In this document: positions 1-64,000 of the stretch, piece after piece
How the letters are laid out: every line of letters begins with the position of its first letter
Numbering within the stretch: position 1 is the stretch's first letter
Origin: Candidatus Saccharimonadota bacterium
GTDB lineage: Bacteria > Patescibacteriota > Saccharimonadia > Saccharimonadales > Saccharimonadaceae
Reading direction: 5' to 3'
Length of the DNA: 64,000 bases
Assembly (NCBI GenBank): GCA_028286395.1
Contig: JAQBRS010000001.1
Coordinates: 1-64,000, forward strand
Made by a program: the position numbers and the translations under genes
The notes under the pieces: generated by a model
Told to the model about the DNA's origin: nothing
Seen by the model: the letters and a program-made list of their open reading frames with translations, nothing else
Databases searched by the model: none

Positions 1-48
1 ATTTTCAAAACATATAGACTCAAACATAAACTTGACGTTTGAAACTAT

Positions 49-273
49 TCATATAAATACGAATAGCTTCTTGATTTGCACTACTAAATTGTCAAAGATC
101 TTTGTCTTTGTAATCAACTCCACGTTGGTACTTGGGCCAGCATAGTTTGCTTTTGAATGCACTTGTGCGACCAGACTCTGATAATCATACGCCATATCTG
201 TTAGCACGTCAATAATAAAATCGAACTTTGTTAACAGTAATAGGTGTTTAGCTAACTGTTGCGAAGTATACAA
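49..273 (-). CDS. hypothetical small protein (74 aa), overlaps the 3' end of the next gene
   Basis: ORF only; no recognised family. Confidence 0.25.
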   Translation of the reverse strand: MYTSQQLAKHLLLLTKFDFIIDVLTDMAYDYQSLVAQVHSKANYAGPSTNVELITKTKIFDNLVVQIKKLFVFI

Positions 274-685
274 CTACCCCGATGACAAGCCCGACAATAA
301 TACCACCGATGATTTCACTAGGAGTATGTCCCTTTGCGACGTGAATCGGGGTCTTAGATGGACGCTTCAATTCTCGAATAAGTTCAACTAACGCTGTCCC
401 CTGTTCACCAGATGAACGACGGACCATGATAGCGTCATACATAACAACGGCAGCGAATAGGAGCGCCAGGCCAAAGACGGCAGAATTAACGCCGTCTCTG
501 AACCCGATCACTACCAACAATGAAACCACCGAAGCGCTGTGAGCGCTTGGCATACTCCCCGAAAGGTACAGTTGATTCAACGAGTGGAACTTCTTGCCCT
601 TAATGCTCGCGACAACGTACTTCAATCCTTGTGCGACTATCCATGAAATGACAGCAGCGAGGATGTAGGGAGATAAGAAATGCAT
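248..685 (-). CDS. divergent PAP2 family membrane protein (DUF212/YuiD-like)
   Basis: Motifs SLNQLYLSGSMPSAHSASV and KGHTPSEIIGGIIVG typical of the divergent PAP2 family. Confidence 0.75.
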   Translation of the reverse strand: MHFLSPYILAAVISWIVAQGLKYVVASIKGKKFHSLNQLYLSGSMPSAHSASVVSLLVVIGFRDGVNSAVFGLALLFAAVVMYDAIMVRRSSGEQGTALVELIRELKRPSKTPIHVAKGHTPSEIIGGIIVGLVIGVVVYFATVS

Positions 686-3249
686 TATGCAGTCTTCGTT
701 TCTTCTGCATCCTCTTCGTCTTCGACGACGGCTTGCTCAGGAACAAATCCGAATGACGAGACCTTGTCACCCTCAGCAGTTCGCATGATACGAACACCTT
801 GTGTCGTTCGTCCAAGAACTGGAACATCCTTTAGCCCAACACGGATCGCTTGTCCCTTGTTAGATATAAGGAGTATCTCGGCCGTGTCAGCTTCTAGTGA
901 GCGAACGGCGACGATTGGACCAGTCTTGGCGGTCACGATTGCGGCCTTGATACCGACACCGCCACGTTTATGCGATGGGAAGTTTGCTGCTTTCGTCACC
1001 TTACCGAAGCCTTGTTCGCTAATAACTAAGAGGTTACCTTCGTTATTTGCCACAATGTCCATACCGACAACGCTGTCGTTGGGGCGGAGGCGAACACCAC
1101 GAACACCGCGAGCAGATCGGCCCATTGGGCGAGCATCTGCTTCACCGAATCGGATCGCTTGTCCAGCAGATGTTGATATGATTACATCATTCTCACCTGT
1201 CGTTTTCTTAATCCAACGTAGTTCGTCACCATCATCAAGCTTGATCGCAATCAGTCCGTTTGTGCGGATATTTGCGTAATCCTTGAATGGTGTTTTCTTC
1301 ACGGTTCCCTTAATTGTCGCCATGAATAAGTAGCCGTCATCCTTCGAATCTTTCTCGTGTCGAATGATCGAAGTGATTTTTTCTTCTGGCTGAAGTGCAA
1401 GCAGGTTTACTGCCGCAACACCCTTCGCCGCCAGAGATGCAGCTGGTACTTCGTAGGCTTTTAAGCGGAAGATACGTCCCTTGTTCGTGAAGAACAATAG
1501 ATAGTCGTGGGTGCTGGCTGGGATGAGTTGGTCAATGACGTCCTCTTCTTTTGTGGTCATACCACGTTTGCCTTTACCGCCACGATTTTGGCGTCGGTAT
1601 TCACTGACCAAAGTACGCTTAATATAATTCTCTGTTGTAAGTAATATAACAGAATCTTCTTCAGGAATGAGTTCCTCGTCGCTAAACTTACCGAGTTCGT
1701 TTGGCATAATCTTTGAACGTCGATCATCACCAAAGCGCTCTTTAGATTCAAGTAACTCTTCTTTAATGATGCGAAGAATCTCTTGTTCATCGCCCAGGAT
1801 TCGTTCGAGTTCCGTGATTAGCTTCAACAATTCGGCAAGTTCTTGTTCAATCTTGTCACGCTCCAAACCGGTCAATCGACGGAGTTGCATGGCAAGAATT
1901 GCCTGTGCCTGGATCTCGGAAAGCTTGAACTTTTCTTGCAATCCGGTCTGCGCTTCTTCTGCTGTCTTGCTGGCACGAATCAACTTGATGACTTCATCAA
2001 TATGATCGAGTGCAATTTTGTAGCCTTCCAAAATATGAGCACGAGCCTTGGCGGCCTTCAACTCAAATTCCGTACGACGACGAATGACGACTTGGCGGTG
2101 CTTTATGAACTCACGAAGGATGTCCTGAAGGCCAAGAATGCGTGGTTGGATGCCATCAACAAGCGCAAGCATGTTGTAATGAAAACTCGTTTGGAGTGCC
2201 GTCATCTTGAATAATTGGTTCAAAATCTTCTTTGGATATGAGTCCTTACGAAGCTCAACGACAACACGGACTGCGCCACGTGCACTTTCATCACGAAGAT
2301 CGCTAATAACGATCTTCTTATCCTTGTGGAGCTCAGCAATTTTCTCAATAAGCGTTGCTTTATTTACACCATAAGGCATCTCCGTCACCACGATTTGACT
2401 ACGTCCTTTTTTGGTTTCTTCGATCGCGGTCACGGCACGAATTACAACACTTCCACGTCCAGTTTGGTACGCTTGGCGCATTGGCGCGCCGCCATAAACG
2501 ATGCCTCCGGTTGGGAAATCTGGACCCTTCACGTGTTGCATTAAGTCCTCAACAGTTGCTGCTGGATTGTCGATTAATTCGATGGTTGCATCAACTAACT
2601 CGCCCAAGTTGTGTGGCGGAATGTTTGTTGCCATACCAACGGCGATACCAACTTGTCCGTTAAGGAGCAAGTTCGGCAAACGTGCAGGCAGTACTGACGG
2701 TTCTTGTTCAGAGCCATCATAGTTATCGCGGAAATCAACGGTATCCTTATCGAGGTCTTCCAATAGTTCGTTACCCGCGCGACCCAATCGAGCCTCGGTG
2801 TAACGGTTTGCAGCTGGTGGATCTCCGTCCATTGACCCGAAGTTACCCTGTCCATTGACCAATGGATAGCGCATCACCCAGTCTTGAGCAAGACGAACCA
2901 TCGCCATATAGATAGATGAGTCACCGTGCGGGTGATACTTACCCATCACGTCTCCGATGATACGGGCACTTTTAAGGAAACGACCGGTTGGACGGAGGTT
3001 CTGCTCGCCCATTGAGTACAAAATGCGACGGTGTACGGGTTTCAGTCCGTCACGAACGTCAGGCAAAGCACGATCGACGATCACGCTCATTGAGTAACGT
3101 AGGAAGCTGTCTTCCATGACGTTCTCGACAGAGAGGTTCTCAACGATACGAGAGTGTGTTTGTGGCACAGCGATTACTTCTCCATCAGGAGTGACAGGAG
3201 CGTTCTCTTCTGCTGCATTTGCTGAATCAAAAATCTGTTCGTCGTCCAT
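685..3249 (-). CDS. gyrA: DNA gyrase subunit A
   Basis: [31 protein letters not shown], active-site region [10 protein letters not shown], GyrA-box-like [10 protein letters not shown]; directly after gyrB. Confidence 0.96.
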
Positions 3250-3250
3250 A

Positions 3251-5329
<2,079 letters not shown>

Positions 5330-5479
5330 CTACAACTATTATACCCGAAAAGACGTGTTCACTCAAGTCCCTTGCATTATTATGTACGGGGGTATTGCAC
5401 TGAACACAATAGTTATGCTAATCTAGCCATAAGAGGTAATCTCTACTATCAACAAGAGACAAAACAAAAAGAGCAAAAC

Positions 5480-6697
5480 ATGTTTAGAAAAATAGTATCG
5501 AATCTGTCTTTCAGCCCCGCACTCGTCGGGCAACTTGGGTTTTACGCGAGACGTTTAAAGAAAGAGCAGACCACTCGCCGACTCGGTCTTGTCTTTGTCG
5601 CACTCGCGCTCGTGGTGCAATGTGTCGCTGTTTTTCAACCACCTGAGTCCGCAAACGCGGCGAGCTCTAACGACCTTGTTTCTGGCGGACTTGGGCTTGG
5701 ATCGAATCGTTCGATCAATCACTTCCTCGCACCATATGATGCGAACACGAACCACCTTAAAGATATTATGAATTACATGGGAATTTCTCGCGCCGATATC
5801 CAGAACACGCAGTACAGCTCGTTCATCACAGGAAGCACGAAACGATCATGGGGACATAACCCAATTCACACGACCTCATCTCGTGAACTCCCTACCACCA
5901 TCACTAACCCAGACGGTACAGGAAACATCACCACCATCTATAGCCGTCCGCTTGAGCTCTCGAACGGACCAAATGCGCGCATCTACGCATATATAGGACA
6001 TTCGCCTCGCGTTGGTTGGTTCGCCTTGATGCAGGCTTGTGGTAACTTGGTCACGGACATTATCCCGCCACCAATTACGCCTCCGCCACCAACTCCACCG
6101 AAACCTGCAAACATTGTCGCTTCAAAGACAGCAACGAACGTGACACAAGGTAATGTTACCGCAAGTACCGTTGCCGCTAAGGAAAGTGACAAGATCACCT
6201 ATACATTGAACCTCGAAAACACTGGTGGCTCAGCAAAAGTCACTAAGATCGAGGACAACCTCACTGATACGCTTGAGTACTCAACACTGATCGATAATGG
6301 CGGAGGGACGTTCAATGATACGACCAAGACCTTGTCCTGGCCGGATGTGAATCTGGCGCCGGGCGAAAAGCAGTCACGCACCTTTGCTATCCAGATGCTC
6401 TCGACCATTCCGTCGACACCTGTCGGGCAAAGCGATCCAGAATCATACAACTGCATTATGAATAACGTCTTCACGAGTGGCGGGAGCCCGAGCGTCGGCG
6501 TCACCATTCCTGTCACCTGTGCACCTCCAAAAGTGATTGAACAAGTCACTACCGAGTTGCCACACACAGGACCAACTGAGAATATGATCTTTGCCGGCAT
6601 TGTCCTTGCTGTGGTTACCTACTTCTTCCTGCGATCGAAACAACTTGGTACAGAAGTAAGATTGATTCGTCGCGATCTAAATAGTGGAACGATCTAA
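5480..6697 (+). CDS. secreted surface protein with DUF11-like domain and C-terminal LPHTG sorting-type signal
   Basis: Start re-assigned to ATG 5480 (MFRKIVSNLSF); N-terminal hydrophobic segment, Pro-rich linker, DUF11-like KTATNVTQGN..ITYTLNLENTG, ELPHTG + TM + basic tail. Confidence 0.7.
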   Translation: MFRKIVSNLSFSPALVGQLGFYARRLKKEQTTRRLGLVFVALALVVQCVAVFQPPESANAASSNDLVSGGLGLGSNRSINHFLAPYDANTNHLKDIMNYMGISRADIQNTQYSSFITGSTKRSWGHNPIHTTSSRELPTTITNPDGTGNITTIYSRPLELSNGPNARIYAYIGHSPRVGWFALMQACGNLVTDIIPPPITPPPPTPPKPANIVASKTATNVTQGNVTASTVAAKESDKITYTLNLENTGGSAKVTKIEDNLTDTLEYSTLIDNGGGTFNDTTKTLSWPDVNLAPGEKQSRTFAIQMLSTIPSTPVGQSDPESYNCIMNNVFTSGGSPSVGVTIPVTCAPPKVIEQVTTELPHTGPTENMIFAGIVLAVVTYFFLRSKQLGTEVRLIRRDLNSGTI

Positions 6698-6705
6698 GGA
6701 ATTAT

Positions 6706-7281
6706 ATGAGTACATCCGAACAACAACCGCAAAACCCCGAAAATAGCGTCGAAACGCCAAAGGTTTCTGCTGAGCAATACGAATCTCTCGATCAAAAGAT
6801 TGAGAAGAACGTTGAACATGTAGAAAGCGGCGAGAAAGCAGCTGAAAAAGCCCGCGTCGAAGCACTTGAAACTGCCATTAGCGTTGAAAAAGGCGGTGCC
6901 GAGAAGAAAGGACCCAAAGAAGGCCCTACTACTCCTCGTCGTCGCGGTGGTATCAGCAAGAAAGAGAAAACAGCCAGCTTTAAAAAGCACATGAAGAACG
7001 TGCAAGCAGAAATGCCTGCGCCGCAGCGAGCATTCAGCAAGCTCATCCACTCACCTGTCGTTGAAAAGACGAGTGAGTTAGTGGGATCAACAGTTGCACG
7101 GCCAAACGCCATTCTTTCTGGTGCTGTCGTCGCATTCTTCCTTGTCCTTGCTGTCTACATCGTGGCAAAGAACCTCGGTTACGTCCTCTCAGGATTCGAA
7201 ACCATCGGTGCCTTTATCATCGGTTGGGTACTCGGTATCCTCTACGATTACTTCCGTGTCCTTGTTACTGGCAAGAAGTAA
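6706..7281 (+). CDS. hypothetical protein with charged N-terminus and C-terminal TM segments
   Basis: ORF; two hydrophobic segments at the C-terminus. Confidence 0.6.
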   Translation: MSTSEQQPQNPENSVETPKVSAEQYESLDQKIEKNVEHVESGEKAAEKARVEALETAISVEKGGAEKKGPKEGPTTPRRRGGISKKEKTASFKKHMKNVQAEMPAPQRAFSKLIHSPVVEKTSELVGSTVARPNAILSGAVVAFFLVLAVYIVAKNLGYVLSGFETIGAFIIGWVLGILYDYFRVLVTGKK

Positions 7282-7324
7282 GCTCGACAGCTCACTTCAA
7301 AGCTCGTTAATAGCGAGAAAATAA

Positions 7325-7415
7325 GTTCGGGACCTCTATTTCAAAAGCCCTTGATGTTGACGCTACGCTTCAACGCTTGTAAGTCTTTTTAAACAGAGGT
7401 CCCGAACATATTTTT
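7325..7415. terminator. long inverted repeat / bidirectional terminator between convergent genes
   Basis: GTTCGGGACCTCT (7325-7337) and AGAGGTCCCGAAC (7395-7407) perfectly complementary, followed by ATATTTTTTG; inner GTTGA..TCAAC. Confidence 0.7.
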
Positions 7416-7419
7416 TGCG

Positions 7420-10299
7420 TTAACGAAGTTTGACGTGGACTTCATCGTCGGAGTTTTGGCTCGGATCACGGATGTGAAGTTTGTTGATTTCTACTGGTGA
7501 TTCCGCTGGTTTCACAACGACTTCAGCTTCTTTCGGTGGTGCTGGCTTTGGCATTTCGACAGGAGCAACAGGCCCCTGTTCAACGACAGGTTGCGGAACT
7601 GGCGCTTGCGGTTGAGACGCAGGCGTACCAGCGGTTGGACCGAAGGCAGGGTTCGGCGCTGGCTGTCCTGGAGTTGCCGTAGGTTTTGTGGCAATTTGCT
7701 GACGTTTGGCTAACCACTCATCAAGGAATGACGATCCGCCAGTTGTAGCGGGTGGACCACCAGCTGGACGAGATGCCGCAGGCGTACTTCCGCTATTTTG
7801 AAGCGCTGCCATGCGTGCTTCTTGGGCTTGTTTCAGCTGATCCATCTTAGCCTTTCGAGCCGTATCACCCGCACCAAGCCGAGCAAAGATATCACGCTCT
7901 ACTTCTGCCCTAGGACGGCCGTATTTGGCCGCAGACAGCTTCTTTAATGCATCACGAAGTTGCGGGCTGCTTGTCCCCATTGATGGCACCAGTGACATGC
8001 TAAAGGCCGATGACGGCACATTATTAATCATGACTGATGTAATAGTCTTGAAATTTGGCAGCTTGGTCAAATCCTCTGCATCAAAGGTTGGTGCAAACTT
8101 CTTTTGAAGAATCTCCGCATCGGTAATACCAATACGTCCTGCAACTACTGTCCCAATGTTACCAATGATCGCTTCACGAATTTTATCGGTCAGCTGCGTC
8201 ATGAACTGGTTAGCTAACACCAAGCTGAGGCGGTACTTACGCGCTTCAGATAGGATGCTTTCAAAGCTGTCGGTTGCAAAGTTCTGGAACTCGTCGACAT
8301 ATAAGGTAAAGTCGATACGCTCAGCCTCGGGAATATCAGCACGTCCCATGGCAGCTGCCTGGAATTTCATCACGAACATCATACCAAGCAATTGCGAGTT
8401 CAACTCCCCTGTTCGTCCCTTTGAAAGGTTCACGAGCAGGATCTTTTTGTTATCCATGATTTCGCGAAGGTCGAAACCACTCTTGGTCTGACCGATAATA
8501 TTACGCATCATTTCGTTACCAAGGAAGGCACCGAACTTACTGGCGAACCACCCGAGCATTTCACCCTTAGCGGACTCGCTTGTCTGTGCCATTTCTTTGT
8601 TCCAAAAGTCGAGGACCATGCGGTTTTGGACAAACTTAATCTTTTCATCAGCAAATGCTTGATCAATGAACACCTGTTGGACATCAAGGAATGATGATCC
8701 ACCTGGGTCGCTCATCACCGTTAAGGCGGCATTACGGAACCATGACTCAAATCGTGGACCGACAATACCAGTGTGGCCTGGGTCATATAACTTATACAGC
8801 ATCGCGATTGACTCTTGAATCAAGAAGTCTTGTTGGTCAGGGTTATCAAACTCAAACAAGTTAAGCCCAATCGGCATTTCCATGTCGCCAGGGCTAAAGT
8901 AGATAACATCTTCGACACGTTCTTTCGGCACCATGCCCAAGAGAGTTTCAGCCGTGTCGCCGTGTGGGTCGATAAAGGCAAAGCCCTTGCCATCCATCAT
9001 GTCCTGGAATGCGAGGTTTTCGAGCGTAACCGACTTACCCGTACCGGTTTGTCCAATAATGTAAGCGTGACGACGACGGTCATTAGTACTGAGGCGAATT
9101 GGTTTCTTGACGCCACGGAACTCGTTTGTTCCCAGAAGGAAGCCTTCGTCCATGATTTGGGTTGGCCCATCAACTTGTTTGTCCATCTGACGAGTCACCT
9201 GTGAGGTCGGAATTGAGCCTTGGTCCGGCAAGTGGAAGATTGATGCTAACTCAACAGTATTCAGGATATTCTGATTCACTTCTTGTGGAAAGAAGCGGAA
9301 GATGTAGGCAGTGACGAACTCTTCAATATCTTTACTGACCGTAAACTTAAAGCCGTTGTTAGAAGTTGAGTCGAACAATGAAAAAGCAGATACGACGCTA
9401 TTCAGCATCGCCTGCGATTTTCCGGCTGTATTAGATGACGCGACCACACGGATCAGCGTTTCGTACCCCGGATAGCGGGTTTTGTCTTCGATAGCTTCAA
9501 CTTCAGCTTGTTCAAGTGAGCTAAGCTGTTTGTCTTCAGGTTTCGCTTCTTTGCTTTCAGGTGGTTTCCATAGCGCTTCCATAATGCCGGCAGCGTTAAT
9601 ACCTGCGAAGCCTTTTTTGACGCCCTTATTCTTTTTGATATTCTCGGCAACGTTGACGGCGCTTCGATTCCAGCCAGTAAATGCTGGACGAATCAAGATC
9701 TGGATGCCGATACCGTCTTCACGACTGGCCGCAGATAGTGCGTTCAGCATTGCGCGGGCTGCATCGCGTTTTGATTCTTGGTAGGTTGCGATTGGATGTG
9801 CGTAGTTTTTCTTTAATGTAAACTCGCCACCGATCGTCCCACTCATCCTGCCCGCTGGGTTAAAGATGTTGCGTTCAGATACTTCCTCTAGCCGAGCTGA
9901 GGGATAGGCCGCCGCGACTGCCTGCGTAATGACGTCGACCATAATGATTGGCGCAACGACATAGTAGTGAACGAGGCCTTCGTGCGCGACAACTTCAAAT
10001 GAAACGTGGCGCTGTCCGTAGATACGGCTTTTGAAGCCTTTGGTCGCCGTGCTAGCAATAATGTTATACATGACCTGTGCTTGTGACAGGACTTCTTCAG
10101 TGATGTCGCGTTCATCACGGCCGTTGTTCTCAAGGTCGTCACCCGCTGGTGGAATGTGGATATAGAGAGGGACCATCTTGAGGCCACGTTCGTAGTTCTT
10201 GGCTTCACGAAGAATCTTACGGTACTGGGCAAAAGCAAAGTAAAGAACGCCGGCAATAACGGCAAGGATTACCAATGTGGTAACGATGAACCCTAACAC
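7420..10299 (-). CDS. type IV secretion/conjugation-type ATPase (DUF87/TraG-VirD4-like) with N-terminal TM segment and Pro-rich tail
   Basis: Walker A GQTGTGKSVTLENLAFQDM, FIDPHGDTAETLLG, DFTLYVDEFQNFATDSFESILSEARKYRLSLVLANQF. Confidence 0.8.
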   Translation of the reverse strand: MLGFIVTTLVILAVIAGVLYFAFAQYRKILREAKNYERGLKMVPLYIHIPPAGDDLENNGRDERDITEEVLSQAQVMYNIIASTATKGFKSRIYGQRHVSFEVVAHEGLVHYYVVAPIIMVDVITQAVAAAYPSARLEEVSERNIFNPAGRMSGTIGGEFTLKKNYAHPIATYQESKRDAARAMLNALSAASREDGIGIQILIRPAFTGWNRSAVNVAENIKKNKGVKKGFAGINAAGIMEALWKPPESKEAKPEDKQLSSLEQAEVEAIEDKTRYPGYETLIRVVASSNTAGKSQAMLNSVVSAFSLFDSTSNNGFKFTVSKDIEEFVTAYIFRFFPQEVNQNILNTVELASIFHLPDQGSIPTSQVTRQMDKQVDGPTQIMDEGFLLGTNEFRGVKKPIRLSTNDRRRHAYIIGQTGTGKSVTLENLAFQDMMDGKGFAFIDPHGDTAETLLGMVPKERVEDVIYFSPGDMEMPIGLNLFEFDNPDQQDFLIQESIAMLYKLYDPGHTGIVGPRFESWFRNAALTVMSDPGGSSFLDVQQVFIDQAFADEKIKFVQNRMVLDFWNKEMAQTSESAKGEMLGWFASKFGAFLGNEMMRNIIGQTKSGFDLREIMDNKKILLVNLSKGRTGELNSQLLGMMFVMKFQAAAMGRADIPEAERIDFTLYVDEFQNFATDSFESILSEARKYRLSLVLANQFMTQLTDKIREAIIGNIGTVVAGRIGITDAEILQKKFAPTFDAEDLTKLPNFKTITSVMINNVPSSAFSMSLVPSMGTSSPQLRDALKKLSAAKYGRPRAEVERDIFARLGAGDTARKAKMDQLKQAQEARMAALQNSGSTPAASRPAGGPPATTGGSSFLDEWLAKRQQIATKPTATPGQPAPNPAFGPTAGTPASQPQAPVPQPVVEQGPVAPVEMPKPAPPKEAEVVVKPAESPVEINKLHIRDPSQNSDDEVHVKLR

Positions 10300-10336
10300 C
10301 TTTCTATTCTCCTCCCGTCTTCCCTCTCACTGCTAG

Positions 10337-10765
10337 CTATTCACTAGCGCCGAGATCCTTATTGTATCGCTTCTTTAGATAATCTCGTTGTAACTCGTTC
10401 ACCTTGTTGGTTCTTTCGAACGGATCGTCCTTGGTCCCCTGAATGATCTTTTTGGCTTTGTCGACCCACTCCTTCTCGATCACGTCCTCGTCGGCAGCGA
10501 CCGCAGGACTATCTGTCACCGCCGATTGCGTTACTTGGACCAGTGGTACCGGTGGTGCAGGTGGCATCGTCGGCATACCTGAGGCGGCAGCATCGGCTGC
10601 GGCGACGCTCACCTCGGCAGCTTGCTCGAAGCGTTCTTGGCCAGTTTCTAACCCTCCTTCAGGGGTGGGCAGCACGGGAACACGTTCTCCCCCCGGAGTA
10701 ACGTTTGTTGGTGCTAGTTCAGGCCCACTCGGGACCCTGGGAGTTTCGGGCTGCATATCTGTCAT
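10337..10765 (-). CDS. hypothetical Pro/Ala-rich protein
   Basis: ORF downstream of an apparent operon gap; no family recognised. Confidence 0.5.
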   Translation of the reverse strand: MTDMQPETPRVPSGPELAPTNVTPGGERVPVLPTPEGGLETGQERFEQAAEVSVAAADAAASGMPTMPPAPPVPLVQVTQSAVTDSPAVAADEDVIEKEWVDKAKKIIQGTKDDPFERTNKVNELQRDYLKKRYNKDLGASE

Positions 10766-10822
10766 TATAGCATAACGACCATGGTCAGAATATGAAAATA
10801 ACAGCGGTATTTTTAAGAACTT

Positions 10823-11209
10823 TTAATAAATTCTTTTCGTGATGTAGACGCAGCCGATCACCTCAAAAAGGACCACCAATAGGAACTCGTAAATCCCTAC
10901 CGACCCTACCGACTGCAACCCCACCAGCATGACTGGCGCGGCAGCCAACACCGTTGAGTAGTAGTAGGCGCGGCGAAACGACATCACCTGCATCGGGCGA
11001 CGCATCGTAAAGCCAGCTGAGGCATAGACGATAATGCGACTAATCCCATACAAAAAAAAGCTTATCAAACCGAGTGAGGTCAGATAAGCCGAGATAAATA
11101 TCAACAGGAGCCCGAAAGGGCCCGCTGATGCTGGAGTCGTGGTCATCAGCATCAGTGAGAGCAAGCAGAGGCTCACCAGGGTAATAATTGCGATCACTCT
11201 TTGTAACAT
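10823..11209 (-). CDS. hypothetical membrane protein
   Basis: Several hydrophobic segments. Confidence 0.5.
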   Translation of the reverse strand: MLQRVIAIITLVSLCLLSLMLMTTTPASAGPFGLLLIFISAYLTSLGLISFFLYGISRIIVYASAGFTMRRPMQVMSFRRAYYYSTVLAAAPVMLVGLQSVGSVGIYEFLLVVLFEVIGCVYITKRIY

Positions 11210-11250
11210 AATAGATTCACTATATACGAAACATAAGAGTTATAAAACAG

Positions 11251-11718
11251 GGTGTCCGAGCGATACACCTAATGTTCAAGGTTGCAGCAAACGCCGCAGT
11301 AAATAATAAAAGGGCGTGTGAACGAAGAACAGTGTATCGCTATCGGACTAATCTGACCGCTCCCGAATATCGGGGGCAACCGTGTGCTCGTTCGACCGTG
11401 TTCCACGAGACGTCTTGAGTCAGCGCTGCTTCTCTTCATAGGAGAAACAAGGTTTTACAAGACGTCTCGGTACTTACTATCGAAACACCTTTCGGCGGAG
11501 CATCGGCAACGCGAACATGTAATATCAGACTCAAAGTGTGTACAAATCAATAAAGATACGTACGAAGGTGCAAGCCATAGCTGCAGAAAAGGAGAACTAA
11601 ACTGCGGCATCTGGCCAAAGGGTCTTATATTCCATTAGGCGTTAACGTTGCCAACTTTCCGTCGAATCGTGGCCCAGCTTTGGACACTGGATATCAGATC
11701 GATCCGGTTGGATCTTTG
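11251..11718 (+). ncRNA. candidate large structured non-coding RNA
   Basis: No credible CDS; 15-bp bulged stem (11254-11268/11332-11348), nested GTTCA/TGAAC and ACGCC/GGCGT, 7-bp CUCCCGA/UCGGGGG hairpin with a U.G pair, perfect 12-bp stem 11406-11417/11458-11469; TATAAA 11241-11246 just upstream; GATCCGGTTGGATCTTTG hairpin near the end. Confidence 0.4.
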
Positions 11719-11794
11719 TAGTAAAGGGCTAAATTGTTAAGGTGGGTTTTGTTCGGTTTCAGGTGCGGTGAACTCGAACGTTTGATCTGAACTT

Positions 11795-11822
11795 GTCTTG
11801 GAACTTTTGTCTCGGAACTTTT
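11795..11822. repeat. two adjacent 14-bp tandem repeats GTCTyGGAACTTTT
   Basis: GTCTTGGAACTTTT followed by GTCTCGGAACTTTT, one mismatch. Confidence 0.6.
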
Positions 11823-12685
11823 TGGTGCGTTGCTTTTTGTTTTGCTAAAAGCTTGTCCTTACAGTAGCACGTATCCCCTTATAGGTCAATACGGTTGCGG
11901 TTATTTATATAGGTAATATATACATCAAACTCTCTGTTAGTGATACATTCAAGGTGTTATTATTCATAAAATGTAGAGAATACAACGTTGTATTATTGAT
12001 ATTACTCTACGTTCCTCTCTTGATTTATAGCCAGTTGTCTTCTGCACTACAGGTAGTGTTAGACCTTGTTTTGTCTGATTTACGCTGTGCCCGATGAACT
12101 CTCCGATCTTTGGTCTCAGTACGTATGTCGCAATTCGTCGCCCTCGCATTTGCTGTCAGCTTTGTGTCCATCGTACCCATTTTTGTCTACAGCCTGAACA
12201 CAAGATTTTGTCAGATTCTGTTTTTTCGGAACGCTTGGTGATTTCCGAATACGTCCGCAGGCTTTGTTTGTGAGCTGCCTTATTTTTCGCAAAAGCAATG
12301 CACGGGCTTTTCAGAATGCGGAACAACCGCATGCGGACTTGGCATGAAAATGTATTCATGGTAGTTCGGCCTATATATGACGCATACCGTACTTTTTTTG
12401 TCATACCGATATACTTATTTCGACCTGTAGCTATATCCACATGGAGCACACCGACTCATACCCAAAGTTCACTTATTCATACGGCCCAACAGTCAGGCTG
12501 TGGGAAACTTTTACCGTCATATCCTAGCCGTACTCACGGACCATGAAGCAATTAGCCCTTCATTATCCCTTAAAGGCTTGGTTCAGATAGTGATATGTGG
12601 TGCTCCCTCGTTACTGGCCGACACTAGGCTAAAATAAGCTGAAAGTACGTGGTATTTTTTACCTAAATAATCTTGTAAAAAGTTA

Positions 12686-12714
12686 TTGACACAAGCGCTT
12701 TCAGACCCTATTAT
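12686..12714 (+). promoter_or_regulatory. strong sigma70-type promoter
   Basis: TTGACA (12686-12691), 17-bp spacer, TATTAT (12709-12714). Confidence 0.75.
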
Positions 12715-12720
12715 AGGGGT

Positions 12721-12837
12721 AGCTCCTGAATAAAAAACTTATACACATAAAGTGACTAAGCCTTCGGAAGCCAAAAACAAAAATCAAGAAAAAACTCCAC
12801 AAAAATGACGGTTCCTCGCAGGCCGTCATTTTACTTT
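12721..12837 (+). ncRNA. candidate small RNA (~115 nt)
   Basis: Starts about 7 nt after the consensus promoter; ends in terminator hairpin AAAATGACGG-ttcctcgcagg-CCGTCATTTT; no credible ORF. Confidence 0.5.
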
Positions 12838-12865
12838 CTAGGAGTTAATCCATTAATTTCCATAT

Positions 12866-12898
12866 AAAATACCCGCCTATTGTCTAGGCGGGTATTTT
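12866..12898 (-). terminator. terminator of tmRNA (symmetrical)
   Basis: AAAATACCCGCCTA..TAGGCGGGTATTTT. Confidence 0.85.
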
Positions 12899-12911
12899 CG
12901 TGATCATGTCG

Positions 12912-13291
12912 TGGTGGAGCTGCCGGGTACTGCCCCCGGGTCCGAAAGGTAACCTGCTATTCGTCTACAAGCGTAGCCTTAATTGAGCTTTACGTTGTTC
13001 CGTCCAGCCTCAAACAAAGGCTAAAATGACTGGAGGATCGCGCTGAAAGGTGTCCCAGATAACCGCAGCTGCCCGGCTAAGAGGTAAGAAGCATACTTAT
13101 AACACCGTTTTCTCTATGCTTCCTTGAGAAAAATCGATGGCTTAGGCCGCTAGGGCGAAAGCTGGCGCTTGGAATGCAAATGCACTCTTCAGCTTAGCAA
13201 ATGTGTTTGCAATTAAATTGTGCACGTAACGTGTGCGGTCGGCTTGCAAAATAACCTGTTAAAGTCCTCTCGTCGAAGCTATATCAGCCCC
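12912..13291 (-). ncRNA. ssrA: transfer-messenger RNA (tmRNA)
   Basis: 5' GGGGCTGATATAGCTTCGACGAG, 3' ..GGACCCGGGGGCAGTACCCGGCAGCTCCACCA; acceptor stem GGGGCTG/CAGCTCC with G3.U pair; tag ORF 13210-13142 ANTFAKLKSAFAFQAPAFALAA*. Confidence 0.95.
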
Positions 13292-13357
13292 ACGAACTTC
13301 TTAACTATAGCACTTTTACCCTTGAATTACTAGTTTAACTGAGATTAAACTGAGAGA

Positions 13358-14902
13358 ATGATAGCGCGAGTCACGACAGTAGCATTAGTGGGATACGACG
13401 GCGCCCTCGTAGAGGTCGAAACAGACCTAAAACAAGGGTTACCAGCCATGCATATCGTCGGTATGGGCAATAAGGCCGTGGAAGAGGCTAGAGAACGGGT
13501 ACGGAGCGCTATTTCCAATTCGCTCCTCGACTTCCCTGCCCGTAAACTGATCGTGAATCTTGCGCCAGCTGAATTACCGAAGGATGGTGCCCAATACGAC
13601 CTCCCAATTGCCCTGTCTATTCTTATCGCCAGTGGTCAATTACGTCAAACGGAGGTGAAGGGAGCGTTATTTGCCGGTGAATTGTCACTCAGTGGTGAAC
13701 TTCGACCGATTAGAGGGGTCATCACGATCACCGAAGCCGCCAAAAGAGCAGGATTTACGGAGGTGTACGTTCCTATAGGCAATGTCACCCAGGCAAGTTT
13801 GGTCGAAGATATCGCTGTTATAGGGGTAGCGAGTCTCAAAGAGCTGTTCTTGCACCTCAAGAAAGAAGTGATCATCGCCCCTTTCGTACCTAGCCCAGAG
13901 GTTATTGCTTCTCCCCCACCTCTTATCACCATTGACGATGTCCGCGGTCAAGCCCAAGCAAAGCGCGCCTTACAGATTGCGGCGGCTGGCAGACACAACA
14001 TCCTCCTCACCGGACCACCAGGGGCCGGAAAAACAATGCTCGCAAGGGCACTCGTCAGCCTACTCCCACCCCTGTCAAAGTCAGAACAACTAGCCGTGAC
14101 GAGGCTGTACAGTATCGCTGGTGAACGAGCGCACGTTATCAAGGACCGCCCCTTTCGCTCTCCTCACCATACAACCAGCCCGATTGCCCTCATTGGTGGC
14201 GGAGCGAAGGCGCTGCCTGGCGAGATCAGCCTCGCCCACTTAGGTGTCCTATTCCTGGACGAATTACCTGAATATCCGCGGGCAGCTTTGGAAGCATTAC
14301 GCCAGCCGCTAGAAGACCGAATGATCTCGATTGCCCGCGCGCATGGGCGAATTACCTACCCTGCAGACTTCATGTTGGTGGCCACAATGAACCCATGCCC
14401 GTGCGGCTATTACGGCGATCCCAACAAAGAGTGCATTTGCAGTTCAGTGCAAATTCTGGCTTATCAGAAACGGTTATCCGGACCACTGCTCGACCGTATC
14501 GACCTCATTTTAAACGTTTCTAAGGTATCTCACGAATCATTATTGTCTTCAAAAGCGTTGAATAAAAAGCAACAATCAAAAGCGTTTGAACACATAATGA
14601 ATGCACAACAGGTTCAAAAAATGAGATATAATAGTAGCCATATATACAACGCTGCTTTATCGTCCGCTGCGATCAAAAAGCACCTCATTCTCTCACCTGC
14701 GGCAAGAAAACTTTTACTCAGCGCGTCAGCCAAATTAGACCTGACGGCCCGAAGCTATTTCAAAGTAATTAAGGTTGCGCAGACGATTGCGGACCTGGCA
14801 GAAGACGGACCAGGTGAACACGTAAGCGAAGCCAAGACTCGCACAATCGAAGCCGTCCACATTGCCGAAGCGCTTCAGTATCGCATCAGCCCGCCCGGCT
14901 AG
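13358..14902 (+). CDS. comM: YifB/ComM-family Mg-chelatase-like AAA+ ATPase
   Basis: GPPGAGKTMLARAL, RPFRSPHHTTSPIALIGGG, GVLFLDELPEY, MNPCPCGYYGDPNKEC. Confidence 0.92.
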   Translation: MIARVTTVALVGYDGALVEVETDLKQGLPAMHIVGMGNKAVEEARERVRSAISNSLLDFPARKLIVNLAPAELPKDGAQYDLPIALSILIASGQLRQTEVKGALFAGELSLSGELRPIRGVITITEAAKRAGFTEVYVPIGNVTQASLVEDIAVIGVASLKELFLHLKKEVIIAPFVPSPEVIASPPPLITIDDVRGQAQAKRALQIAAAGRHNILLTGPPGAGKTMLARALVSLLPPLSKSEQLAVTRLYSIAGERAHVIKDRPFRSPHHTTSPIALIGGGAKALPGEISLAHLGVLFLDELPEYPRAALEALRQPLEDRMISIARAHGRITYPADFMLVATMNPCPCGYYGDPNKECICSSVQILAYQKRLSGPLLDRIDLILNVSKVSHESLLSSKALNKKQQSKAFEHIMNAQQVQKMRYNSSHIYNAALSSAAIKKHLILSPAARKLLLSASAKLDLTARSYFKVIKVAQTIADLAEDGPGEHVSEAKTRTIEAVHIAEALQYRISPPG

Positions 14903-14927
14903 TCAGTACTCCACCCCCTATTCACCC

Positions 14928-14956
14928 TTGTGAAAAAAGACAATTTTTGGTAAGAT
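14928..14956 (+). promoter_or_regulatory. promoter of the infC-rpmI-rplT operon
   Basis: TTGTGA, 17-bp spacer, TAAGAT; followed by a ~90-nt leader with GAACC-ACTAA-GGTTC nested in AGTCT..AGACT. Confidence 0.6.
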
Positions 14957-15053
14957 AGTTGCTGAGTAACACGCAAGAGCAACTGTACTCAGTCTTGGGA
15001 GTAAGAACCACTAAGGTTCGCAACTAGACTAACAGAAGAAATAAGGAGTATAT

Positions 15054-15563
15054 ATCAGTCAATCAACTCGTATTAACGATGCTATTCGTGCAAGCGAACT
15101 ACGCGTTATAGGTGAATCCGGTGAACAACTTGGTATTTTAAGTCGCGCAGAAGCGCTTAAAATGGCAGAAGAAGCAGGACTTGATTTGGTTGAAATATCT
15201 CCTAATGCCGACCCTCCCGTTGTGAAGATCGTCGACTGGGGTAAGTACCAGTACCAAAAGATGAAAGAGGCGCAGAAAAACCGCCGCAGCAACAAACAGG
15301 GTGAACTCAAACAAATGCGTTTCGGAATGAAAATTGGACAGGGCGACCTCGACATCAAACTTCGAAAAGTACGTGAGTTCTTGGCAGACGGTCACAAAGT
15401 TCGTCTTCAAATCTTTTTCCGCGGACGTGAAAACGCCCACCGTGAACTAGGATATGAGATGGTCAAACGGATCGCTCTCCTTCTTGAGAATGATGCAGTG
15501 CTCGAGCATGAGCCACAAATGGCAGGACGCAACCTCAGCGTAGTCATTCGAAGCAAACAATAA
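15054..15563 (+). CDS. infC: translation initiation factor IF-3, starting at ATC
   Basis: Frame extends upstream of ORF-track start 15162: (ATC)SQSTRINDAIRASELRVIGESGEQLGILSRAEALKMAEEAGLDLVEI; GGAG at 15045-15048; no ATG/GTG/TTG upstream in frame at an RBS-consistent place. Confidence 0.88.
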   Translation: MSQSTRINDAIRASELRVIGESGEQLGILSRAEALKMAEEAGLDLVEISPNADPPVVKIVDWGKYQYQKMKEAQKNRRSNKQGELKQMRFGMKIGQGDLDIKLRKVREFLADGHKVRLQIFFRGRENAHRELGYEMVKRIALLLENDAVLEHEPQMAGRNLSVVIRSKQ

Positions 15564-15575
15564 CGGAGTAATAAG

Positions 15576-15770
15576 ATGCCAAAGATGAAAACCCACAAGG
15601 GTACAGCTAAGCGGATCAAGGTTACCAGCACTGGTAAGCTAACCCGACGACGCGCATTCGGCGCCCACCTTCTTGCAAAGAAGAGTAACGGCCGAAAACG
15701 ACGAATCAGTACGACTGCGATCGTCACTGGTCACACAGCACGAAATATTAAACGAGCCCTCGGGATCTAA
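15576..15770 (+). CDS. rpmI: 50S ribosomal protein L35
   Basis: [33 protein letters not shown]. Confidence 0.95.
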
Positions 15771-15784
15771 GAGAGAATTTAATT

Positions 15785-16129
15785 ATGAGAGTAAAACGAA
15801 GCGTTACAGCGAGAAATCGCCACAAAAAGATGTTAGATGCCGCCAAGGGCATGCAACACAACCGTACACGTAGTTTCCGTCTTGCAAAGCAAGCCGTTAC
15901 TCGTGCACTTGAATACGGATACCGAGACCGCCGCAACAAAAAGCGCGACCTCCGTGGTCTTTGGATCACACGTATCAACGCTGCCGCACGTGCAGAAGGT
16001 ACAACTTACGGTAAATTGATCGCTGCCCTTAAGGCAACAAAGATCGAACTTGACCGTAAGGTACTTGCTGAACTAGCCGTTAACGAACCTGCGGCTTTTA
16101 CTGCAGTCGTTAAAACTGCAACTAAGTAA
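15785..16129 (+). CDS. rplT: 50S ribosomal protein L20
   Basis: [22 protein letters not shown]..; L20 C-terminal signature [25 protein letters not shown]. Confidence 0.96.
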
Positions 16130-16156
16130 TCTCTATTACCTAGAAATCGCTGAGGA

Positions 16157-16192
16157 AACTAAAACCACCCGTAAAAGGGTGGTTTTAGTTTC
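16157..16192. terminator. bidirectional terminator
   Basis: AAACTAAAACCACCCGTAAAAGGGTGGTTTTAGTTT. Confidence 0.9.
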
Positions 16193-16769
16193 AGGAAGTT
16201 CGGCGTTTTCTATGCTGTCCGAAATAAATTATGAGAAACAGTAACCCATTTGAGCACAGGAGGTACGCAGGATAAATCCATGCAGAAAATGCATACTCCG
16301 AGAGCGATAACAACGTAAATATAGTAGCAATAGCACCGAGAGCAAACGTAATGGACGTCTCCTCCTCCGGACGGCGATAAGAGTGTCTGATCGTCGGTAT
16401 CGTTCCGATAAGATCTATTATTATGGTTGCGACAATCGCAATAATCGGTGAATCAAATATAAGCCATAGCGCCAACCCAACCAAAGCCCCAATCAAGCAA
16501 ACGATATCAAATCCATCAAGCTCTGCCGTCCCGTATTTCAGGCCAACAATGACCACCGCAAATGTCGCAATGGCATCTCCAACCAATAACCAGGCGGCGT
16601 TATAGTCATGAGAAGCAAACAATGCAGCAGCACCAATGCTAATCAACACTGTCCAGACAACCCAGGTCACGATATTCGGACGTGTTTTGCGCTTCACTAC
16701 ATCAATAATATATGGAAGTGTACAAAATAGTATGATACCTGCGCCCAAGATCGCAAAGAGTTCTTTCAT
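16191..16769 (-). CDS. polytopic membrane protein, unknown function
   Basis: Six or more hydrophobic segments. Confidence 0.65.
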   Translation of the reverse strand: MKELFAILGAGIILFCTLPYIIDVVKRKTRPNIVTWVVWTVLISIGAAALFASHDYNAAWLLVGDAIATFAVVIVGLKYGTAELDGFDIVCLIGALVGLALWLIFDSPIIAIVATIIIDLIGTIPTIRHSYRRPEEETSITFALGAIATIFTLLSLSEYAFSAWIYPAYLLCSNGLLFLIIYFGQHRKRRTS

Positions 16770-16848
16770 AGCTCAATAATAGCATTAAACAATCGACGCC
16801 TTACCGAATAGCTGCGTGGACTTTTCTTTAGAAGAAGGATGGGGCACA

Positions 16849-16892
16849 CTCAACTAAAAAAACCACCCGAATGGGTGATTTTTTTAGTTGAG
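16849..16892. terminator. very long terminator hairpin overlapping the 3' end of RNase P RNA
   Basis: CTCAACTAAAAAAA-c-CACCC-GAAT-GGGTG-a-TTTTTTTAGTTGAG. Confidence 0.85.
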
Positions 16893-17227
16893 CAGTCCGT
16901 CTGTAAGCCGGGTTTTGTCGAGGACGACCATCTATCTAGCCCCACGATTGCTCGTAGGATCAAGCGGGTAGCGACCAACGGACGGATAGCCCTTGTATGT
17001 TGATCTCCTTGCAGCTGGCAGGGTTTACCTTCTCCATATGTCACCATATGACGCTGTGGGCTCTTACCCCACTCATTTCACCCTTACCTCCGAGGAGGCG
17101 GTTTTGTTTCTGTGGCACTTTCCCTACGGTTGCCCGCGGTTGCCGTTAACAACTGCCGTTATCCTATGCTGCCCGGACTTTCCTCTTACTTTTTGACGGC
17201 AAGCGGTCGTCTAACGAACTGCCTATC
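16888..17227 (-). ncRNA. rnpB: RNase P RNA (type A-like)
   Basis: GAGGAAAGTCCGGGC, AGGGTGAAATGAGTGGGGTAAGAGCCCACAGCG, GTAAACCC, 3' CCCGGCTTACAGACGGACTG; TATAAT at 17232-17237 upstream. Confidence 0.94.
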
Positions 17228-17245
17228 GGACATTATACACTAAGC

Positions 17246-18139
17246 CTAAGCTTTTATCTGGTCAGTGCGTTTGTTCATATGTTCATCAAGCGTCTTATTG
17301 ACCATTCCGTCAGCTAATTGATTGAACTCTCGCTGGACATGGTTGAAGGTTACCTTATCGAATTGTTTCATCAATTCTCGGATACGTTCGTGGACTGGCC
17401 ATAACTCACGGTTCTTGATTTTGTAGTAGCCTTTCATTTGGTTCACGACCAACATGCTGTCAATCTTGAAGTCGATACGCTTGAATTTCAGCTCTATGGC
17501 TTTCTCCAGTCCAATGCGAACGCCGTGGTATTCAGCTTGGTTGTTGGTCGTAATGCCAAGGTATTCGCCACCCTGTGCAATCACCTGTTGTGATGCATCC
17601 AACACGACAAATCCCGCTGCAGAAGGCCCTGGATTGCCCCGTGATCCCCCGTCCGAATAGATTGTTACCGTATCAGATGATGTGTTTTTTGCACCAGAAA
17701 CTTTAACTGTTTTAAATGTCTGATCTGTTATCTCTTCTTGCTTGATAATCCCAAGAAGCAATTGTGTCAAATCGGTTAATTCATTCTGTTGAAACTCTGA
17801 CAACAATATATATTTGTACTTATTATAATTTCCACTGAGTCTAATCGGGTGATTCGTCTCAACCGGCGTCACTAGATATACCACGACGGCGTACTGAATG
17901 CCTCGATCGTCGTGGTCGATATAGGTCACCGCGTCGAAGAGTTGTGCCGACTTAATATGAATCCCGACATCGTCATGAAGGTAACGACGGAGCGCGTCTT
18001 CCGGCTGTTCGTTGTAGGCAAGCTTCCCGCCAGGAAGCTCATACTGCCCCAAGATTGTCGGACGACCGTTGGCACGACGAAGCACCAAAGTCTTGCCTCT
18101 GTCGTTGATAATTGCTCGAACTGATAAACGTTGTTTCAT
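17246..18139 (-). CDS. fusion of a Nudix-like domain and an RNase HI domain
   Basis: N-term GQYELPGGKLAYNEQPEDALRRYLHDDVGI; C-term IYSDGGSRGNPGPSAAGFV, NNQAEYHGV, KIDSMLVVNQMKGYYKIKN, NQLADGMVN (RNase HI DEDD). Confidence 0.88.
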   Translation of the reverse strand: MKQRLSVRAIINDRGKTLVLRRANGRPTILGQYELPGGKLAYNEQPEDALRRYLHDDVGIHIKSAQLFDAVTYIDHDDRGIQYAVVVYLVTPVETNHPIRLSGNYNKYKYILLSEFQQNELTDLTQLLLGIIKQEEITDQTFKTVKVSGAKNTSSDTVTIYSDGGSRGNPGPSAAGFVVLDASQQVIAQGGEYLGITTNNQAEYHGVRIGLEKAIELKFKRIDFKIDSMLVVNQMKGYYKIKNRELWPVHERIRELMKQFDKVTFNHVQREFNQLADGMVNKTLDEHMNKRTDQIKA

Positions 18140-18180
18140 TTTTTTATGTTATTTTCCGTTCATATATATTGTAGCATAAG

Positions 18181-18382
18181 AAAAACTCACCTTTTTCGAG
18201 ATGAGTTTTGATTAACAATCGTACTATGTGCCCAAGGGAAAACGGTAAGCGTTATGATATTCCCCGCTTGTGTGCAAAGGTGGTTGGCCTCAGCCCATCT
18301 CCACAGAGACGGACAATTCGACTTCCCTATCATATGATATCGGAAAATCATATGCACTTACAGTTTTTTGCCCCTTAGGCAC
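18181..18382 (-). ncRNA. candidate standalone structured RNA (~200 nt, rod-like, 6S-like architecture)
   Basis: Extended -10 TGATATACT (18388-18393) 6 nt before 5' end; closing stem GUGCCUAAGGG/CCCUUGGGCAC with U.G pair; rod continues AAAAC/GUUUU, GUAAGUG/CGCUUAC, UAUGAU/AUCAUA, UUCC/GGAA; apical GUCCGUCUC-UGUG-GAGAUGGGC; terminator AAAACTCATCTCGAAAAAGGTGAGTTTTT. Confidence 0.7.
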
Positions 18383-18408
18383 TTCTTAGTATATCACCAG
18401 AATACTGA

Positions 18409-19053
18409 CTAAAGCCTGAAAATCCCACTAAATATATGGATGAAAAAGCTCATTGCGGAGGTAATAAATATCCCAATCTGACTATTAAAGAGAAGGACGA
18501 TCGCAAAGACAAAGACGATACCATACCGCTCGATCGCGCGCATCCCCGTTCGTACGAAGTCGGGCGCCAAGGCATAGATAACCCGTGAGCCATCCAGCGG
18601 CGGAATCGGAATGATATTAAAGATAAAGAAGCCGAGGTTCACGGTATAGGCCGTAATGAGGATCTCGCCCCCCAATTGCGACACTGGGGGCATTCCAGCC
18701 AATACCCAGATACCAAAGGTAATGAATGCGATGACAAAGTTCGTTAATGGGCCAGCGATCGCCACCAGCGCTGCGCCCCACTCATCGCCCCTGACCCTAT
18801 CAGGGTTAAACGGTACAGGTTTCGCGCCACCGAAGACCGGGGCACCTATAAGTGCTAACGTGAGCGGTAAAATGATCGATAAGAAGGGATCGAGGTGCTT
18901 GATTGGGTTCAAAGTAAGGCGCCCCTCGCGTTTTGCCGTATCGTCCCCTAACCAAAAGGCAACAAAGCCGTGCATTGCTTCGTGAAGCGTCATCGAAAGC
19001 AGAATAACCACCAAAACGATTGCGATATATATAACTAAGCCTGCGATATCCAT
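18409..19053 (-). CDS. site-2 protease family (M50) membrane metalloprotease
   Basis: LHEAMHGFVAFWLGDDTAKREGRLTLNPIKHLDP; NIIPIPPLDGSRV. Confidence 0.9.
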   Translation of the reverse strand: MDIAGLVIYIAIVLVVILLSMTLHEAMHGFVAFWLGDDTAKREGRLTLNPIKHLDPFLSIILPLTLALIGAPVFGGAKPVPFNPDRVRGDEWGAALVAIAGPLTNFVIAFITFGIWVLAGMPPVSQLGGEILITAYTVNLGFFIFNIIPIPPLDGSRVIYALAPDFVRTGMRAIERYGIVFVFAIVLLFNSQIGIFITSAMSFFIHIFSGIFRL

Positions 19054-19154
19054 TTCATCTAGTATAACAGCTTGACTCTGAAGGGTAAAAAGTGTAAAAT
19101 GATAAACATTGTCCTACGCAAAACGTAGATAGTTAAAGGAAAACAAGGAATATT

Positions 19155-19367
19155 ATGGTCGCACGATGTGAACTCACTGGTAAAGGAAAGCAATTTGGCA
19201 ACAACGTTAGCTTTTCTTTGCGTCGCACAAACCGCGTATTCAAACCAAACCTTCAGAAAAAGACTTTCACCTTTGAAGGTCAAAAAGTAACAATGGTACT
19301 TTCAACTCAGGCCATTCGTACACTCAAGAAAAAGGGCATTCTTTCAAAGAATGGCATTACTGCCTAA
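19155..19367 (+). CDS. rpmB: 50S ribosomal protein L28
   Basis: MVARCELTGKGKQFGNNVSFSLRRTNRVFKPNLQKK; upstream TTGACT-17-TAAAAT promoter; downstream terminator. Confidence 0.93.
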   Translation: MVARCELTGKGKQFGNNVSFSLRRTNRVFKPNLQKKTFTFEGQKVTMVLSTQAIRTLKKKGILSKNGITA

Positions 19368-19444
19368 CCCGGTTGCCTGCTGGTAAACAAAAACTCCCTC
19401 ATCATTGAGGGAGTTTTTGTTTACTCGGGGTTAGCTTGCGCTGA

Positions 19445-20080
19445 TTATGCGCGAGTTAAGTGAATCGTTGTCAGGACTGCAGGTAATGGAGCACCCTGTT
19501 TGAGCTTGAACTTAGGCAATTCTTCTACGGGAGCACCTAGTTCTTTCACAAATGTCTCTAAAGTATCCTGAGGAACTTCATAATTAATGCCACTTTCGGC
19601 AAAATGAACAGGAATGACGATTTTTGGATCGATTGAGCGAGTAAGGTTAGCTGCGCCGGTCGCATCAAGCGTGTATCCATTGCCACCAACAGGCAGAATA
19701 AGGATATCAACAAGGCCAATGTCCTCAAGTTGTACTTCTGAAAGCTTTTCGTAGATGTTTCCGAGGATGGCGATGCGTGTTTCGTTCACTTCAACACGAT
19801 ATATGGTTGAAATTTGTGGATCTAATTCACTATCAAGGTGTCGTTGCGCGGCGATTCCCTTGATATCGAACTCACCGACACCATATTCGCCTGGACTTTC
19901 GATATTAAGCCGTGCGTTTTCGCTATTTACGGCAAAACGAGCTTCAGTCGCTAGTTCGACGGCGTCTTTTGTCGAGACATCCTTCAATCCCACGAGTGAA
20001 AGTTTCGGATCCGTGACTAATGTCGACTTCTTGGTCGAGATAATAACGCTATTTGCACCTTTGTATTCAATTTCAAACAT
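19445..20080 (-). CDS. MBL-fold-like hydrolase (divergent)
   Basis: IEYKGANSVIISTKKSTLVTDP..; SPGEYGVGEFDIKGIAA; VDILILPVGGNGYTLDATGAANLTRSIDPKIVIPVHF. Confidence 0.65.
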   Translation of the reverse strand: MFEIEYKGANSVIISTKKSTLVTDPKLSLVGLKDVSTKDAVELATEARFAVNSENARLNIESPGEYGVGEFDIKGIAAQRHLDSELDPQISTIYRVEVNETRIAILGNIYEKLSEVQLEDIGLVDILILPVGGNGYTLDATGAANLTRSIDPKIVIPVHFAESGINYEVPQDTLETFVKELGAPVEELPKFKLKQGAPLPAVLTTIHLTRA

Positions 20081-20110
20081 GTTCTTTTCCTTTTCCTGTA
20101 TTAATTCTGA

Positions 20111-20716
20111 CTATTCTGGCTGACTGAGGACGTGGTCTTTATCGATAGCGACGGTATGCTTCGAGGTCAGGATTTCAGTAATAAATTTATCACGAACACT
20201 CAAACGGTAGTAGAAATCTTCGTACGGCATGACCGTGTAGTTGATTTCTCGGCCTTCGAGCTTCTCGATGACGCCCATAGCCGCCTTCACCTTCGCCGAT
20301 GGCAATGTTCCGACAAGCAGAACGTCGACTGTGCTGGTTGACCCCTTTACGAGGACGCCCGATAGAATCGCAAGACGTAATGCTGAGATATCAGCAATTG
20401 CGCTGAGATACTGCTCACTGACCGTCTCGCCTTCTGATAGGGACGGTTTCGTCACAAGTGCTTCATTCGCAAAGATCGCACGCAGTGCCGAGTAGAACTC
20501 ATATCGTTGATTTACTTGATAATAGAGCTTATTGTCACCAGAATCACTAGTGATAACCCCTACTTCAAGCATGTTTGATAATTCACGACGGACAGAATTA
20601 ATTTGTTCGTCGATAAGACGGGTAATCTCACGAACGTAAAAAGATTGTCCGGGGTGGTTCAAAAAGAGGTGCAATAATTTCACCCTTGTCTTTGATCCGA
20701 ACAATGCATCGATCAT
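20111..20716 (-). CDS. winged-helix transcriptional regulator-like protein
   Basis: LFGSKTRVKLLHLFLNHPGQSFYVREITRLIDEQINSVRRELSNMLEVGVI. Confidence 0.75.
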   Translation of the reverse strand: MIDALFGSKTRVKLLHLFLNHPGQSFYVREITRLIDEQINSVRRELSNMLEVGVITSDSGDNKLYYQVNQRYEFYSALRAIFANEALVTKPSLSEGETVSEQYLSAIADISALRLAILSGVLVKGSTSTVDVLLVGTLPSAKVKAAMGVIEKLEGREINYTVMPYEDFYYRLSVRDKFITEILTSKHTVAIDKDHVLSQPE

Positions 20717-20781
20717 GTAATTTCTCCCCTATGCCTATATATGCATAACTTTCGTGTTCTATAATAACATGCTCGGGGGTA

Positions 20782-21666
20782 CTATGCGAGGAGTGAGGCG
20801 ATGTAATTTTTAACTTGTTCGAGCGGAAGCCATTCAATAAATGGATTGCGTTTAAACCATGTTAATTGTCGCTTTGCGAGTTGCCAGTCGGCTGTTTCGT
20901 TTCGAAATTTGAGCTCACCCGCCGTAATTAATTTGCCCAAATAAGCATGGGATAGTCGGTAAATATTACCCGTCATCGCCTCATTTTCCCAGCCATAAGT
21001 ATCGCCCAATGTCTTTGCCTCTAGCACCACTCCATCGTCAAATAATTGTTCACTACGTTTCTGAATTCGTTCACGAAGTTGTTCACGATCTGTAGTAATT
21101 CCAACAATGATGCAATTATCAATGGGAGTATCTAACCTCTTACCGGTTATGCCTTTTTGCTCAATGGCCCTAATCACATAGCGTTTGTTTTGATCGTTTT
21201 CAGGTAAAGAGATGTTGTGTTGAATACAATAATTGTGCAATTCCCCAAGCGTCATCGCTTCTAATCTTGCTCGTTTTTCAGGGTCTACAGGTGGCCCAAA
21301 CTCGTAATCAAAGACGACACTATCGATGTATAATCCTGTGCCACCGACAAGAAATGGGACATGCCCACGAGCGCGAATTTCTGCGATTTTTTGGACCGCA
21401 TAGGCTTTGAAGTCGGCAGCTGAAAATAACTCGCCAGGCATCACTATGTCCAGGCCCCAATGCGGGACGCGGGCTTGATCGGCCTTACTTGGTTTGGCTG
21501 TTCCGATATTCATACCTTTGTATATGGTGCGTGAATCGGCGCAAATAATTTCACCGCTATGTTCTTCGGCAAGTTCGATGGCAACCTTGGATTTACCGCT
21601 GGCGGTCGGACCAACGATCACGATCAATGGAAGTTCGTCTTTAGGAGCCTTTACAGCGGTTGCCAT
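20782..21666 (-). CDS. miaA: tRNA dimethylallyltransferase
   Basis: VIVGPTASGKSKVAIELAEEHSGEIICADSRTIYKGMNIGTAKPS. Confidence 0.95.
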   Translation of the reverse strand: MATAVKAPKDELPLIVIVGPTASGKSKVAIELAEEHSGEIICADSRTIYKGMNIGTAKPSKADQARVPHWGLDIVMPGELFSAADFKAYAVQKIAEIRARGHVPFLVGGTGLYIDSVVFDYEFGPPVDPEKRARLEAMTLGELHNYCIQHNISLPENDQNKRYVIRAIEQKGITGKRLDTPIDNCIIVGITTDREQLRERIQKRSEQLFDDGVVLEAKTLGDTYGWENEAMTGNIYRLSHAYLGKLITAGELKFRNETADWQLAKRQLTWFKRNPFIEWLPLEQVKNYIASLLA

Positions 21667-21968
21667 CGGAGCTCCTTAAAGTTATCGACGATAAAGTCAG
21701 TACAAGTGATACCTTCAGCAAGTAAATGCTGTTCCTGCACTTCCCTCCCGCCATAATAACCACTGGCCAGGCCGCCGAAGCGATTCACTAAACGATGCCA
21801 GGGCAGTTCCGTATCACCATAATGCGCCATGCCACCAACGATACGGGCAGCGTAAGGGTGTCCTGCCAACGCGGCGAGATCTCCGTACGTCGTCACCTTT
21901 CCTTTTGGCACTTTGGCCATGAAGGCTTCGACGTCTTTGCGGAATTGACTATCGATTTGCTTCGCCAT
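21651..21968 (-). CDS. alkyltransferase-like protein (ATL; MGMT fold without the active-site Cys)
   Basis: PKGKVTTYGDLAALAGHPYAARIVGGMAHYGDTELPWHRLVNRFG; PWHR in place of PCHR. Confidence 0.85.
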   Translation of the reverse strand: MAKQIDSQFRKDVEAFMAKVPKGKVTTYGDLAALAGHPYAARIVGGMAHYGDTELPWHRLVNRFGGLASGYYGGREVQEQHLLAEGITCTDFIVDNFKELRWQPL

Positions 21969-22581
21969 CGAGATAGGCTCCTATATCTTTCCAGCTCCCC
22001 AATCGAATCACTCCTTCGTGCTCCGGCCCCTGGTTCCACAGATAGTTATCACTAAAAAGAATCGTTTTGATACCACCGTCGCTGACCGCGTTCGCATGGA
22101 TCAACAAGTCATCGATAAAATGAGTCAGTCCAAGTTGTTCGGCCACACCAAACTTTGTTGCTCGTGCAACAGCAGGATCAGCCGAGAAAGCGTTGATCAT
22201 AAAGAGTGTTTTATCGCTAAATAATCCCGGAAAACACTGCTCAAGTTCTTGAATCGTTTGATCACGAATATAATCAGGGCGACTCGTCACTGCGAAAAGC
22301 TCATGACCTTCAGTGGTCAGATGATCAAGCACCTCTTTAGCTCCTTTAATCCCTACAACTCGCTCAATATAGTCTTCGTGAGTCATGAGTTCGTGAACAC
22401 GGTCAGATACTTCACTACCTGTTTTCATCCCCCATCTTGCGATCGCTTCAGGCGTAACGTTAAACCAATCATCACGAGTCAACACCGTTCCGTATTGCTC
22501 GTTACCAAGAGTAGTCACTGTATCAACAGTGTTAATCAGTGTGTCATCGATGTCGATGCCAATGCGGAGTTTTCGTACCAC
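21949..22581 (-). CDS. HAD family 5'-nucleotidase/NT5C-like
   Basis: RIGIDIDDTLINTVDTV; ..HFIDDLLIHANAVSDGGIKTILFSDNYLWN. Confidence 0.75.
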   Translation of the reverse strand: MVRKLRIGIDIDDTLINTVDTVTTLGNEQYGTVLTRDDWFNVTPEAIARWGMKTGSEVSDRVHELMTHEDYIERVVGIKGAKEVLDHLTTEGHELFAVTSRPDYIRDQTIQELEQCFPGLFSDKTLFMINAFSADPAVARATKFGVAEQLGLTHFIDDLLIHANAVSDGGIKTILFSDNYLWNQGPEHEGVIRLGSWKDIGAYLDGEANR

Positions 22582-24392
22582 TACAATGCCTTCAAATAGT
22601 CAGCAAGTGCGTCGAGAGAAACCTTCTCTTCACCAGCCTGTGTTCGCACGCTCACCTGGCGAGACTCTTGGTCTTGTGGACCAACAATGAGCTGGACTGG
22701 AATCTTCCAGTTAGTGGCTTCGCGGATTTTTTTACCGAGTGATTCGTTGCGATCATCGACGGTAAAGCGGAGTTCGTTGAACTTCACTGGCTTATCTAAT
22801 ACAACGCTTGAAAGGACCGCCTTGATCTCATCAACATAGGGCAACACTTGATCGTTGATCGTGAGGATACGGATCTGCTCTGGCGCAGCCCACAGTGGGA
22901 ACCAGCCGCCCGTATGCTCGATGAAGACGCTAAGGAAGCGCTCGATCGAGCCAAGTAACGCACAGTGGATCATCACTGGTTGCGCGTCTTTTCCTTCTTG
23001 ATCCGTGTAGGTCAGACCAAATCGCTCAGGTTGCACGAAATCCAGTTGGACCGTCGCCACCTGGTGCTCACGGCCGATAGCGTCAGTCGCCATGAAGTCG
23101 ATCTTTGGACCATAGAAAGCCGCTTCACCCTCTTGCTCGAAATATTCGAGTTCGTTGGCAATCACCGCGTTCTTCAGCTGCGCTTGTGCTGTCTCCCAGA
23201 GTGCCATTTCCCCGAGATAGCCTTCGCCATCATCACGGTACGATAAACGGACACGGAGCTTCATGCCAATCGTGTCGTACAATTCACGAGCACTCGAAAG
23301 CAGGTTGTGGATCTCTTGCTCGATCTGATCAGGACGTGCAAATACGTGGCTATCGTCTTGAGTCAATGAACGAACACGGTTGAGTCCGCCGAGTTCCCCT
23401 GTTTTCTCGTCACGGTAATCAGTTGTCGTTTCGAGGTAACGAATTGGCATATCTTTGTAGCTGCGAGGCTGTGATACGTAGATCTGTGTATGATGCGGGC
23501 AGTTCATCGGCTTTAACGCGAAGTTATCGCTGGTCTCTTGGCTGGTAACAAGGAACAGTTCATCGCCGAATTTCGCCCAGTGACCTGACGTCTCGTACAG
23601 TTCCTTCTTTGTAATGTGTGGCGTAAAGACCTTTTGGAAGCCGTAGCGCTGACGGAGCTGGTTCGAATAGGTGCTCATAATGTCCCGAAGCACTGTCCCA
23701 CGAGGGGTAAACAGTGGTAAGCCAGGACCAACAAGGTTCGAGATCGTATACAGATCTAATTCCTTGCCCAATTTTCGGTGATCACGAAGCTTTGCCTGTT
23801 CGAGGCGTTCGAGGTATTGATCGAGTTCTTCCTGCGTTGCAAATGCGACCCCGTAGAGGCGTTGCATCTGAGGATTCTTCTCGTTACCGCGCCAGTAGGC
23901 TCCAGCGACACGGAGGAGCTTAAATGCACCCACGTCCTTGGTGTTCGCGACGTGAGGACCACGACAGAGATCGACAAAGTTACCATTCTTGTAAAACGAC
24001 ACCGTTTCAACAGCTGCATCACCTTCCGTAGCAAGCCCCAGCTCATTCGCGTCAAGATCCTTGGCAATCGTCGTGCCTGAACGCTTCAAATCGTTCAAAA
24101 GTTCTTCTTTATACGGCTGGTTGTTCTGACGCGCCCAATCAATCGCCTGGTCAATCGGCATCTCAAACCGTTCGAAATCGTCGCCATAACTAATGATCCC
24201 GCGCATTTCCTTCTCAATCTTGGCAAAGTTTGCCTCTGAGATTTTGCGTTCACCAAGGTCGATATCGTAATAGAAGCCGTTTTCGACCACTGGACCGACG
24301 CCAAACTTCGCATCTGGCCAAATACGTTGTACCGCTGCAGCGGTAATGTGTGCCAGGCTATGGCGCATTGCGTGTAATTGTTCGTCGTTCAT
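22581..24392 (-). CDS. thrS: threonyl-tRNA synthetase
   Basis: MRHSLAHITAAAVQRIWPDAKFGVGPVVENGFYYDID; MNCPHHTQIY; AGAYWRGNEKNPQMQRLYGVAF. Confidence 0.96.
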   Translation of the reverse strand: MNDEQLHAMRHSLAHITAAAVQRIWPDAKFGVGPVVENGFYYDIDLGERKISEANFAKIEKEMRGIISYGDDFERFEMPIDQAIDWARQNNQPYKEELLNDLKRSGTTIAKDLDANELGLATEGDAAVETVSFYKNGNFVDLCRGPHVANTKDVGAFKLLRVAGAYWRGNEKNPQMQRLYGVAFATQEELDQYLERLEQAKLRDHRKLGKELDLYTISNLVGPGLPLFTPRGTVLRDIMSTYSNQLRQRYGFQKVFTPHITKKELYETSGHWAKFGDELFLVTSQETSDNFALKPMNCPHHTQIYVSQPRSYKDMPIRYLETTTDYRDEKTGELGGLNRVRSLTQDDSHVFARPDQIEQEIHNLLSSARELYDTIGMKLRVRLSYRDDGEGYLGEMALWETAQAQLKNAVIANELEYFEQEGEAAFYGPKIDFMATDAIGREHQVATVQLDFVQPERFGLTYTDQEGKDAQPVMIHCALLGSIERFLSVFIEHTGGWFPLWAAPEQIRILTINDQVLPYVDEIKAVLSSVVLDKPVKFNELRFTVDDRNESLGKKIREATNWKIPVQLIVGPQDQESRQVSVRTQAGEEKVSLDALADYLKAL

Positions 24393-24604
24393 ATACTATT
24401 CTCCTGTTTAAAGATTAAATTGAAATAAAAAAACATACGATAATTAGGTTCGCCACCTGCGTGCAGGATGAAAGCTATATATCGTATGTCTCGGGTCCAA
24501 CGTTTGTCGTCAGACGGTTCCACCGGACTTTTACTCATGAGGGACGTTACGTACGTCTCACACCGACGGAGTTCGGAAGATGGTTGGGCCTCGTCATCAC
24601 TCTG
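24393..24604 (-). promoter_or_regulatory. thrS leader with intrinsic attenuator and T-box-like element
   Basis: Extended -10 TGCTATAAT (24611-24616); GUCCGG-UGGAAC-CGU...ACG-UUGGAC (T-box antiterminator-like; GGUGGAACC at 24516-24524); terminator TATCGTATGT+T7 pairing with ACATACGATA (24433-24442/24480-24489) ahead of the thrS RBS. Confidence 0.45.
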
Positions 24605-24696
24605 TCGTTAATTATAGCACGACCAAGGTATTATTGATTCCTGACCCCTATTCTGGTAAGATTATAAAGCTTTACAGCACAGCTTTGGCTGGTTGT

Positions 24697-24773
24697 GGGT
24701 CCTTAGCTCATTTGGCTAGAGCGCCTCATTGACGTTGAGGAGGTGAGAGGTTCGAATCCTCTAGGACCCACCA
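24697..24773 (+). tRNA. tRNA-Val (GAC)
   Basis: GGGTCCT..GCTC..GAGC-CCTCA-TTGACGT-TGAGG..AGAGG-TTCGAAT-CCTCT-AGGACCC-A-CCA; CCA encoded. Confidence 0.93.
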
Positions 24774-24946
24774 AAATCATGATTAAACCGTCCCTATAAC
24801 GGGGGCGGTTTTTGTTTTCCCCACAGGTTGCAACACTTTTCCACCACCCTATTTCTCACCAGGTCGTAAATGATATATCACAGGCGGTATTTCACGTGGA
24901 TGCCTGTACCATTGACATTCCATACCCTTTATGCTACAATGAGTGC

Positions 24947-25072
24947 ATGGTTAAGAAACAACAGATTGAGACCAACCACAATCCATCAGCTCTTGAACGC
25001 TTTTCACTCGGTTTCGAGTACGATAAGACCCTCCAAGAGATCAAGCGTGAAGTTCGTATTCGTACGATCTAA
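24947..25072 (+). CDS. 41-aa microprotein, probably leaderless
   Basis: MVKKQQIETNHNPSALERFSLGFEYDKTLQEIKREVRIRTI*; TTGACA-17-TGCTACAAT promoter ends at 24940; terminator AAAAGACCTTCGGTAAAACGAAGGTCTTTT downstream. Confidence 0.6.
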   Translation: MVKKQQIETNHNPSALERFSLGFEYDKTLQEIKREVRIRTI

Positions 25073-25185
25073 ACGATAGACTCGTCTTCAATCCAAAAGA
25101 CCTTCGGTAAAACGAAGGTCTTTTATGTTGTTTTAAGATTTGAGGTCTAAGATAAAGGTAGATCACCCGTTAGTTCTACGGATGA

Positions 25186-26847
25186 CTAGACCGCTTTATC
25201 CACCTTCTTCTGCTGCACCGCCTTAGAGGTTGCATACGTAGCTTTGGTTGTGACGTCAAACTTCGTCAGGTAACGACCAAACAGTAGTCGTGTTTGTGAA
25301 TACAAGGCGGCCGACGCGCTGTAACAGATAGCCGTGACTGGCATAAGGAACCACTGCAACACCATACCGATGCTACGCGTACGTTTGTAGCGCTCTGGGC
25401 GAGCTGGCAACATCTTCAAAGACAAGAATACGGTGATAAAGAGGCCAACCAGTGCAATCCTCTGAATCACGCTAATGACATCCGGTAGTTGGTGCGCAAC
25501 AACGTCATGATAAGCCTGTTGGTTAATGAATAACGGCACCCAACCGCCCAGTGTCACCAATATAGTGACCACTGCCAGGGTAAGGTGCCCGTCAATAAGC
25601 CTAATAAGCCGTGAGAGCCCCGCTAAGAACGGTACGTTCCTGTCACGCGTAAATACACGAGTTGCGACGTATGGGACGTCAGAGGCACCGTAGGCCCAGC
25701 GACGAAGCTGAATAAATTGCGCCTTTAGGGTCTTTCGGTATGTCACATCGAGAACGGCATCCTGGTAAATCGGTACAAACAGAGGTATCACGTCGTAATT
25801 ACCGTTAAAATAGAAATAACTGCGCCAATATTGGTGGCCATCTTCCACAATGGTGCGCGTACTCCAGAAATCCATCTCTACCAGCGCTTCCATCGGTTGC
25901 GAGTGAGATGCAAAGTTACGGAGGGCGTGCGGGCGCATTGAACTAATGATGTTCCAGAACGAGTTACCCGTGGCAACAACACGCATTGGTGCCGGTACGT
26001 CCCAAATGTTGTTCAAGAACAGTGAAATTGGTTGGAATGCCAGGTGTTTGCGATCTTCATGGACGACAAACTCATATGTCGCATAGTCGAAATACACGCT
26101 ATGCGGGCGATTATCAGAGTCGAGAGTCGTCACGAGGACGTTTTTGTACTCAATTCCCTTCTCGTCGAGCCATTTTTGCATGCGCTTACCAGCAAACGTA
26201 ATATTGCCACCTTTCCCGACGACTTCATTAGGAAGGTCTCGAGGGTGTTTGACGAGGACGAAATCAACAAATTTTGAAGCAAATTGCTTTTGCAGGCGTA
26301 AGGCAGTCTTTTCGATCTCTACACCGCCTCGTTCTTCGTATGCCAAGGCAACGATAAGGTGTGATTTGTCATATGTTGTCGCAAGGATGGACTGAATGGT
26401 TGGTTCAATCACTTCGTACCCTTCGTTATAAGCTGCGACAATAACGAGATTATACAATTCGGATGGCTTCGGGAAAGCCGCAGGATCGGCAGCAGCAAGG
26501 CGAAGATTCTCGATGTGCGCCTTCATCCCAAATGCTTTTGAGCGACTCGCAGATCGAAGCGCATACGATTCGACTGGATTCTCGAAATCCTCGAGACGTT
26601 CTTGCCAGTTTAGTTTCTGCGCTTTCTCGAGGGCGTTACGACCCCCAATAGTGTGGTACGCAATCCCCACCGCCTTCACGAGGAGGGTCACAATGATCAG
26701 CATTAAATAGACTGCTGCAAAAAGCGGTGAAACAAGCGATAGAACGATTAAAAGAATCAATGCGCCGTAACTCAGAAGTGCGGGGACCATCTCAAAAAAA
26801 CGATATTGAGGAGTTCGCTTCCCTAGCGGAATTTCAAGATCGATCAT
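25186..26847 (-). CDS. membrane glycosyltransferase (GT2-like, Glyco_trans_2_3)
   Basis: VIVAAYNEGYEVIEPTIQSILATTY; LVTTLDSDNRPHSVYFDYATYEF; multiple TM segments. Confidence 0.8.
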   Translation of the reverse strand: MIDLEIPLGKRTPQYRFFEMVPALLSYGALILLIVLSLVSPLFAAVYLMLIIVTLLVKAVGIAYHTIGGRNALEKAQKLNWQERLEDFENPVESYALRSASRSKAFGMKAHIENLRLAAADPAAFPKPSELYNLVIVAAYNEGYEVIEPTIQSILATTYDKSHLIVALAYEERGGVEIEKTALRLQKQFASKFVDFVLVKHPRDLPNEVVGKGGNITFAGKRMQKWLDEKGIEYKNVLVTTLDSDNRPHSVYFDYATYEFVVHEDRKHLAFQPISLFLNNIWDVPAPMRVVATGNSFWNIISSMRPHALRNFASHSQPMEALVEMDFWSTRTIVEDGHQYWRSYFYFNGNYDVIPLFVPIYQDAVLDVTYRKTLKAQFIQLRRWAYGASDVPYVATRVFTRDRNVPFLAGLSRLIRLIDGHLTLAVVTILVTLGGWVPLFINQQAYHDVVAHQLPDVISVIQRIALVGLFITVFLSLKMLPARPERYKRTRSIGMVLQWFLMPVTAICYSASAALYSQTRLLFGRYLTKFDVTTKATYATSKAVQQKKVDKAV

Positions 26848-26851
26848 CTAT

Positions 26852-27232
26852 TTAAACTGGTGACCATACGTTAATAATTGAGAATGCAGTCACCCATGCA
26901 AAGATAATTATCCCGATGCCCATCCACGCAAACATAATCGCCAGCGGGTGTCCCTTTGTTACATACAGTTTAATCGCAATCGTCACATGCAAAAAAGCCA
27001 CCAATAGTGCAAGTCCTCCGAAGGTGAATAAGTAGTACCACTGACTTCGATAGAGGTGTGTCACCCCATAGGCTGTGTAGTGCGTGACAAGCTGTAGCTC
27101 ACTAGCGTGAACGCTCAATACGATATATGCCACAAATGCCAGTGCCAAAAGTACGGTCACGACACTTAGAACCGTGAGGTAACGGTTCGTGATAAGTTCT
27201 TTGAATGATTGTTTAATGGTGTTGCTTAGCAT
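26852..27232 (-). CDS. hypothetical membrane protein (3 TM)
   Basis: Hydrophobic segments; adjacent to the glycosyltransferase. Confidence 0.6.
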   Translation of the reverse strand: MLSNTIKQSFKELITNRYLTVLSVVTVLLALAFVAYIVLSVHASELQLVTHYTAYGVTHLYRSQWYYLFTFGGLALLVAFLHVTIAIKLYVTKGHPLAIMFAWMGIGIIIFAWVTAFSIINVWSPV

Positions 27233-27239
27233 ATTAATG

Positions 27240-27315
27240 TGGAGCCGTTGTCCGGGATCGAACCGGAGACCTACGCTTTACGAAAGCGCCGCTCTACCAA
27301 CTGAGCTACAACGGC
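27240..27315 (-). tRNA. tRNA-Thr (CGT)
   Basis: GCCGTTGTAGCTCAGTTGGTAGAGCGGCGCTTTCGTAAAGCGTAGGTCTCCGGTTCGATCCCGGACAACGGCTCCA. Confidence 0.93.
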
Positions 27316-27442
27316 ACGTACGATATTTGCTCCTGCCATTATAGCATCAGATACAGTGAAAATAAATGAAGTCGACAGAGGTTGCTATAAGGGGCAAAAA
27401 CTGCTAAAATCCTTAGAGTCTTGGCCAAAGACTCACATGCGA

Positions 27443-27520
27443 GGGCTCGTAGTGAAGCTGGCCTATCACGTCTCCCTGTCACGGAGAAGATCGCCGGTTC
27501 GAATCCGGTCGGGCCCGCCA
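27443..27520 (+). tRNA. tRNA-Asp (GTC)
   Basis: GGGCTCG..TCTCC-CTGTCAC-GGAGA..GCCGG-TTCGAAT-CCGGT-CGGGCCC-G-CCA. Confidence 0.92.
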
Positions 27521-27629
27521 AGCAATTATCAAAGAAACTCCTGAGGGAGTTTTTGTTTTCAATGAATTTAATGGGGGGCGCATCGCTGGCTTACGATACG
27601 CCCCCTAAATTATTTAGAAACTCTCCGTT

Positions 27630-29000
27630 CTACTTATCGATAAAGACAGACACGGGAATATCACCAGATTGGCCGTATTGCGCAGAGATCCCTCCGCGGA
27701 CATACCAGTAGTTAGTACTAGGGCGATACACGGCGGCTTCGATCGTGCCGTTACCGTCGTAGTCACCAACCATCGGAATGTCTCCAGACTGACCATAACT
27801 GAAGTCGCCAACATTACGTATGTGCCATCCACCATCGGAGGGCCTAAAGACAGCGACATCAGTTGTGCCGTTACCGTCATAATCCGCCGGAACTACCACA
27901 TCGGATGCCTGTCCATATTGCACCGACACTCCACCCCTCACATACCAGTAGTTAGTACTAGGGCGATACACGGCGGCTTCGATCGTGCCGTTACCGTCGT
28001 AGTCACCTGGAACGGGAATATCACCAGACTGGCCATAGACGAAGTCTCCTATTAGGCGTATATGCCAACTTCCGTCACTAGGCCTGAACACAGCTATGTC
28101 GGTTGTGCCATCATTATTGTAGTCACCTGGAACGGGAATATCACCAGACTGGCCATACTGAATAGAAGCTCCACCCCTCACATACCAGTAGTTAGTACTA
28201 GGGCGATACACGGCGGCTTCGATCGTGCCGTTACCGTCGTAGTCACCTGGAACGGGAATATCACCAGACTGGCCATAGACGAAGTCAGTAACCCCCCTGA
28301 TGTGCCAACCTCCGTCCGATGGCCTAAACACAACCATGTCGGTCGTTCCGTCGTTGTTATAGTCACCATACGCTAGATGAACAGAGCAGCTCGTGCCAAC
28401 AAAGACCGTTCCACTCCATACCCCATTAGTTCCAGTCCCGCCCGTGGCCGTCATGTCGGGTGCTCCACAGATGCGTGCACTGTCAGCCGTATCAAACGGA
28501 ACCTTGGAGTTGTTCCAGCAATTTACTGCAGACCATATTTGGAAATGCACATGAGCCACACCGTTGTTTCCGTATGAGCCGGCAGTGCCAACAGCGCCAA
28601 CCAACTGCCCCGCAGCTACTGATGCTCCACTGGTAAGCGAAGTGGCGATGTGCGTGAGTGTAATACTCCTACTGCCTGCGACGTTAATACATAGATCGCC
28701 GGTTGCACCTGGTGTGTAAGCAACCGTTCCTGCGAGCGGTGCGTACACTGCAAGGCCACCAGCCGAAGTGGAGCTACAGTTGCCCGTAACAAGGTCTAGG
28801 CCGTATTGCGAGGTGCCAGTATGTGTGCCACTACTATAACCCTCGTAAACACAGACCCCCTGACTGGCGCCGTATGGAGATAGAATATCACCAATCGAGG
28901 ACGCTTGGGCGGGTACTGCGAACACTATTCCTGCAAAAACGAATGCCATCGCACTCAATCCCGCGAAAAATCTTGCCAATCTTTTTCTCAATCGAATCAC
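27630..29000 (-). CDS. secreted protein: LytM/M23-like domain followed by tandem FG-GAP/VCBS-like repeats
   Basis: Signal-like N-term; GLDLVTGN..NNGVAHVHFQIW; repeats VPGDYDGNGTIEAAVYRPSTNYWYVRGG / DYNNDGTTDIAVFRPSDGSWHIR. Confidence 0.8.
   Translation of the reverse strand: MIRLRKRLARFFAGLSAMAFVFAGIVFAVPAQASSIGDILSPYGASQGVCVYEGYSSGTHTGTSQYGLDLVTGNCSSTSAGGLAVYAPLAGTVAYTPGATGDLCINVAGSRSITLTHIATSLTSGASVAAGQLVGAVGTAGSYGNNGVAHVHFQIWSAVNCWNNSKVPFDTADSARICGAPDMTATGGTGTNGVWSGTVFVGTSCSVHLAYGDYNNDGTTDMVVFRPSDGGWHIRGVTDFVYGQSGDIPVPGDYDGNGTIEAAVYRPSTNYWYVRGGASIQYGQSGDIPVPGDYNNDGTTDIAVFRPSDGSWHIRLIGDFVYGQSGDIPVPGDYDGNGTIEAAVYRPSTNYWYVRGGVSVQYGQASDVVVPADYDGNGTTDVAVFRPSDGGWHIRNVGDFSYGQSGDIPMVGDYDGNGTIEAAVYRPSTNYWYVRGGISAQYGQSGDIPVSVFIDK
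27640..28380. repeat. 240-bp-period tandem repeat within the VCBS-like gene
   Basis: cataccagtagttagtactagggcgatacacggcggcttcgatcgtgccgttaccgtcgtagtcacc at 27701, 27941 and 28181, 240 bp apart. Confidence 0.9.
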
Positions 29001-29132
29001 CCTTTCGAGGTGTCATGCAAAAACGCCAGAAGTCCTGGTTAATCCTCAATCCATTAGAGAGAAAACGTTTCGATTAAGAATAGCTTTTTGTTTGGTCTTT
29101 AGGCAAGTCTATTTAAACAAAATAGTCCCATA

Positions 29133-29156
29133 CCGGTTCCGCTACGGCCCGCCAAG
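29133..29156 (+). other. possible tRNA-Asp 3'-end remnant (putative att duplication)
   Basis: CCGGTTC..GGCCCGCCAAG shared with tRNA-Asp 3' end (27494-27522). Confidence 0.35.
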
Positions 29157-29199
29157 AAATCATTTACATAATACCATTTTTATGGTATTATTTTTATTC

Positions 29200-29697
29200 A
29201 TGAAAGAGTTTCGATTCACCAACGAGCACTCCTCTACTGACGTAGCGGATATCGTTGATGTCTTACGGCAACCAAGACTGTGGATCCCTACCGCACAAGA
29301 CTACCCGAATCACAGCGCTTGGCTTGATAAAACGGAGGCGCAAATCGCATCTGGAACAAAACGAGTAATGGCTGCCTACATGGGACGAGATGCCGTCGGA
29401 ACTGTTATCTATCAGCGACAAGCTGATCAACCGCAAACACTCGAAATCCGTAATATATCAGTTAGTTCTGATGCCCGCGGTCGCTACGTCGGCGCATTCC
29501 TACTTCGTAACGCCGAGGTTGAAGCGGTTCAAAACGATTTCCCCGACATCGAAGAATTCACTATCGATACAAAAGTTACCAACCAAGAAATGGTGTCATT
29601 CCTCGAAGCACAAGGCTATACGATACAGGATATTACAGACCTGTACGGACTTGGTGCAGGTCTCGATGCTGTCATGACAAAACCAGTCGTAAGGTAA
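29200..29697 (+). CDS. GNAT family N-acetyltransferase
   Basis: Start re-assigned to ATG 29200 (MKEFRFTNEH); LEIRNISVSSDARGRYVGAFLLRNAE; TTTACA-17-TATTAT promoter just before the ATG. Confidence 0.75.
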   Translation: MKEFRFTNEHSSTDVADIVDVLRQPRLWIPTAQDYPNHSAWLDKTEAQIASGTKRVMAAYMGRDAVGTVIYQRQADQPQTLEIRNISVSSDARGRYVGAFLLRNAEVEAVQNDFPDIEEFTIDTKVTNQEMVSFLEAQGYTIQDITDLYGLGAGLDAVMTKPVVR

Positions 29698-29701
29698 TGG
29701 T

Positions 29702-30283
29702 ATGAGCGAACTTATCCCAACTCCACCTGAAAAACAAACTTCCATTGAATCATGGACACCGCTAGAAGCCGGTCTCTCGATTCCGATCAATGGCGTTCAC
29801 CTTGGCCGCATTGAACAACCGGAAGGTGGCGCTACATACAAAGACGAAGCCCACACCCTCGTCGATGAAGCCGGCTTTATATTTACCGTCACGCAATCTT
29901 CAGCCGGGTTCACCGGTATCTATGTAAACCCAACTGAAGGTCACGCAGTTAGTACACTCGCTGTCGACCCAGAAACAAAAGTTCCTCAGTGGGCTGAACC
30001 TTCCATAAGTGACCCGCAAATTCTCGTGAGTGGCGATTGGGGACAACTCGTAAATAATCCTGATATTCTTGACGCCAAATGGGACGACGATACAAAGTTC
30101 GGTGAAGCTGGTGTCCACGCTGGCATCATTAAAGTGACCAGCGCCGATGGACAGACTCGCTACTTTGGCTTAGCTGCCGACTTTGCGGGCCAAGAAGACA
30201 ACTGGGACGTGACAGGAAAAATAGTTGAGCTTGCACCAAAAAGTGAACTCGACGCACCCGCCCCCAAACCACTCGAAGCCTAG
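29702..30283 (+). CDS. hypothetical protein
   Basis: ORF 4 bp after the GNAT gene. Confidence 0.6.
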   Translation: MSELIPTPPEKQTSIESWTPLEAGLSIPINGVHLGRIEQPEGGATYKDEAHTLVDEAGFIFTVTQSSAGFTGIYVNPTEGHAVSTLAVDPETKVPQWAEPSISDPQILVSGDWGQLVNNPDILDAKWDDDTKFGEAGVHAGIIKVTSADGQTRYFGLAADFAGQEDNWDVTGKIVELAPKSELDAPAPKPLEA

Positions 30284-31707
30284 TTTGTCTTTTGTTGTTC
30301 AATCACGACGTGTTGCCACGCACCAAGCTTCATCCGTGAACCAGTAATGTACTCATCGAGAGCAACGTCACCTTTGATAATATCAGTCACTCTTGAGACT
30401 CGTTTCACATCGATATCAGATCGCACAACAGCCTTTTCGTGGCTATAGTTAACGAATACCGTACACTGGCTCTCTTGGTTACTCCACGTCCACGCAATCA
30501 CATGCCGAGACTCACGGTGCAATAATCGGGACTTTACTGGAGTCAGCTGCCATTTCTTGTGTTCAAGGTCTTTCGACTGAACAAAACTTTGTAACTTGTC
30601 GTAGAAATTGATGAGCATCTCATTTGGCACTTCGTCTGCTCGTCTGCCAAGATGTACTGGAATACGGATCTTTCGACCTTCTCGCTCACCATCGTGATAC
30701 AGATGCGAGCCAGGCAATGTCATTGTCACAACGGCAGCCGCTTTATGCTTTTCGAGTGGGAATTCGTGCGCAGCTCGTTCCTCATCATGGTTCTCAAGAA
30801 AACGTAGCAAATGATTTTGGTACTCAACGGGACGTTCAAGGTGTTCTCTTATTTTATGCAGTGAACCGTGCAACAGATGATCATACAAGTCTTTGTCGTA
30901 ACAAAGGTCGAAGCCCTGATCCAGGAGATCTTGTTGCTTGTCCCAGTACACCTCAGCAAGGAAAAGAAAATCTGGACGAACCTCACGAACGGCGGTAATA
31001 ATGTGTGGCCAGTATTCAGTTTCAGGGATATCGCCTACTCTGTGTTTCCACGTGTCTTTAAAAATAGTATTCATCATCAACATCGCCATATCGCAACGGA
31101 CGCCGTCGGCGATGCTCGCAATATACTGCAGAGTCCCTACGACTTCTTGCCTAAAGCCAGGTGAGAATGCGTTCAGCTGCAACACATCGGACCATGGTTC
31201 AAAATTGGGGTCTTTCCCTTTTGCGAAGATACCGCTAGGAGTGTGAACAAATGCTTCGGGGTGTCGTTTTAATTCGTGTTCAGTACCGGAAAGAAAATAA
31301 TCTGGGTGTTCAATCACCCAGTGATGATCAATGCCGACATGATTCGGCACGTAATCGACAATGATCTTGATCCCTCGTTGTTTTAAAGCCTCACGAGCAA
31401 CGGCCAACCCATCGTTTCCACCCAACGATTCATCAACAACATACTCCTGAATGCTATAGGCCGATCCCAAAAGGTCTTCGTCTTTCATATCGGGCAGAGC
31501 TTCTTTTAGCCACTCCTCGTCCTTCGCCATTTCGCGCGCAATCGGGCTTCGTTTCCATACACCCATAAACCAGACTGTATCGATACTAGGATGAGCAATC
31601 GCATCCCATTCCTGTTCAGGGATATCTGCAAGCGTGACGACATGGCCAGTCCGAAGGCTAACTTCACGCAGAAAGATCGGAGTATTAATCTCGTAGATGT
31701 TGTTCAT
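30280..31707 (-). CDS. alpha-amylase family glycosyl hydrolase (GH13-like)
   Basis: IIVDYVPNHVGIDHHWV, GVRCDMAMLMMN, FLAEVYWD, FLENHDEERAAHEF; start taken as MNNIYEINTP. Confidence 0.85.
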   Translation of the reverse strand: MNNIYEINTPIFLREVSLRTGHVVTLADIPEQEWDAIAHPSIDTVWFMGVWKRSPIAREMAKDEEWLKEALPDMKDEDLLGSAYSIQEYVVDESLGGNDGLAVAREALKQRGIKIIVDYVPNHVGIDHHWVIEHPDYFLSGTEHELKRHPEAFVHTPSGIFAKGKDPNFEPWSDVLQLNAFSPGFRQEVVGTLQYIASIADGVRCDMAMLMMNTIFKDTWKHRVGDIPETEYWPHIITAVREVRPDFLFLAEVYWDKQQDLLDQGFDLCYDKDLYDHLLHGSLHKIREHLERPVEYQNHLLRFLENHDEERAAHEFPLEKHKAAAVVTMTLPGSHLYHDGEREGRKIRIPVHLGRRADEVPNEMLINFYDKLQSFVQSKDLEHKKWQLTPVKSRLLHRESRHVIAWTWSNQESQCTVFVNYSHEKAVVRSDIDVKRVSRVTDIIKGDVALDEYITGSRMKLGAWQHVVIEQQKTN

Positions 31708-32290
31708 AACGCTCTGCGGCAAAGTTCCAGTCAACGACGTTCCAAAAAGCCTTCACATACTCATCACGTTTGTTTTTGTAGTCCAAGTAGTAGGCGTGCT
31801 CCCAGACATCGAGCCCCATAAGTGGCTCGGGCTGTCCGTTCATAAGGGGTACGTCTTGATTCGCGGTGGTCACAATTGAAAGATCAGGTTGGAGCCATGC
31901 CCAGCCACTTCCAAAAACAGCCAAAGCTTTGGTGGTGAATTCATCCGTGAATGCTTGATAACTGCCGTACTTTGCAACGATACCGTCAAGGAGTACGCCA
32001 GTTGGTTCACCGCCACCGTTTGGTGACATAACCTTCCAGAACAAGCTGTGATTGTAGTGGCCGCCGCCGTGATTACGAACAGCGCCTCGGATATCTTCAG
32101 GCACGGCATCAAGATTGCTAATAAGTTCAACAATTGTCTTGTCCCCTAGTTCAGGATGAGTCGCAAGCGCTGCGTTCAACTTATCAACATAGGTTTGATG
32201 GTGCTTATCGTGGTGCAACTGCATAATGGCTGCACTAATATTTTCACCAAGTGCGTCATATGCATATCCTAATTCGGGTAGTGTAAACAT
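31685..32290 (-). CDS. Fe/Mn superoxide dismutase
   Basis: MQLHHDKHHQTYVDKLNAAL, NHGGGHYNHSLFWKVMSPNGGGEP, FGSGWAWL, DVWEHAYYLDYKNKRDEYVKAFWNVVDW. Confidence 0.95.
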   Translation of the reverse strand: MFTLPELGYAYDALGENISAAIMQLHHDKHHQTYVDKLNAALATHPELGDKTIVELISNLDAVPEDIRGAVRNHGGGHYNHSLFWKVMSPNGGGEPTGVLLDGIVAKYGSYQAFTDEFTTKALAVFGSGWAWLQPDLSIVTTANQDVPLMNGQPEPLMGLDVWEHAYYLDYKNKRDEYVKAFWNVVDWNFAAERYEQHLRD

Positions 32291-32301
32291 AATGTATCCT
32301 C

Positions 32302-33360
32302 CTATTGGTTAGTTGGTGTCGCAACTTCAGGAATAGTAATGTATTTCACCACTTTACTCTGAGTCGTCGCTGCCGTGAGGTCTTTTTCAAAGACGGTCAA
32401 CGGGATGTGAACGTATTCGTAGTTCACTTGAGTGTCGTTGATGTCGAGAAGCTTGATATAGTAGTATCCTTCACCCGTTGTCGATTTTATAACAGTTGAG
32501 ATAGCGCCTTTTTGGAGTTTTGCCGCTGTTGCCGCAAGGCCACCGTCTTGGTTGGTCTTCGGTACCCAGCCGAGCGCTCCGTAGACGACTTGGACTTTGG
32601 AAGTCGCATTAACTGTATCAGCAACGCTTTTAAGGTCGGTGTTCCCTGCCGTAATGGTCTTACCGACGGTATCAGAGATAGCAGTGGCTTGATCATCAAC
32701 AGCAAAGGCTACTTTTTGACGTAGTAATTTTGTCTGCATCGCGTGTTGGTACTCATCGGGAGACCAGCCATAGTAATCGAGGATCACCGCATCGTAAGTT
32801 GATTGAGTCACTTCTCCATCCGTTGAACTGCGTTGTTGTTTTAAGAACGCCTGCAGTTCAGCGTCGGTAACGGTCACGTTATGTTCTTTTGCGAGCTTGA
32901 TTGCATACGCATCAGCCAACGAGTCTTCCATCGCCTGTTGTTTGACGAAGTCAGACTGGCGCTTGCCGTCTGGTGTACTGAGGTTGACGCGCTCTTTTGT
33001 CTCGAGGTAATGAATTGAACTGCGGTACTTCATAAGGTAGTCGCTATATAGGACTTTTTGGCCGTCGATTGAGGCAACAGGGAGAGGAAGGACGCGAGTC
33101 ACGCGGTACATAAAGTCACTCGTGTTCTGGGCAGGATAGAGTTGCCAGTACCCAACACCAATCAAAACAATAAGGGTTGCAACGGTAATAATAATGGCGT
33201 TAAATACCAGTTTGTGGCGAGCATATTGCACGGGGTACTTAAAACGACGTCCTCCAGCGAGGATTCGTTCGCGATGCTCCGCAATAGTTTCGGTGGTGAT
33301 ACGAGCCGACTCTGGGAGAGTGGGTTTCTTACGGCGTATCTTATTCAGTAACTTCTTCAT
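32302..33360 (-). CDS. membrane-anchored SurA/PrsA-like peptidyl-prolyl isomerase
   Basis: SurA_N-like LKQQRSSTDGEVTQSTYDAVILDYYGWSPDEYQHAMQTKLLRQKV and C-terminal rotamase-like region; start taken as MKKLLNKIRRKK. Confidence 0.7.
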   Translation of the reverse strand: MKKLLNKIRRKKPTLPESARITTETIAEHRERILAGGRRFKYPVQYARHKLVFNAIIITVATLIVLIGVGYWQLYPAQNTSDFMYRVTRVLPLPVASIDGQKVLYSDYLMKYRSSIHYLETKERVNLSTPDGKRQSDFVKQQAMEDSLADAYAIKLAKEHNVTVTDAELQAFLKQQRSSTDGEVTQSTYDAVILDYYGWSPDEYQHAMQTKLLRQKVAFAVDDQATAISDTVGKTITAGNTDLKSVADTVNATSKVQVVYGALGWVPKTNQDGGLAATAAKLQKGAISTVIKSTTGEGYYYIKLLDINDTQVNYEYVHIPLTVFEKDLTAATTQSKVVKYITIPEVATPTNQ

Positions 33361-33877
33361 GATCTCCTTGTTGTTCGACTGCATTAGCAACGGCGTTCTG
33401 TAACTTATTGTAGGTCTTGTCCGGATGTTCGACATTTCGAATTACCAAGTCCCCTACGAATGTCTGAATGACAATGGTCCCAAACCCTAGAATTTCGCCA
33501 GTGAAGCCAGGTATATTATAGCTTATGTTTTGGATCTTTGACAGTCGTAGCTCGACAACGTCCTTGCCGAAGATCCCCTTTTGGGTTACCTGTCGAATTC
33601 GTTGGTTCGTTACCAGGTAAATCGTAAAGTACCACATGACGTAGTGGTAGAAGAAAAACAACAGTCCAAGCGCCAATCCCCCAACGGGAAGCCAAAAGAG
33701 TTCAAGATTATTCTGCCAGATAAGGGGCGGGATTGCAGTAATCGCCAGTGGAGCAAGCAAAAGCCAAAAACCCTTCCGCATCGCAATAATGTGCCGACGA
33801 AAGACGAACAACACCTTCTCACCCGGTCGTTGACCCTCAAAATCAAGCTTCGCTGGCTCTATATCTTCTTCTGCCAT
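33341..33877 (-). CDS. PH-domain (bPH2-like) membrane protein
   Basis: Two TM segments, FTIYLVTNQRIRQVTQKGIFGKDVVELRLSKIQNISYN. Confidence 0.8.
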   Translation of the reverse strand: MAEEDIEPAKLDFEGQRPGEKVLFVFRRHIIAMRKGFWLLLAPLAITAIPPLIWQNNLELFWLPVGGLALGLLFFFYHYVMWYFTIYLVTNQRIRQVTQKGIFGKDVVELRLSKIQNISYNIPGFTGEILGFGTIVIQTFVGDLVIRNVEHPDKTYNKLQNAVANAVEQQGDHEEVTE

Positions 33878-33900
33878 AACTGTAGTTTATAATACAGTAT

Positions 33901-34494
33901 TTATTCGTTGTTGTCGTCGAGATTAACCTTGATCACAACGTTCGACGGGCCAGCGTTTGGATCGATCTTGAAATCAGCGTCACTGAATTTACCATCCATG
34001 AGGAGCGAATTCTGAAACGCGTCATCTCGTAGTTTGCTCGTCACCGTGATACGAACATATTCACCCTTCGCAGACTTGTAGTGGTATTGAGTCTCGGTAC
34101 TGCCCGCATACGGCTGACCGATGAAGCTAAAGCCCGCTGCTTTCACGGCCGTATCGAGTTCTTTGGCGGTCGCATCAACGCTGGCCGCACGGATATAATC
34201 TTTTTCAGATGAGTAAGTTCGACCTTTATCATAAGAGTAAACGCGCTTGTCGCCAAAAACGTTCTGTCTCTGCAAGATATACTTATCGTTAGTATCAATG
34301 CCTAAACTCGCATAGATTTGATTAATGCGATACAGCCGAGCGTCGTTATTAGCCCTGACAGCAATCGTTAAGACACCAAGTGTCGCTAATAAGACGACGA
34401 AGAAAAAGAGAATCGCACGAATGAGAATCTTGTGTTGCTTGTGCCGTTTGAGGTGTTGCTGCTTCGAGAGTACTTTTAGAGATTTTTTTACCAT
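33901..34494 (-). CDS. hypothetical single-TM protein
   Basis: N-terminal basic region plus TM. Confidence 0.6.
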   Translation of the reverse strand: MVKKSLKVLSKQQHLKRHKQHKILIRAILFFFVVLLATLGVLTIAVRANNDARLYRINQIYASLGIDTNDKYILQRQNVFGDKRVYSYDKGRTYSSEKDYIRAASVDATAKELDTAVKAAGFSFIGQPYAGSTETQYHYKSAKGEYVRITVTSKLRDDAFQNSLLMDGKFSDADFKIDPNAGPSNVVIKVNLDDNNE

Positions 34495-34548
34495 GTCTCA
34501 ATAGTAGCATAAGCAGAAAGACTCCAGCAGGAGTCTCTCATAATTTCT

Positions 34549-34625
34549 TGGTACCCCGGGCAGGAGTCGAACCTACAACCATATCCTTAGGACGGATCTA
34601 CTCTATCCAGTTGAGCTACCGGGGC
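34549..34625 (-). tRNA. tRNA-Arg (CCT)
   Basis: GCCCCGGTAGCTCAACTGGATAGAGTAGATCCGTCCTAAGGATATGGTTGTAGGTTCGACTCCTGCCCGGGGTACCA. Confidence 0.92.
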
Positions 34626-34658
34626 GTACTCATCATTTTAACAGATGAGGCCGAAGTA

Positions 34659-35171
34659 TTAGCGTGTAAACTTTTCGTTCAAGACGCTGTAGTCGAACAA
34701 CTCGTCGTCAGAGAACCAGTGCGGAATCTCTTGCTGTGCATCTGAAAGGTCGCCGGATGCGTGAATCAAGTTAGGAATCGCCTTGTCTTCTGAGTCACCG
34801 TAGCCATAGCTCATATGTGAGAAATCGCCACGAATCGTCCCTGGTGCAGATGACTTTGGCTCGGTCGAACCAACAAGCTTGCGAACGAGCTCAACAGCTT
34901 CGATACCTTCAAGCACCATAGCGATGACGGGGCCAGCGATCATGATCTCAAGATTGTTATTGAATACTTTTTCGCCACGACGAGTAATGACTTGCCCGAT
35001 CTCTTCGTAATGTTTGTAGTAGTGGTCGCGGTCTGGGAAGATCATCTTTGTTCCGATAATCTTGAGGCCGACTCGTTCGAAACGAGTTAAAATCTCACCT
35101 ACAACACCACGTTGGATTGCGTCAGGTTTGTAAAGAACAAGCGTGCGTTCAATAAGATTATTTTTTGTCAT
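34659..35171 (-). CDS. ndk: nucleoside diphosphate kinase
   Basis: RTLVLYKPDAIQRGVVGEI, PGTIRGDFS, NLIHASGD. Confidence 0.94.
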   Translation of the reverse strand: MTKNNLIERTLVLYKPDAIQRGVVGEILTRFERVGLKIIGTKMIFPDRDHYYKHYEEIGQVITRRGEKVFNNNLEIMIAGPVIAMVLEGIEAVELVRKLVGSTEPKSSAPGTIRGDFSHMSYGYGDSEDKAIPNLIHASGDLSDAQQEIPHWFSDDELFDYSVLNEKFTR

Positions 35172-35212
35172 AGTGGGTCTCCCTGTCTGAAATTAGTAGT
35201 GTTGTATGGGTC

Positions 35213-36013
35213 TTATTGTACCAGAAGTACTGCGGCGAGCACGACCACACCCAGTGCAACGCGGTACCATCCGAAGACGGCCAAACTATGTCGCTTCAAA
35301 TAGCTGAGCATAAAGGTTACGGCAATCATACCGGCAATGAAGGCAAAAATGTTACTGACCAGTACCGTAGAGAGGTGTGACAGTAGATACGCACGTTCAG
35401 TGTGACCAGCGAATAGTTTCAAAGATACACCAAGCATAATAGGCAGTGACGCCAGGAAGCTATATTCGGCTGCTTCCTTCGCGCTTAGCCCAGCCAAACG
35501 CCCAGCAATAATCGTTGAGCCAGAGCGTGACACGCCAGGAATTAACGCCAAAACTTGTACGATACCGATAGCAAATGCGGTCTTCGCTTTCAAAGCTTCT
35601 CCGTTGTCGACTGGTTTTGCTTTTGGCAACTTCTCGAGAACGATCATAACCACACCCACAACAATCAGTCCGATCGCAACGACAACGACTGAACCGAAGA
35701 TCCATGAACTATTAAGGAAATCCGATAATAAGTACCCTACTATTCCCGCAGGAATGGCCGTCAGCAAAAGGTTTCGTGTCAGGCGAACGTTGCGTTCAAT
35801 AAAAATATTTCGCAGAATTTCATAAATTTTCTTACGGAAGTAGATAATCAGCGCCAGCGTCGTTCCTAGGTCAAGGAACTCCACCAAATAGTGATCAGAT
35901 GCACCCGACATAAGGACCTGTGCAAGTACTAAGTGACCGGAACTGCTGACTGGAATGAATTCCGTAAAGCCTTGAATGAGTCCGAGAATAATGGTTTGAA
36001 GTAGTGTTAGCAT
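35213..36013 (-). CDS. uppP: undecaprenyl-diphosphatase
   Basis: GLIQGFTEFIPVSSSGHLVL, IPGVSRSGSTIIAGRLAGLS. Confidence 0.95.
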   Translation of the reverse strand: MLTLLQTIILGLIQGFTEFIPVSSSGHLVLAQVLMSGASDHYLVEFLDLGTTLALIIYFRKKIYEILRNIFIERNVRLTRNLLLTAIPAGIVGYLLSDFLNSSWIFGSVVVVAIGLIVVGVVMIVLEKLPKAKPVDNGEALKAKTAFAIGIVQVLALIPGVSRSGSTIIAGRLAGLSAKEAAEYSFLASLPIMLGVSLKLFAGHTERAYLLSHLSTVLVSNIFAFIAGMIAVTFMLSYLKRHSLAVFGWYRVALGVVVLAAVLLVQ

Positions 36014-36065
36014 ACGATCTATTGTATCGTCCCTGCCTCTTTTAGGCTATGCTTAATATATGTAT

Positions 36066-36980
36066 ATGTCCGAATTAATCCTCGACTATATCGAACACCT
36101 CGAGGTAGAAGGCGGTCGTTCTGCAAAGACAGCCGAAAATTATCGCTTATACCTTGAGCGGTTCGTTGAATTTACCGAAGACATTAAAGTTGAAAACATT
36201 ACGTCTGAAATTATTCGTAAGTACCGCCTCTGGCTGAATCGTTACAAGAACGCGGCCGATGATGACCTGGCAACTATCACCCAATCCTACCACCTGATTG
36301 CCCTGCGTGGCTTCCTCGGATACCTGTCTCAACGAGATATCCAATCATTGGCACCAAACAAGATCGTCCTCCCGAAGGTGTCTCGAAAACAAGTTACCTT
36401 CCTTCATTACGATGAAGTCGAGCGCCTTATCTCGGGCATCGAGATCGAATCAGAGGCCGGCCTGCGCGATCGAGCAATCGTTGAACTGCTTTTCTCGAGT
36501 GGCCTGCGTGTCTCCGAACTTATCAATTTGAACCGTGACCATGTCAACACAAAACGACGCGAGTTTATGGTGCGTGGAAAAGGCCAAAAAGACCGTCCTG
36601 TCTTTATTAGCGAAGCGGCCGCCAGCTGGGTGGATCGTTATCTTGATGCGCGCCAAGATAGCCTTGCTCCCCTATTTATTAGTTACAGCAAAAACGTTGA
36701 GGCAAATACCAGTGGTGATTACCGCCGTCTCACTGCACGCAGTGTGCAGCGGATGGTATCAAAATACGCACTCCTTGCCGGCATCACCAAACATGTCAGT
36801 CCGCACACGATGCGCCATAGTTTTGCGACTGATCTCTTGATGAACGGTGCTGATATCCGCAGCGTTCAAAGCATGCTCGGACACAGCAACATTAGTACGA
36901 CGCAAGTCTATACCCACGTGACAGACGAACACCTCCGCGAGGTCTACGAAAAGTTCCACAGCGAATCTGGCGACGCCTAA
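36066..36980 (+). CDS. tyrosine recombinase, XerC/XerD family
   Basis: SSGLRVSELINLNRDHV, HTMRHSFATDLLMNGADIRSVQSMLGHSNISTTQVYTHV. Confidence 0.92.
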   Translation: MSELILDYIEHLEVEGGRSAKTAENYRLYLERFVEFTEDIKVENITSEIIRKYRLWLNRYKNAADDDLATITQSYHLIALRGFLGYLSQRDIQSLAPNKIVLPKVSRKQVTFLHYDEVERLISGIEIESEAGLRDRAIVELLFSSGLRVSELINLNRDHVNTKRREFMVRGKGQKDRPVFISEAAASWVDRYLDARQDSLAPLFISYSKNVEANTSGDYRRLTARSVQRMVSKYALLAGITKHVSPHTMRHSFATDLLMNGADIRSVQSMLGHSNISTTQVYTHVTDEHLREVYEKFHSESGDA

Positions 36981-36985
36981 ACTAC

Positions 36986-38203
36986 CTATTGACAGGTTGA
37001 TTGGTCGGCAGGAATCGTGTTTGAGGTATCAGTCACAAGGAAGTTCTTACAAAGGTTACCTGACACATCAAGCGCAGCTTCTGGGAATGGGAAGTTGGTA
37101 TTAACGAGGTCAACACGGTCTTCAACACGACGATATTGGTCATTGGCACGACCAGTTGAGTCGATACTCGGCTGGACGCCCTTGAACTTTGTTCCAACTA
37201 GTGAGATACGGAAGTGCGTTGTTTTGTAGAGGGCGGTTAATCGCAGGTAGGCCGTTCGCGTCAGGTCCCCGGGCGTATTTCCAGCAGGCGTTGGTAAGTT
37301 CAAGATCACACTACACGCGTAGCCTCCTCCGCTTAACTTACCTGTACAGTGTGTGCCGAGTGGCGTTCCTGTGGCGGTTAGCCGTGTGTCGCGATCTGCG
37401 AAGGCGTAGGTGTCCTGAATGTTACTCACCGTGCCTGAGACGCCAATAGGGTACAAGAACAACGTATTCGCATCGCTCGTGCCGTCGTTTGTGCCGTCAA
37501 AGTTAGCAAGCGTGAAGCCGGTGCCAAACTGCATCATTTGAGTTCGCATTACCGATGGACGAGTCGTTGGCCAACTTGATTGCGCAAGCAGTGGCCAGAT
37601 TTGCTGGTTCGTTCCCCCACCATCGCTTTGTGGAGGCGTTGCCTGAAGGTCAACGCTGGTTCCTGTCGTCCCGAAGTCGTCAGTCGTAAACCACTGCAAC
37701 TCAACGCTCGTGAAATTATCCGTGCTAATGAGCGGGATAATCTTTGAACTATTTGCTTCGAGTGTTCCAAGATAATCATCGGTATTAAGTTGCATCTTTA
37801 CGCAGGTATAGGCCTGGTTCAATTGCACGTCATTTGCCGACTGAGATTGTTGCACCGGTACTTCTTTGTTATTCGTCACATCGACGACATCTTTCAGGCC
37901 CTGGTTACAAGTCGTCGAATTAATCGTATTCTGAGCAGCAGTACAGCCAGCGACATCACCCGTTGCGCAAATAGTACGATAGTAAATAAGGGCACGCTTA
38001 CCGTCCTCAACACCTGCTTGAGCTGAGTCTAACGCACTCTTTGAAAGGTCGTTAACCGACGCTTGTTGTTGATCACTAATCATAATACGGAGGAAGCTCA
38101 GTGTTACTACCGTAATAAGAAGCATCGCAAATACAACAATAAATAGCGAAACAGCTCCGGACTCTTTGCGACGATTAAGCATTACCATTCTAGTTAACCC
38201 CAC
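36986..38203 (-). CDS. type IV pilus PilX-like / minor pilin-like protein
   Basis: RRKESGAVSLFIVVFAMLLITVVTLSFLRIMISDQQQASVNDLSKSALDSAQAGVEDGKRALI. Confidence 0.7.
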   Translation of the reverse strand: MGLTRMVMLNRRKESGAVSLFIVVFAMLLITVVTLSFLRIMISDQQQASVNDLSKSALDSAQAGVEDGKRALIYYRTICATGDVAGCTAAQNTINSTTCNQGLKDVVDVTNNKEVPVQQSQSANDVQLNQAYTCVKMQLNTDDYLGTLEANSSKIIPLISTDNFTSVELQWFTTDDFGTTGTSVDLQATPPQSDGGGTNQQIWPLLAQSSWPTTRPSVMRTQMMQFGTGFTLANFDGTNDGTSDANTLFLYPIGVSGTVSNIQDTYAFADRDTRLTATGTPLGTHCTGKLSGGGYACSVILNLPTPAGNTPGDLTRTAYLRLTALYKTTHFRISLVGTKFKGVQPSIDSTGRANDQYRRVEDRVDLVNTNFPFPEAALDVSGNLCKNFLVTDTSNTIPADQSTCQ

Positions 38204-38933
38204 TTACTACCCTAAGAACAAGAGTAAACTGCTGAACAGCACAGTAATTGAGGTCTGAGCCACTACTACTTGGCGGTTTACAGGCACTTTGATCACTGGT
38301 GAGCGCGTTCAAATCACTGGTTCCTAATGTATACGTCATTTTGTAGAGTTGCTGGGCAGATAGTGCATCTTTTGAGGTCGAGTTTGAAACGATGCTAAAA
38401 GCATGAATGGCAAGACTATGGTCACCCGACCGGAGCAGTTCAACGGCACCAACTGGATTAATAGGCGCGTATTTTCCGTTCACGTCCGGAACACAGTATG
38501 CACCGCCACTATCTGGTGCTTTCACGAAACTAATCTCATAGCGAGTCGTGCCGTTACTATCGATGACGCTGTTACCTGACGTATTCGGCCCTGAATACTG
38601 GTTTCGGTTACTGTTCACTGAAGCAAGGGCTGATCCATAATTCCACACATAGGTGTATTGCCCAAGACACATACGGCCACCCCATGCGTTGGTGACGTAT
38701 CGCTTTGCGGCTGGATCAATCGAGAACGTGCTACTGCTTCGCATCGCTGAATCAAGTTCGTCACTGAGTGCACGCGAAGTTGCGTTCACTTCTTTCAAGA
38801 TAATACCTCGGTTGTAAATGTTTGCAATTTGTACAATCGTCATCGCGATCGTCAGAAGCAACACCGAAATAAAGGTCATCGCCAGTAAAAGCTCGATGAG
38901 GGTGAATCCGTCTTGTTTAACTTTGTGGTTCAT
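38190..38933 (-). CDS. prepilin-like protein
   Basis: KQDGFTLIELLLAMTFISVLLLTIAM. Confidence 0.85.
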   Translation of the reverse strand: MNHKVKQDGFTLIELLLAMTFISVLLLTIAMTIVQIANIYNRGIILKEVNATSRALSDELDSAMRSSSTFSIDPAAKRYVTNAWGGRMCLGQYTYVWNYGSALASVNSNRNQYSGPNTSGNSVIDSNGTTRYEISFVKAPDSGGAYCVPDVNGKYAPINPVGAVELLRSGDHSLAIHAFSIVSNSTSKDALSAQQLYKMTYTLGTSDLNALTSDQSACKPPSSSGSDLNYCAVQQFTLVLRVVSGVN

Positions 38934-39540
38934 ATAACCTCACAATCGTTCCAATCGTCATCGGTGGTCCCTGTCCTGGATTTTCCCAACAAGCATCAAT
39001 GTGGAAGTCGATATAGCGTGTATTCTTTTGATTAACATCGGGACTCGCTTGAGAACGAATCGCTTCAATCCAAATTCCCTGAGCTTGGCTCAATGCGCCA
39101 GAGTTGGCATCGTAGGTTACCTGCGCAAAGGTACTGGCGGGCACCAACTGTCCAGCCGACCCGTTTACATACTGCGCATTGGACGCATCCAAGATAAAAC
39201 TTCCGCTTGGCGGCGACGGACAGGTCGAAACATTAGAAAAAGACGACGCAGCAGTTGCAGAGATATTCGAACTCATCACCGACCACTGGCCAGCTGGTGT
39301 ATTGATATCGTAGGTTCCGTTATTTTGGAATTTCGCGACGTAAGCATCATGAAGGAATCGTAGTGTCGTTGCCTGTGCATCAACCTGCTGACGAACAAGG
39401 GTCGTCTCAAGCGCGCGTTGTGATGCGATCGTTCCCTGATTCATGATCGTCATCGCGCCGATGATCACGAGACTCAAAATACTAAACGCAAATAAGACTT
39501 CGATGAGGGTATCGCCTCGTTCCGAGCGTTGCTTTAACAC
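38917..39540 (-). CDS. prepilin-like protein
   Basis: RGDTLIEVLFAFSILSLVIIGAMTIMNQG. Confidence 0.82.
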   Translation of the reverse strand: MLKQRSERGDTLIEVLFAFSILSLVIIGAMTIMNQGTIASQRALETTLVRQQVDAQATTLRFLHDAYVAKFQNNGTYDINTPAGQWSVMSSNISATAASSFSNVSTCPSPPSGSFILDASNAQYVNGSAGQLVPASTFAQVTYDANSGALSQAQGIWIEAIRSQASPDVNQKNTRYIDFHIDACWENPGQGPPMTIGTIVRLYEPQS

Positions 39541-40331
39541 TGCGAGTCTCCACCATTGTTCGTGATGGTTGAGAATGATCTCGTTTCAATCGAACCTGGG
39601 CCGTCAGCCGCTTGCCCAATATACACAGCGAGCATTTCAGGAACCCCAACACCGTTTGGATCAATACAAATTGTCCGCTGTAGTTGTCCTGGAACTTGCG
39701 TCGTATCTTCTACCATCATCGTTTTTAATGTCGCTGAGTTTACGGCAATAATATCGTTCACGTCATCGCTTGTAAATGTATACGACGTTCCACTATCAGG
39801 TGAGCGCAAAATAAGCATCGCAAGCGACCGCGGCATTGTCGGTTTTTTCGCACCAGACCCTTTAGCTGGCCACGCAATCTGTGCGCCCCATTCAAGACTA
39901 GACGTTGCTATACTGCTCGTCGAGATACCCAGCGTGTAGTTGGCTTTAATTGTCGCAATGTCACTGGCTCCCGCTGTTTTGGAGTTTTGAAAGCCAACCA
40001 CGACTGCCTGTGTGATACTTCCGCCAACGATAGAAACATAGCGTCCCAAAAGTACGCAATCACTTTGCCCAGGGGCAATTCCCCCATTGGATTGCGCGGG
40101 ATCTGCCGTCGATCCACAGGTCCAGTTTGAATTTCGATCGTTGCTGACGTTTGTCACTTGAGAATATTGATCCTGCAACAGTGACTTGAAAGTAGCGACA
40201 GAATCTTTGTAGCGTTGCGCACTGACTGAAGACCCCACTCCAATCAATAATCCCGCGATCAAGACACCTGTAATAGCCAGGACGAGCATGGTTTCAATGA
40301 TCGTAAAGCCGCGTTTAAAGTGTGTGCCCAT
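39534..40331 (-). CDS. prepilin-like protein
   Basis: KRGFTIIETMLVLAITGVLIAGLLIGV. Confidence 0.85.
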   Translation of the reverse strand: MGTHFKRGFTIIETMLVLAITGVLIAGLLIGVGSSVSAQRYKDSVATFKSLLQDQYSQVTNVSNDRNSNWTCGSTADPAQSNGGIAPGQSDCVLLGRYVSIVGGSITQAVVVGFQNSKTAGASDIATIKANYTLGISTSSIATSSLEWGAQIAWPAKGSGAKKPTMPRSLAMLILRSPDSGTSYTFTSDDVNDIIAVNSATLKTMMVEDTTQVPGQLQRTICIDPNGVGVPEMLAVYIGQAADGPGSIETRSFSTITNNGGDSQC

Positions 40332-40393
40332 GTGTCGTCATTATAGCATATGCATAAGCGGTGTGACCTCTTTAAAGTAAGCGCTAAAGAGGA

Positions 40394-41272
40394 CTACATT
40401 AAACTAAGTGTGTAGAATTCAGCGATTGTCACGCCGACGAGTTTCGTTACGACTGCTCCAGCAATCAGAAGCGGGCCGAATGGGACACGCGAGTCACGCT
40501 TCAACTTCCCTGTTACCATCAATGGAATCACGATGAGGCAGCCAATCACGTTTGCGAAGAACAACGCAATGATAGCCAATTTCCAGTCAGCAAGCAGTAA
40601 TCCAAGCCCAAGTCCTAACTTTATATCCCCAAAGCCGATCCAGCGGCCTTTAGAGATGATATACAGCACAAAATAAATACCACTCAGAATCGCAACGGAT
40701 CCAAGGACGCTCAGAATTGCCTCGACGACATCGTGACTGGCAATAATCGTCAAAATCGCGCTAATAAGGCCCAGCCCAATAATGACAAAGTTCACTTTAT
40801 CGGGTAGCAAGAACCACTTGGCGTCGTATGCGAACAAGATCGCAAGGCCAACCCCAGCAGCCAGCCAGATGACAAAGATAGCGATTTGAAGGCTTGAAAC
40901 AAGTTCAACGGGCCAAAAAAGGAATGATGCGACAAAGAAAACGGCCGTCCCCAACTCAATGAGTGGCTCCATGCGACCGATGGGCTTGTGACAGCTACGG
41001 CAACGCCCCTTCAGGCTTAGCCAGCTCACGAGTGGAATGAGGTCAAACCATTTTAATTCGTACCCGCAATGCAAACAGCGAGAACGGTCTTTCGACACCT
41101 TCTCGCTAGCGAGCTTTTTGAGTTGCAAGAATTCTTTGTGATCAACCTGCTCGCCAGCCTTTTTATCAGCGACGAGTTGTCGTGCACGAAAGCGCCATAC
41201 CGTTGCTCCTGCGAAGCTTCCCAGAACAAGTCCGAATAGTGCAAGCCCGATAATGATAACGATAGTGGTCAT
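40394..41272 (-). CDS. pilD: prepilin peptidase
   Basis: Zn-binding CLHCGYELKWFDLIPLVSWLSLKGRCRSCHKPI; FGDIKLGLGLGLLL. Confidence 0.94.
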   Translation of the reverse strand: MTTIVIIIGLALFGLVLGSFAGATVWRFRARQLVADKKAGEQVDHKEFLQLKKLASEKVSKDRSRCLHCGYELKWFDLIPLVSWLSLKGRCRSCHKPIGRMEPLIELGTAVFFVASFLFWPVELVSSLQIAIFVIWLAAGVGLAILFAYDAKWFLLPDKVNFVIIGLGLISAILTIIASHDVVEAILSVLGSVAILSGIYFVLYIISKGRWIGFGDIKLGLGLGLLLADWKLAIIALFFANVIGCLIVIPLMVTGKLKRDSRVPFGPLLIAGAVVTKLVGVTIAEFYTLSLM

Positions 41273-41310
41273 AGACTTATGATAGCAGATCGACGAAGCG
41301 TTCTGTCGGC

Positions 41311-41826
41311 CTAGTTATTTACGCAGTAATAACCACCGCTCTCAAGAACCATACGGAAGGCGACCTTACGGCTGCCACCGGATGTAACACTGGCACTTGA
41401 GTCACCACAGACGTATCCAGGTGTATAGTAGACCACGTTTTGTGATGTTGCGAAGTCTGAAGTCAGGTCACTGTTGTCTTTGGCGGTCATGACATACGTG
41501 GTTGTCGTACTTCCCTGTGCACTAGTAGCGCCTGCTGGGTCGATGAATGAGTCACCGCCAGCAACAAGATACTGCGTGACGAATGTACCGTAGTTTGTTG
41601 GAAGCGCGCCACGGTTAGAGTTCGTGTAGTTAACGATAGCGCTCGAAAGACGACCCATGTCGTTTTTACGTTGCGTGTCACGCTGGTTGCGCTGTAGCGC
41701 AGGAAGGGCGATAAATACCATCAGGAAGATAAGTCCTGCAATCGCGAGGACCAACACGACTTCGATGATCGTGAACCCTTTTGATGATGTGTCTTTTCTG
41801 AGAACGTTCATAGGAATTTTTTCCAC
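41311..41826 (-). CDS. type IV pilin (major pilin candidate)
   Basis: SKGFTIIEVVLVLAIAGLIFLMVFIALPALQRNQRDTQRKND. Confidence 0.85.
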   Translation of the reverse strand: MEKIPMNVLRKDTSSKGFTIIEVVLVLAIAGLIFLMVFIALPALQRNQRDTQRKNDMGRLSSAIVNYTNSNRGALPTNYGTFVTQYLVAGGDSFIDPAGATSAQGSTTTTYVMTAKDNSDLTSDFATSQNVVYYTPGYVCGDSSASVTSGGSRKVAFRMVLESGGYYCVNN

Positions 41827-41901
41827 CTTTCAAATGAACTAAATTACTGCATAACTGCTTGTGTTTAATATATCCGACACAGGGCTGTTTGTCTAGCTAT
41901 T

Positions 41902-43113
41902 TTAGACATTGATCCCGTTGACCAAGCCATAGATCGGTAAGAGGATAGCCCCTACCATTCCCCCAGCGACAACCGCAAGCACAACCATCAGGATTGGTTC
42001 GATAGCTGTTGAAATCGTTCTAATCTGCTCATCGAGCTCGTCTTCGTAGACTTGCGCTACCTTTCCGAGCATCTCATCGATGCGACCAGATTGTTCGCCG
42101 ATCTTAATCATCTGTGGCACAAGGGACATAATAATTGGTTCAGCTTCAAGTGCGACAGAGAGCGCTTTACCGCCCTTTACCTTATCAGCAGCACGATCGA
42201 TGCTTTTTGAGATCACTGTGTTGTTCACGGCAGTTGACGTCACCTTCAGCATATCAAGCATGCTGACACCGGTTGCCAGTAGCGTTTGTCCTGTTCGAGT
42301 AAACCGCGCCATGTAGAGTTTTCGAAGCATTTTCCCAAAGATCGGAACGCGAATCTTGAATTCATCTTTAAAGCGAATACCATTCTCTGTCCTTAGGAAC
42401 TGAGAGATAAAGTAAATCGCCACACCGACAACGATGATCACAATCCACCACCAGTGCACAAGAATATCGGCTGCCGTCACCATAATCTGGGTGAGAAATG
42501 GTAGTTGTTTATGAAGGTCTTTGTAGAGCTTCTCGACTTGTGGCACCACCGTAAACAACATGAACGCGAGTACAGCACCAATCACGACCAAGACAATGAT
42601 CGGGTATGTTAAAGCGCCCTTAATCTTGCTCATTGTAGCGGCATCTTTTTCTTGCTGGTTCGCAACACGTTGCAATGACTCGTCGAGCGTACCCGAAAGT
42701 TCACCTGCCGAAACCAGTGAGATAAAGACGCCATCAAAGACCTGTGGGTGCTTCGCGAATGAGATCGAAAGCGACTTACCGCCTTCGACATCACCAACAA
42801 TTTCCTGCAGGACTGACTGCAACTGCTTGTTTTGTGTTTGCTCCATTGTCGTGTGGAGACTTTGGCTAAGAGGAAGTCCCGCACCAATCAAGGTCGCAAG
42901 CTGACGCGTGAAGACCACTTTGTCCTTGGTCGTGATGCGTCCCGTAATCCTCGCGAGGAATGAGCCGTCACCGATCTGCTCTTTGATCGAAAGTGGAACA
43001 AACCCCTGCTTCACCAAAAGCTGAGCGGCCGCGCTTTCAGATTCAGCCTGAAGACTGGCCTTGACCAACTTGTTGGTCGCTCGGTCACGGGCTTCATACG
43101 TAAACTTTTTCAC
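41902..43113 (-). CDS. pilC: type IV pilus inner-membrane platform protein
   Basis: VVFTRQLATLIGAGLPLSQSL; GELSGTLDESLQRVANQQEK; MIKIGEQSGRIDEML. Confidence 0.93.
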   Translation of the reverse strand: MKKFTYEARDRATNKLVKASLQAESESAAAQLLVKQGFVPLSIKEQIGDGSFLARITGRITTKDKVVFTRQLATLIGAGLPLSQSLHTTMEQTQNKQLQSVLQEIVGDVEGGKSLSISFAKHPQVFDGVFISLVSAGELSGTLDESLQRVANQQEKDAATMSKIKGALTYPIIVLVVIGAVLAFMLFTVVPQVEKLYKDLHKQLPFLTQIMVTAADILVHWWWIVIIVVGVAIYFISQFLRTENGIRFKDEFKIRVPIFGKMLRKLYMARFTRTGQTLLATGVSMLDMLKVTSTAVNNTVISKSIDRAADKVKGGKALSVALEAEPIIMSLVPQMIKIGEQSGRIDEMLGKVAQVYEDELDEQIRTISTAIEPILMVVLAVVAGGMVGAILLPIYGLVNGINV

Positions 43114-43121
43114 TGGGGCAA

Positions 43122-44192
43122 TTAGCCTCTCATGAGTCTTTCGAACTCTGTTAGATCAACGGCAAATTCACGGGCACTGTCGTACGAGATTGTTCCTGCT
43201 TGAACAAGGCTGACGAGCGTGCGGTCCATTGTCTGCATACCCTGGTCAGCACCGGTTTGGATAATCGCGTCAAGTTGGTGCGCTTTACCTTCACGGATAA
43301 TATTACGAACCGCTGGGTTCGCAATCAAGATTTCAGCAGCAACGACACGTCCGCCACCGATAGCTGGTACGAGACGCTGAGACACAATCGCCATCAAGAT
43401 GTTTGAAAGTTGCGCACGAATCTGTGGCTGTTGGTGAGGTGGGAACACGTCGATCATGCGGTCGATTGATTGTGCGGCAGAGTTGGTGTGCAGTGTCGCA
43501 AAGACCAAGTGCCCTGTTTCCGCGATCGTAATTGCCGCTGAAATGGTTTCAAGATCACGCATCTCACCAATAAGGACGACATCTGGGTCTTGGCGGAGCG
43601 CAGAACGAAGTGCGGCCGAGAAACTGTAGGTATCATAGTGAACTTCACGTTGCACGATAACCGACTTCTTTGATTTGTGTGTAAACTCAATCGGATCTTC
43701 AATAGTAATAATGTGGTTCGATTTTTCAGTGTTGATCTTGTCGACCAGCGCGGCAAGTGTTGTCGACTTACCAGATCCAGTTGGCCCAGTCACCAACACG
43801 AGGCCACGTGGAAAGTCAGCAAATCCGAGCACAACATTTGGCATGCCAAGTTCGGTGATTGACTTAATTTCGTTAGGAATCAAACGAAGCGCAGCCGCAA
43901 GGTTACCGCGCTCGTGAAAGGCGTTCACACGGAAACGACCAAGTGTTCCGAAGGCAAAGCTAAAGTCGAATTCTTTGTCCTTCAGAAGGATCTGGCGCTG
44001 GTCTTGGTCAAGGATCGCGAAGACAAGCGTCTCTACACCTGCTTCATCCAGAGGATTAAAGCCAGCAATTGGCACGAGTGACCCGTCAATACGAAGCATC
44101 GGCGGCAAGCCCACCTGCAAGTGAAGGTCGGATGCTTTACGGCGTACGACTTCTTCGAGTAACACTTCGATTCTTAATTGTTGATTGTTCAT
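43122..44192 (-). CDS. pilT: type IV pilus retraction ATPase
   Basis: RKASDLHLQVGLPPMLRIDG, VTGPTGSGKSTTLAALVD, LIGEMRDLETISAAITIAETGHLVFATLHTNSA. Confidence 0.94.
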   Translation of the reverse strand: MNNQQLRIEVLLEEVVRRKASDLHLQVGLPPMLRIDGSLVPIAGFNPLDEAGVETLVFAILDQDQRQILLKDKEFDFSFAFGTLGRFRVNAFHERGNLAAALRLIPNEIKSITELGMPNVVLGFADFPRGLVLVTGPTGSGKSTTLAALVDKINTEKSNHIITIEDPIEFTHKSKKSVIVQREVHYDTYSFSAALRSALRQDPDVVLIGEMRDLETISAAITIAETGHLVFATLHTNSAAQSIDRMIDVFPPHQQPQIRAQLSNILMAIVSQRLVPAIGGGRVVAAEILIANPAVRNIIREGKAHQLDAIIQTGADQGMQTMDRTLVSLVQAGTISYDSAREFAVDLTEFERLMRG

Positions 44193-44216
44193 ATGTTCTC
44201 CACCATTCCTCTTTTG

Positions 44217-45980
44217 TTAGGCCGTATCCGACGTTACCCTATTCACTTCTTCAAGTGTTGTGACGCCCGACAGTGCTTTCAAGTAGCCGTCCTGACGCAT
44301 CGTAATCATACCCTGTGACACAGCTAATCGTTGAATCTCTGAGCTTGAAGCTTTTGAGACGATCAGTTTTTGGATGTCTTGATTGACGTCCATCACTTCG
44401 TAGATACCGGCACGACCACTATAGCCATGCGGTGTCTGAGGGGTATCAATACCTCTCACCAAAGTATAAGCGCTTTGGCCTGCGAGGGGAAGATCTTTGT
44501 AGCCTAAATCTTGCGAGACTCGTGCGACGTCTTCTTTTGTTTTTGGCAATAAGTGACCAATCGTGGCCATAATGTTCTGTGTTTCGATCGGACTTGATTG
44601 ATACGTTTCACGTTTGGTTGAAACTTTTCGCACCAACCGCTGACCAATAATTGTATTCACGGTACTGGCAATAAGGAATGGTTCAATATTCATATCAAGC
44701 AGACGTGGAAGCACACCGGCAGCGCTGTTTGTGTGCAGTGTACTGAACACAAGGTGTCCTGTTAGGGCTGCCTGAACAGCAAGCGCCGCGGTTTCAGCGT
44801 CACGGATCTCCCCCACCATGACTACATCAGGGTCTTGACGCAAGATTGAGCGAAGCCCGTTCGCGAAGGTCAGTCCGACTTCTGAGTTCACCTGAATCTG
44901 GTTCACACCGTCCATTTTGTACTCAACAGGATCTTCAAGCGTCACAATATTCACGCTATCGTCTTTAATCTCTTTAATCAGTGCGTAGAGACTGGTCGAC
45001 TTACCCGAACCAGTTGGTCCAGAAGTCAGGATCATGCCATTTGGACGCTTGATACCATGCTTCACGACACGGAGACCACGTCCTGTGTATCCCATGTCCT
45101 GAAGGTCAAATGAGTTACCCGTCTTATCCAGCAAACGAATGACAATCTGCTCACCCCAAACAACAGGGCTAATCGCAATACGAAGGTCGACCTCTTTGCC
45201 CGAAATTTTGATCGTAAACTGACCGTCTTGAGGCACGCGGTGCTCGTCAATTTTAAGTTCGGACAAAATTTTTACACGACTGACAAGGGCTGGCTCGATG
45301 CTCTTAGGAAGTTGCATGATTTCACGAAGCACGCCGTCAACACGCACGCGAATCTTGAGACTTCCCTCAAGTGGTTCAATGTGAACGTCACTGGCACGAG
45401 ACTTAACGGCATATTCAAGAATTTTACTCAGGGCTTGGCTAATCGGTGAATCTTGAACGATTGTCTTCACATCGCTTGCCTCTTCGGCCTTTGCTTCAGC
45501 TTGAGAAACTTCGGCTGCTTTGTCGACACTCGAAAGGTCGGTTCGGTACTGGTCAAGGACGTGACGAACACCTGCTTCTGATGCCATAAAGACCTTCAAA
45601 GGGCGCTGAATACGGTTTGCGAGGTAATCAACGGCCTGGACGTTATTTGCATCGATCATCGCAACAGCAAGGCGATTTTGCACCTCTGCAAGAGGCACGG
45701 CCATGAAACGTTCGGCAATATCTTCAGGGAGCAACGTCAGAATATTCTGATCAATTAATGTATTCGTTAAATTCACGTACGGCACGCCTGAAACTTGTGC
45801 AATCGCATGGGTTAAGAGTTCATCATCAATAATCGCTTGTTCTGAAAGAAGACTAAATAGCGGTTTTTTATCAGTTGCTGAATCGGCCTGCGCCTTTTGT
45901 AAGACGGCAGAAGTAACCAAGCCCTCTTCGACAAGGAGCTTGATCAGTTTTTCTTGAATATCGTCAGTCAGCAGCGGCAT
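44217..45980 (-). CDS. pilB: type IV pilus extension ATPase
   Basis: MshEN-like N-terminus, ILTSGPTGSGKSTSLYALIKEI, MVGEIRDAETAALAVQAALTGHLVFSTLHTN. Confidence 0.94.
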   Translation of the reverse strand: MPLLTDDIQEKLIKLLVEEGLVTSAVLQKAQADSATDKKPLFSLLSEQAIIDDELLTHAIAQVSGVPYVNLTNTLIDQNILTLLPEDIAERFMAVPLAEVQNRLAVAMIDANNVQAVDYLANRIQRPLKVFMASEAGVRHVLDQYRTDLSSVDKAAEVSQAEAKAEEASDVKTIVQDSPISQALSKILEYAVKSRASDVHIEPLEGSLKIRVRVDGVLREIMQLPKSIEPALVSRVKILSELKIDEHRVPQDGQFTIKISGKEVDLRIAISPVVWGEQIVIRLLDKTGNSFDLQDMGYTGRGLRVVKHGIKRPNGMILTSGPTGSGKSTSLYALIKEIKDDSVNIVTLEDPVEYKMDGVNQIQVNSEVGLTFANGLRSILRQDPDVVMVGEIRDAETAALAVQAALTGHLVFSTLHTNSAAGVLPRLLDMNIEPFLIASTVNTIIGQRLVRKVSTKRETYQSSPIETQNIMATIGHLLPKTKEDVARVSQDLGYKDLPLAGQSAYTLVRGIDTPQTPHGYSGRAGIYEVMDVNQDIQKLIVSKASSSEIQRLAVSQGMITMRQDGYLKALSGVTTLEEVNRVTSDTA

Positions 45981-45988
45981 AGGAGATC

Positions 45989-46261
45989 CTAGCGAGTGCT
46001 TCCAGTTGTATCAGTTGTTGCACCTGAAGTCGTGGTTGTCGTGTCGCTCTGGTTAATGTTCACTTCAACTGAAGGGTTAATTGCATTAGAGTTAAAGATT
46101 GCTTTGTTTGGCGTTTCCACGACGCTGGTAATTGGGTCAATCGTCTTTACCTTCACGCCCGCTTGCGTCATGCCACCAAGCAAGCTGTGTGCCACAAAGT
46201 ACGCCACACCAACGCTGACGGCAGCGATCAAGACAATCATTGCTAAATCGGTTCGTTTCAT
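45989..46261 (-). CDS. small single-TM protein in the pilus operon
   Basis: ORF overlapping neighbours by a few nt. Confidence 0.6.
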   Translation of the reverse strand: MKRTDLAMIVLIAAVSVGVAYFVAHSLLGGMTQAGVKVKTIDPITSVVETPNKAIFNSNAINPSVEVNINQSDTTTTTSGATTDTTGSTR

Positions 46262-46962
46262 GGCTTCACCACCTTGTCATAGAGTACTACATTTTTCGCT
46301 GGCTCATAGAAAGCACGTCCTTGAACGGTCATGATCTGTGAGGCACCCTGGTTTTCGATCTGAAGGTTTGTGATATCGATCGTACGGATAGAACGTTCGA
46401 GGTTTGTCAGCGCTTGCTTCAATGCGTCAGGATTACCACTCACTGCGAAGCGGAAGGTAATTTGGCTCTCTGACGCCGTGCCCGTGCCGGCTGTACTCGT
46501 CGGGATCGCACTCCCCGTTGAGCTTGTCAAAGATTCGATACCAACAACTGGATCAACTTGAAGGCTTTCAATCGTCAGCCCTGCAACGCCCGCAAGAAGC
46601 TTGTTCTGGAGTGATGCGCCAAGTGCCAAAGAGTTTGCGTCTGAAGGCAGTGCATCGAGGATTACCTGAATCGTCTGATCAGAATCATTCGCCTTTACGC
46701 TGGCGAGGTCGGTATTGGTATCAAGCACCTGTACTTGCGTCTTAAGGTCAGCAACGACTTTGTTATCTGCATTCAACACGCTAATCGTCTTGTTCTTTTG
46801 AAGCAGTACTTTCTCATTAAAGACGAGTTTTTGTCCGAGGAATATAGCAATCACGATAGCGAATCCAACCAAGGCCGAAGCAGCCGCGATCCAAATGAAC
46901 ATTGTGCGGTTTGCTTTTGAAATCTGTGTGCGCTTTCGGAGCGCTGTGTCATTTGGCTTCAT
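46258..46962 (-). CDS. PilO-like pilus assembly protein
   Basis: Position in operon; single N-terminal TM and coiled coil. Confidence 0.6.
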   Translation of the reverse strand: MKPNDTALRKRTQISKANRTMFIWIAAASALVGFAIVIAIFLGQKLVFNEKVLLQKNKTISVLNADNKVVADLKTQVQVLDTNTDLASVKANDSDQTIQVILDALPSDANSLALGASLQNKLLAGVAGLTIESLQVDPVVGIESLTSSTGSAIPTSTAGTGTASESQITFRFAVSGNPDALKQALTNLERSIRTIDITNLQIENQGASQIMTVQGRAFYEPAKNVVLYDKVVKP

Positions 46963-47687
46963 TAGTTGGTTACTCCTGCATCAGTTGCGCGATCGACGAA
47001 GATGCTCTTTGGAATACCCAAGTACGAGTCGGTGACGTTTCCACCGTTAATCAGCACAATCGTCGGGTTCGTAATCGTTGAGGCGAATAATTCAGTCGCG
47101 TAGGTAAAGCTGACGGTAAATCGAAGTACCTTTGCGCCGGATGCGTCTTCACCGTAGCTGACATTCGTCAGGCTAAGGTCAGATGCAAGCGGAACATCAA
47201 TTTGCGCACCACTGGTATCTTTGTAGCGAACATTGGCTGCTGCAATTGTCTTCTTGAAAGCTTCGAGGGATGGATAGCTTGGCGTTTGGCCATCGAGCGT
47301 CACCGTCTGTGTTGCAGTGTCGATCTTGAGACTTGAAACCTGTACTTGGTTTGGTGCAGGCGGAATAATCGCTTGTAGCATATCAAATGAACGAGAGTCG
47401 ATTGGTTTTGCGTCGTTTAACGCGTTGATCTTGGTCAACTGGTTTTGAATCGTCAAGATCTTTGAAAGATCTTGGACGGATGCAAGCTTTGTACTTCCGT
47501 CTTTGATTGAACTGTCGGCAACCGCATTACGAACAGTTTGCACACCGAAGACATAGATCGCAAGGACCGCAACAATCGCCAAGGCAATAATGGTCGTAAT
47601 AATCGCACCCGATACGACGGCAGAACGAACCATACGAGCTTTGATCAGCTCTTGTTTTACATCGGGGATAAGGTTGATTTCAATCAT
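46962..47687 (-). CDS. PilN-like pilus assembly protein
   Basis: IEINLIPDVKQE start, single TM. Confidence 0.7.
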   Translation of the reverse strand: MIEINLIPDVKQELIKARMVRSAVVSGAIITTIIALAIVAVLAIYVFGVQTVRNAVADSSIKDGSTKLASVQDLSKILTIQNQLTKINALNDAKPIDSRSFDMLQAIIPPAPNQVQVSSLKIDTATQTVTLDGQTPSYPSLEAFKKTIAAANVRYKDTSGAQIDVPLASDLSLTNVSYGEDASGAKVLRFTVSFTYATELFASTITNPTIVLINGGNVTDSYLGIPKSIFVDRATDAGVTN

Positions 47688-48748
47688 TACTTCTTATTCC
47701 TTCGTTGTGCCAACCCAATAACGGTCGCAAATTCAGAAGCAACGCTCATCAACTGCTGTTGATCGGATTGAGAAACGCGGACTTTTTGCCACGGATTTGC
47801 AATCGTTGAAGGAACGCCAGTCTTCGCTGTCACATAATCACCGAATAATGGAATGATAGCGGCGTTACCAGATAGTAAAATACCGCCCACAGGAGTACTT
47901 GGGTAACGAGTTTGGAAAAACTTAATCGACTTTGTCAGTTCAGTCGCAAAGTTCTCAAGCGTTGATTCAACGGCGCGGTAGACTTGACCTTCGAGACGGT
48001 CTGGTGCCAGTCCGAACTTCAAAATAAATTGACGAGCTTGGTCTTCTTGGACATTCAAATTCTGGACGGCTGCCTTCACGAGTGATTTTACTCCCATAGG
48101 GATGGTGCGAACGAGTCGTGGGCTATCACCAAAGGTCAGGGCGAGGTCAGTTGAGAGTTCGCCAACATCAATGATCAAACGCGCGTCAGGCACGCCCGCA
48201 GGCAGTAGTGAGCGCACCATCGCAAGTGGATCTGGTTCAGAAGCAATGACATCAAGGCCAAGGCTTTCGATGAATTCGAGACGTTCTTCAGCATAAGCGT
48301 TCGCTGTGCTGGCGAGCAGGACTTCTTGCATCTTTGGATCGTGCAAAGAAGTTCCAAGCAGTGCCCAGTCAACCTTGGCTTCATTTGCCGCCATTGGGAT
48401 GTACTGATCGATTTGGTACTTCAACGTACTTTTTAGTTCAGCTTCGGGCATCACAGGCAATTCGATCACCGTCGTGAAAGTTTTACTCGAAGGAAGACCG
48501 ACGACAACACTCTTTGACTTGATACCACTCTGCCCAACCGCAGTCATGATAATTTCGCCTAGTTTTCGAAGGCTTTCAGGTGAATTACTCGAAGAAGTAT
48601 GTTCGTCAATTGGTGCGTAGCCAAAGTGTTCAAGCGCCCAAGAGTCGGGCCCTGTCGAAGAAAGTTGCAGTACGCGTACCGCATTTGTTCCGATGTCTAG
48701 TGCAAAGAAGTCGCCCACGCCTTTTAGTAATGCCATATTGTCCCTCAT
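47687..48748 (-). CDS. pilM: type IV pilus assembly protein PilM
   Basis: FFALDIGTNAVRVLQL, VVGLPSSKTFTTVIELPVMPEAELKSTLKYQIDQYIPM. Confidence 0.88.
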   Translation of the reverse strand: MRDNMALLKGVGDFFALDIGTNAVRVLQLSSTGPDSWALEHFGYAPIDEHTSSSNSPESLRKLGEIIMTAVGQSGIKSKSVVVGLPSSKTFTTVIELPVMPEAELKSTLKYQIDQYIPMAANEAKVDWALLGTSLHDPKMQEVLLASTANAYAEERLEFIESLGLDVIASEPDPLAMVRSLLPAGVPDARLIIDVGELSTDLALTFGDSPRLVRTIPMGVKSLVKAAVQNLNVQEDQARQFILKFGLAPDRLEGQVYRAVESTLENFATELTKSIKFFQTRYPSTPVGGILLSGNAAIIPLFGDYVTAKTGVPSTIANPWQKVRVSQSDQQQLMSVASEFATVIGLAQRRNKK

Positions 48749-48787
48749 TATACCTAAAGCATGAGCGAAATAGCAAGGTAAAATACT

Positions 48788-50479
48788 CTAATAGCGTGGT
48801 GGTAATTCGTGTTCGTAGACAGTATCAAGACGCCCACTTTGCGCACCCTGAGCAATTCCCCACAAATAAGCATCTGGGCGAAGGTTGAATACCTCTGCTG
48901 GATCACCAGAGTTGTCATTATTGCTCGATCCGGCTGTACGCCATAATTGCACTTGGTTTGCCATCACCGGACCATTGATCGTGAGGAGCTGATTACAATT
49001 ATTGATCGTGATTGACGTGCGGTTAATATCGGAGCAAGTATTGAGGGTACCCTCAGCGCTGAGCCAAGCATCTACCTGGGTGGCGGTACTTTTAATATTA
49101 ATGTTCTTCGCCAAAATGATTAGCTGAGGAATCTGGTCGCTCGACGTTAATAGGTCTGTCGTGTACTTGATATCCCCCGCAATCGTTACATCCTGGTAGG
49201 TCTTGGATACGGGATTATAGGTATTAATGATCACCGACTGCCCCTTTTGAAGGGTTCCGCCACTAATGACAAGTGGTCCGGAAGTCTTATATGTTCCGCT
49301 CAGTCCCGAAACGTCAACCGTACCCGACAACGTCGACCCCGCCGAGGTTACCGGGAAAGTTCCCGCCACATCTGGAATTGTCCGTGCTGCATTGTACAGA
49401 CCGTAGTTAGCTTTTGGCGTTGTCTTGCAATTACTGTTGGTTGCGTTAGCAATAGTTAAGAATGTGTAACTACACGTCGTTGCATGCGAAAGGCCTCGTC
49501 CGGCAAATGCAGAACCCGACCCAATACCCGAGATAGTTCCCGTCGCCATCACGCCATACTCTCCCCAGCTGCCATAAATGCGATCGGTTTTCTCTAGCGT
49601 ACGGCAATCGGATAAATAGAAGATACCGTCAGCTGGCAAGTTAATTTGCATAACGTTATTCGAGTAAACGTTATTCACTTTGAAACGATATTTGTGATAC
49701 TGCTGAGCAGTAAATTTATAGCTTGCTGTTTGTCCATCACCCGTCCCTGTTCCACCCTGCGTGTAAGAAACTGTCTGACCTGTTGTCTCATCAAAGATAC
49801 TAACCGTAAAGTTGGTCGGCTGAACTCCGACGTTACCATTATCACCATCGTAAACCGTTGCCGTCATTGAAAGACTCCCCTGCGCCTGACACGGCGTACC
49901 AAATGGTAACGAGAAGTTATAGTAACTGCCACAGCCAGAACTATCGTTGCCATCACAACGATTCTGGTTAGAGACAGCCGAGTTACTTCCATTAGCCGCG
50001 TACGAGCCTACAATACCAGCCCCGGGAACCGACAGCTTGTAGCTAATCACTTTGTAGGTTCCAGCTGAATTCACCATCTTGGTATCAATCAACGCAACCC
50101 AGTAACCAGTGTTCGCATCATACGTAAAGCCACTGAGTGGAAATGTCGTGCTACTGTTCACACCGCTTCTGTTGTTAAACGATACCTGTGGGTGCGAGCT
50201 TGGGTTATTTTCAAACGAGAAAGAATTTGCCGTGACCGTAATTGTCCCAGGATCTGTCGCGTAATAGACGGGAATGGTGCTACTCGTCACACTCAGCTGG
50301 GCAGTGTCTTCAAGTGTATAGCGTGCAGCGTTACCATAATCACTCGAATCAGGACCAAGACTTGAGAGTGCATGCGCACTATGCGCTCCCCCAATAACAC
50401 CGATGAACAAGATCAGCATACTCACAAAGATGGATGCTATGTATTTTCGACTCTTTAGGTGTGTATATATCATATTCAT
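48788..50479 (-). CDS. secreted protein in pilus operon, unknown function
   Basis: Signal-peptide-like N-term; YGSWGEYGVMATGTISGIGSGSAFAGRGL. Confidence 0.65.
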   Translation of the reverse strand: MNMIYTHLKSRKYIASIFVSMLILFIGVIGGAHSAHALSSLGPDSSDYGNAARYTLEDTAQLSVTSSTIPVYYATDPGTITVTANSFSFENNPSSHPQVSFNNRSGVNSSTTFPLSGFTYDANTGYWVALIDTKMVNSAGTYKVISYKLSVPGAGIVGSYAANGSNSAVSNQNRCDGNDSSGCGSYYNFSLPFGTPCQAQGSLSMTATVYDGDNGNVGVQPTNFTVSIFDETTGQTVSYTQGGTGTGDGQTASYKFTAQQYHKYRFKVNNVYSNNVMQINLPADGIFYLSDCRTLEKTDRIYGSWGEYGVMATGTISGIGSGSAFAGRGLSHATTCSYTFLTIANATNSNCKTTPKANYGLYNAARTIPDVAGTFPVTSAGSTLSGTVDVSGLSGTYKTSGPLVISGGTLQKGQSVIINTYNPVSKTYQDVTIAGDIKYTTDLLTSSDQIPQLIILAKNINIKSTATQVDAWLSAEGTLNTCSDINRTSITINNCNQLLTINGPVMANQVQLWRTAGSSNNDNSGDPAEVFNLRPDAYLWGIAQGAQSGRLDTVYEHELPPRY

Positions 50480-51564
50480 TATCGGTTCTTTACCGTTTGA
50501 CTCGTGATAATATTCGAACCTGATCCGACGGTTTGATCAACAAAGTTACTGCCGACACGGATATCTCCTCCGTGAACTTGAATTTTCGGACTCTTGGCAA
50601 TCACGATACAGAATGGCGTACTGTGGCTCCACGAACCATTGGACTGAGTGACTGGGTTTACCGATAGGGCATAACATAGTCTCGTGCCAATTGGATAATC
50701 GCCAATCGCCTGCTGAGCGACATTGATAGGCGTCACGTTCCTCGGGAACGTTACTCCCGTTCCACTCGCAATTGCGACCGCTCCGTTTCCATAATACTGT
50801 TCGGGTGAAGTTCCATTTATCGCCGCACTCGGAACGGAGCCGTTTGGTGGTACCTGGAACGTGACCACCCGCCACTGCGCGCTTGACGATGACGACCCTC
50901 CCGTATTATTGACCGAGGGGCTGAGTGTTGCCTTATCGGCACCGGTACTATCGCCGTCACTATACGTCGGCGTCCCCGTAATTGTTGGGACAAGGTTGAA
51001 ATCCAACCCCTGGTAGCAGAACCATCCGAGCGAGCTATTGCCATCCCAAGTGTAGCCACCGTTTTGACCGAGACTTTGCGTTTGAGCAAACGCCTTCTTT
51101 ACCGAGTACCAGCTGTACTGACCAGAAGCTGGGTTAATAGGAATTGGGTCCGTGGAAACGCTTGCAACACGATAGTTCGTCCATCCGCCGAAAAAGATGC
51201 TCCTATCACCGGCAATTCCCCCATTTGGACCGATCTTCCACGACCTAACAAGATTAGCGTTATTCGGATCACGCTTATTCACTAGGACGTAAGCAAAGAA
51301 ACCGCCAAAAGCGCTACACCCGGTAATCGTCGTGCTTCCCCCGCCAACGTTCGGGATAGAATACGAGTTTGCATTCGTTTTGTAGTAGCGCCAGACCGCA
51401 CCAAAACAGGTGCTGTAATTAAAAGCCGAACAACCCGACTGTCCCCCACCGCCACCAGGCCCGGCTTCAGCGGAGGCAAACCGTGGCACAAACGTAACAG
51501 CAATAATACCGACCGCAATACTTACCAAAGAAACTGTCAGAATCTTTTTAAAACGAAACGTCAT
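50479..51564 (-). CDS. secreted protein in pilus operon, unknown function
   Basis: Signal-peptide-like N-term; C-term KIQVHGGDIRVGSNFVDQTVGSGSNIITSQTVKNR; stop overlaps next start (TAATG). Confidence 0.65.
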   Translation of the reverse strand: MTFRFKKILTVSLVSIAVGIIAVTFVPRFASAEAGPGGGGGQSGCSAFNYSTCFGAVWRYYKTNANSYSIPNVGGGSTTITGCSAFGGFFAYVLVNKRDPNNANLVRSWKIGPNGGIAGDRSIFFGGWTNYRVASVSTDPIPINPASGQYSWYSVKKAFAQTQSLGQNGGYTWDGNSSLGWFCYQGLDFNLVPTITGTPTYSDGDSTGADKATLSPSVNNTGGSSSSSAQWRVVTFQVPPNGSVPSAAINGTSPEQYYGNGAVAIASGTGVTFPRNVTPINVAQQAIGDYPIGTRLCYALSVNPVTQSNGSWSHSTPFCIVIAKSPKIQVHGGDIRVGSNFVDQTVGSGSNIITSQTVKNR

Positions 51565-52118
51565 TAATTCCAGCCCTCCGATGGTATCTGGCTAAAGTAG
51601 GAATCTGCTTTAGTCGTGTCGCCAATTTCCCTGTATGCTCGCGAAAGAGCCCCATAGATGTCGTATTTGTAGGTATTGTTATTTCCATACTTGTCATTCA
51701 GTGGCAACAGCACGGTGTCGAGAGATTGTTGCGCTTGACCGATATCCATCATGAAGGATGCTTTTGCCAGTTGGGCATCGACAATCTGACGATCATCACC
51801 CGTTGCTTGAGCAGTAGTAACGTTCGTATTGACGAGTTGTGTCGCTTGATCAATGGATTGCGCATCTCCTGCGTTCACAAGTTTTGTTACCTTGTCTTGG
51901 TTTTGTTTTAACTTTTCTTGGTAAGCAGTCGTCACTTTATCCGTCGAACCGGCGCTCGTATCAGTCTTTTTGGCATGTGGAAGTACGTAGCCAAAATACA
52001 CGCCAGCGCTGGCGCCCACAACTACTAAAATCACTGCGATTAACAGAATACGCCGTGATTTTTTTGATTTTAATTTCTTGTCAGATTTGCCCATAGATGA
52101 ATACCTATTCTTAAGCAT
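51564..52118 (-). CDS. single-TM protein, TPR-like
   Basis: One TM plus helical repeat region. Confidence 0.55.
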   Translation of the reverse strand: MLKNRYSSMGKSDKKLKSKKSRRILLIAVILVVVGASAGVYFGYVLPHAKKTDTSAGSTDKVTTAYQEKLKQNQDKVTKLVNAGDAQSIDQATQLVNTNVTTAQATGDDRQIVDAQLAKASFMMDIGQAQQSLDTVLLPLNDKYGNNNTYKYDIYGALSRAYREIGDTTKADSYFSQIPSEGWN

Positions 52119-52179
52119 AATCTATTTGATTATTCCCCGCAATTAATATCGATAATATCTGTTAAAATAGAGATAGTTT

Positions 52180-53262
52180 ATGAGTTTATCCATCGGAATC
52201 GTCGGACTCCCTAATGTCGGCAAGTCTACCCTATTTAACGCACTAACCGACAATAATATTTTGGCGGCTAATTACCCGTTCGCGACCATCGAACCAAACA
52301 CGGGCATTATTCCCGTTCCTGATGAACGCTTGGCCATTCTTGAAAAGATGTACAACGCAGCGAAAGTTATTCCTGCGACCGTGACATTTGTTGATATCGC
52401 CGGTCTTGTTGCTGGCGCCAGTAAGGGCGAAGGGCTTGGCAATAAGTTCCTCGCGAATATTCGTGAATGCGACGCCATTATTCACGTCGTTCGCGCTTTC
52501 GATAACAGCGACGTCATTCACGTTGATGACAAAGTGGATCCTAAAAAAGATATCGAAACCATTAACACCGAGCTGATTCTTGCCGACCTGCAAAGTATCG
52601 AGAAGCAACTCCCCCGCCTTGAAAAAGAATCCAAATCCAATCCTACGGCGAAGGCTGAAATTGAACAGCTCACTAAACTTCAAGCAGGACTCCTTGAAGG
52701 CAAACTGGCGACCGAGATCGCTGGCTTGAATACAGAAGTTATTCAAGGACTACAACTCCTTTCAACCAAGCCTGTGATTTATGTCTTTAACGTTGACGAA
52801 CTTACTCTTGGTGATGATATCAAAAAGGAGGAGCTTTCCGCGCTCGTTACCCCCGCTGCCAGCATCTTTATCTGTGCGAAATTAGAGGAAGAACTCCGTG
52901 GGTTAGCCGAAGCCGACGCGCTCGAACTCCTTGATGCGTATAACGTCCAAGAATCTGGAGTCGTCCAGTTGGCACGGGTCGCTTATGATACGCTCGGCCT
53001 CCAAAGCTACCTTACCGCTGGACAAAAAGAAGTACGCGCTTGGACCATTCATCAAGGCAATACTGCTCCACAAGCAGCCGGCGTTATTCACACTGACTTT
53101 GAAAAAGGCTTTATCGCCGCTGCGATCGTCGACTTCGATGACTTAGTTGAAGCGGGAAGCGAAACAGCAGCCAAAGCTGCCGGTAAAATGCGCACTGAAG
53201 GCCGTGACTACGTGATGCGTCCTGGCGACGTCGTTGAATTTCGCTTTAACGTCAGTAAATAA
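52180..53262 (+). CDS. ychF: redox-regulated/ribosome-binding ATPase YchF
   Basis: IVGLPNVGKSTLFNALTDN, FVDIAGLVAGASKGEGLGNKFLANIRE, C-terminal TGS domain. Confidence 0.95.
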   Translation: MSLSIGIVGLPNVGKSTLFNALTDNNILAANYPFATIEPNTGIIPVPDERLAILEKMYNAAKVIPATVTFVDIAGLVAGASKGEGLGNKFLANIRECDAIIHVVRAFDNSDVIHVDDKVDPKKDIETINTELILADLQSIEKQLPRLEKESKSNPTAKAEIEQLTKLQAGLLEGKLATEIAGLNTEVIQGLQLLSTKPVIYVFNVDELTLGDDIKKEELSALVTPAASIFICAKLEEELRGLAEADALELLDAYNVQESGVVQLARVAYDTLGLQSYLTAGQKEVRAWTIHQGNTAPQAAGVIHTDFEKGFIAAAIVDFDDLVEAGSETAAKAAGKMRTEGRDYVMRPGDVVEFRFNVSK

Positions 53263-53267
53263 GTTCT

Positions 53268-53792
53268 TTAGGCAGCGTCAAATAACGGACGTTGTAACTC
53301 AAATGCAAGCTGTGCGCCAGTAACCCTCGCATGTAACTGAGCTTCTGTTTCTTTTTTTGCTTCGCCAGAAACAGTGATTGCCTGATACAAATTGGGTCGC
53401 TCGAATGGCCACAAAACGCTGCGTTCGGCAATCTCTGCAAAAGGTGCATTATTGCTATTAATTAAGTGGAGGTCGGCGCGCATCACTGCAAGCCCGGTGT
53501 TGTAGGCCGCACCAGTAACGAGGGACTGAACGAGTTCGTATGCTGCAAACCCCTGCGTAAAAGATCGATACTCTCTTGGAGCATCATCAATCCTGATATT
53601 TCGTAGCCATAAAGAAAGTTGCGCCAGCTCAAATAACGCACGTTGGTGCTCGAACAAGCGTTCGGCTTCCCCTTCGAGCCCTATTGTGTGGCGTAAGTAA
53701 TACGTTCCCAGCATGTCAGCATTATGTTCAGACAAATCTTCACCTGGAAAGTCGGGCTGTGTTTCGAGTACGATGAGTTTCGGCCGTTCCAT
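53268..53792 (-). CDS. hypothetical protein
   Basis: ORF. Confidence 0.5.
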   Translation of the reverse strand: MERPKLIVLETQPDFPGEDLSEHNADMLGTYYLRHTIGLEGEAERLFEHQRALFELAQLSLWLRNIRIDDAPREYRSFTQGFAAYELVQSLVTGAAYNTGLAVMRADLHLINSNNAPFAEIAERSVLWPFERPNLYQAITVSGEAKKETEAQLHARVTGAQLAFELQRPLFDAA

Positions 53793-53813
53793 GGAGGTAT
53801 TATAGACCTAAAT

Positions 53814-54536
53814 TTACTTTTTTCGTAGCAAATAGAATCGCTCTTGATTCCCTTTCGCACCAGCAACATCACTATCTCGTTTTGCTTGAATATGGAACAA
53901 CCCTTGCGTCCATAGTTCAAAGTCCCTTAAGATCTGGCGTCGGACAGCATCATTTTTAATAACGCCCTTATTCGTTTGGTCTTTACCTGCTTCAAACTGC
54001 GGTTTCACCATGGCAACAATCTGTGTGTTCTCGCCCGCCAGTTCACGTGCGATATGTGGCAGAATCTCACGAAGACTAATAAACGAGACGTCGATCACGA
54101 CAATGCCGGGCTTTTCTTTACGAAGGTAAAAATCACGAATATCAGTTTTTTCGTGCAGGCTAATTTGCGGGTGACCTTGCAGACTTGGGTGAAGCTGGTC
54201 GGTACCTACATCAACGGCGAACACTTTTTTTGCACCTCGTCGTAGTGAGAAGTCAGTAAATCCACCAGTACTACTGCCGACATCGAGAACAATTTTACCT
54301 CTAAAATCGAGTTTCAGAATTTGGGCAACACTCGCCAGTTTCAATCCCGCACGACTGACGTATTGTTCATCAACATCCATCTTAATCTGCGCGGTTGGTC
54401 CGACGAAAAAGCCCGGCTTTAAAATAAGTTGCCCGTTCACCGTTACTTTGCCGAGTTTAATAAAACTCTCGGCCTGCGAACGAGTCGGCACTAGTCCCCT
54501 GCGGGTCATTTCTGCATCAAGTCGTTTTTTATCCAT
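53814..54536 (-). CDS. tlyA: TlyA family rRNA methyltransferase (S4 + FtsJ)
   Basis: S4-like N-term MDKKRLDAEMTRRGLVPTRSQAESFIKLGKVTVNG; LDVGSSTGGFTDFSLRRGAKKVFAVDVGTDQL. Confidence 0.88.
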   Translation of the reverse strand: MDKKRLDAEMTRRGLVPTRSQAESFIKLGKVTVNGQLILKPGFFVGPTAQIKMDVDEQYVSRAGLKLASVAQILKLDFRGKIVLDVGSSTGGFTDFSLRRGAKKVFAVDVGTDQLHPSLQGHPQISLHEKTDIRDFYLRKEKPGIVVIDVSFISLREILPHIARELAGENTQIVAMVKPQFEAGKDQTNKGVIKNDAVRRQILRDFELWTQGLFHIQAKRDSDVAGAKGNQERFYLLRKK

Positions 54537-55011
54537 TACGTTCGCCCTTCAACCGCATTTGATCACGGACAATCCAGGCAGCGCCTGATACTTTTTCAAC
54601 TATAGTGAAGCCCTCAATATGAATCTTTTGACCATCTGGAATATCACTATGTTCTTTCACGCTAATATGCGGAGCATACGGCTGGCGATACGTCGCATCA
54701 TGGGTTAAATTTCCCAAGGCGATGACGAGTTGAGCATGAAGGTGTTGCAACTCATCAGAATCTTCGATCCGTTTTACGGGAATCTCCAGTTTATCCCCAA
54801 ACATGTCGTCACCGGAAACAGTGACGTCAAACGGTGTCAGCGTATTCACGAGCTTACGTAGATCCACACCATACGCAGGGTCGTAAGCTTGCTTGAGTGG
54901 AGGGAATAATGTGATACGATGTGGCAGCATTTCTGCTGGATACTCCACGCTCGGATCAATAACATCAACAAAGAATGCCGGAAGAAATTTTACTGACTTC
55001 TCGGCAGACAT
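54529..55011 (-). CDS. 2'-5' RNA ligase-like protein
   Basis: HRITLFPPLKQAYDP..; YRQPYAPHISVKEH. Confidence 0.6.
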   Translation of the reverse strand: MSAEKSVKFLPAFFVDVIDPSVEYPAEMLPHRITLFPPLKQAYDPAYGVDLRKLVNTLTPFDVTVSGDDMFGDKLEIPVKRIEDSDELQHLHAQLVIALGNLTHDATYRQPYAPHISVKEHSDIPDGQKIHIEGFTIVEKVSGAAWIVRDQMRLKGERNG

Positions 55012-55014
55012 GCT

Positions 55015-55581
55015 TTACTTCTTTCGTTCGCGGTATGAACCGTTTTCGGTATCAACCGAGATAACATCACCCGTCTTAATGAAGGCAGGGACTTTAATCG
55101 TTAATCCAGTTTCAAGTGTCGCGTCTTTCAGGACGCTACTGGTCGTGTCGCCTTTTACGACGTCTTCAGAATACGTTACTTGAAGAAAAACGTTCTTTGG
55201 AAGCTCCACGTTAATCACGCGGCCGTCGAAGAACTGCAAACTGAGTTCGTCACCCTCTTTGAGGTACCCCTTGGCCTCGTCGACAACTTCAGCAGAAAGC
55301 TGGAATTGCTCAAATGTGGTTGGATCCATAAAGTAAAAGTCCGCACCGTCACTATACAAATATTGTACCTTCTGGCTATTCACTTCGGCGGTGTCGATCT
55401 TTTCCTGACCCTTAAAGGTCTTTGGAATGACTGACCCGTCAATCAAGTTCTTGATTTTGACGTTCACGATGCTTCCACCGCGACCCATGACTTTTTGGTT
55501 ATAGTCGATCACACGAAAAGGCTTGCCATCAATTTGCACGACGACACCTTTTTTAAGATCTGTAGGCTGGTAGTACGCCAT
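55015..55581 (-). CDS. efp: elongation factor P
   Basis: TDLKKGVVVQIDGKPFRVIDYNQKVMGRGGSIVNVKIKNL; TGLTIKVPAFIKTGDVISVDTENGSYRER. Confidence 0.95.
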   Translation of the reverse strand: MAYYQPTDLKKGVVVQIDGKPFRVIDYNQKVMGRGGSIVNVKIKNLIDGSVIPKTFKGQEKIDTAEVNSQKVQYLYSDGADFYFMDPTTFEQFQLSAEVVDEAKGYLKEGDELSLQFFDGRVINVELPKNVFLQVTYSEDVVKGDTTSSVLKDATLETGLTIKVPAFIKTGDVISVDTENGSYRERKK

Positions 55582-55587
55582 CGCAGG

Positions 55588-55788
55588 TTATCCCTGAGAT
55601 ACGAATGGTAGTAACGCGAGGTGACGAGCACGCTTGATAGCAGTCGCGAGTTGACGCTGTTGCTTTGCGCTAAGGCCAGTCTTACCGATTGGTTCGATCT
55701 GTCCGTAGATGTTGATGAAACGCTGCAGTGTTTTGACATCTTTGTAGTCAAAATATACAGGAGTATCTTTCTTTAGTCGTTTTGGCAT
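55588..55788 (-). CDS. rpsR: 30S ribosomal protein S18
   Basis: [50 protein letters not shown]. Confidence 0.95.
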
Positions 55789-55822
55789 TTCTTATTTCTC
55801 CTTAGAATTAGTCTAGATAGTT

Positions 55823-56275
55823 CTAGAATGGAATTTCACTTAAATCAATTGGTTTGTCTTCGATGTCTTCAATGACAACATCTTCAGATTTGCTCGAGTT
55901 ACTGGAACCTGAGCGAGGCGCTGATGAGCGAGGCGCACCGCCTTCGCTGTCACCGTTTGGACCGTCAAGGAAGGTAACGTCAGTTGCAGTCACTTCAACG
56001 CGTGAGCGCTTTTTACCGGTTTCTTTGTCATCCCAGCTATCTTGGCGAAGTCGTCCTTGAACGAGGACACGACGTCCTTTACCGAGGTATTGGATCACGA
56101 GATCACCGAGCTTTTCCCAAGCGGTGATTTCGAAAAAGTCAGCTGCATCACTATCACCACCGCGGTCAACAGCAATGCTGAAGCTAGCGATCGTCTTGCC
56201 ACCGGTAGTGGTTCGTTGTTCAGGATCGCGAGTAAGGCGGCCCATGAGGATTACTTGGTTGATACTCTTCGCCAT
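55823..56275 (-). CDS. ssb: single-stranded DNA-binding protein
   Basis: INQVILMGRLTRDPEQRTT.. and C-terminal tip DLSEIPF. Confidence 0.95.
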   Translation of the reverse strand: MAKSINQVILMGRLTRDPEQRTTTGGKTIASFSIAVDRGGDSDAADFFEITAWEKLGDLVIQYLGKGRRVLVQGRLRQDSWDDKETGKKRSRVEVTATDVTFLDGPNGDSEGGAPRSSAPRSGSSNSSKSEDVVIEDIEDKPIDLSEIPF

Positions 56276-56300
56276 AATTGTTTACTCCCCTTGTCCTAAT

Positions 56301-56657
56301 TTATTCTTTAGTCGTATCAGTTGTTGCGTCTTCAGTTGCCTGTGCTTGCTGTTCAGCGAGTGCTTTTCGAGCTTTCTCGTTTACAGTTACAAGAAGGTAA
56401 CGGAGGACTTCGTCAGTAATATTAAAGATGTTACTGATCTTGAGCGGCGCGTCTGCTGGAAGTGATACATCCATGTAGATGTAGACACCAAATTCTTCAC
56501 GACGAATTGGGTATGCAAGTTTTTTCTTACCCCAGTTATCTTCGCGAACAATTGTTCCGCCAGCGTTTTTAATGATGTCACGGACTTTCGTCAGTGGTGT
56601 TTCGAGATCTGCTTCCAGATCAGGGTGGATGAGAACGGTTAGTTCGTATTCCTTCAT
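56301..56657 (-). CDS. rpsF: 30S ribosomal protein S6
   Basis: KEYELTVLIHPDLEADLETPLTKVRDIIKNAGGTIVREDNWGKKKLAYPIRREEFGVYI. Confidence 0.93.
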   Translation of the reverse strand: MKEYELTVLIHPDLEADLETPLTKVRDIIKNAGGTIVREDNWGKKKLAYPIRREEFGVYIYMDVSLPADAPLKISNIFNITDEVLRYLLVTVNEKARKALAEQQAQATEDATTDTTKE

Positions 56658-56862
56658 GCTTCTCCTTTTGGGATCCGGCCGTTTCCGGTCGAATGCTTAT
56701 ACTTCTCTTAAGTTCATATAAGCTTGAGTTATTATCTCTGTTATTATACCGTAACTCACCCTTTTCGGCAAGGTGTCGATCACCGGTCACCTACATCTAG
56801 ATTACTCATCAAAAAGAGCCGGTACAATGCCGACTCATTTTTGGTTAACGTTCATGTAAGAA

Positions 56863-59139
56863 TTACCCGAGATCGTCACCATTAATATCGGTTGAACCAT
56901 CAGGTGTACGAGCGCCAAAGACATCATCGAAGCTGCTTACAAGGACGTCTCGAGGCCGTGCGCCGTCCGCAGGACCAATGATCCCCTGTTCTTCCATGTT
57001 TTCAATCAAGCGGGCTGCACGGGCGTAGCCAACACGTAGGCGGCGTTGCAACAGGCTGGCACTGGCTTTACCTGCGTCAATCACGACACGGACAGCGTCG
57101 CGATACATGTCGTCGTCACCATCGCCGTCTCGGTCGAAGTCCATCACCACACCGCCCTTACCATTAAGGACAACTGGCATACTGACCACTTCGTCGTTGT
57201 ACTGTGGAGGAGATTGCGCACGGAGGTGATCAGAAATCTTCACAACTTCTTCATCGGTTACCCAAGCACCTTGGATACGCTTTGGCTTGCTCATGGAAGG
57301 CGTCAGCATCAGCATGTCACCTTGTCCTAGGAGTTTCTCTGCACCAACTTGGTCGAGAATCGTTCGAGAGTCAATTTGAGATGCTACCGTAAAGGCAATA
57401 CGGGCCGGCACGTTGGCCTTGATCAGACCAGTAATGACATCGACGGATGGACGTTGCGTTGCAAGCACCAAGTGAATACCGACAGCACGAGCCTTTTGGG
57501 CAAGACGGACGATCAAGGCTTCAACGTCACGAGACGCAACCATCATCAGGTCGGCCAACTCATCGATCACGATCACGATGTATGGCATTGCGCCGTCTTG
57601 GTGTTCTTGTGGAATGCCGTCTTCGTCAGCAATCGTAATTTTCTTTGATCCTGACTGAACCAAATTGTTATACGTCCCAATATCGCGAACCTTGTGTGAG
57701 GCAAGCAACTTGTAGCGTCGCTCCATCTCGTTCACTGCCCACTTGAGGGCGCTGATTGTCTTCTCAGGTTCATTGATGACAGGGGTTAAAAGGTGCGGAA
57801 TATCTTCATATGGCGCCATTTCGACTTGCTTTGGGTCGACCAGAATCAGCTTCATTTCACTTGGGCTGTTATGGTACAAAAGGCTGGTGAGCAAGGTATT
57901 AATCATGACCGACTTACCCGAACCAGTTTGACCAGCGATCAAAAGGTGGGGCATCTTGTTGAGTTCACCGAGCGTTGCTTGGCCGGAAATATCTTTACCA
58001 ATCGCGAACTTAAGTGGCTCGTTATCAGCTTTCCACTGCGGACTGGTAAGAATCGAGTGCAAGCGCACATCGGCTGCTTTGCGGTTTGGCACTTCGATAC
58101 CAACGGCTTTTTGGCCAGGAATTGGCGCTTCGATACGAAGGCTCTGGGCCGCGAGGTTCAGCGCAATGTTGGTTTCAAGCTGCGTAATACGCGTCAACTT
58201 CACTCCTGAAGGTGGCTTCAAGGTGTACTGTGTCACCTTAGGACCAATGTTGGCACCTTCCATGTCGACATCAATATTGAATTCGCTTAACGTGTCTTTA
58301 ATAATCTGAGCGTTCTGTTGGACATCGCCGGCATCGGCAGGAGATTGTTTCTTTTCAAGGAGGTCGACCGAGGGAGCTTCCCAGTTGGGGTCGCTGACAG
58401 TCATAAGCGCCGCACGATCTTCGGCAGCCTTATCACGTGGTGTTGAGCCCTTGAGGCTTGAGAGTCGAGATTGTCGCTTCTCATCTTCGTCCATGGTTGG
58501 CACGCCGGCGTTTAACTTGAAGTCAGCAGCTAGTGTTGATCGTGCAGGCGCATCAAGTGCGGCCGCATTACGCATGACTTTGACATTGGCCTCTTGTTCG
58601 CTGGTATCACGACGAGTTAACTGCCAGATCTTCTTGATAATCGTAATCGGTGACACACGAATAATAAACAATGCCGTGATAAAGATCAGAAGGATATAGA
58701 CGAATGCAGCAACACCCATATTGACGAGCATCAACATACCGCTGTTGACAGTATCACCAACGAAACCACCAGTGGTCTTGCCGTCAGCGTTCTTTAAAAG
58801 CCCAAATAATCCTGCGAACCATACTAATGAGACAACAGTCGCGAATTTCATGACAAACGGCAAACGGTTATCTTCGGCACGGAAGATCTCAACCGCAACG
58901 TAGATGAACACCAATGGCACCACGTAGGTTGCGTAACCAATCGTATTAAGTGCGGCCGTGTTAAGCCAATCGAGGATCGGTCCCCCAATATGGAACCAGC
59001 TTAAGATAAGAATCAACGAAAACGCAATTAAGAAGAGTGCGCCAACTTGCGCCCAGAAACCCTGTGGCAGCGCATGTTGCGGTGCTTGTGGCGCTGATCT
59101 TTTCCTACTATGAGAGCTTCGTTTTTTTCTTTTTGCCAT
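56863..59139 (-). CDS. ftsK: DNA translocase FtsK/SpoIIIE
   Basis: MPHLLIAGQTGSGKSVMINTLLTSLLYHN, LILVDPKQVEMAPYEDIPHLLTPV, C-terminal gamma winged helix RLRVGYARAARLIENMEEQGIIGPADGARPRDVL. Confidence 0.95.
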   Translation of the reverse strand: MAKRKKRSSHSRKRSAPQAPQHALPQGFWAQVGALFLIAFSLILILSWFHIGGPILDWLNTAALNTIGYATYVVPLVFIYVAVEIFRAEDNRLPFVMKFATVVSLVWFAGLFGLLKNADGKTTGGFVGDTVNSGMLMLVNMGVAAFVYILLIFITALFIIRVSPITIIKKIWQLTRRDTSEQEANVKVMRNAAALDAPARSTLAADFKLNAGVPTMDEDEKRQSRLSSLKGSTPRDKAAEDRAALMTVSDPNWEAPSVDLLEKKQSPADAGDVQQNAQIIKDTLSEFNIDVDMEGANIGPKVTQYTLKPPSGVKLTRITQLETNIALNLAAQSLRIEAPIPGQKAVGIEVPNRKAADVRLHSILTSPQWKADNEPLKFAIGKDISGQATLGELNKMPHLLIAGQTGSGKSVMINTLLTSLLYHNSPSEMKLILVDPKQVEMAPYEDIPHLLTPVINEPEKTISALKWAVNEMERRYKLLASHKVRDIGTYNNLVQSGSKKITIADEDGIPQEHQDGAMPYIVIVIDELADLMMVASRDVEALIVRLAQKARAVGIHLVLATQRPSVDVITGLIKANVPARIAFTVASQIDSRTILDQVGAEKLLGQGDMLMLTPSMSKPKRIQGAWVTDEEVVKISDHLRAQSPPQYNDEVVSMPVVLNGKGGVVMDFDRDGDGDDDMYRDAVRVVIDAGKASASLLQRRLRVGYARAARLIENMEEQGIIGPADGARPRDVLVSSFDDVFGARTPDGSTDINGDDLG

Positions 59140-59239
59140 AATCTTTATATTATATGCGGTTCTACCCGCTTTTCCTGAATGATATTATAGCAAAATTTAC
59201 TACATTTTGCAAGAGGCTTATGGTTGCACGCATCTGTGT

Positions 59240-59272
59240 ACAAAAAAGCCCCGCAGATGCAGGGCTTTTTAT
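59240..59272. terminator. terminator after RNase J
   Basis: AAAAAGCCCCGCAGATGCAGGGCTTTTTATC. Confidence 0.8.
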
Positions 59273-59284
59273 CAATGGCGTCGA

Positions 59285-61558
59285 CTAGTAGCCGCGAGCG
59301 TCAGGAATTTTCTTCGGCTCGTTTGCTTCCGTGTCAGGTACCTGAGGCGCTGGGAAAGATTTTGTCTCAAGCCCAAGTGCTTCAACCGCAGGAGGCACAG
59401 GAACAGGAGTCTGCTGGCCTTGGCGTCGATCAGGACGAGGGCCATTGTTGTTTCCGCCGTTACGCCCCTGTTGGTGACGAGGGCCTTGGCCGTCATTTTG
59501 TGGCTGGCCGTCAGCGTTTTCACCAGAGCGTTGTGGCTTTGTGCCGCCACCGCCACCACCACCGATTTCGTTAATCACAGGGATCACGATTGGTGTTCGG
59601 CGAGTTTGGTCGTAGAGGACATGCGTTAACTCATCCTTAATTTCTTTCTTAACCGTATCAAGATCAACGCGGCGACCATTAAAGGTTCGTGCGACTTTTT
59701 GCTTTAAGTACTGGCGGATAATGCCCATCAGCTCTTCACTATCACGCAAGTAGATGAATCCACGAGAGATAATGTCAGGGCTGGTAAGGAGACGTCCGCT
59801 TCCCTTTGAAACGGTAAGGATCACGACGAACATACCTTCGGTTGCCATGTGAATACGGTCTTTAAGAACGACTTCTGACACAATTGCGCCAGAATCATCG
59901 TACATGACACCACCGACAGGAACACGCCCGGCTTTCTTTGCGCCTTCAGACGTAATTTCAATGACGTCACCACTGTCACACACAAAGATGTTGTGGCGTG
60001 GGATGCCTGCTTCTTTTTCAGCAAGTTCAGCGTTGTGAACCAACATGTGGAACTCACCGTGAATTGGAATGTAGTACTTTGGATTCAAAGCATTGATCAG
60101 CTTAACATGGTCATCGTAGTACCCGTGTCCAGAAAGGTGGAGCGGGCCAATACCGGTGAGGTGAGTCTTGCCGTTTTGAATAACGCCACTCCCTTCACGC
60201 ATCAGACCGTCAACCGTACGAACAACGTTCTTTTCGTTACCAGGAATCGCGTTTGAGCTAAAGACGATAATGTCAGTACTCTTAATCTTGATAAACTTGT
60301 GTGATCCGGATGCCATACGGTTAAGCACGGCGCTGAACTCACCTTGTGAACCAGTACAGACGATGGTGACTTTTCCGTCAGGGAGTTTAATGATGTCTTC
60401 CATCTTAACGATCACGTCCTTAGGGACTTTGATCATGCCAGTACGGAGGGCGACTTCAACGTTTTGAATCATGCTGTATCCAGCGAAGGCAACCTTACGG
60501 TCGTGCTTCTTTGCTTCGTCGAGAATGACTTGCATACGGTGGATTTGGCTAGAGAAACAACTAAGAACGAGGCGGCTTTCAGGATATTTGTCCATAACCT
60601 GCCCCATGCTCTCTTGGATGTCGAACTCACCGTGAGTGTGTCCACCTTCAGATTCACAGTTCGTCGATTCGTTCATAAGCATCAAGATACCTTCTTTTGA
60701 AGCAATCTCGGTCAAACGTTCGAGGTCAAACTTTTTGCCATCAACAGGAGCTTCTTCGAAACGCCAGTCACCTGTGTCGACAACAACACCAAGCGGTGTT
60801 CGGACGACAACTGCAGTTGCATCAGGGATTGAGTGGTTCACGCGAACGAGTTCGATACTAAAGCTGTCACCAAGTTGCACACGTTCGTGCGCTTCCGGGT
60901 CAAGAATGATGTATTCAGGTTCGTAGCCCGAGGTTGCCTCTTCCATTGTCTTTTGGACCATGGCGAGGGTAAATTTACTTCCGTAAACAGGTGCAGGAAT
61001 CTTGTCGATAATGTGACGGAATGCACCAATGTGGTCGAGGTGTCCGTGAGTAAAGACAATTCCGCGAATCTTGTGCTTGTTCTCTTGAAGGTAGGTCGTA
61101 TCAGGAATAATGTAGTTAATACCTGGGTAGTCTGAGCCTGGGAATAAGAATCCCATATCGATTACCACGATGTCATTATCGTATTCGATCGCCATCATGT
61201 TCTTGCCGATACCCATTTCACCGAGTCCGCCAAGAGGAATGATACGAAGCTTTGGCCCATTTGTACGAGGTGCCTTCTTTTGATCAGCAAGGCTGTATTG
61301 GCGGCCATCGTAGCCGTTAAAAACAGATTTGTTTACTGGGATGTTAATGATGTGCTGTGACGCACGAAGGTTAACCCCTTCTGAGGTACGTCGTTGTGCA
61401 CGAAAGACTTCACCACGGCGAGTTTGTGTCCCTGCAAGAACGGTGTTGTTCTGCTTTGGACGTTGGTTGTTGTTATTGTTCCCGTTGTTGTTACCGTTTC
61501 GGGGCGGTTGTTTTGAGGTGTCGTCAGCTTGTGGCGCACCGAGTCTTTGTTGACCCAT
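59285..61558 (-). CDS. rnj: ribonuclease J with long low-complexity N- and C-terminal extensions
   Basis: LRIIPLGGLGEMGIGKNMMAIEY, FTHGHLDHIGAFRHI, SGHGYYDDHVKLINALNPKYYIPIHGEFHM. Confidence 0.92.
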   Translation of the reverse strand: MGQQRLGAPQADDTSKQPPRNGNNNGNNNNNQRPKQNNTVLAGTQTRRGEVFRAQRRTSEGVNLRASQHIINIPVNKSVFNGYDGRQYSLADQKKAPRTNGPKLRIIPLGGLGEMGIGKNMMAIEYDNDIVVIDMGFLFPGSDYPGINYIIPDTTYLQENKHKIRGIVFTHGHLDHIGAFRHIIDKIPAPVYGSKFTLAMVQKTMEEATSGYEPEYIILDPEAHERVQLGDSFSIELVRVNHSIPDATAVVVRTPLGVVVDTGDWRFEEAPVDGKKFDLERLTEIASKEGILMLMNESTNCESEGGHTHGEFDIQESMGQVMDKYPESRLVLSCFSSQIHRMQVILDEAKKHDRKVAFAGYSMIQNVEVALRTGMIKVPKDVIVKMEDIIKLPDGKVTIVCTGSQGEFSAVLNRMASGSHKFIKIKSTDIIVFSSNAIPGNEKNVVRTVDGLMREGSGVIQNGKTHLTGIGPLHLSGHGYYDDHVKLINALNPKYYIPIHGEFHMLVHNAELAEKEAGIPRHNIFVCDSGDVIEITSEGAKKAGRVPVGGVMYDDSGAIVSEVVLKDRIHMATEGMFVVILTVSKGSGRLLTSPDIISRGFIYLRDSEELMGIIRQYLKQKVARTFNGRRVDLDTVKKEIKDELTHVLYDQTRRTPIVIPVINEIGGGGGGGTKPQRSGENADGQPQNDGQGPRHQQGRNGGNNNGPRPDRRQGQQTPVPVPPAVEALGLETKSFPAPQVPDTEANEPKKIPDARGY

Positions 61559-61715
61559 ATGTGTTTATTCTCCTTTATGAAAATAATTTCTTTGTTCATT
61601 TAAATGTTGTTACAAATTCAAGTTCGAGAGGTGTGAGTGGCGGTAAATTATTACGTCCCTCTCTGTTCAAGTGGTCTTAGTATACCAAACTACCCACCGG
61701 ATTGCAATCATATAA

Positions 61716-61744
61716 TTGACTTTATATCGTTAAAGTGTTATAAT
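61716..61744 (+). promoter_or_regulatory. consensus-like promoter
   Basis: TTGACT, 17-bp spacer TTATATCGTTAAAGTGT, TATAAT; coordinates approximate by 1-2 nt. Confidence 0.75.
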
Positions 61745-61808
61745 CTAGGTATAACTATGACGCCCACCACCCCGGTGAGAGCGCAAGTGAACCTGTTAGG
61801 ACAACAAA

Positions 61809-62363
61809 GTGAGTCAGGAAACGCTACATGGTCTACTCGGCTGGTTTTTAATCGTTGCGTCGATCTGGATGACCTGTCTGGCCTTGCAACAAGTGGCCCT
61901 GCTTGCGCTTCGGTTGGTGAGAACCATTCGGACGCTGAGTGGACGTCGCTTGAACAAGATCAAGCAGAAGTTCAGCGACGAAGAGGATCGCATTGGCGAA
62001 GAGGTCGAACCCATGTTCGAACTCTGGTGGAGCGAGATCGGCAAGAAGATCGTCGAAAACAGCCCAAGCCTCTACGAGAATGTCGTCTTGCCTCCAGGTA
62101 TCGACGAGATTCCCGAGCAGGTGAAAGCGATGGTGGCGGGCCCAGCCCTCCACTTCATCTCGCAGAGCGCCCAGGAGTTCGCCATCCACCTCGCAAGCAA
62201 GCCGTCACACGACGCCTTCATCGAGGAGGTACGTCGTATCGACAGCAAGATGGCAGCCTCCTATTTGGAGCAGTATGAGATGCACCTAGACGAGCACCGC
62301 AGTCAGCTGGCAGATCTCGGTATCAACATCGCCGAGTTCGAGGCGCAGTTCAGCGCCGCCTAG
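61809..62363 (+). CDS. hypothetical single-TM protein in GC-rich segment, GTG start
   Basis: MSQETLHGLLGWFLIVASIWMTCLALQQVALLALRLV..; stop just before the 62367-62394 hairpin; preferred over overlapping frame 61637..62278. Confidence 0.65.
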   Translation: MSQETLHGLLGWFLIVASIWMTCLALQQVALLALRLVRTIRTLSGRRLNKIKQKFSDEEDRIGEEVEPMFELWWSEIGKKIVENSPSLYENVVLPPGIDEIPEQVKAMVAGPALHFISQSAQEFAIHLASKPSHDAFIEEVRRIDSKMAASYLEQYEMHLDEHRSQLADLGINIAEFEAQFSAA

Positions 62364-62366
62364 GAT

Positions 62367-62394
62367 GTGTGGGGTGACTTCGGTCACCCCACAC
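62367..62394. terminator. perfect 12-bp hairpin with UUCG loop
   Basis: GTGTGGGGTGAC-TTCG-GTCACCCCACAC. Confidence 0.8.
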
Positions 62395-62438
62395 CCGCCT
62401 TCAAACGCTCCCCGTTCACTCAGTTGTCCCGTTCAGGG

Positions 62439-62465
62439 GCCCGGCTTTTTTGCCGGGCTTATTTT
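62439..62465. terminator. bidirectional terminator
   Basis: GCCCGGC-TTTTTT-GCCGGGC-TTATTTT. Confidence 0.75.
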
Positions 62466-63037
62466 AATTGACGGATGATTTCAGGAACTTTGAGGAAATC
62501 ATCGATCAGCGTCTGACGCAGACTGCCATTATAAAGGGCTGCTGCTGGATGAAATAACGGCATAATGACGATTTTATGATCTCCAAATTGAATTCTTTTT
62601 GGCTGACCATGGATTTCCCCTATCTTCATGCCGGGCAGGAAGTATTCCATGCTATGGCGACCCAAGGTAATAACCACTTTCGGGTTAATAATTTGGAGCT
62701 GCTTTAAAAGGTATGGCCAAAAAACAGCTTTCTCCTCCGGGAGCGGGTCACGATTATTCGGTGGTCGATACTTTACGATGTTCGTAATATAGACGTCTTT
62801 TCGCTCTAACCCAGCGGCAGCCAGCATCTCATTCAAGAACTTTCCCGCGGCGCCAACAAACGGAAGTCCGGTTTCGTCCTCTTTTTTACCTGGCGCTTCG
62901 CCGATAAACACAATGTCCGAATTAAGATTACCGTCCCCCATAACAAGGTTTGTCGCCTGCATGGCCAAATCTGGACAGACATTCTTTTCGCGAATGTCTG
63001 TCGCAATTTGCTCAAGCTGAGTGTATTTCGAGTCCAT
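62459..63037 (-). CDS. family-4 (Fe-S) uracil-DNA glycosylase
   Basis: VFIGEAPGKKEDETGLPFVGAAGKFLNEMLAAAGL, YITNIVKYRPPNNRDPLPEE, FHPAAALYN. Confidence 0.93.
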   Translation of the reverse strand: MDSKYTQLEQIATDIREKNVCPDLAMQATNLVMGDGNLNSDIVFIGEAPGKKEDETGLPFVGAAGKFLNEMLAAAGLERKDVYITNIVKYRPPNNRDPLPEEKAVFWPYLLKQLQIINPKVVITLGRHSMEYFLPGMKIGEIHGQPKRIQFGDHKIVIMPLFHPAAALYNGSLRQTLIDDFLKVPEIIRQLK

Positions 63038-63081
63038 ACTTCCCTTCTAGCATAGCAGGAGAGAAGATGATGAAACTAGTG

Positions 63082-63918
63082 CTACTTTTTGTTGAGCTTG
63101 TCAGTGACTGCTTGACCGAGGGCATTGAGCGTATCACTCAAAGAGACATCCTTAGTTTTAGCATCGAGGTCGTCTGACATCTTTGATGCTGCAGTAGAAA
63201 GCTTGTCAGATGAAGCCGATATGGCACTGATCGCAGCGAGCTTCTGTGAGCTTGTCGACGAGCTTGACTCATAAATCTTCATCTGAGGAAGGATCTCCCC
63301 GTATACGGCAACAGTGGAATCGACAAAGGCTTTGAGTGTTGGGTCACCAATGTCCTGAATTCCCTTGTAGATATCGATCGTCTTCTGAATATTAACGGAG
63401 TTGAAACTACTCGAACCTGAACCGAGGGCAGTGACCTGGTCAGTTGCAGTGATGAAACGATCAAGTGACGGGATGAAGACATCGCCGAAAGCAATGTATG
63501 CTTTTGCCTTTGTATCATATGCCTTGTACTTCGCATTGAGGTCTTTATCCACCTTAAGTGCTTTGAGGTCACCGAGTTTTGCATTCTCGGTTTTGAAATC
63601 AGCGTAAGCAGTTTTTGCCGCATCGACAGTGTCTTTAGATGAACCGCTTGAGATGTTGTCGCCAGCTGAGTACTTATCGCGAAGTGCACTGACTTGGTCG
63701 TAAGCCTTTTGGTAGTCGGCGTGTGAGACGTTAAAGAAGATAAAGTAGACCGCAAGGGCTGCTCCACCAAGCACAATCAACGCACCAACAATAGCGCTAA
63801 TGAGTATGATCAACTTCTTCTTTGATTTTCCGCCAGGTGCTTGTAGTGGATCACTATTCGGTGATGAACCGATGGTCGTAGGAGCTGCCGGCGTCGCAGC
63901 TGCAGCAAATGGATTCAC
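63082..63918 (-). CDS. hypothetical single-TM, Ser/Ala-rich extracytoplasmic protein (may extend past the window end)
   Basis: KKLIILISAIVGALIVLGGAALAVYFIFF; the upstream frame appears to stay open (Pro/Ala-rich) toward 64000. Confidence 0.6.
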   Translation of the reverse strand: MNPFAAAATPAAPTTIGSSPNSDPLQAPGGKSKKKLIILISAIVGALIVLGGAALAVYFIFFNVSHADYQKAYDQVSALRDKYSAGDNISSGSSKDTVDAAKTAYADFKTENAKLGDLKALKVDKDLNAKYKAYDTKAKAYIAFGDVFIPSLDRFITATDQVTALGSGSSSFNSVNIQKTIDIYKGIQDIGDPTLKAFVDSTVAVYGEILPQMKIYESSSSTSSQKLAAISAISASSDKLSTAASKMSDDLDAKTKDVSLSDTLNALGQAVTDKLNKK

Positions 63919-64000
63919 TGGGGCATCGGAGCTGGCTGGAGGAGCACCGAATGGATTAGCTGCTGGTGCTTCAGTAGGCGTTTCAGTTGGAGCGGGCGTC

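Follow-up and report, generated by a model that had tools for sequence, protein, structure and literature searches.

Those large RNAs of bacteria whose roles are understood (rRNA, RNase P, tmRNA) have central functions in the cell. As a general type, large structured non-coding RNAs are already known, and to our knowledge few bacterial RNAs are as large, as structured and as conserved throughout an order as the one described here. Next to the gene for OLE RNA of Bacillota is one for a membrane protein with four predicted helices and of unknown family, and this adjacency led to the identification of its partner OapA (PMC11332333). Here, we analyzed a window of 64,000 nt from a Candidatus Saccharimonadota genome (Ca. 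Saccharibacteria, close to Ca. Microsaccharimonas; contig JAQBRS010000001.1, positions 1 to 64,000), in which a large structured RNA lies in a comparable position. The neighborhood of this RNA is organized as follows:

7420-10299, minus strand: TraG/VirD4-like ATPase, 959 aa (PF12696, PF01935, PF02534; NCBIfam matches below cut-off)
10337-10765, minus strand: 142-aa protein of no family, in the same gene string as the membrane protein
10823-11209, minus strand: 128-aa four-helix membrane protein of no known family, neighbor of the RNA in all places tested
12912-13291, minus strand: tmRNA (RF00023, 87.5 bits)
13358-14902, plus strand: comM, behind the tmRNA
16888-17222: RNase P RNA gene (RF00010)

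An initial annotation of the window had proposed a structured non-coding RNA of unrecognized family in a gene desert. Both parts of this proposal were borne out. The interval 11210-12911, between the 128-aa ORF (minus) and the tmRNA (minus), is free of credible genes. Across dozens of genomes its stems are preserved and show covariation. Searches against Rfam 15, whether at the gathering level or with E allowed up to 10, gave nothing convincing for the gap on either strand; these included the families named earlier for checking (OLE, GOLLD, ROOL, raiA, group I and group II introns), and neither the introns nor other Rfam families matched the RNA. No protein family was found in any frame of the region. 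The longest ORFs average 47 aa versus 45 aa in shuffled sequences, showing no coding potential, and a protein-coding explanation was rejected on this ground. No description of the RNA was found in the open-licence papers searched. The RNA family is new. The neighboring 128-aa protein has four predicted helices (mean pLDDT 92), and neither Pfam nor the sequences and folds of the PDB contain a convincing relative (fold search: none at E <1); a 'pilin-like' label was dropped, as no family match stood behind it. We noticed that ARAGORN misses the tmRNA at 12912-13291 (minus), though Rfam scores it at 87.5 bits. The gap also holds a second conserved element (12686-12840, plus) without an Rfam match above cut-off. 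It consists of a strong promoter TTGACA-17-TATTAT followed by a predicted A-rich RNA of ~115 nt with invariant blocks TAGGGGTAG.TCCTGA and AAAACTCCAC. At the end of this RNA is a terminator-like hairpin, and the hairpin loop, TTCCTCGCAGG, does not vary among 14 aligned genomes of the genus.

Alignment of relatives, a check that the initial annotation had suggested, revealed conserved and covarying stems. The main covariation test was carried out on a full-length alignment of 42 sequences that was not fitted to any structure. In this alignment, 91.2% of the cells at 73 predicted minus-strand pairs were paired, compared to a shuffled mean of 79.4%. Cells changed on both sides of a pair (double-changed cells) numbered 389 on this strand, while shuffled alignments gave a mean of 107 and a maximum of 143. 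Each of the helices P2, P3, P4, P5 and P6 exceeded every shuffle in double-sided changes. The predicted fold of the RNA thus has at least five helices with support (P2-P6), and these surround unpaired blocks that are almost invariant. From 5' to 3' these elements are:

11646-11666, minus strand: conserved UUCGACGGAAA (11656-11666) and P2 5' strand (11646-11654)
11565-11571, minus strand: conserved unpaired block GCACCUU
11503-11511, minus strand: P2 3' strand CGUUGCCGA (P2: 51 double-changed cells, shuffled maximum 25)
11488-11501, minus strand: P3 hairpin, 5' strand and loop GCUCCGCCGAAAGG (13 double-changed cells, shuffled maximum 6)
11409-11466, minus strand: P4 stem, 11451-11466 with 11409-11421 (126 double-changed cells, shuffled maximum 55)
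11359-11377, minus strand: P5 hairpin GCCCCCGAUAUUCGGGAGC (35 double-changed cells, shuffled maximum 19)
11353-11358, minus strand: GGUCAG, nearly invariant, 3' of P5
11254-11349, minus strand: P6, long 3' hairpin with outer strands 11332-11349/11254-11268 (164 double-changed cells, shuffled maximum 70)

Two stems of the initial annotation reappear here, since its helix 11254-11268/11332-11348 corresponds to the outer strands of P6 and its hairpin CUCCCGA..UCGGGGG (11359-11377) to P5. A third, described as a perfect 12-bp stem at 11406-11417/11458-11469, is real and covaries as P4, near 11409-11421/11451-11466. A predicted long-range UUGAC/GUCAG pairing is nearly invariant and drew no support from covariation. 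In one member of the genus (genome G010, locus L031, ~1767-1800) an insertion of ~30 nt was seen just before P5. The 3' domain was further analyzed in three alignments that had been fitted to the model and are biased in its favor, with slid controls and the unfitted 42-sequence test as counterweight: 50 family sequences were 95.0% paired and gave 250 double-changed cells versus 46.7, a set of 20, most of it from other families in the order, gave 79 versus 23.3, and 78 matches from named genomes gave 439 versus 107.9.

The initial annotation had read the RNA on the plus strand. Folding of 11251-11718 gave z-scores of -5.85 (plus) and -7.18 (minus) relative to shuffles. As both strands out-fold shuffled sequences, single-sequence folding is unable to decide the strand. 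RNAalifold of the 3' domain yielded -62.8 for minus versus -56.4 for plus, and the consensus energies of the full-length 42-sequence alignment were near-equal (-116.0 minus, -110.7 plus). The assignment of the strand therefore rests on the asymmetry of G-U and C-A cells and on gene signals. Read as minus, the 42-sequence alignment contains 327 G-U cells versus 71 C-A cells; read as plus, the numbers are 205 and 179, so that the minus strand is the one that fits. The extent had to be revised as well. A TATAAA at 11241-11246, thought to set a start at ~11252, is not conserved upstream of that supposed plus-strand start, and the hairpin at 11701-11714, taken for a terminator, lies inside the RNA shortly past the boxA-like element. 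In the genus alignment conserved blocks run past 11718, up to a promoter near 11889 (minus). Instead of ~465 nt at 11251-11718, the RNA probably covers ~605 nt from ~11854 to ~11245, as judged from the promoter and the U-tract. These results indicate that the minus strand of the region almost certainly encodes a conserved structured RNA.

The distribution of the RNA was analyzed at several taxonomic levels. The DNA at 11200-11740 matched 15 of the 17 genomes of the genus, its own included. A covariance model added one more (G008), and the last genome of the genus without a match (G003) is 77% complete. Three covariance models were built, and model R2 was used for the family search. It found a single copy in each of 122 genomes out of 198 in the family (44 of 61 genera); its matches to other families of the order were weaker. 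Around such weaker hits 20 regions were fetched, and in all 20 the hit was directly ahead of the same gene string. A protein search with the TraG-like ATPase led to 80 named loci, mostly titled Candidatus Saccharibacteria and including Ca. Microsaccharimonas sossegonensis, TM7i and oral TM7 strains. The RNA was present in 77 of these, which is every locus with upstream DNA; the other three begin at most ~125 bases ahead of the ATPase. In all 77 loci the ATPase starts 783-1255 nt past the RNA, and comM was upstream in 61 of the 66 named loci with enough sequence. When genomes of the order that had been missed earlier were checked beside the ATPase, the RNA was found in six of seven, and the covariance-model tallies are thus lower bounds. 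Next to TraG homologues from outside the order, in the same class or in others, the RNA was not found. Hence, it looks specific to the order Saccharimonadales. Two hits were not accepted: G614, a phylum-wide hit outside the order, has no TraG gene beside it and reads as coding sequence, i.e. it is a false positive, and a hit in G145 (E 0.04) lacked the TraG gene string alongside.

Signals for the start and the end of a transcript were identified on the minus strand, flanking the conserved blocks:

11861-11889, minus strand: putative promoter, TTGACC (11884-11889), 17-nt spacer and extended -10 TGCTACTGT (11861-11869), from the genus alignment
11832-11854, minus strand: 5' hairpin AAGCUUUU..AAAAAGC in a boxB-like position ahead of boxA, from folding and pair-preserving variants
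11732-11744, minus strand: boxA-like element CACCUUAACAAUU, conserved across genera, of putative function
11245-11854, minus strand: RNA as predicted from conserved blocks and helices, start near 11854, end near 11245
11240-11249, minus strand: U-rich end CUGUUUUAUA past P6, putative site of termination
11207-11226, minus strand: TATATAGTGAATCTATTATG, probable promoter of the membrane-protein gene itself, at the gene's start

A promoter of the form TTGAC(C)-N17-TGCTAnnnT occurs at the expected place in most of the 77 named loci. Its positions predict RNAs of mostly 360-500 nt in these loci, compared to ~605 nt here. The 5' hairpin was evaluated in 45 loci, where it has a mean energy of -4.7 versus -1.8 kcal/mol for shuffled sequences, and sequence variants preserve the pairing. 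The boxA-like element lies early in the transcript and resembles the rRNA-leader boxA of the same organisms: in eight rRNA loci of the genus CUUUGACAAUUUAG or a close variant is located ~95-160 nt ahead of 16S, and some of the RNAs carry CACAUUGACAAUUC. For this reason a boxA function is likely. The tmRNA of this and related genomes contains a boxA-resembling GACTTTAACAGG at ~13250-13265 (minus), shortly past its 5' end. At the other end of the RNA, a T-rich stretch past P6 was observed in 42 of 77 loci (16.6 expected) and none was seen in the other 35. Separate terminator-like hairpins past the RNA were found in some loci only. In many loci TGnTATAGT is located a few bases ahead of the membrane-protein ATG. 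A similar TGnTAnnnT is found a few bases ahead of the ATG of several ORFs in the window, e.g. 16769, 19053, 34494, 40331 and 41272 (minus), which suggests that this genome commonly uses extended -10 promoters to make leaderless mRNAs.

Taken together, the RNA is probably an independent, trans-acting housekeeping RNA that works in a ribonucleoprotein. We base this reading on the discrete promoter, the boxA-like leader, the apparent end before the next gene, the single copy and the conservation throughout the order. Transcription would start at a sigma-70-type promoter with an extended -10. The 5' hairpin and the boxA-like element would recruit Nus antitermination factors, as in rRNA leaders, and antitermination would let the long untranslated transcript escape Rho. 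Past P6, transcription would end at the U-tract or at a separate terminator hairpin, and the downstream membrane-protein gene would start from its own promoter. Since this gene apparently has its own promoter and the RNA its own end, a housekeeping role in trans, within a ribonucleoprotein, is the most likely one for the RNA.

The main rival is a cis-regulatory leader, with the RNA as the 5' untranslated region of the string of genes for the membrane protein, the 142-aa protein and TraG, controlling it by attenuation or boxA-dependent antitermination. The RNA is always directly upstream of this string; the start of the membrane-protein homologue lies 22-117 nt past its 3' end (median ~40 nt to the start codon, 75 loci with a homologue detected), and such a short fixed distance also suits a leader RNA. 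The link persists where the tmRNA and RNase P neighbors differ (tmRNA was present in 4 and RNase P RNA in 5 of the 20 fetched regions), and the terminal hairpin with its T-rich end could be an attenuator. However, the probable promoter TGnTATAGT between the RNA and the membrane-protein ATG, the T-rich ends and the separate terminators found before the ATG in some loci argue against a common transcript. Moreover, the RNA is larger and structurally more complex than most leaders, and we identified no alternative pairing that could serve as an expression platform. We therefore consider a leader unlikely.

A lower probability is given to the idea that the RNA is a lineage-specific stand-in for a missing SRP RNA or 6S RNA, either highly diverged or unrelated in origin. 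In 21 relatives no SRP RNA was detected (RF00169, RF01854), while RF00169 was positive in 11 of 14 controls, and the search for 6S RNA in the same relatives gave one match, below cut-off. No genome of the genus matches RF00013. An oral Saccharibacterium genome is annotated with only two ncRNAs (PMC8830319). The failure to detect SRP and 6S RNA in relatives leaves room for a replacement role, though the RNA itself carries neither signature: no SRP or 6S model matched it even at E 10, its alignments contain no conserved GGAAGCAGC-type motif of the SRP S-domain, and it is longer than either RNA. Furthermore, a missing model match does not equal a missing RNA. In the 21 Saccharibacteria genomes concerned (G000-G012 and G037-G044), either SRP RNA has diverged strongly or it is absent.

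VirD4-type coupling proteins transport nucleoproteins, and the RNA and the ATPase gene are strictly linked. The RNA could thus be a partner or cargo of the downstream TraG/VirD4-like ATPase system. This is very improbable, given that ATPase relatives in other orders and classes have no detectable copy of the RNA and that the T4CP homologue of Ca. Southlakia epibionticum was reported to be dispensable for epibiotic growth and possibly exapted (PMC12102498). An RNA on the plus strand at 11251-11718 can practically be dismissed, as the one nearly invariant U.G pair in P5 that forms only there, the argument of the initial annotation, is overruled by the remaining helices, no conserved promoter exists on that strand, and minus is the strand on which the promoter, the boxA-like element and the T-rich end are read.

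The RNA is of interest for the genomes in which it is found, which measure ~0.5-1.5 Mb and have lost much else. Natural transformation and transposon sequencing are available for oral Saccharibacteria, which belong to this group (PMC10633639), so that the necessity and function of the RNA are directly testable.

In size, single copy and genomic region the RNA resembles tmRNA and RNase P RNA, but it matches neither RF00023 nor RF00010, and both are encoded separately nearby. Its hairpin followed by a boxA-like element soon past the start, with a core motif shared with rRNA leaders of the genus, is reminiscent of an rRNA leader. Unlike such a leader, it leads into a single RNA of 370-600 nt and not into rRNA, and antitermination is a prediction. 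With raiA, ROOL, GOLLD and other large bacterial ncRNAs it shares large size, structure and a little-known function; it differs from them in having no Rfam match and, as far as found, in occurring in Saccharimonadales only. Like OLE RNA, it is large, single, highly structured and encoded immediately beside a gene for a membrane protein with four predicted helices and no known family. It differs from OLE RNA in the lack of an Rfam match (OLE model included, E up to 10) in belonging to another phylum, and in its neighbor, a protein of 128 aa that matches no PDB fold. The likeness to the OLE system is one of gene arrangement only. From this arrangement, the adjacent membrane protein may tentatively be named as the likeliest partner, working like the OLE RNA-OapA complex. 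Somewhat more speculatively, the RNA might define a new type of large ncRNA that occurs in Saccharimonadales only, apparently in all of them, and joins the neighboring four-helix protein in a membrane-bound ribonucleoprotein. If true, it would be an analogue of OLE RNA that arose independently in ultrasmall episymbiotic bacteria.

Follow-up and report, generated by a model that had tools for sequence, protein, structure and literature searches.

A probable divergent 6S RNA gene, with conserved mutually exclusive helices, in a saccharibacterium

The minus strand of the window, the 64,000-nucleotide stretch of a Candidatus Saccharimonadota genome (contig JAQBRS010000001.1) analyzed here, carries a conserved gene for a rod-shaped RNA with a covarying structure, homology to 6S RNA and conserved mutually exclusive helices. 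Taken as a whole, these observations leave us with little doubt that the locus is the divergent 6S RNA gene (ssrS) of this saccharibacterium, whose product is most likely a polymerase-binding open-promoter mimic. 6S RNA, which is called nearly universal, is a known family, and the saccharibacterial RNA is a new divergent member of it; an open-access literature search returned nothing that joins 6S RNA with Saccharibacteria, Saccharimonadia or the candidate phyla radiation. If the assignment is true, very small epibiotic genomes retain a global RNA-based brake on transcription, and this can be tested in cultured Saccharibacteria, whose transcription shifts between the free and host-attached life stages are little understood.

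The original prediction, made from the sequence alone, had described a stand-alone non-coding RNA with 6S-like architecture. This description was correct, and the evidence now goes beyond it to homology. The minimum free energy (MFE) structure of 18382→18181 on the minus strand has -75.2 kcal/mol and z = -6.2, with 0 of 200 shuffles equally good, while the plus strand of the same stretch folds more weakly (-61.3, z = -4.6). The predicted 33-bp rod appears in this structure, consisting of 12 bp (GUGCCUAAGGGG/UCCCUUGGGCAC), a 4-nt bulge and then 4 + 7 + 6 + 4 bp, and so does the apical 9-bp hairpin with the loop UGUG. In the window MFE the central bubble has partly collapsed to form the inner helix P2, which means that the predicted ground state differs from the open one. 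The elements of the gene are as follows:

18388..18396, minus strand: putative extended -10 promoter element TGATATACT of the RNA gene, ending 6 nt ahead of the first stem base
18228..18382, minus strand: 6S (ssrS) RNA body of 155 nt with closing stem, central bubble, upper stem and apical hairpin (fold with z = -6.2; matches of the covariance models R1 and R2 described below)
18371..18382, minus strand: closing stem P1, 5' strand GUGCCUAAGGGG (fold; double-sided changes in relatives)
18228..18239, minus strand: closing stem P1, 3' strand UCCCUUGGGCAC (fold; covariation)
18279..18327, minus strand: upper arm GGGAAGUC ... GAGGCCAACCACC, bearing the 6S core GGGA/CCCACCU (covariation; match to the RF00013 core in relatives)
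18293..18314, minus strand: apical hairpin GUCCGUCUC-UGUG-GAGAUGGGC (fold; double-sided changes in 9 of 10 pairs in the wider order)
about 18178..18209, minus strand: predicted hairpin and U-tract terminator of the window copy (sequence, fold)

The -10 element lies where the original prediction had placed it, and relatives keep it in this position, at equal distance, with TATAAT or a closely similar sequence. The U-tract terminator expected at 18181 fared less uniformly, since a separate hairpin terminator is found in the window copy and near relatives, whereas in most relatives (16 of the 22 from the family) a T-run comes right after the closing stem, which therefore probably doubles as the terminator. 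The RNA is about 155 nt long, or about 200 nt if its end is the distal terminator. Judged from its own promoter and terminator and from the conserved -10 and T-tract, it appears to be encoded by a stand-alone, single-copy gene with a sigma70-type promoter and independent termination.

A DNA search located the RNA in 23 of 61 genomes, the own genome and relatives included. One of these sequences (L022) was dropped as a short 24-nt match, which left 22 family sequences for the alignment and for the covariance model R1 built from it. Invariant or nearly invariant blocks in the 22 sequences are AUGAUUUUCC, AUAUCAUA, CCACC and GCGGGGAAUAUC, and the TATAAT-type -10 stands at a fixed distance. The closing stem varies with compensation, both sides having changed in seven of the eight counted pairs. 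Over the whole structure 95.3% of the cells are paired (85.0% in shuffles), and the covariation score of 0.447 (0.231 shuffled), attained by 0 of 500 shuffles, is lost when the partners are slid against each other. The covariation for which the original prediction had asked is thus present.

The same picture emerged for the order. R1 matches the window at 18224-18382 with 140.7 bits and finds a match in 125 of 198 order genomes, at a single place in all but one; under strict filters the remaining 73 of the 198 gave no match. With the phylum search described below taken into account, two separate matches per genome were seen in G305 (C9, C39) and G362 (C1, C16), possibly 6S paralogues or mixed assemblies. 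When 37 more divergent order sequences, the window excluded, were realigned (alignment A4) with the rod structure, 91.4% of the cells were paired (73.8% shuffled), double-sided changes occurred in 21 of 27 pairs, and the covariation score reached 0.555 (0.220 shuffled). The upper-arm helix is 97.7% paired in this wider set, with double-sided changes in five of seven pairs. RNAalifold did not recover the closing stem in the wider order set, because the variable ends had been misaligned by MAFFT. The exact 19-base core ATGATTTTCCGATATCATA is present in genomes of Candidatus Saccharibacteria and Candidatus Microsaccharimonas; a single additional exact match, to Enterococcus canis, is what chance predicts for a 19-mer, given the size of the collection.

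How, then, is the RNA linked to 6S? An Rfam search of the locus in the window gave no 6S hit and only chance-level matches, RF00013 found nothing in the own genome even at E 10, and the RNA sequence of the window itself does not reach the Rfam gathering score. No other Rfam class matches at the locus either, and the original prediction passes this test as well. The link is provided by orthologues. RF00013 matches 16 of the 198 order genomes, and R1 marks the same place in all 16. At the homologous place in L014, L016, G068, G091 and G113 the RF00013 match runs end to end. The best score in the order relatives is 43.9 bits against a gathering cut-off of 46.4, and 0 of the 198 genomes lie above it. 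The core common to the RF00013 alignments in orthologues is GGGAG...CACCCACCU plus the 3' hairpin. The original prediction had seen no 6S primary-sequence signature; this has to be revised, since with the relatives at hand an AUAGGGA...CCCACCU core matches the Rfam 6S consensus.

A second covariance model, R2, was built from the 37 divergent order sequences, i.e., trained without the window, and nevertheless recognizes the window with 48.2 bits (E 1.1e-10). Across the phylum R2 matches 108 of 287 genomes and RF00013 matches 22, three of them above the gathering score (60.2, 56.3 and 55.4 bits). R2 places coincide with 20 of these 22 hits, all three above-threshold ones included. As models derived from different sequences converge on one stretch of 150 bases in genomes about a megabase in size, chance is not a reasonable explanation. 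Homology to recognized 6S RNA is in this way established by covariance models within the orthologous group. Neither R1 nor R2 matches E. coli ssrS; E. coli is too distant for these models, and the link to 6S runs through other Patescibacteria. In practical terms, the Rfam cut-off recognizes 6S RNA in three of the 287 phylum genomes sampled and in 0 of the 198 order genomes, i.e., it misses the RNA in every searched genome of the order, while the lineage models find it in 108 and 125 genomes, respectively.

The three above-threshold patescibacterial members of RF00013 (L145, L146 and L147) share the common core with the saccharibacterial RNAs. Their closing stems are nearer to canonical 6S, with the GUUCG/CGGCA motif in L146 and L147, and the AUGAU template strand is not conserved in them. 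Gene order points in the same direction as the models. In the window, an M50 peptidase gene (PF02163) lies upstream of the RNA and a fused NUDIX-RNase H protein is encoded downstream, exactly the position given in the original prediction. An M50 protease gene is located upstream on the same strand at 21 of 22 family loci and 34 of 37 order loci and, in the rest of the phylum, at 15 of 33 loci, among them L145 and L147 and hence two of the three above-threshold 6S loci. This agreement supports the identification as 6S RNA.

With E. coli 6S and B. subtilis 6S-1 RNA (RF00013) the saccharibacterial RNA shares the rod with closing stem, central bubble and apical arm, here 155-200 nt long, the GGGA...CCCACCU core of the Rfam consensus, CCGA at the predicted pRNA start, and a single-copy gene with its own promoter; with E. 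coli 6S RNA it also shares the competition between a P2 helix and a 3' bubble hairpin. It differs in that it is shorter (about 155 nt) and falls below the Rfam cut-off, that its closing stem lacks the GUUCG/CGGCA motif, that a U-tract follows directly after this stem in most relatives, and that pairing of the 5' bubble strand with the template strand is possible as well. One natural 6S RNA of about 160 nt is known (PMC9130861).

In the central region the predicted template strand lies beside the bubble in a replaceable helix, P2. The following elements are relevant here:

18342..18351, minus strand: inner helix P2, 5' strand AUGAUUUUCC, nt 32-41, predicted pRNA template (invariant in the 22 family members; covaries in the wider order)
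18339, minus strand: predicted pRNA start, U44 of CCGAU, by comparison with E. coli ssrS; the register could be nt 44-46
18326..18341, minus strand: central bubble, 5' side, nt 42-57, which can pair back on AUGAU to give an alternative 5' hairpin (covariation, folding)
18262..18280, minus strand: 3' central-bubble hairpin CCUUUGC...GCGGGG, mutually exclusive with P2 (folding with the template sequestered; covariation)
18254..18265, minus strand: P2, 3' strand GGGGAAUAUCAU, containing the -10-like UAUCAU (invariant columns; covariation)

Nucleotides 40-44 are CCGAU, and the same motif is present in E. coli ssrS, the sequence of which was confirmed against annotated genomes and in which U44 is the pRNA start. 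The pRNA of B. subtilis is GUUCGGUC (PMC8876501), and its template is accordingly GACCGAAC, likewise with CCGA. That two mutually exclusive folds exist had been proposed before and is confirmed, each of them being conserved. With the template strand barred from pairing, mimicking bound pRNA, the computed probability of the 3' hairpin rose in 20 of 22 relatives and was at least 0.8 in 18; it stayed near 0.6 in L007 and L010, and L008 and L011 showed no rise.

As a mimic of an open promoter, 6S RNA binds the housekeeping holoenzyme, with the -10-like part in the 3' bubble and pRNA being copied from the 5' bubble and the 5' strand of P2, and it is released by refolding, which involves a 3' hairpin in E. 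coli and a collapse helix in B. subtilis (PMC8876501). Sigma70 region-2 proteins are encoded in the genome studied here. From the homology to 6S RNA we infer polymerase binding, pRNA synthesis, release and the physiological role: the RNA most likely binds the sigma70 RNA polymerase, serves as template for a short pRNA starting near nt 44 and is set free when its central bubble refolds. By mimicking an open promoter it would occupy the active site of the holoenzyme and repress housekeeping promoters when nutrients are short. Once nucleotides are back, the polymerase would use the 5' side of the bubble as its template, starting at about U44, to make a short pRNA with the predicted start AUCGGAAAAUCAU / AUCGGAAAAUC, and this synthesis would melt P2 (AUGAUUUUCC/GGGGAAUAUCAU). 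The freed 3' strand could then form the 3' bubble hairpin (CCUUUGC/GCGGGG), upon which the RNA would depart from the enzyme.

The most unusual feature is the two-way complementarity of the template strand, which in the wider order additionally folds back to pair with the distal 5' bubble. Column 51 of A4 co-changes with both of its partners (U-A in 16-18 sequences, A-U in 11). It is conceivable, although we regard it as rather doubtful, that saccharibacterial 6S RNA represents a distinct mechanistic subtype, in which the template AUGAU(U/A)AUCU retains complementarity to two competing partners at the same time, forming P2 with the 3' strand and a local hairpin with the distal 5' bubble, and the free RNA alternates between two states, a closed rod and a cruciform with two hairpins. 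If true, this would add a third control of polymerase binding or release to the 3' hairpin of E. coli and the collapse helix of B. subtilis.

A 6S-derived RNA need not have remained a pRNA template. Ms1 RNA, which is structurally related to 6S and found in Actinobacteria, where 6S is missing (PMC9130861), binds the core enzyme without the primary sigma factor, and the saccharibacterial RNA resembles it in its 6S-related architecture and in an RNA polymerase partner, which in our case is putative; moreover, the closing stem of the saccharibacterial group is unlike that of typical 6S RNA. We nevertheless consider an Ms1-like function improbable, since the template strand is invariant in 22 of 22 family members and the template/release switch has been conserved, and since there is a match between the core and the 6S model. 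A sequence match between Ms1 and the saccharibacterial RNA was not found.

A role as 5' leader or riboswitch for the Nudix-RNase HI gene at 17246-18139 is even less likely. The RNA is located directly upstream of this gene in the window and contains mutually exclusive helices, both of which would suit a leader. Yet it has its own terminators and a promoter-like box precedes the downstream gene, so that the doubt already voiced in the original prediction about a simple leader holds. Furthermore, several relatives have a tRNA gene downstream of the RNA, just 3 of the 33 phylum loci were seen to have the Nudix-RNase H gene as a neighbor, and homology is to 6S RNA.

A signal recognition particle (SRP, 4.5S) RNA or another housekeeping class has hardly any probability left. 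The rod shape would fit and the genome contains no other SRP RNA match, but even at E 10 the locus is not matched by SRP models, the orthologues match the 6S model, and, unless the protein was missed, the SRP54 GTPase domain is undetected in the genome. The same is true of a functionless inverted structure that arose by chance or resembles a repeat. Nothing speaks for it beyond the palindromic AUCAUAUGAU, covariation refutes it, and z = -6.2 and the conservation of one copy across many families with compensatory changes also speak against it.

The original prediction had seen no SRP apical signature. The SRP RNA models RF00169 and RF01854 were rejected as candidates: neither matches in the own, 99%-complete genome, and the SRP54 GTPase domain of Ffh/FtsY was not detected there. 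Among 81 genomes the SRP54 Pfam cut-off was passed by four, three barely and one strongly (G009, 1.3 Mb). Saccharibacteria of this order may thus be devoid of a signal recognition particle.

Some further observations concern the neighborhood of the 6S RNA gene. The protein encoded at 17246-18139 (minus strand) consists of an N-terminal NUDIX domain fused to a C-terminal RNase HI-like domain, and its gene is found near the RNA in most family members. A tRNA gene lies directly downstream of the RNA at seven loci (L004, L006, L007, L009, L016, L020 and L023) and is absent there in the window; judged by its GGG anticodon region it probably encodes tRNA-Pro. Genes for class A RNase P RNA (16888-17222, minus strand) and tmRNA (12912-13291, minus strand) are also located nearby in the window, and RNase P RNA is encoded close to the 6S gene in several relatives, so that housekeeping non-coding RNA genes cluster in this region.
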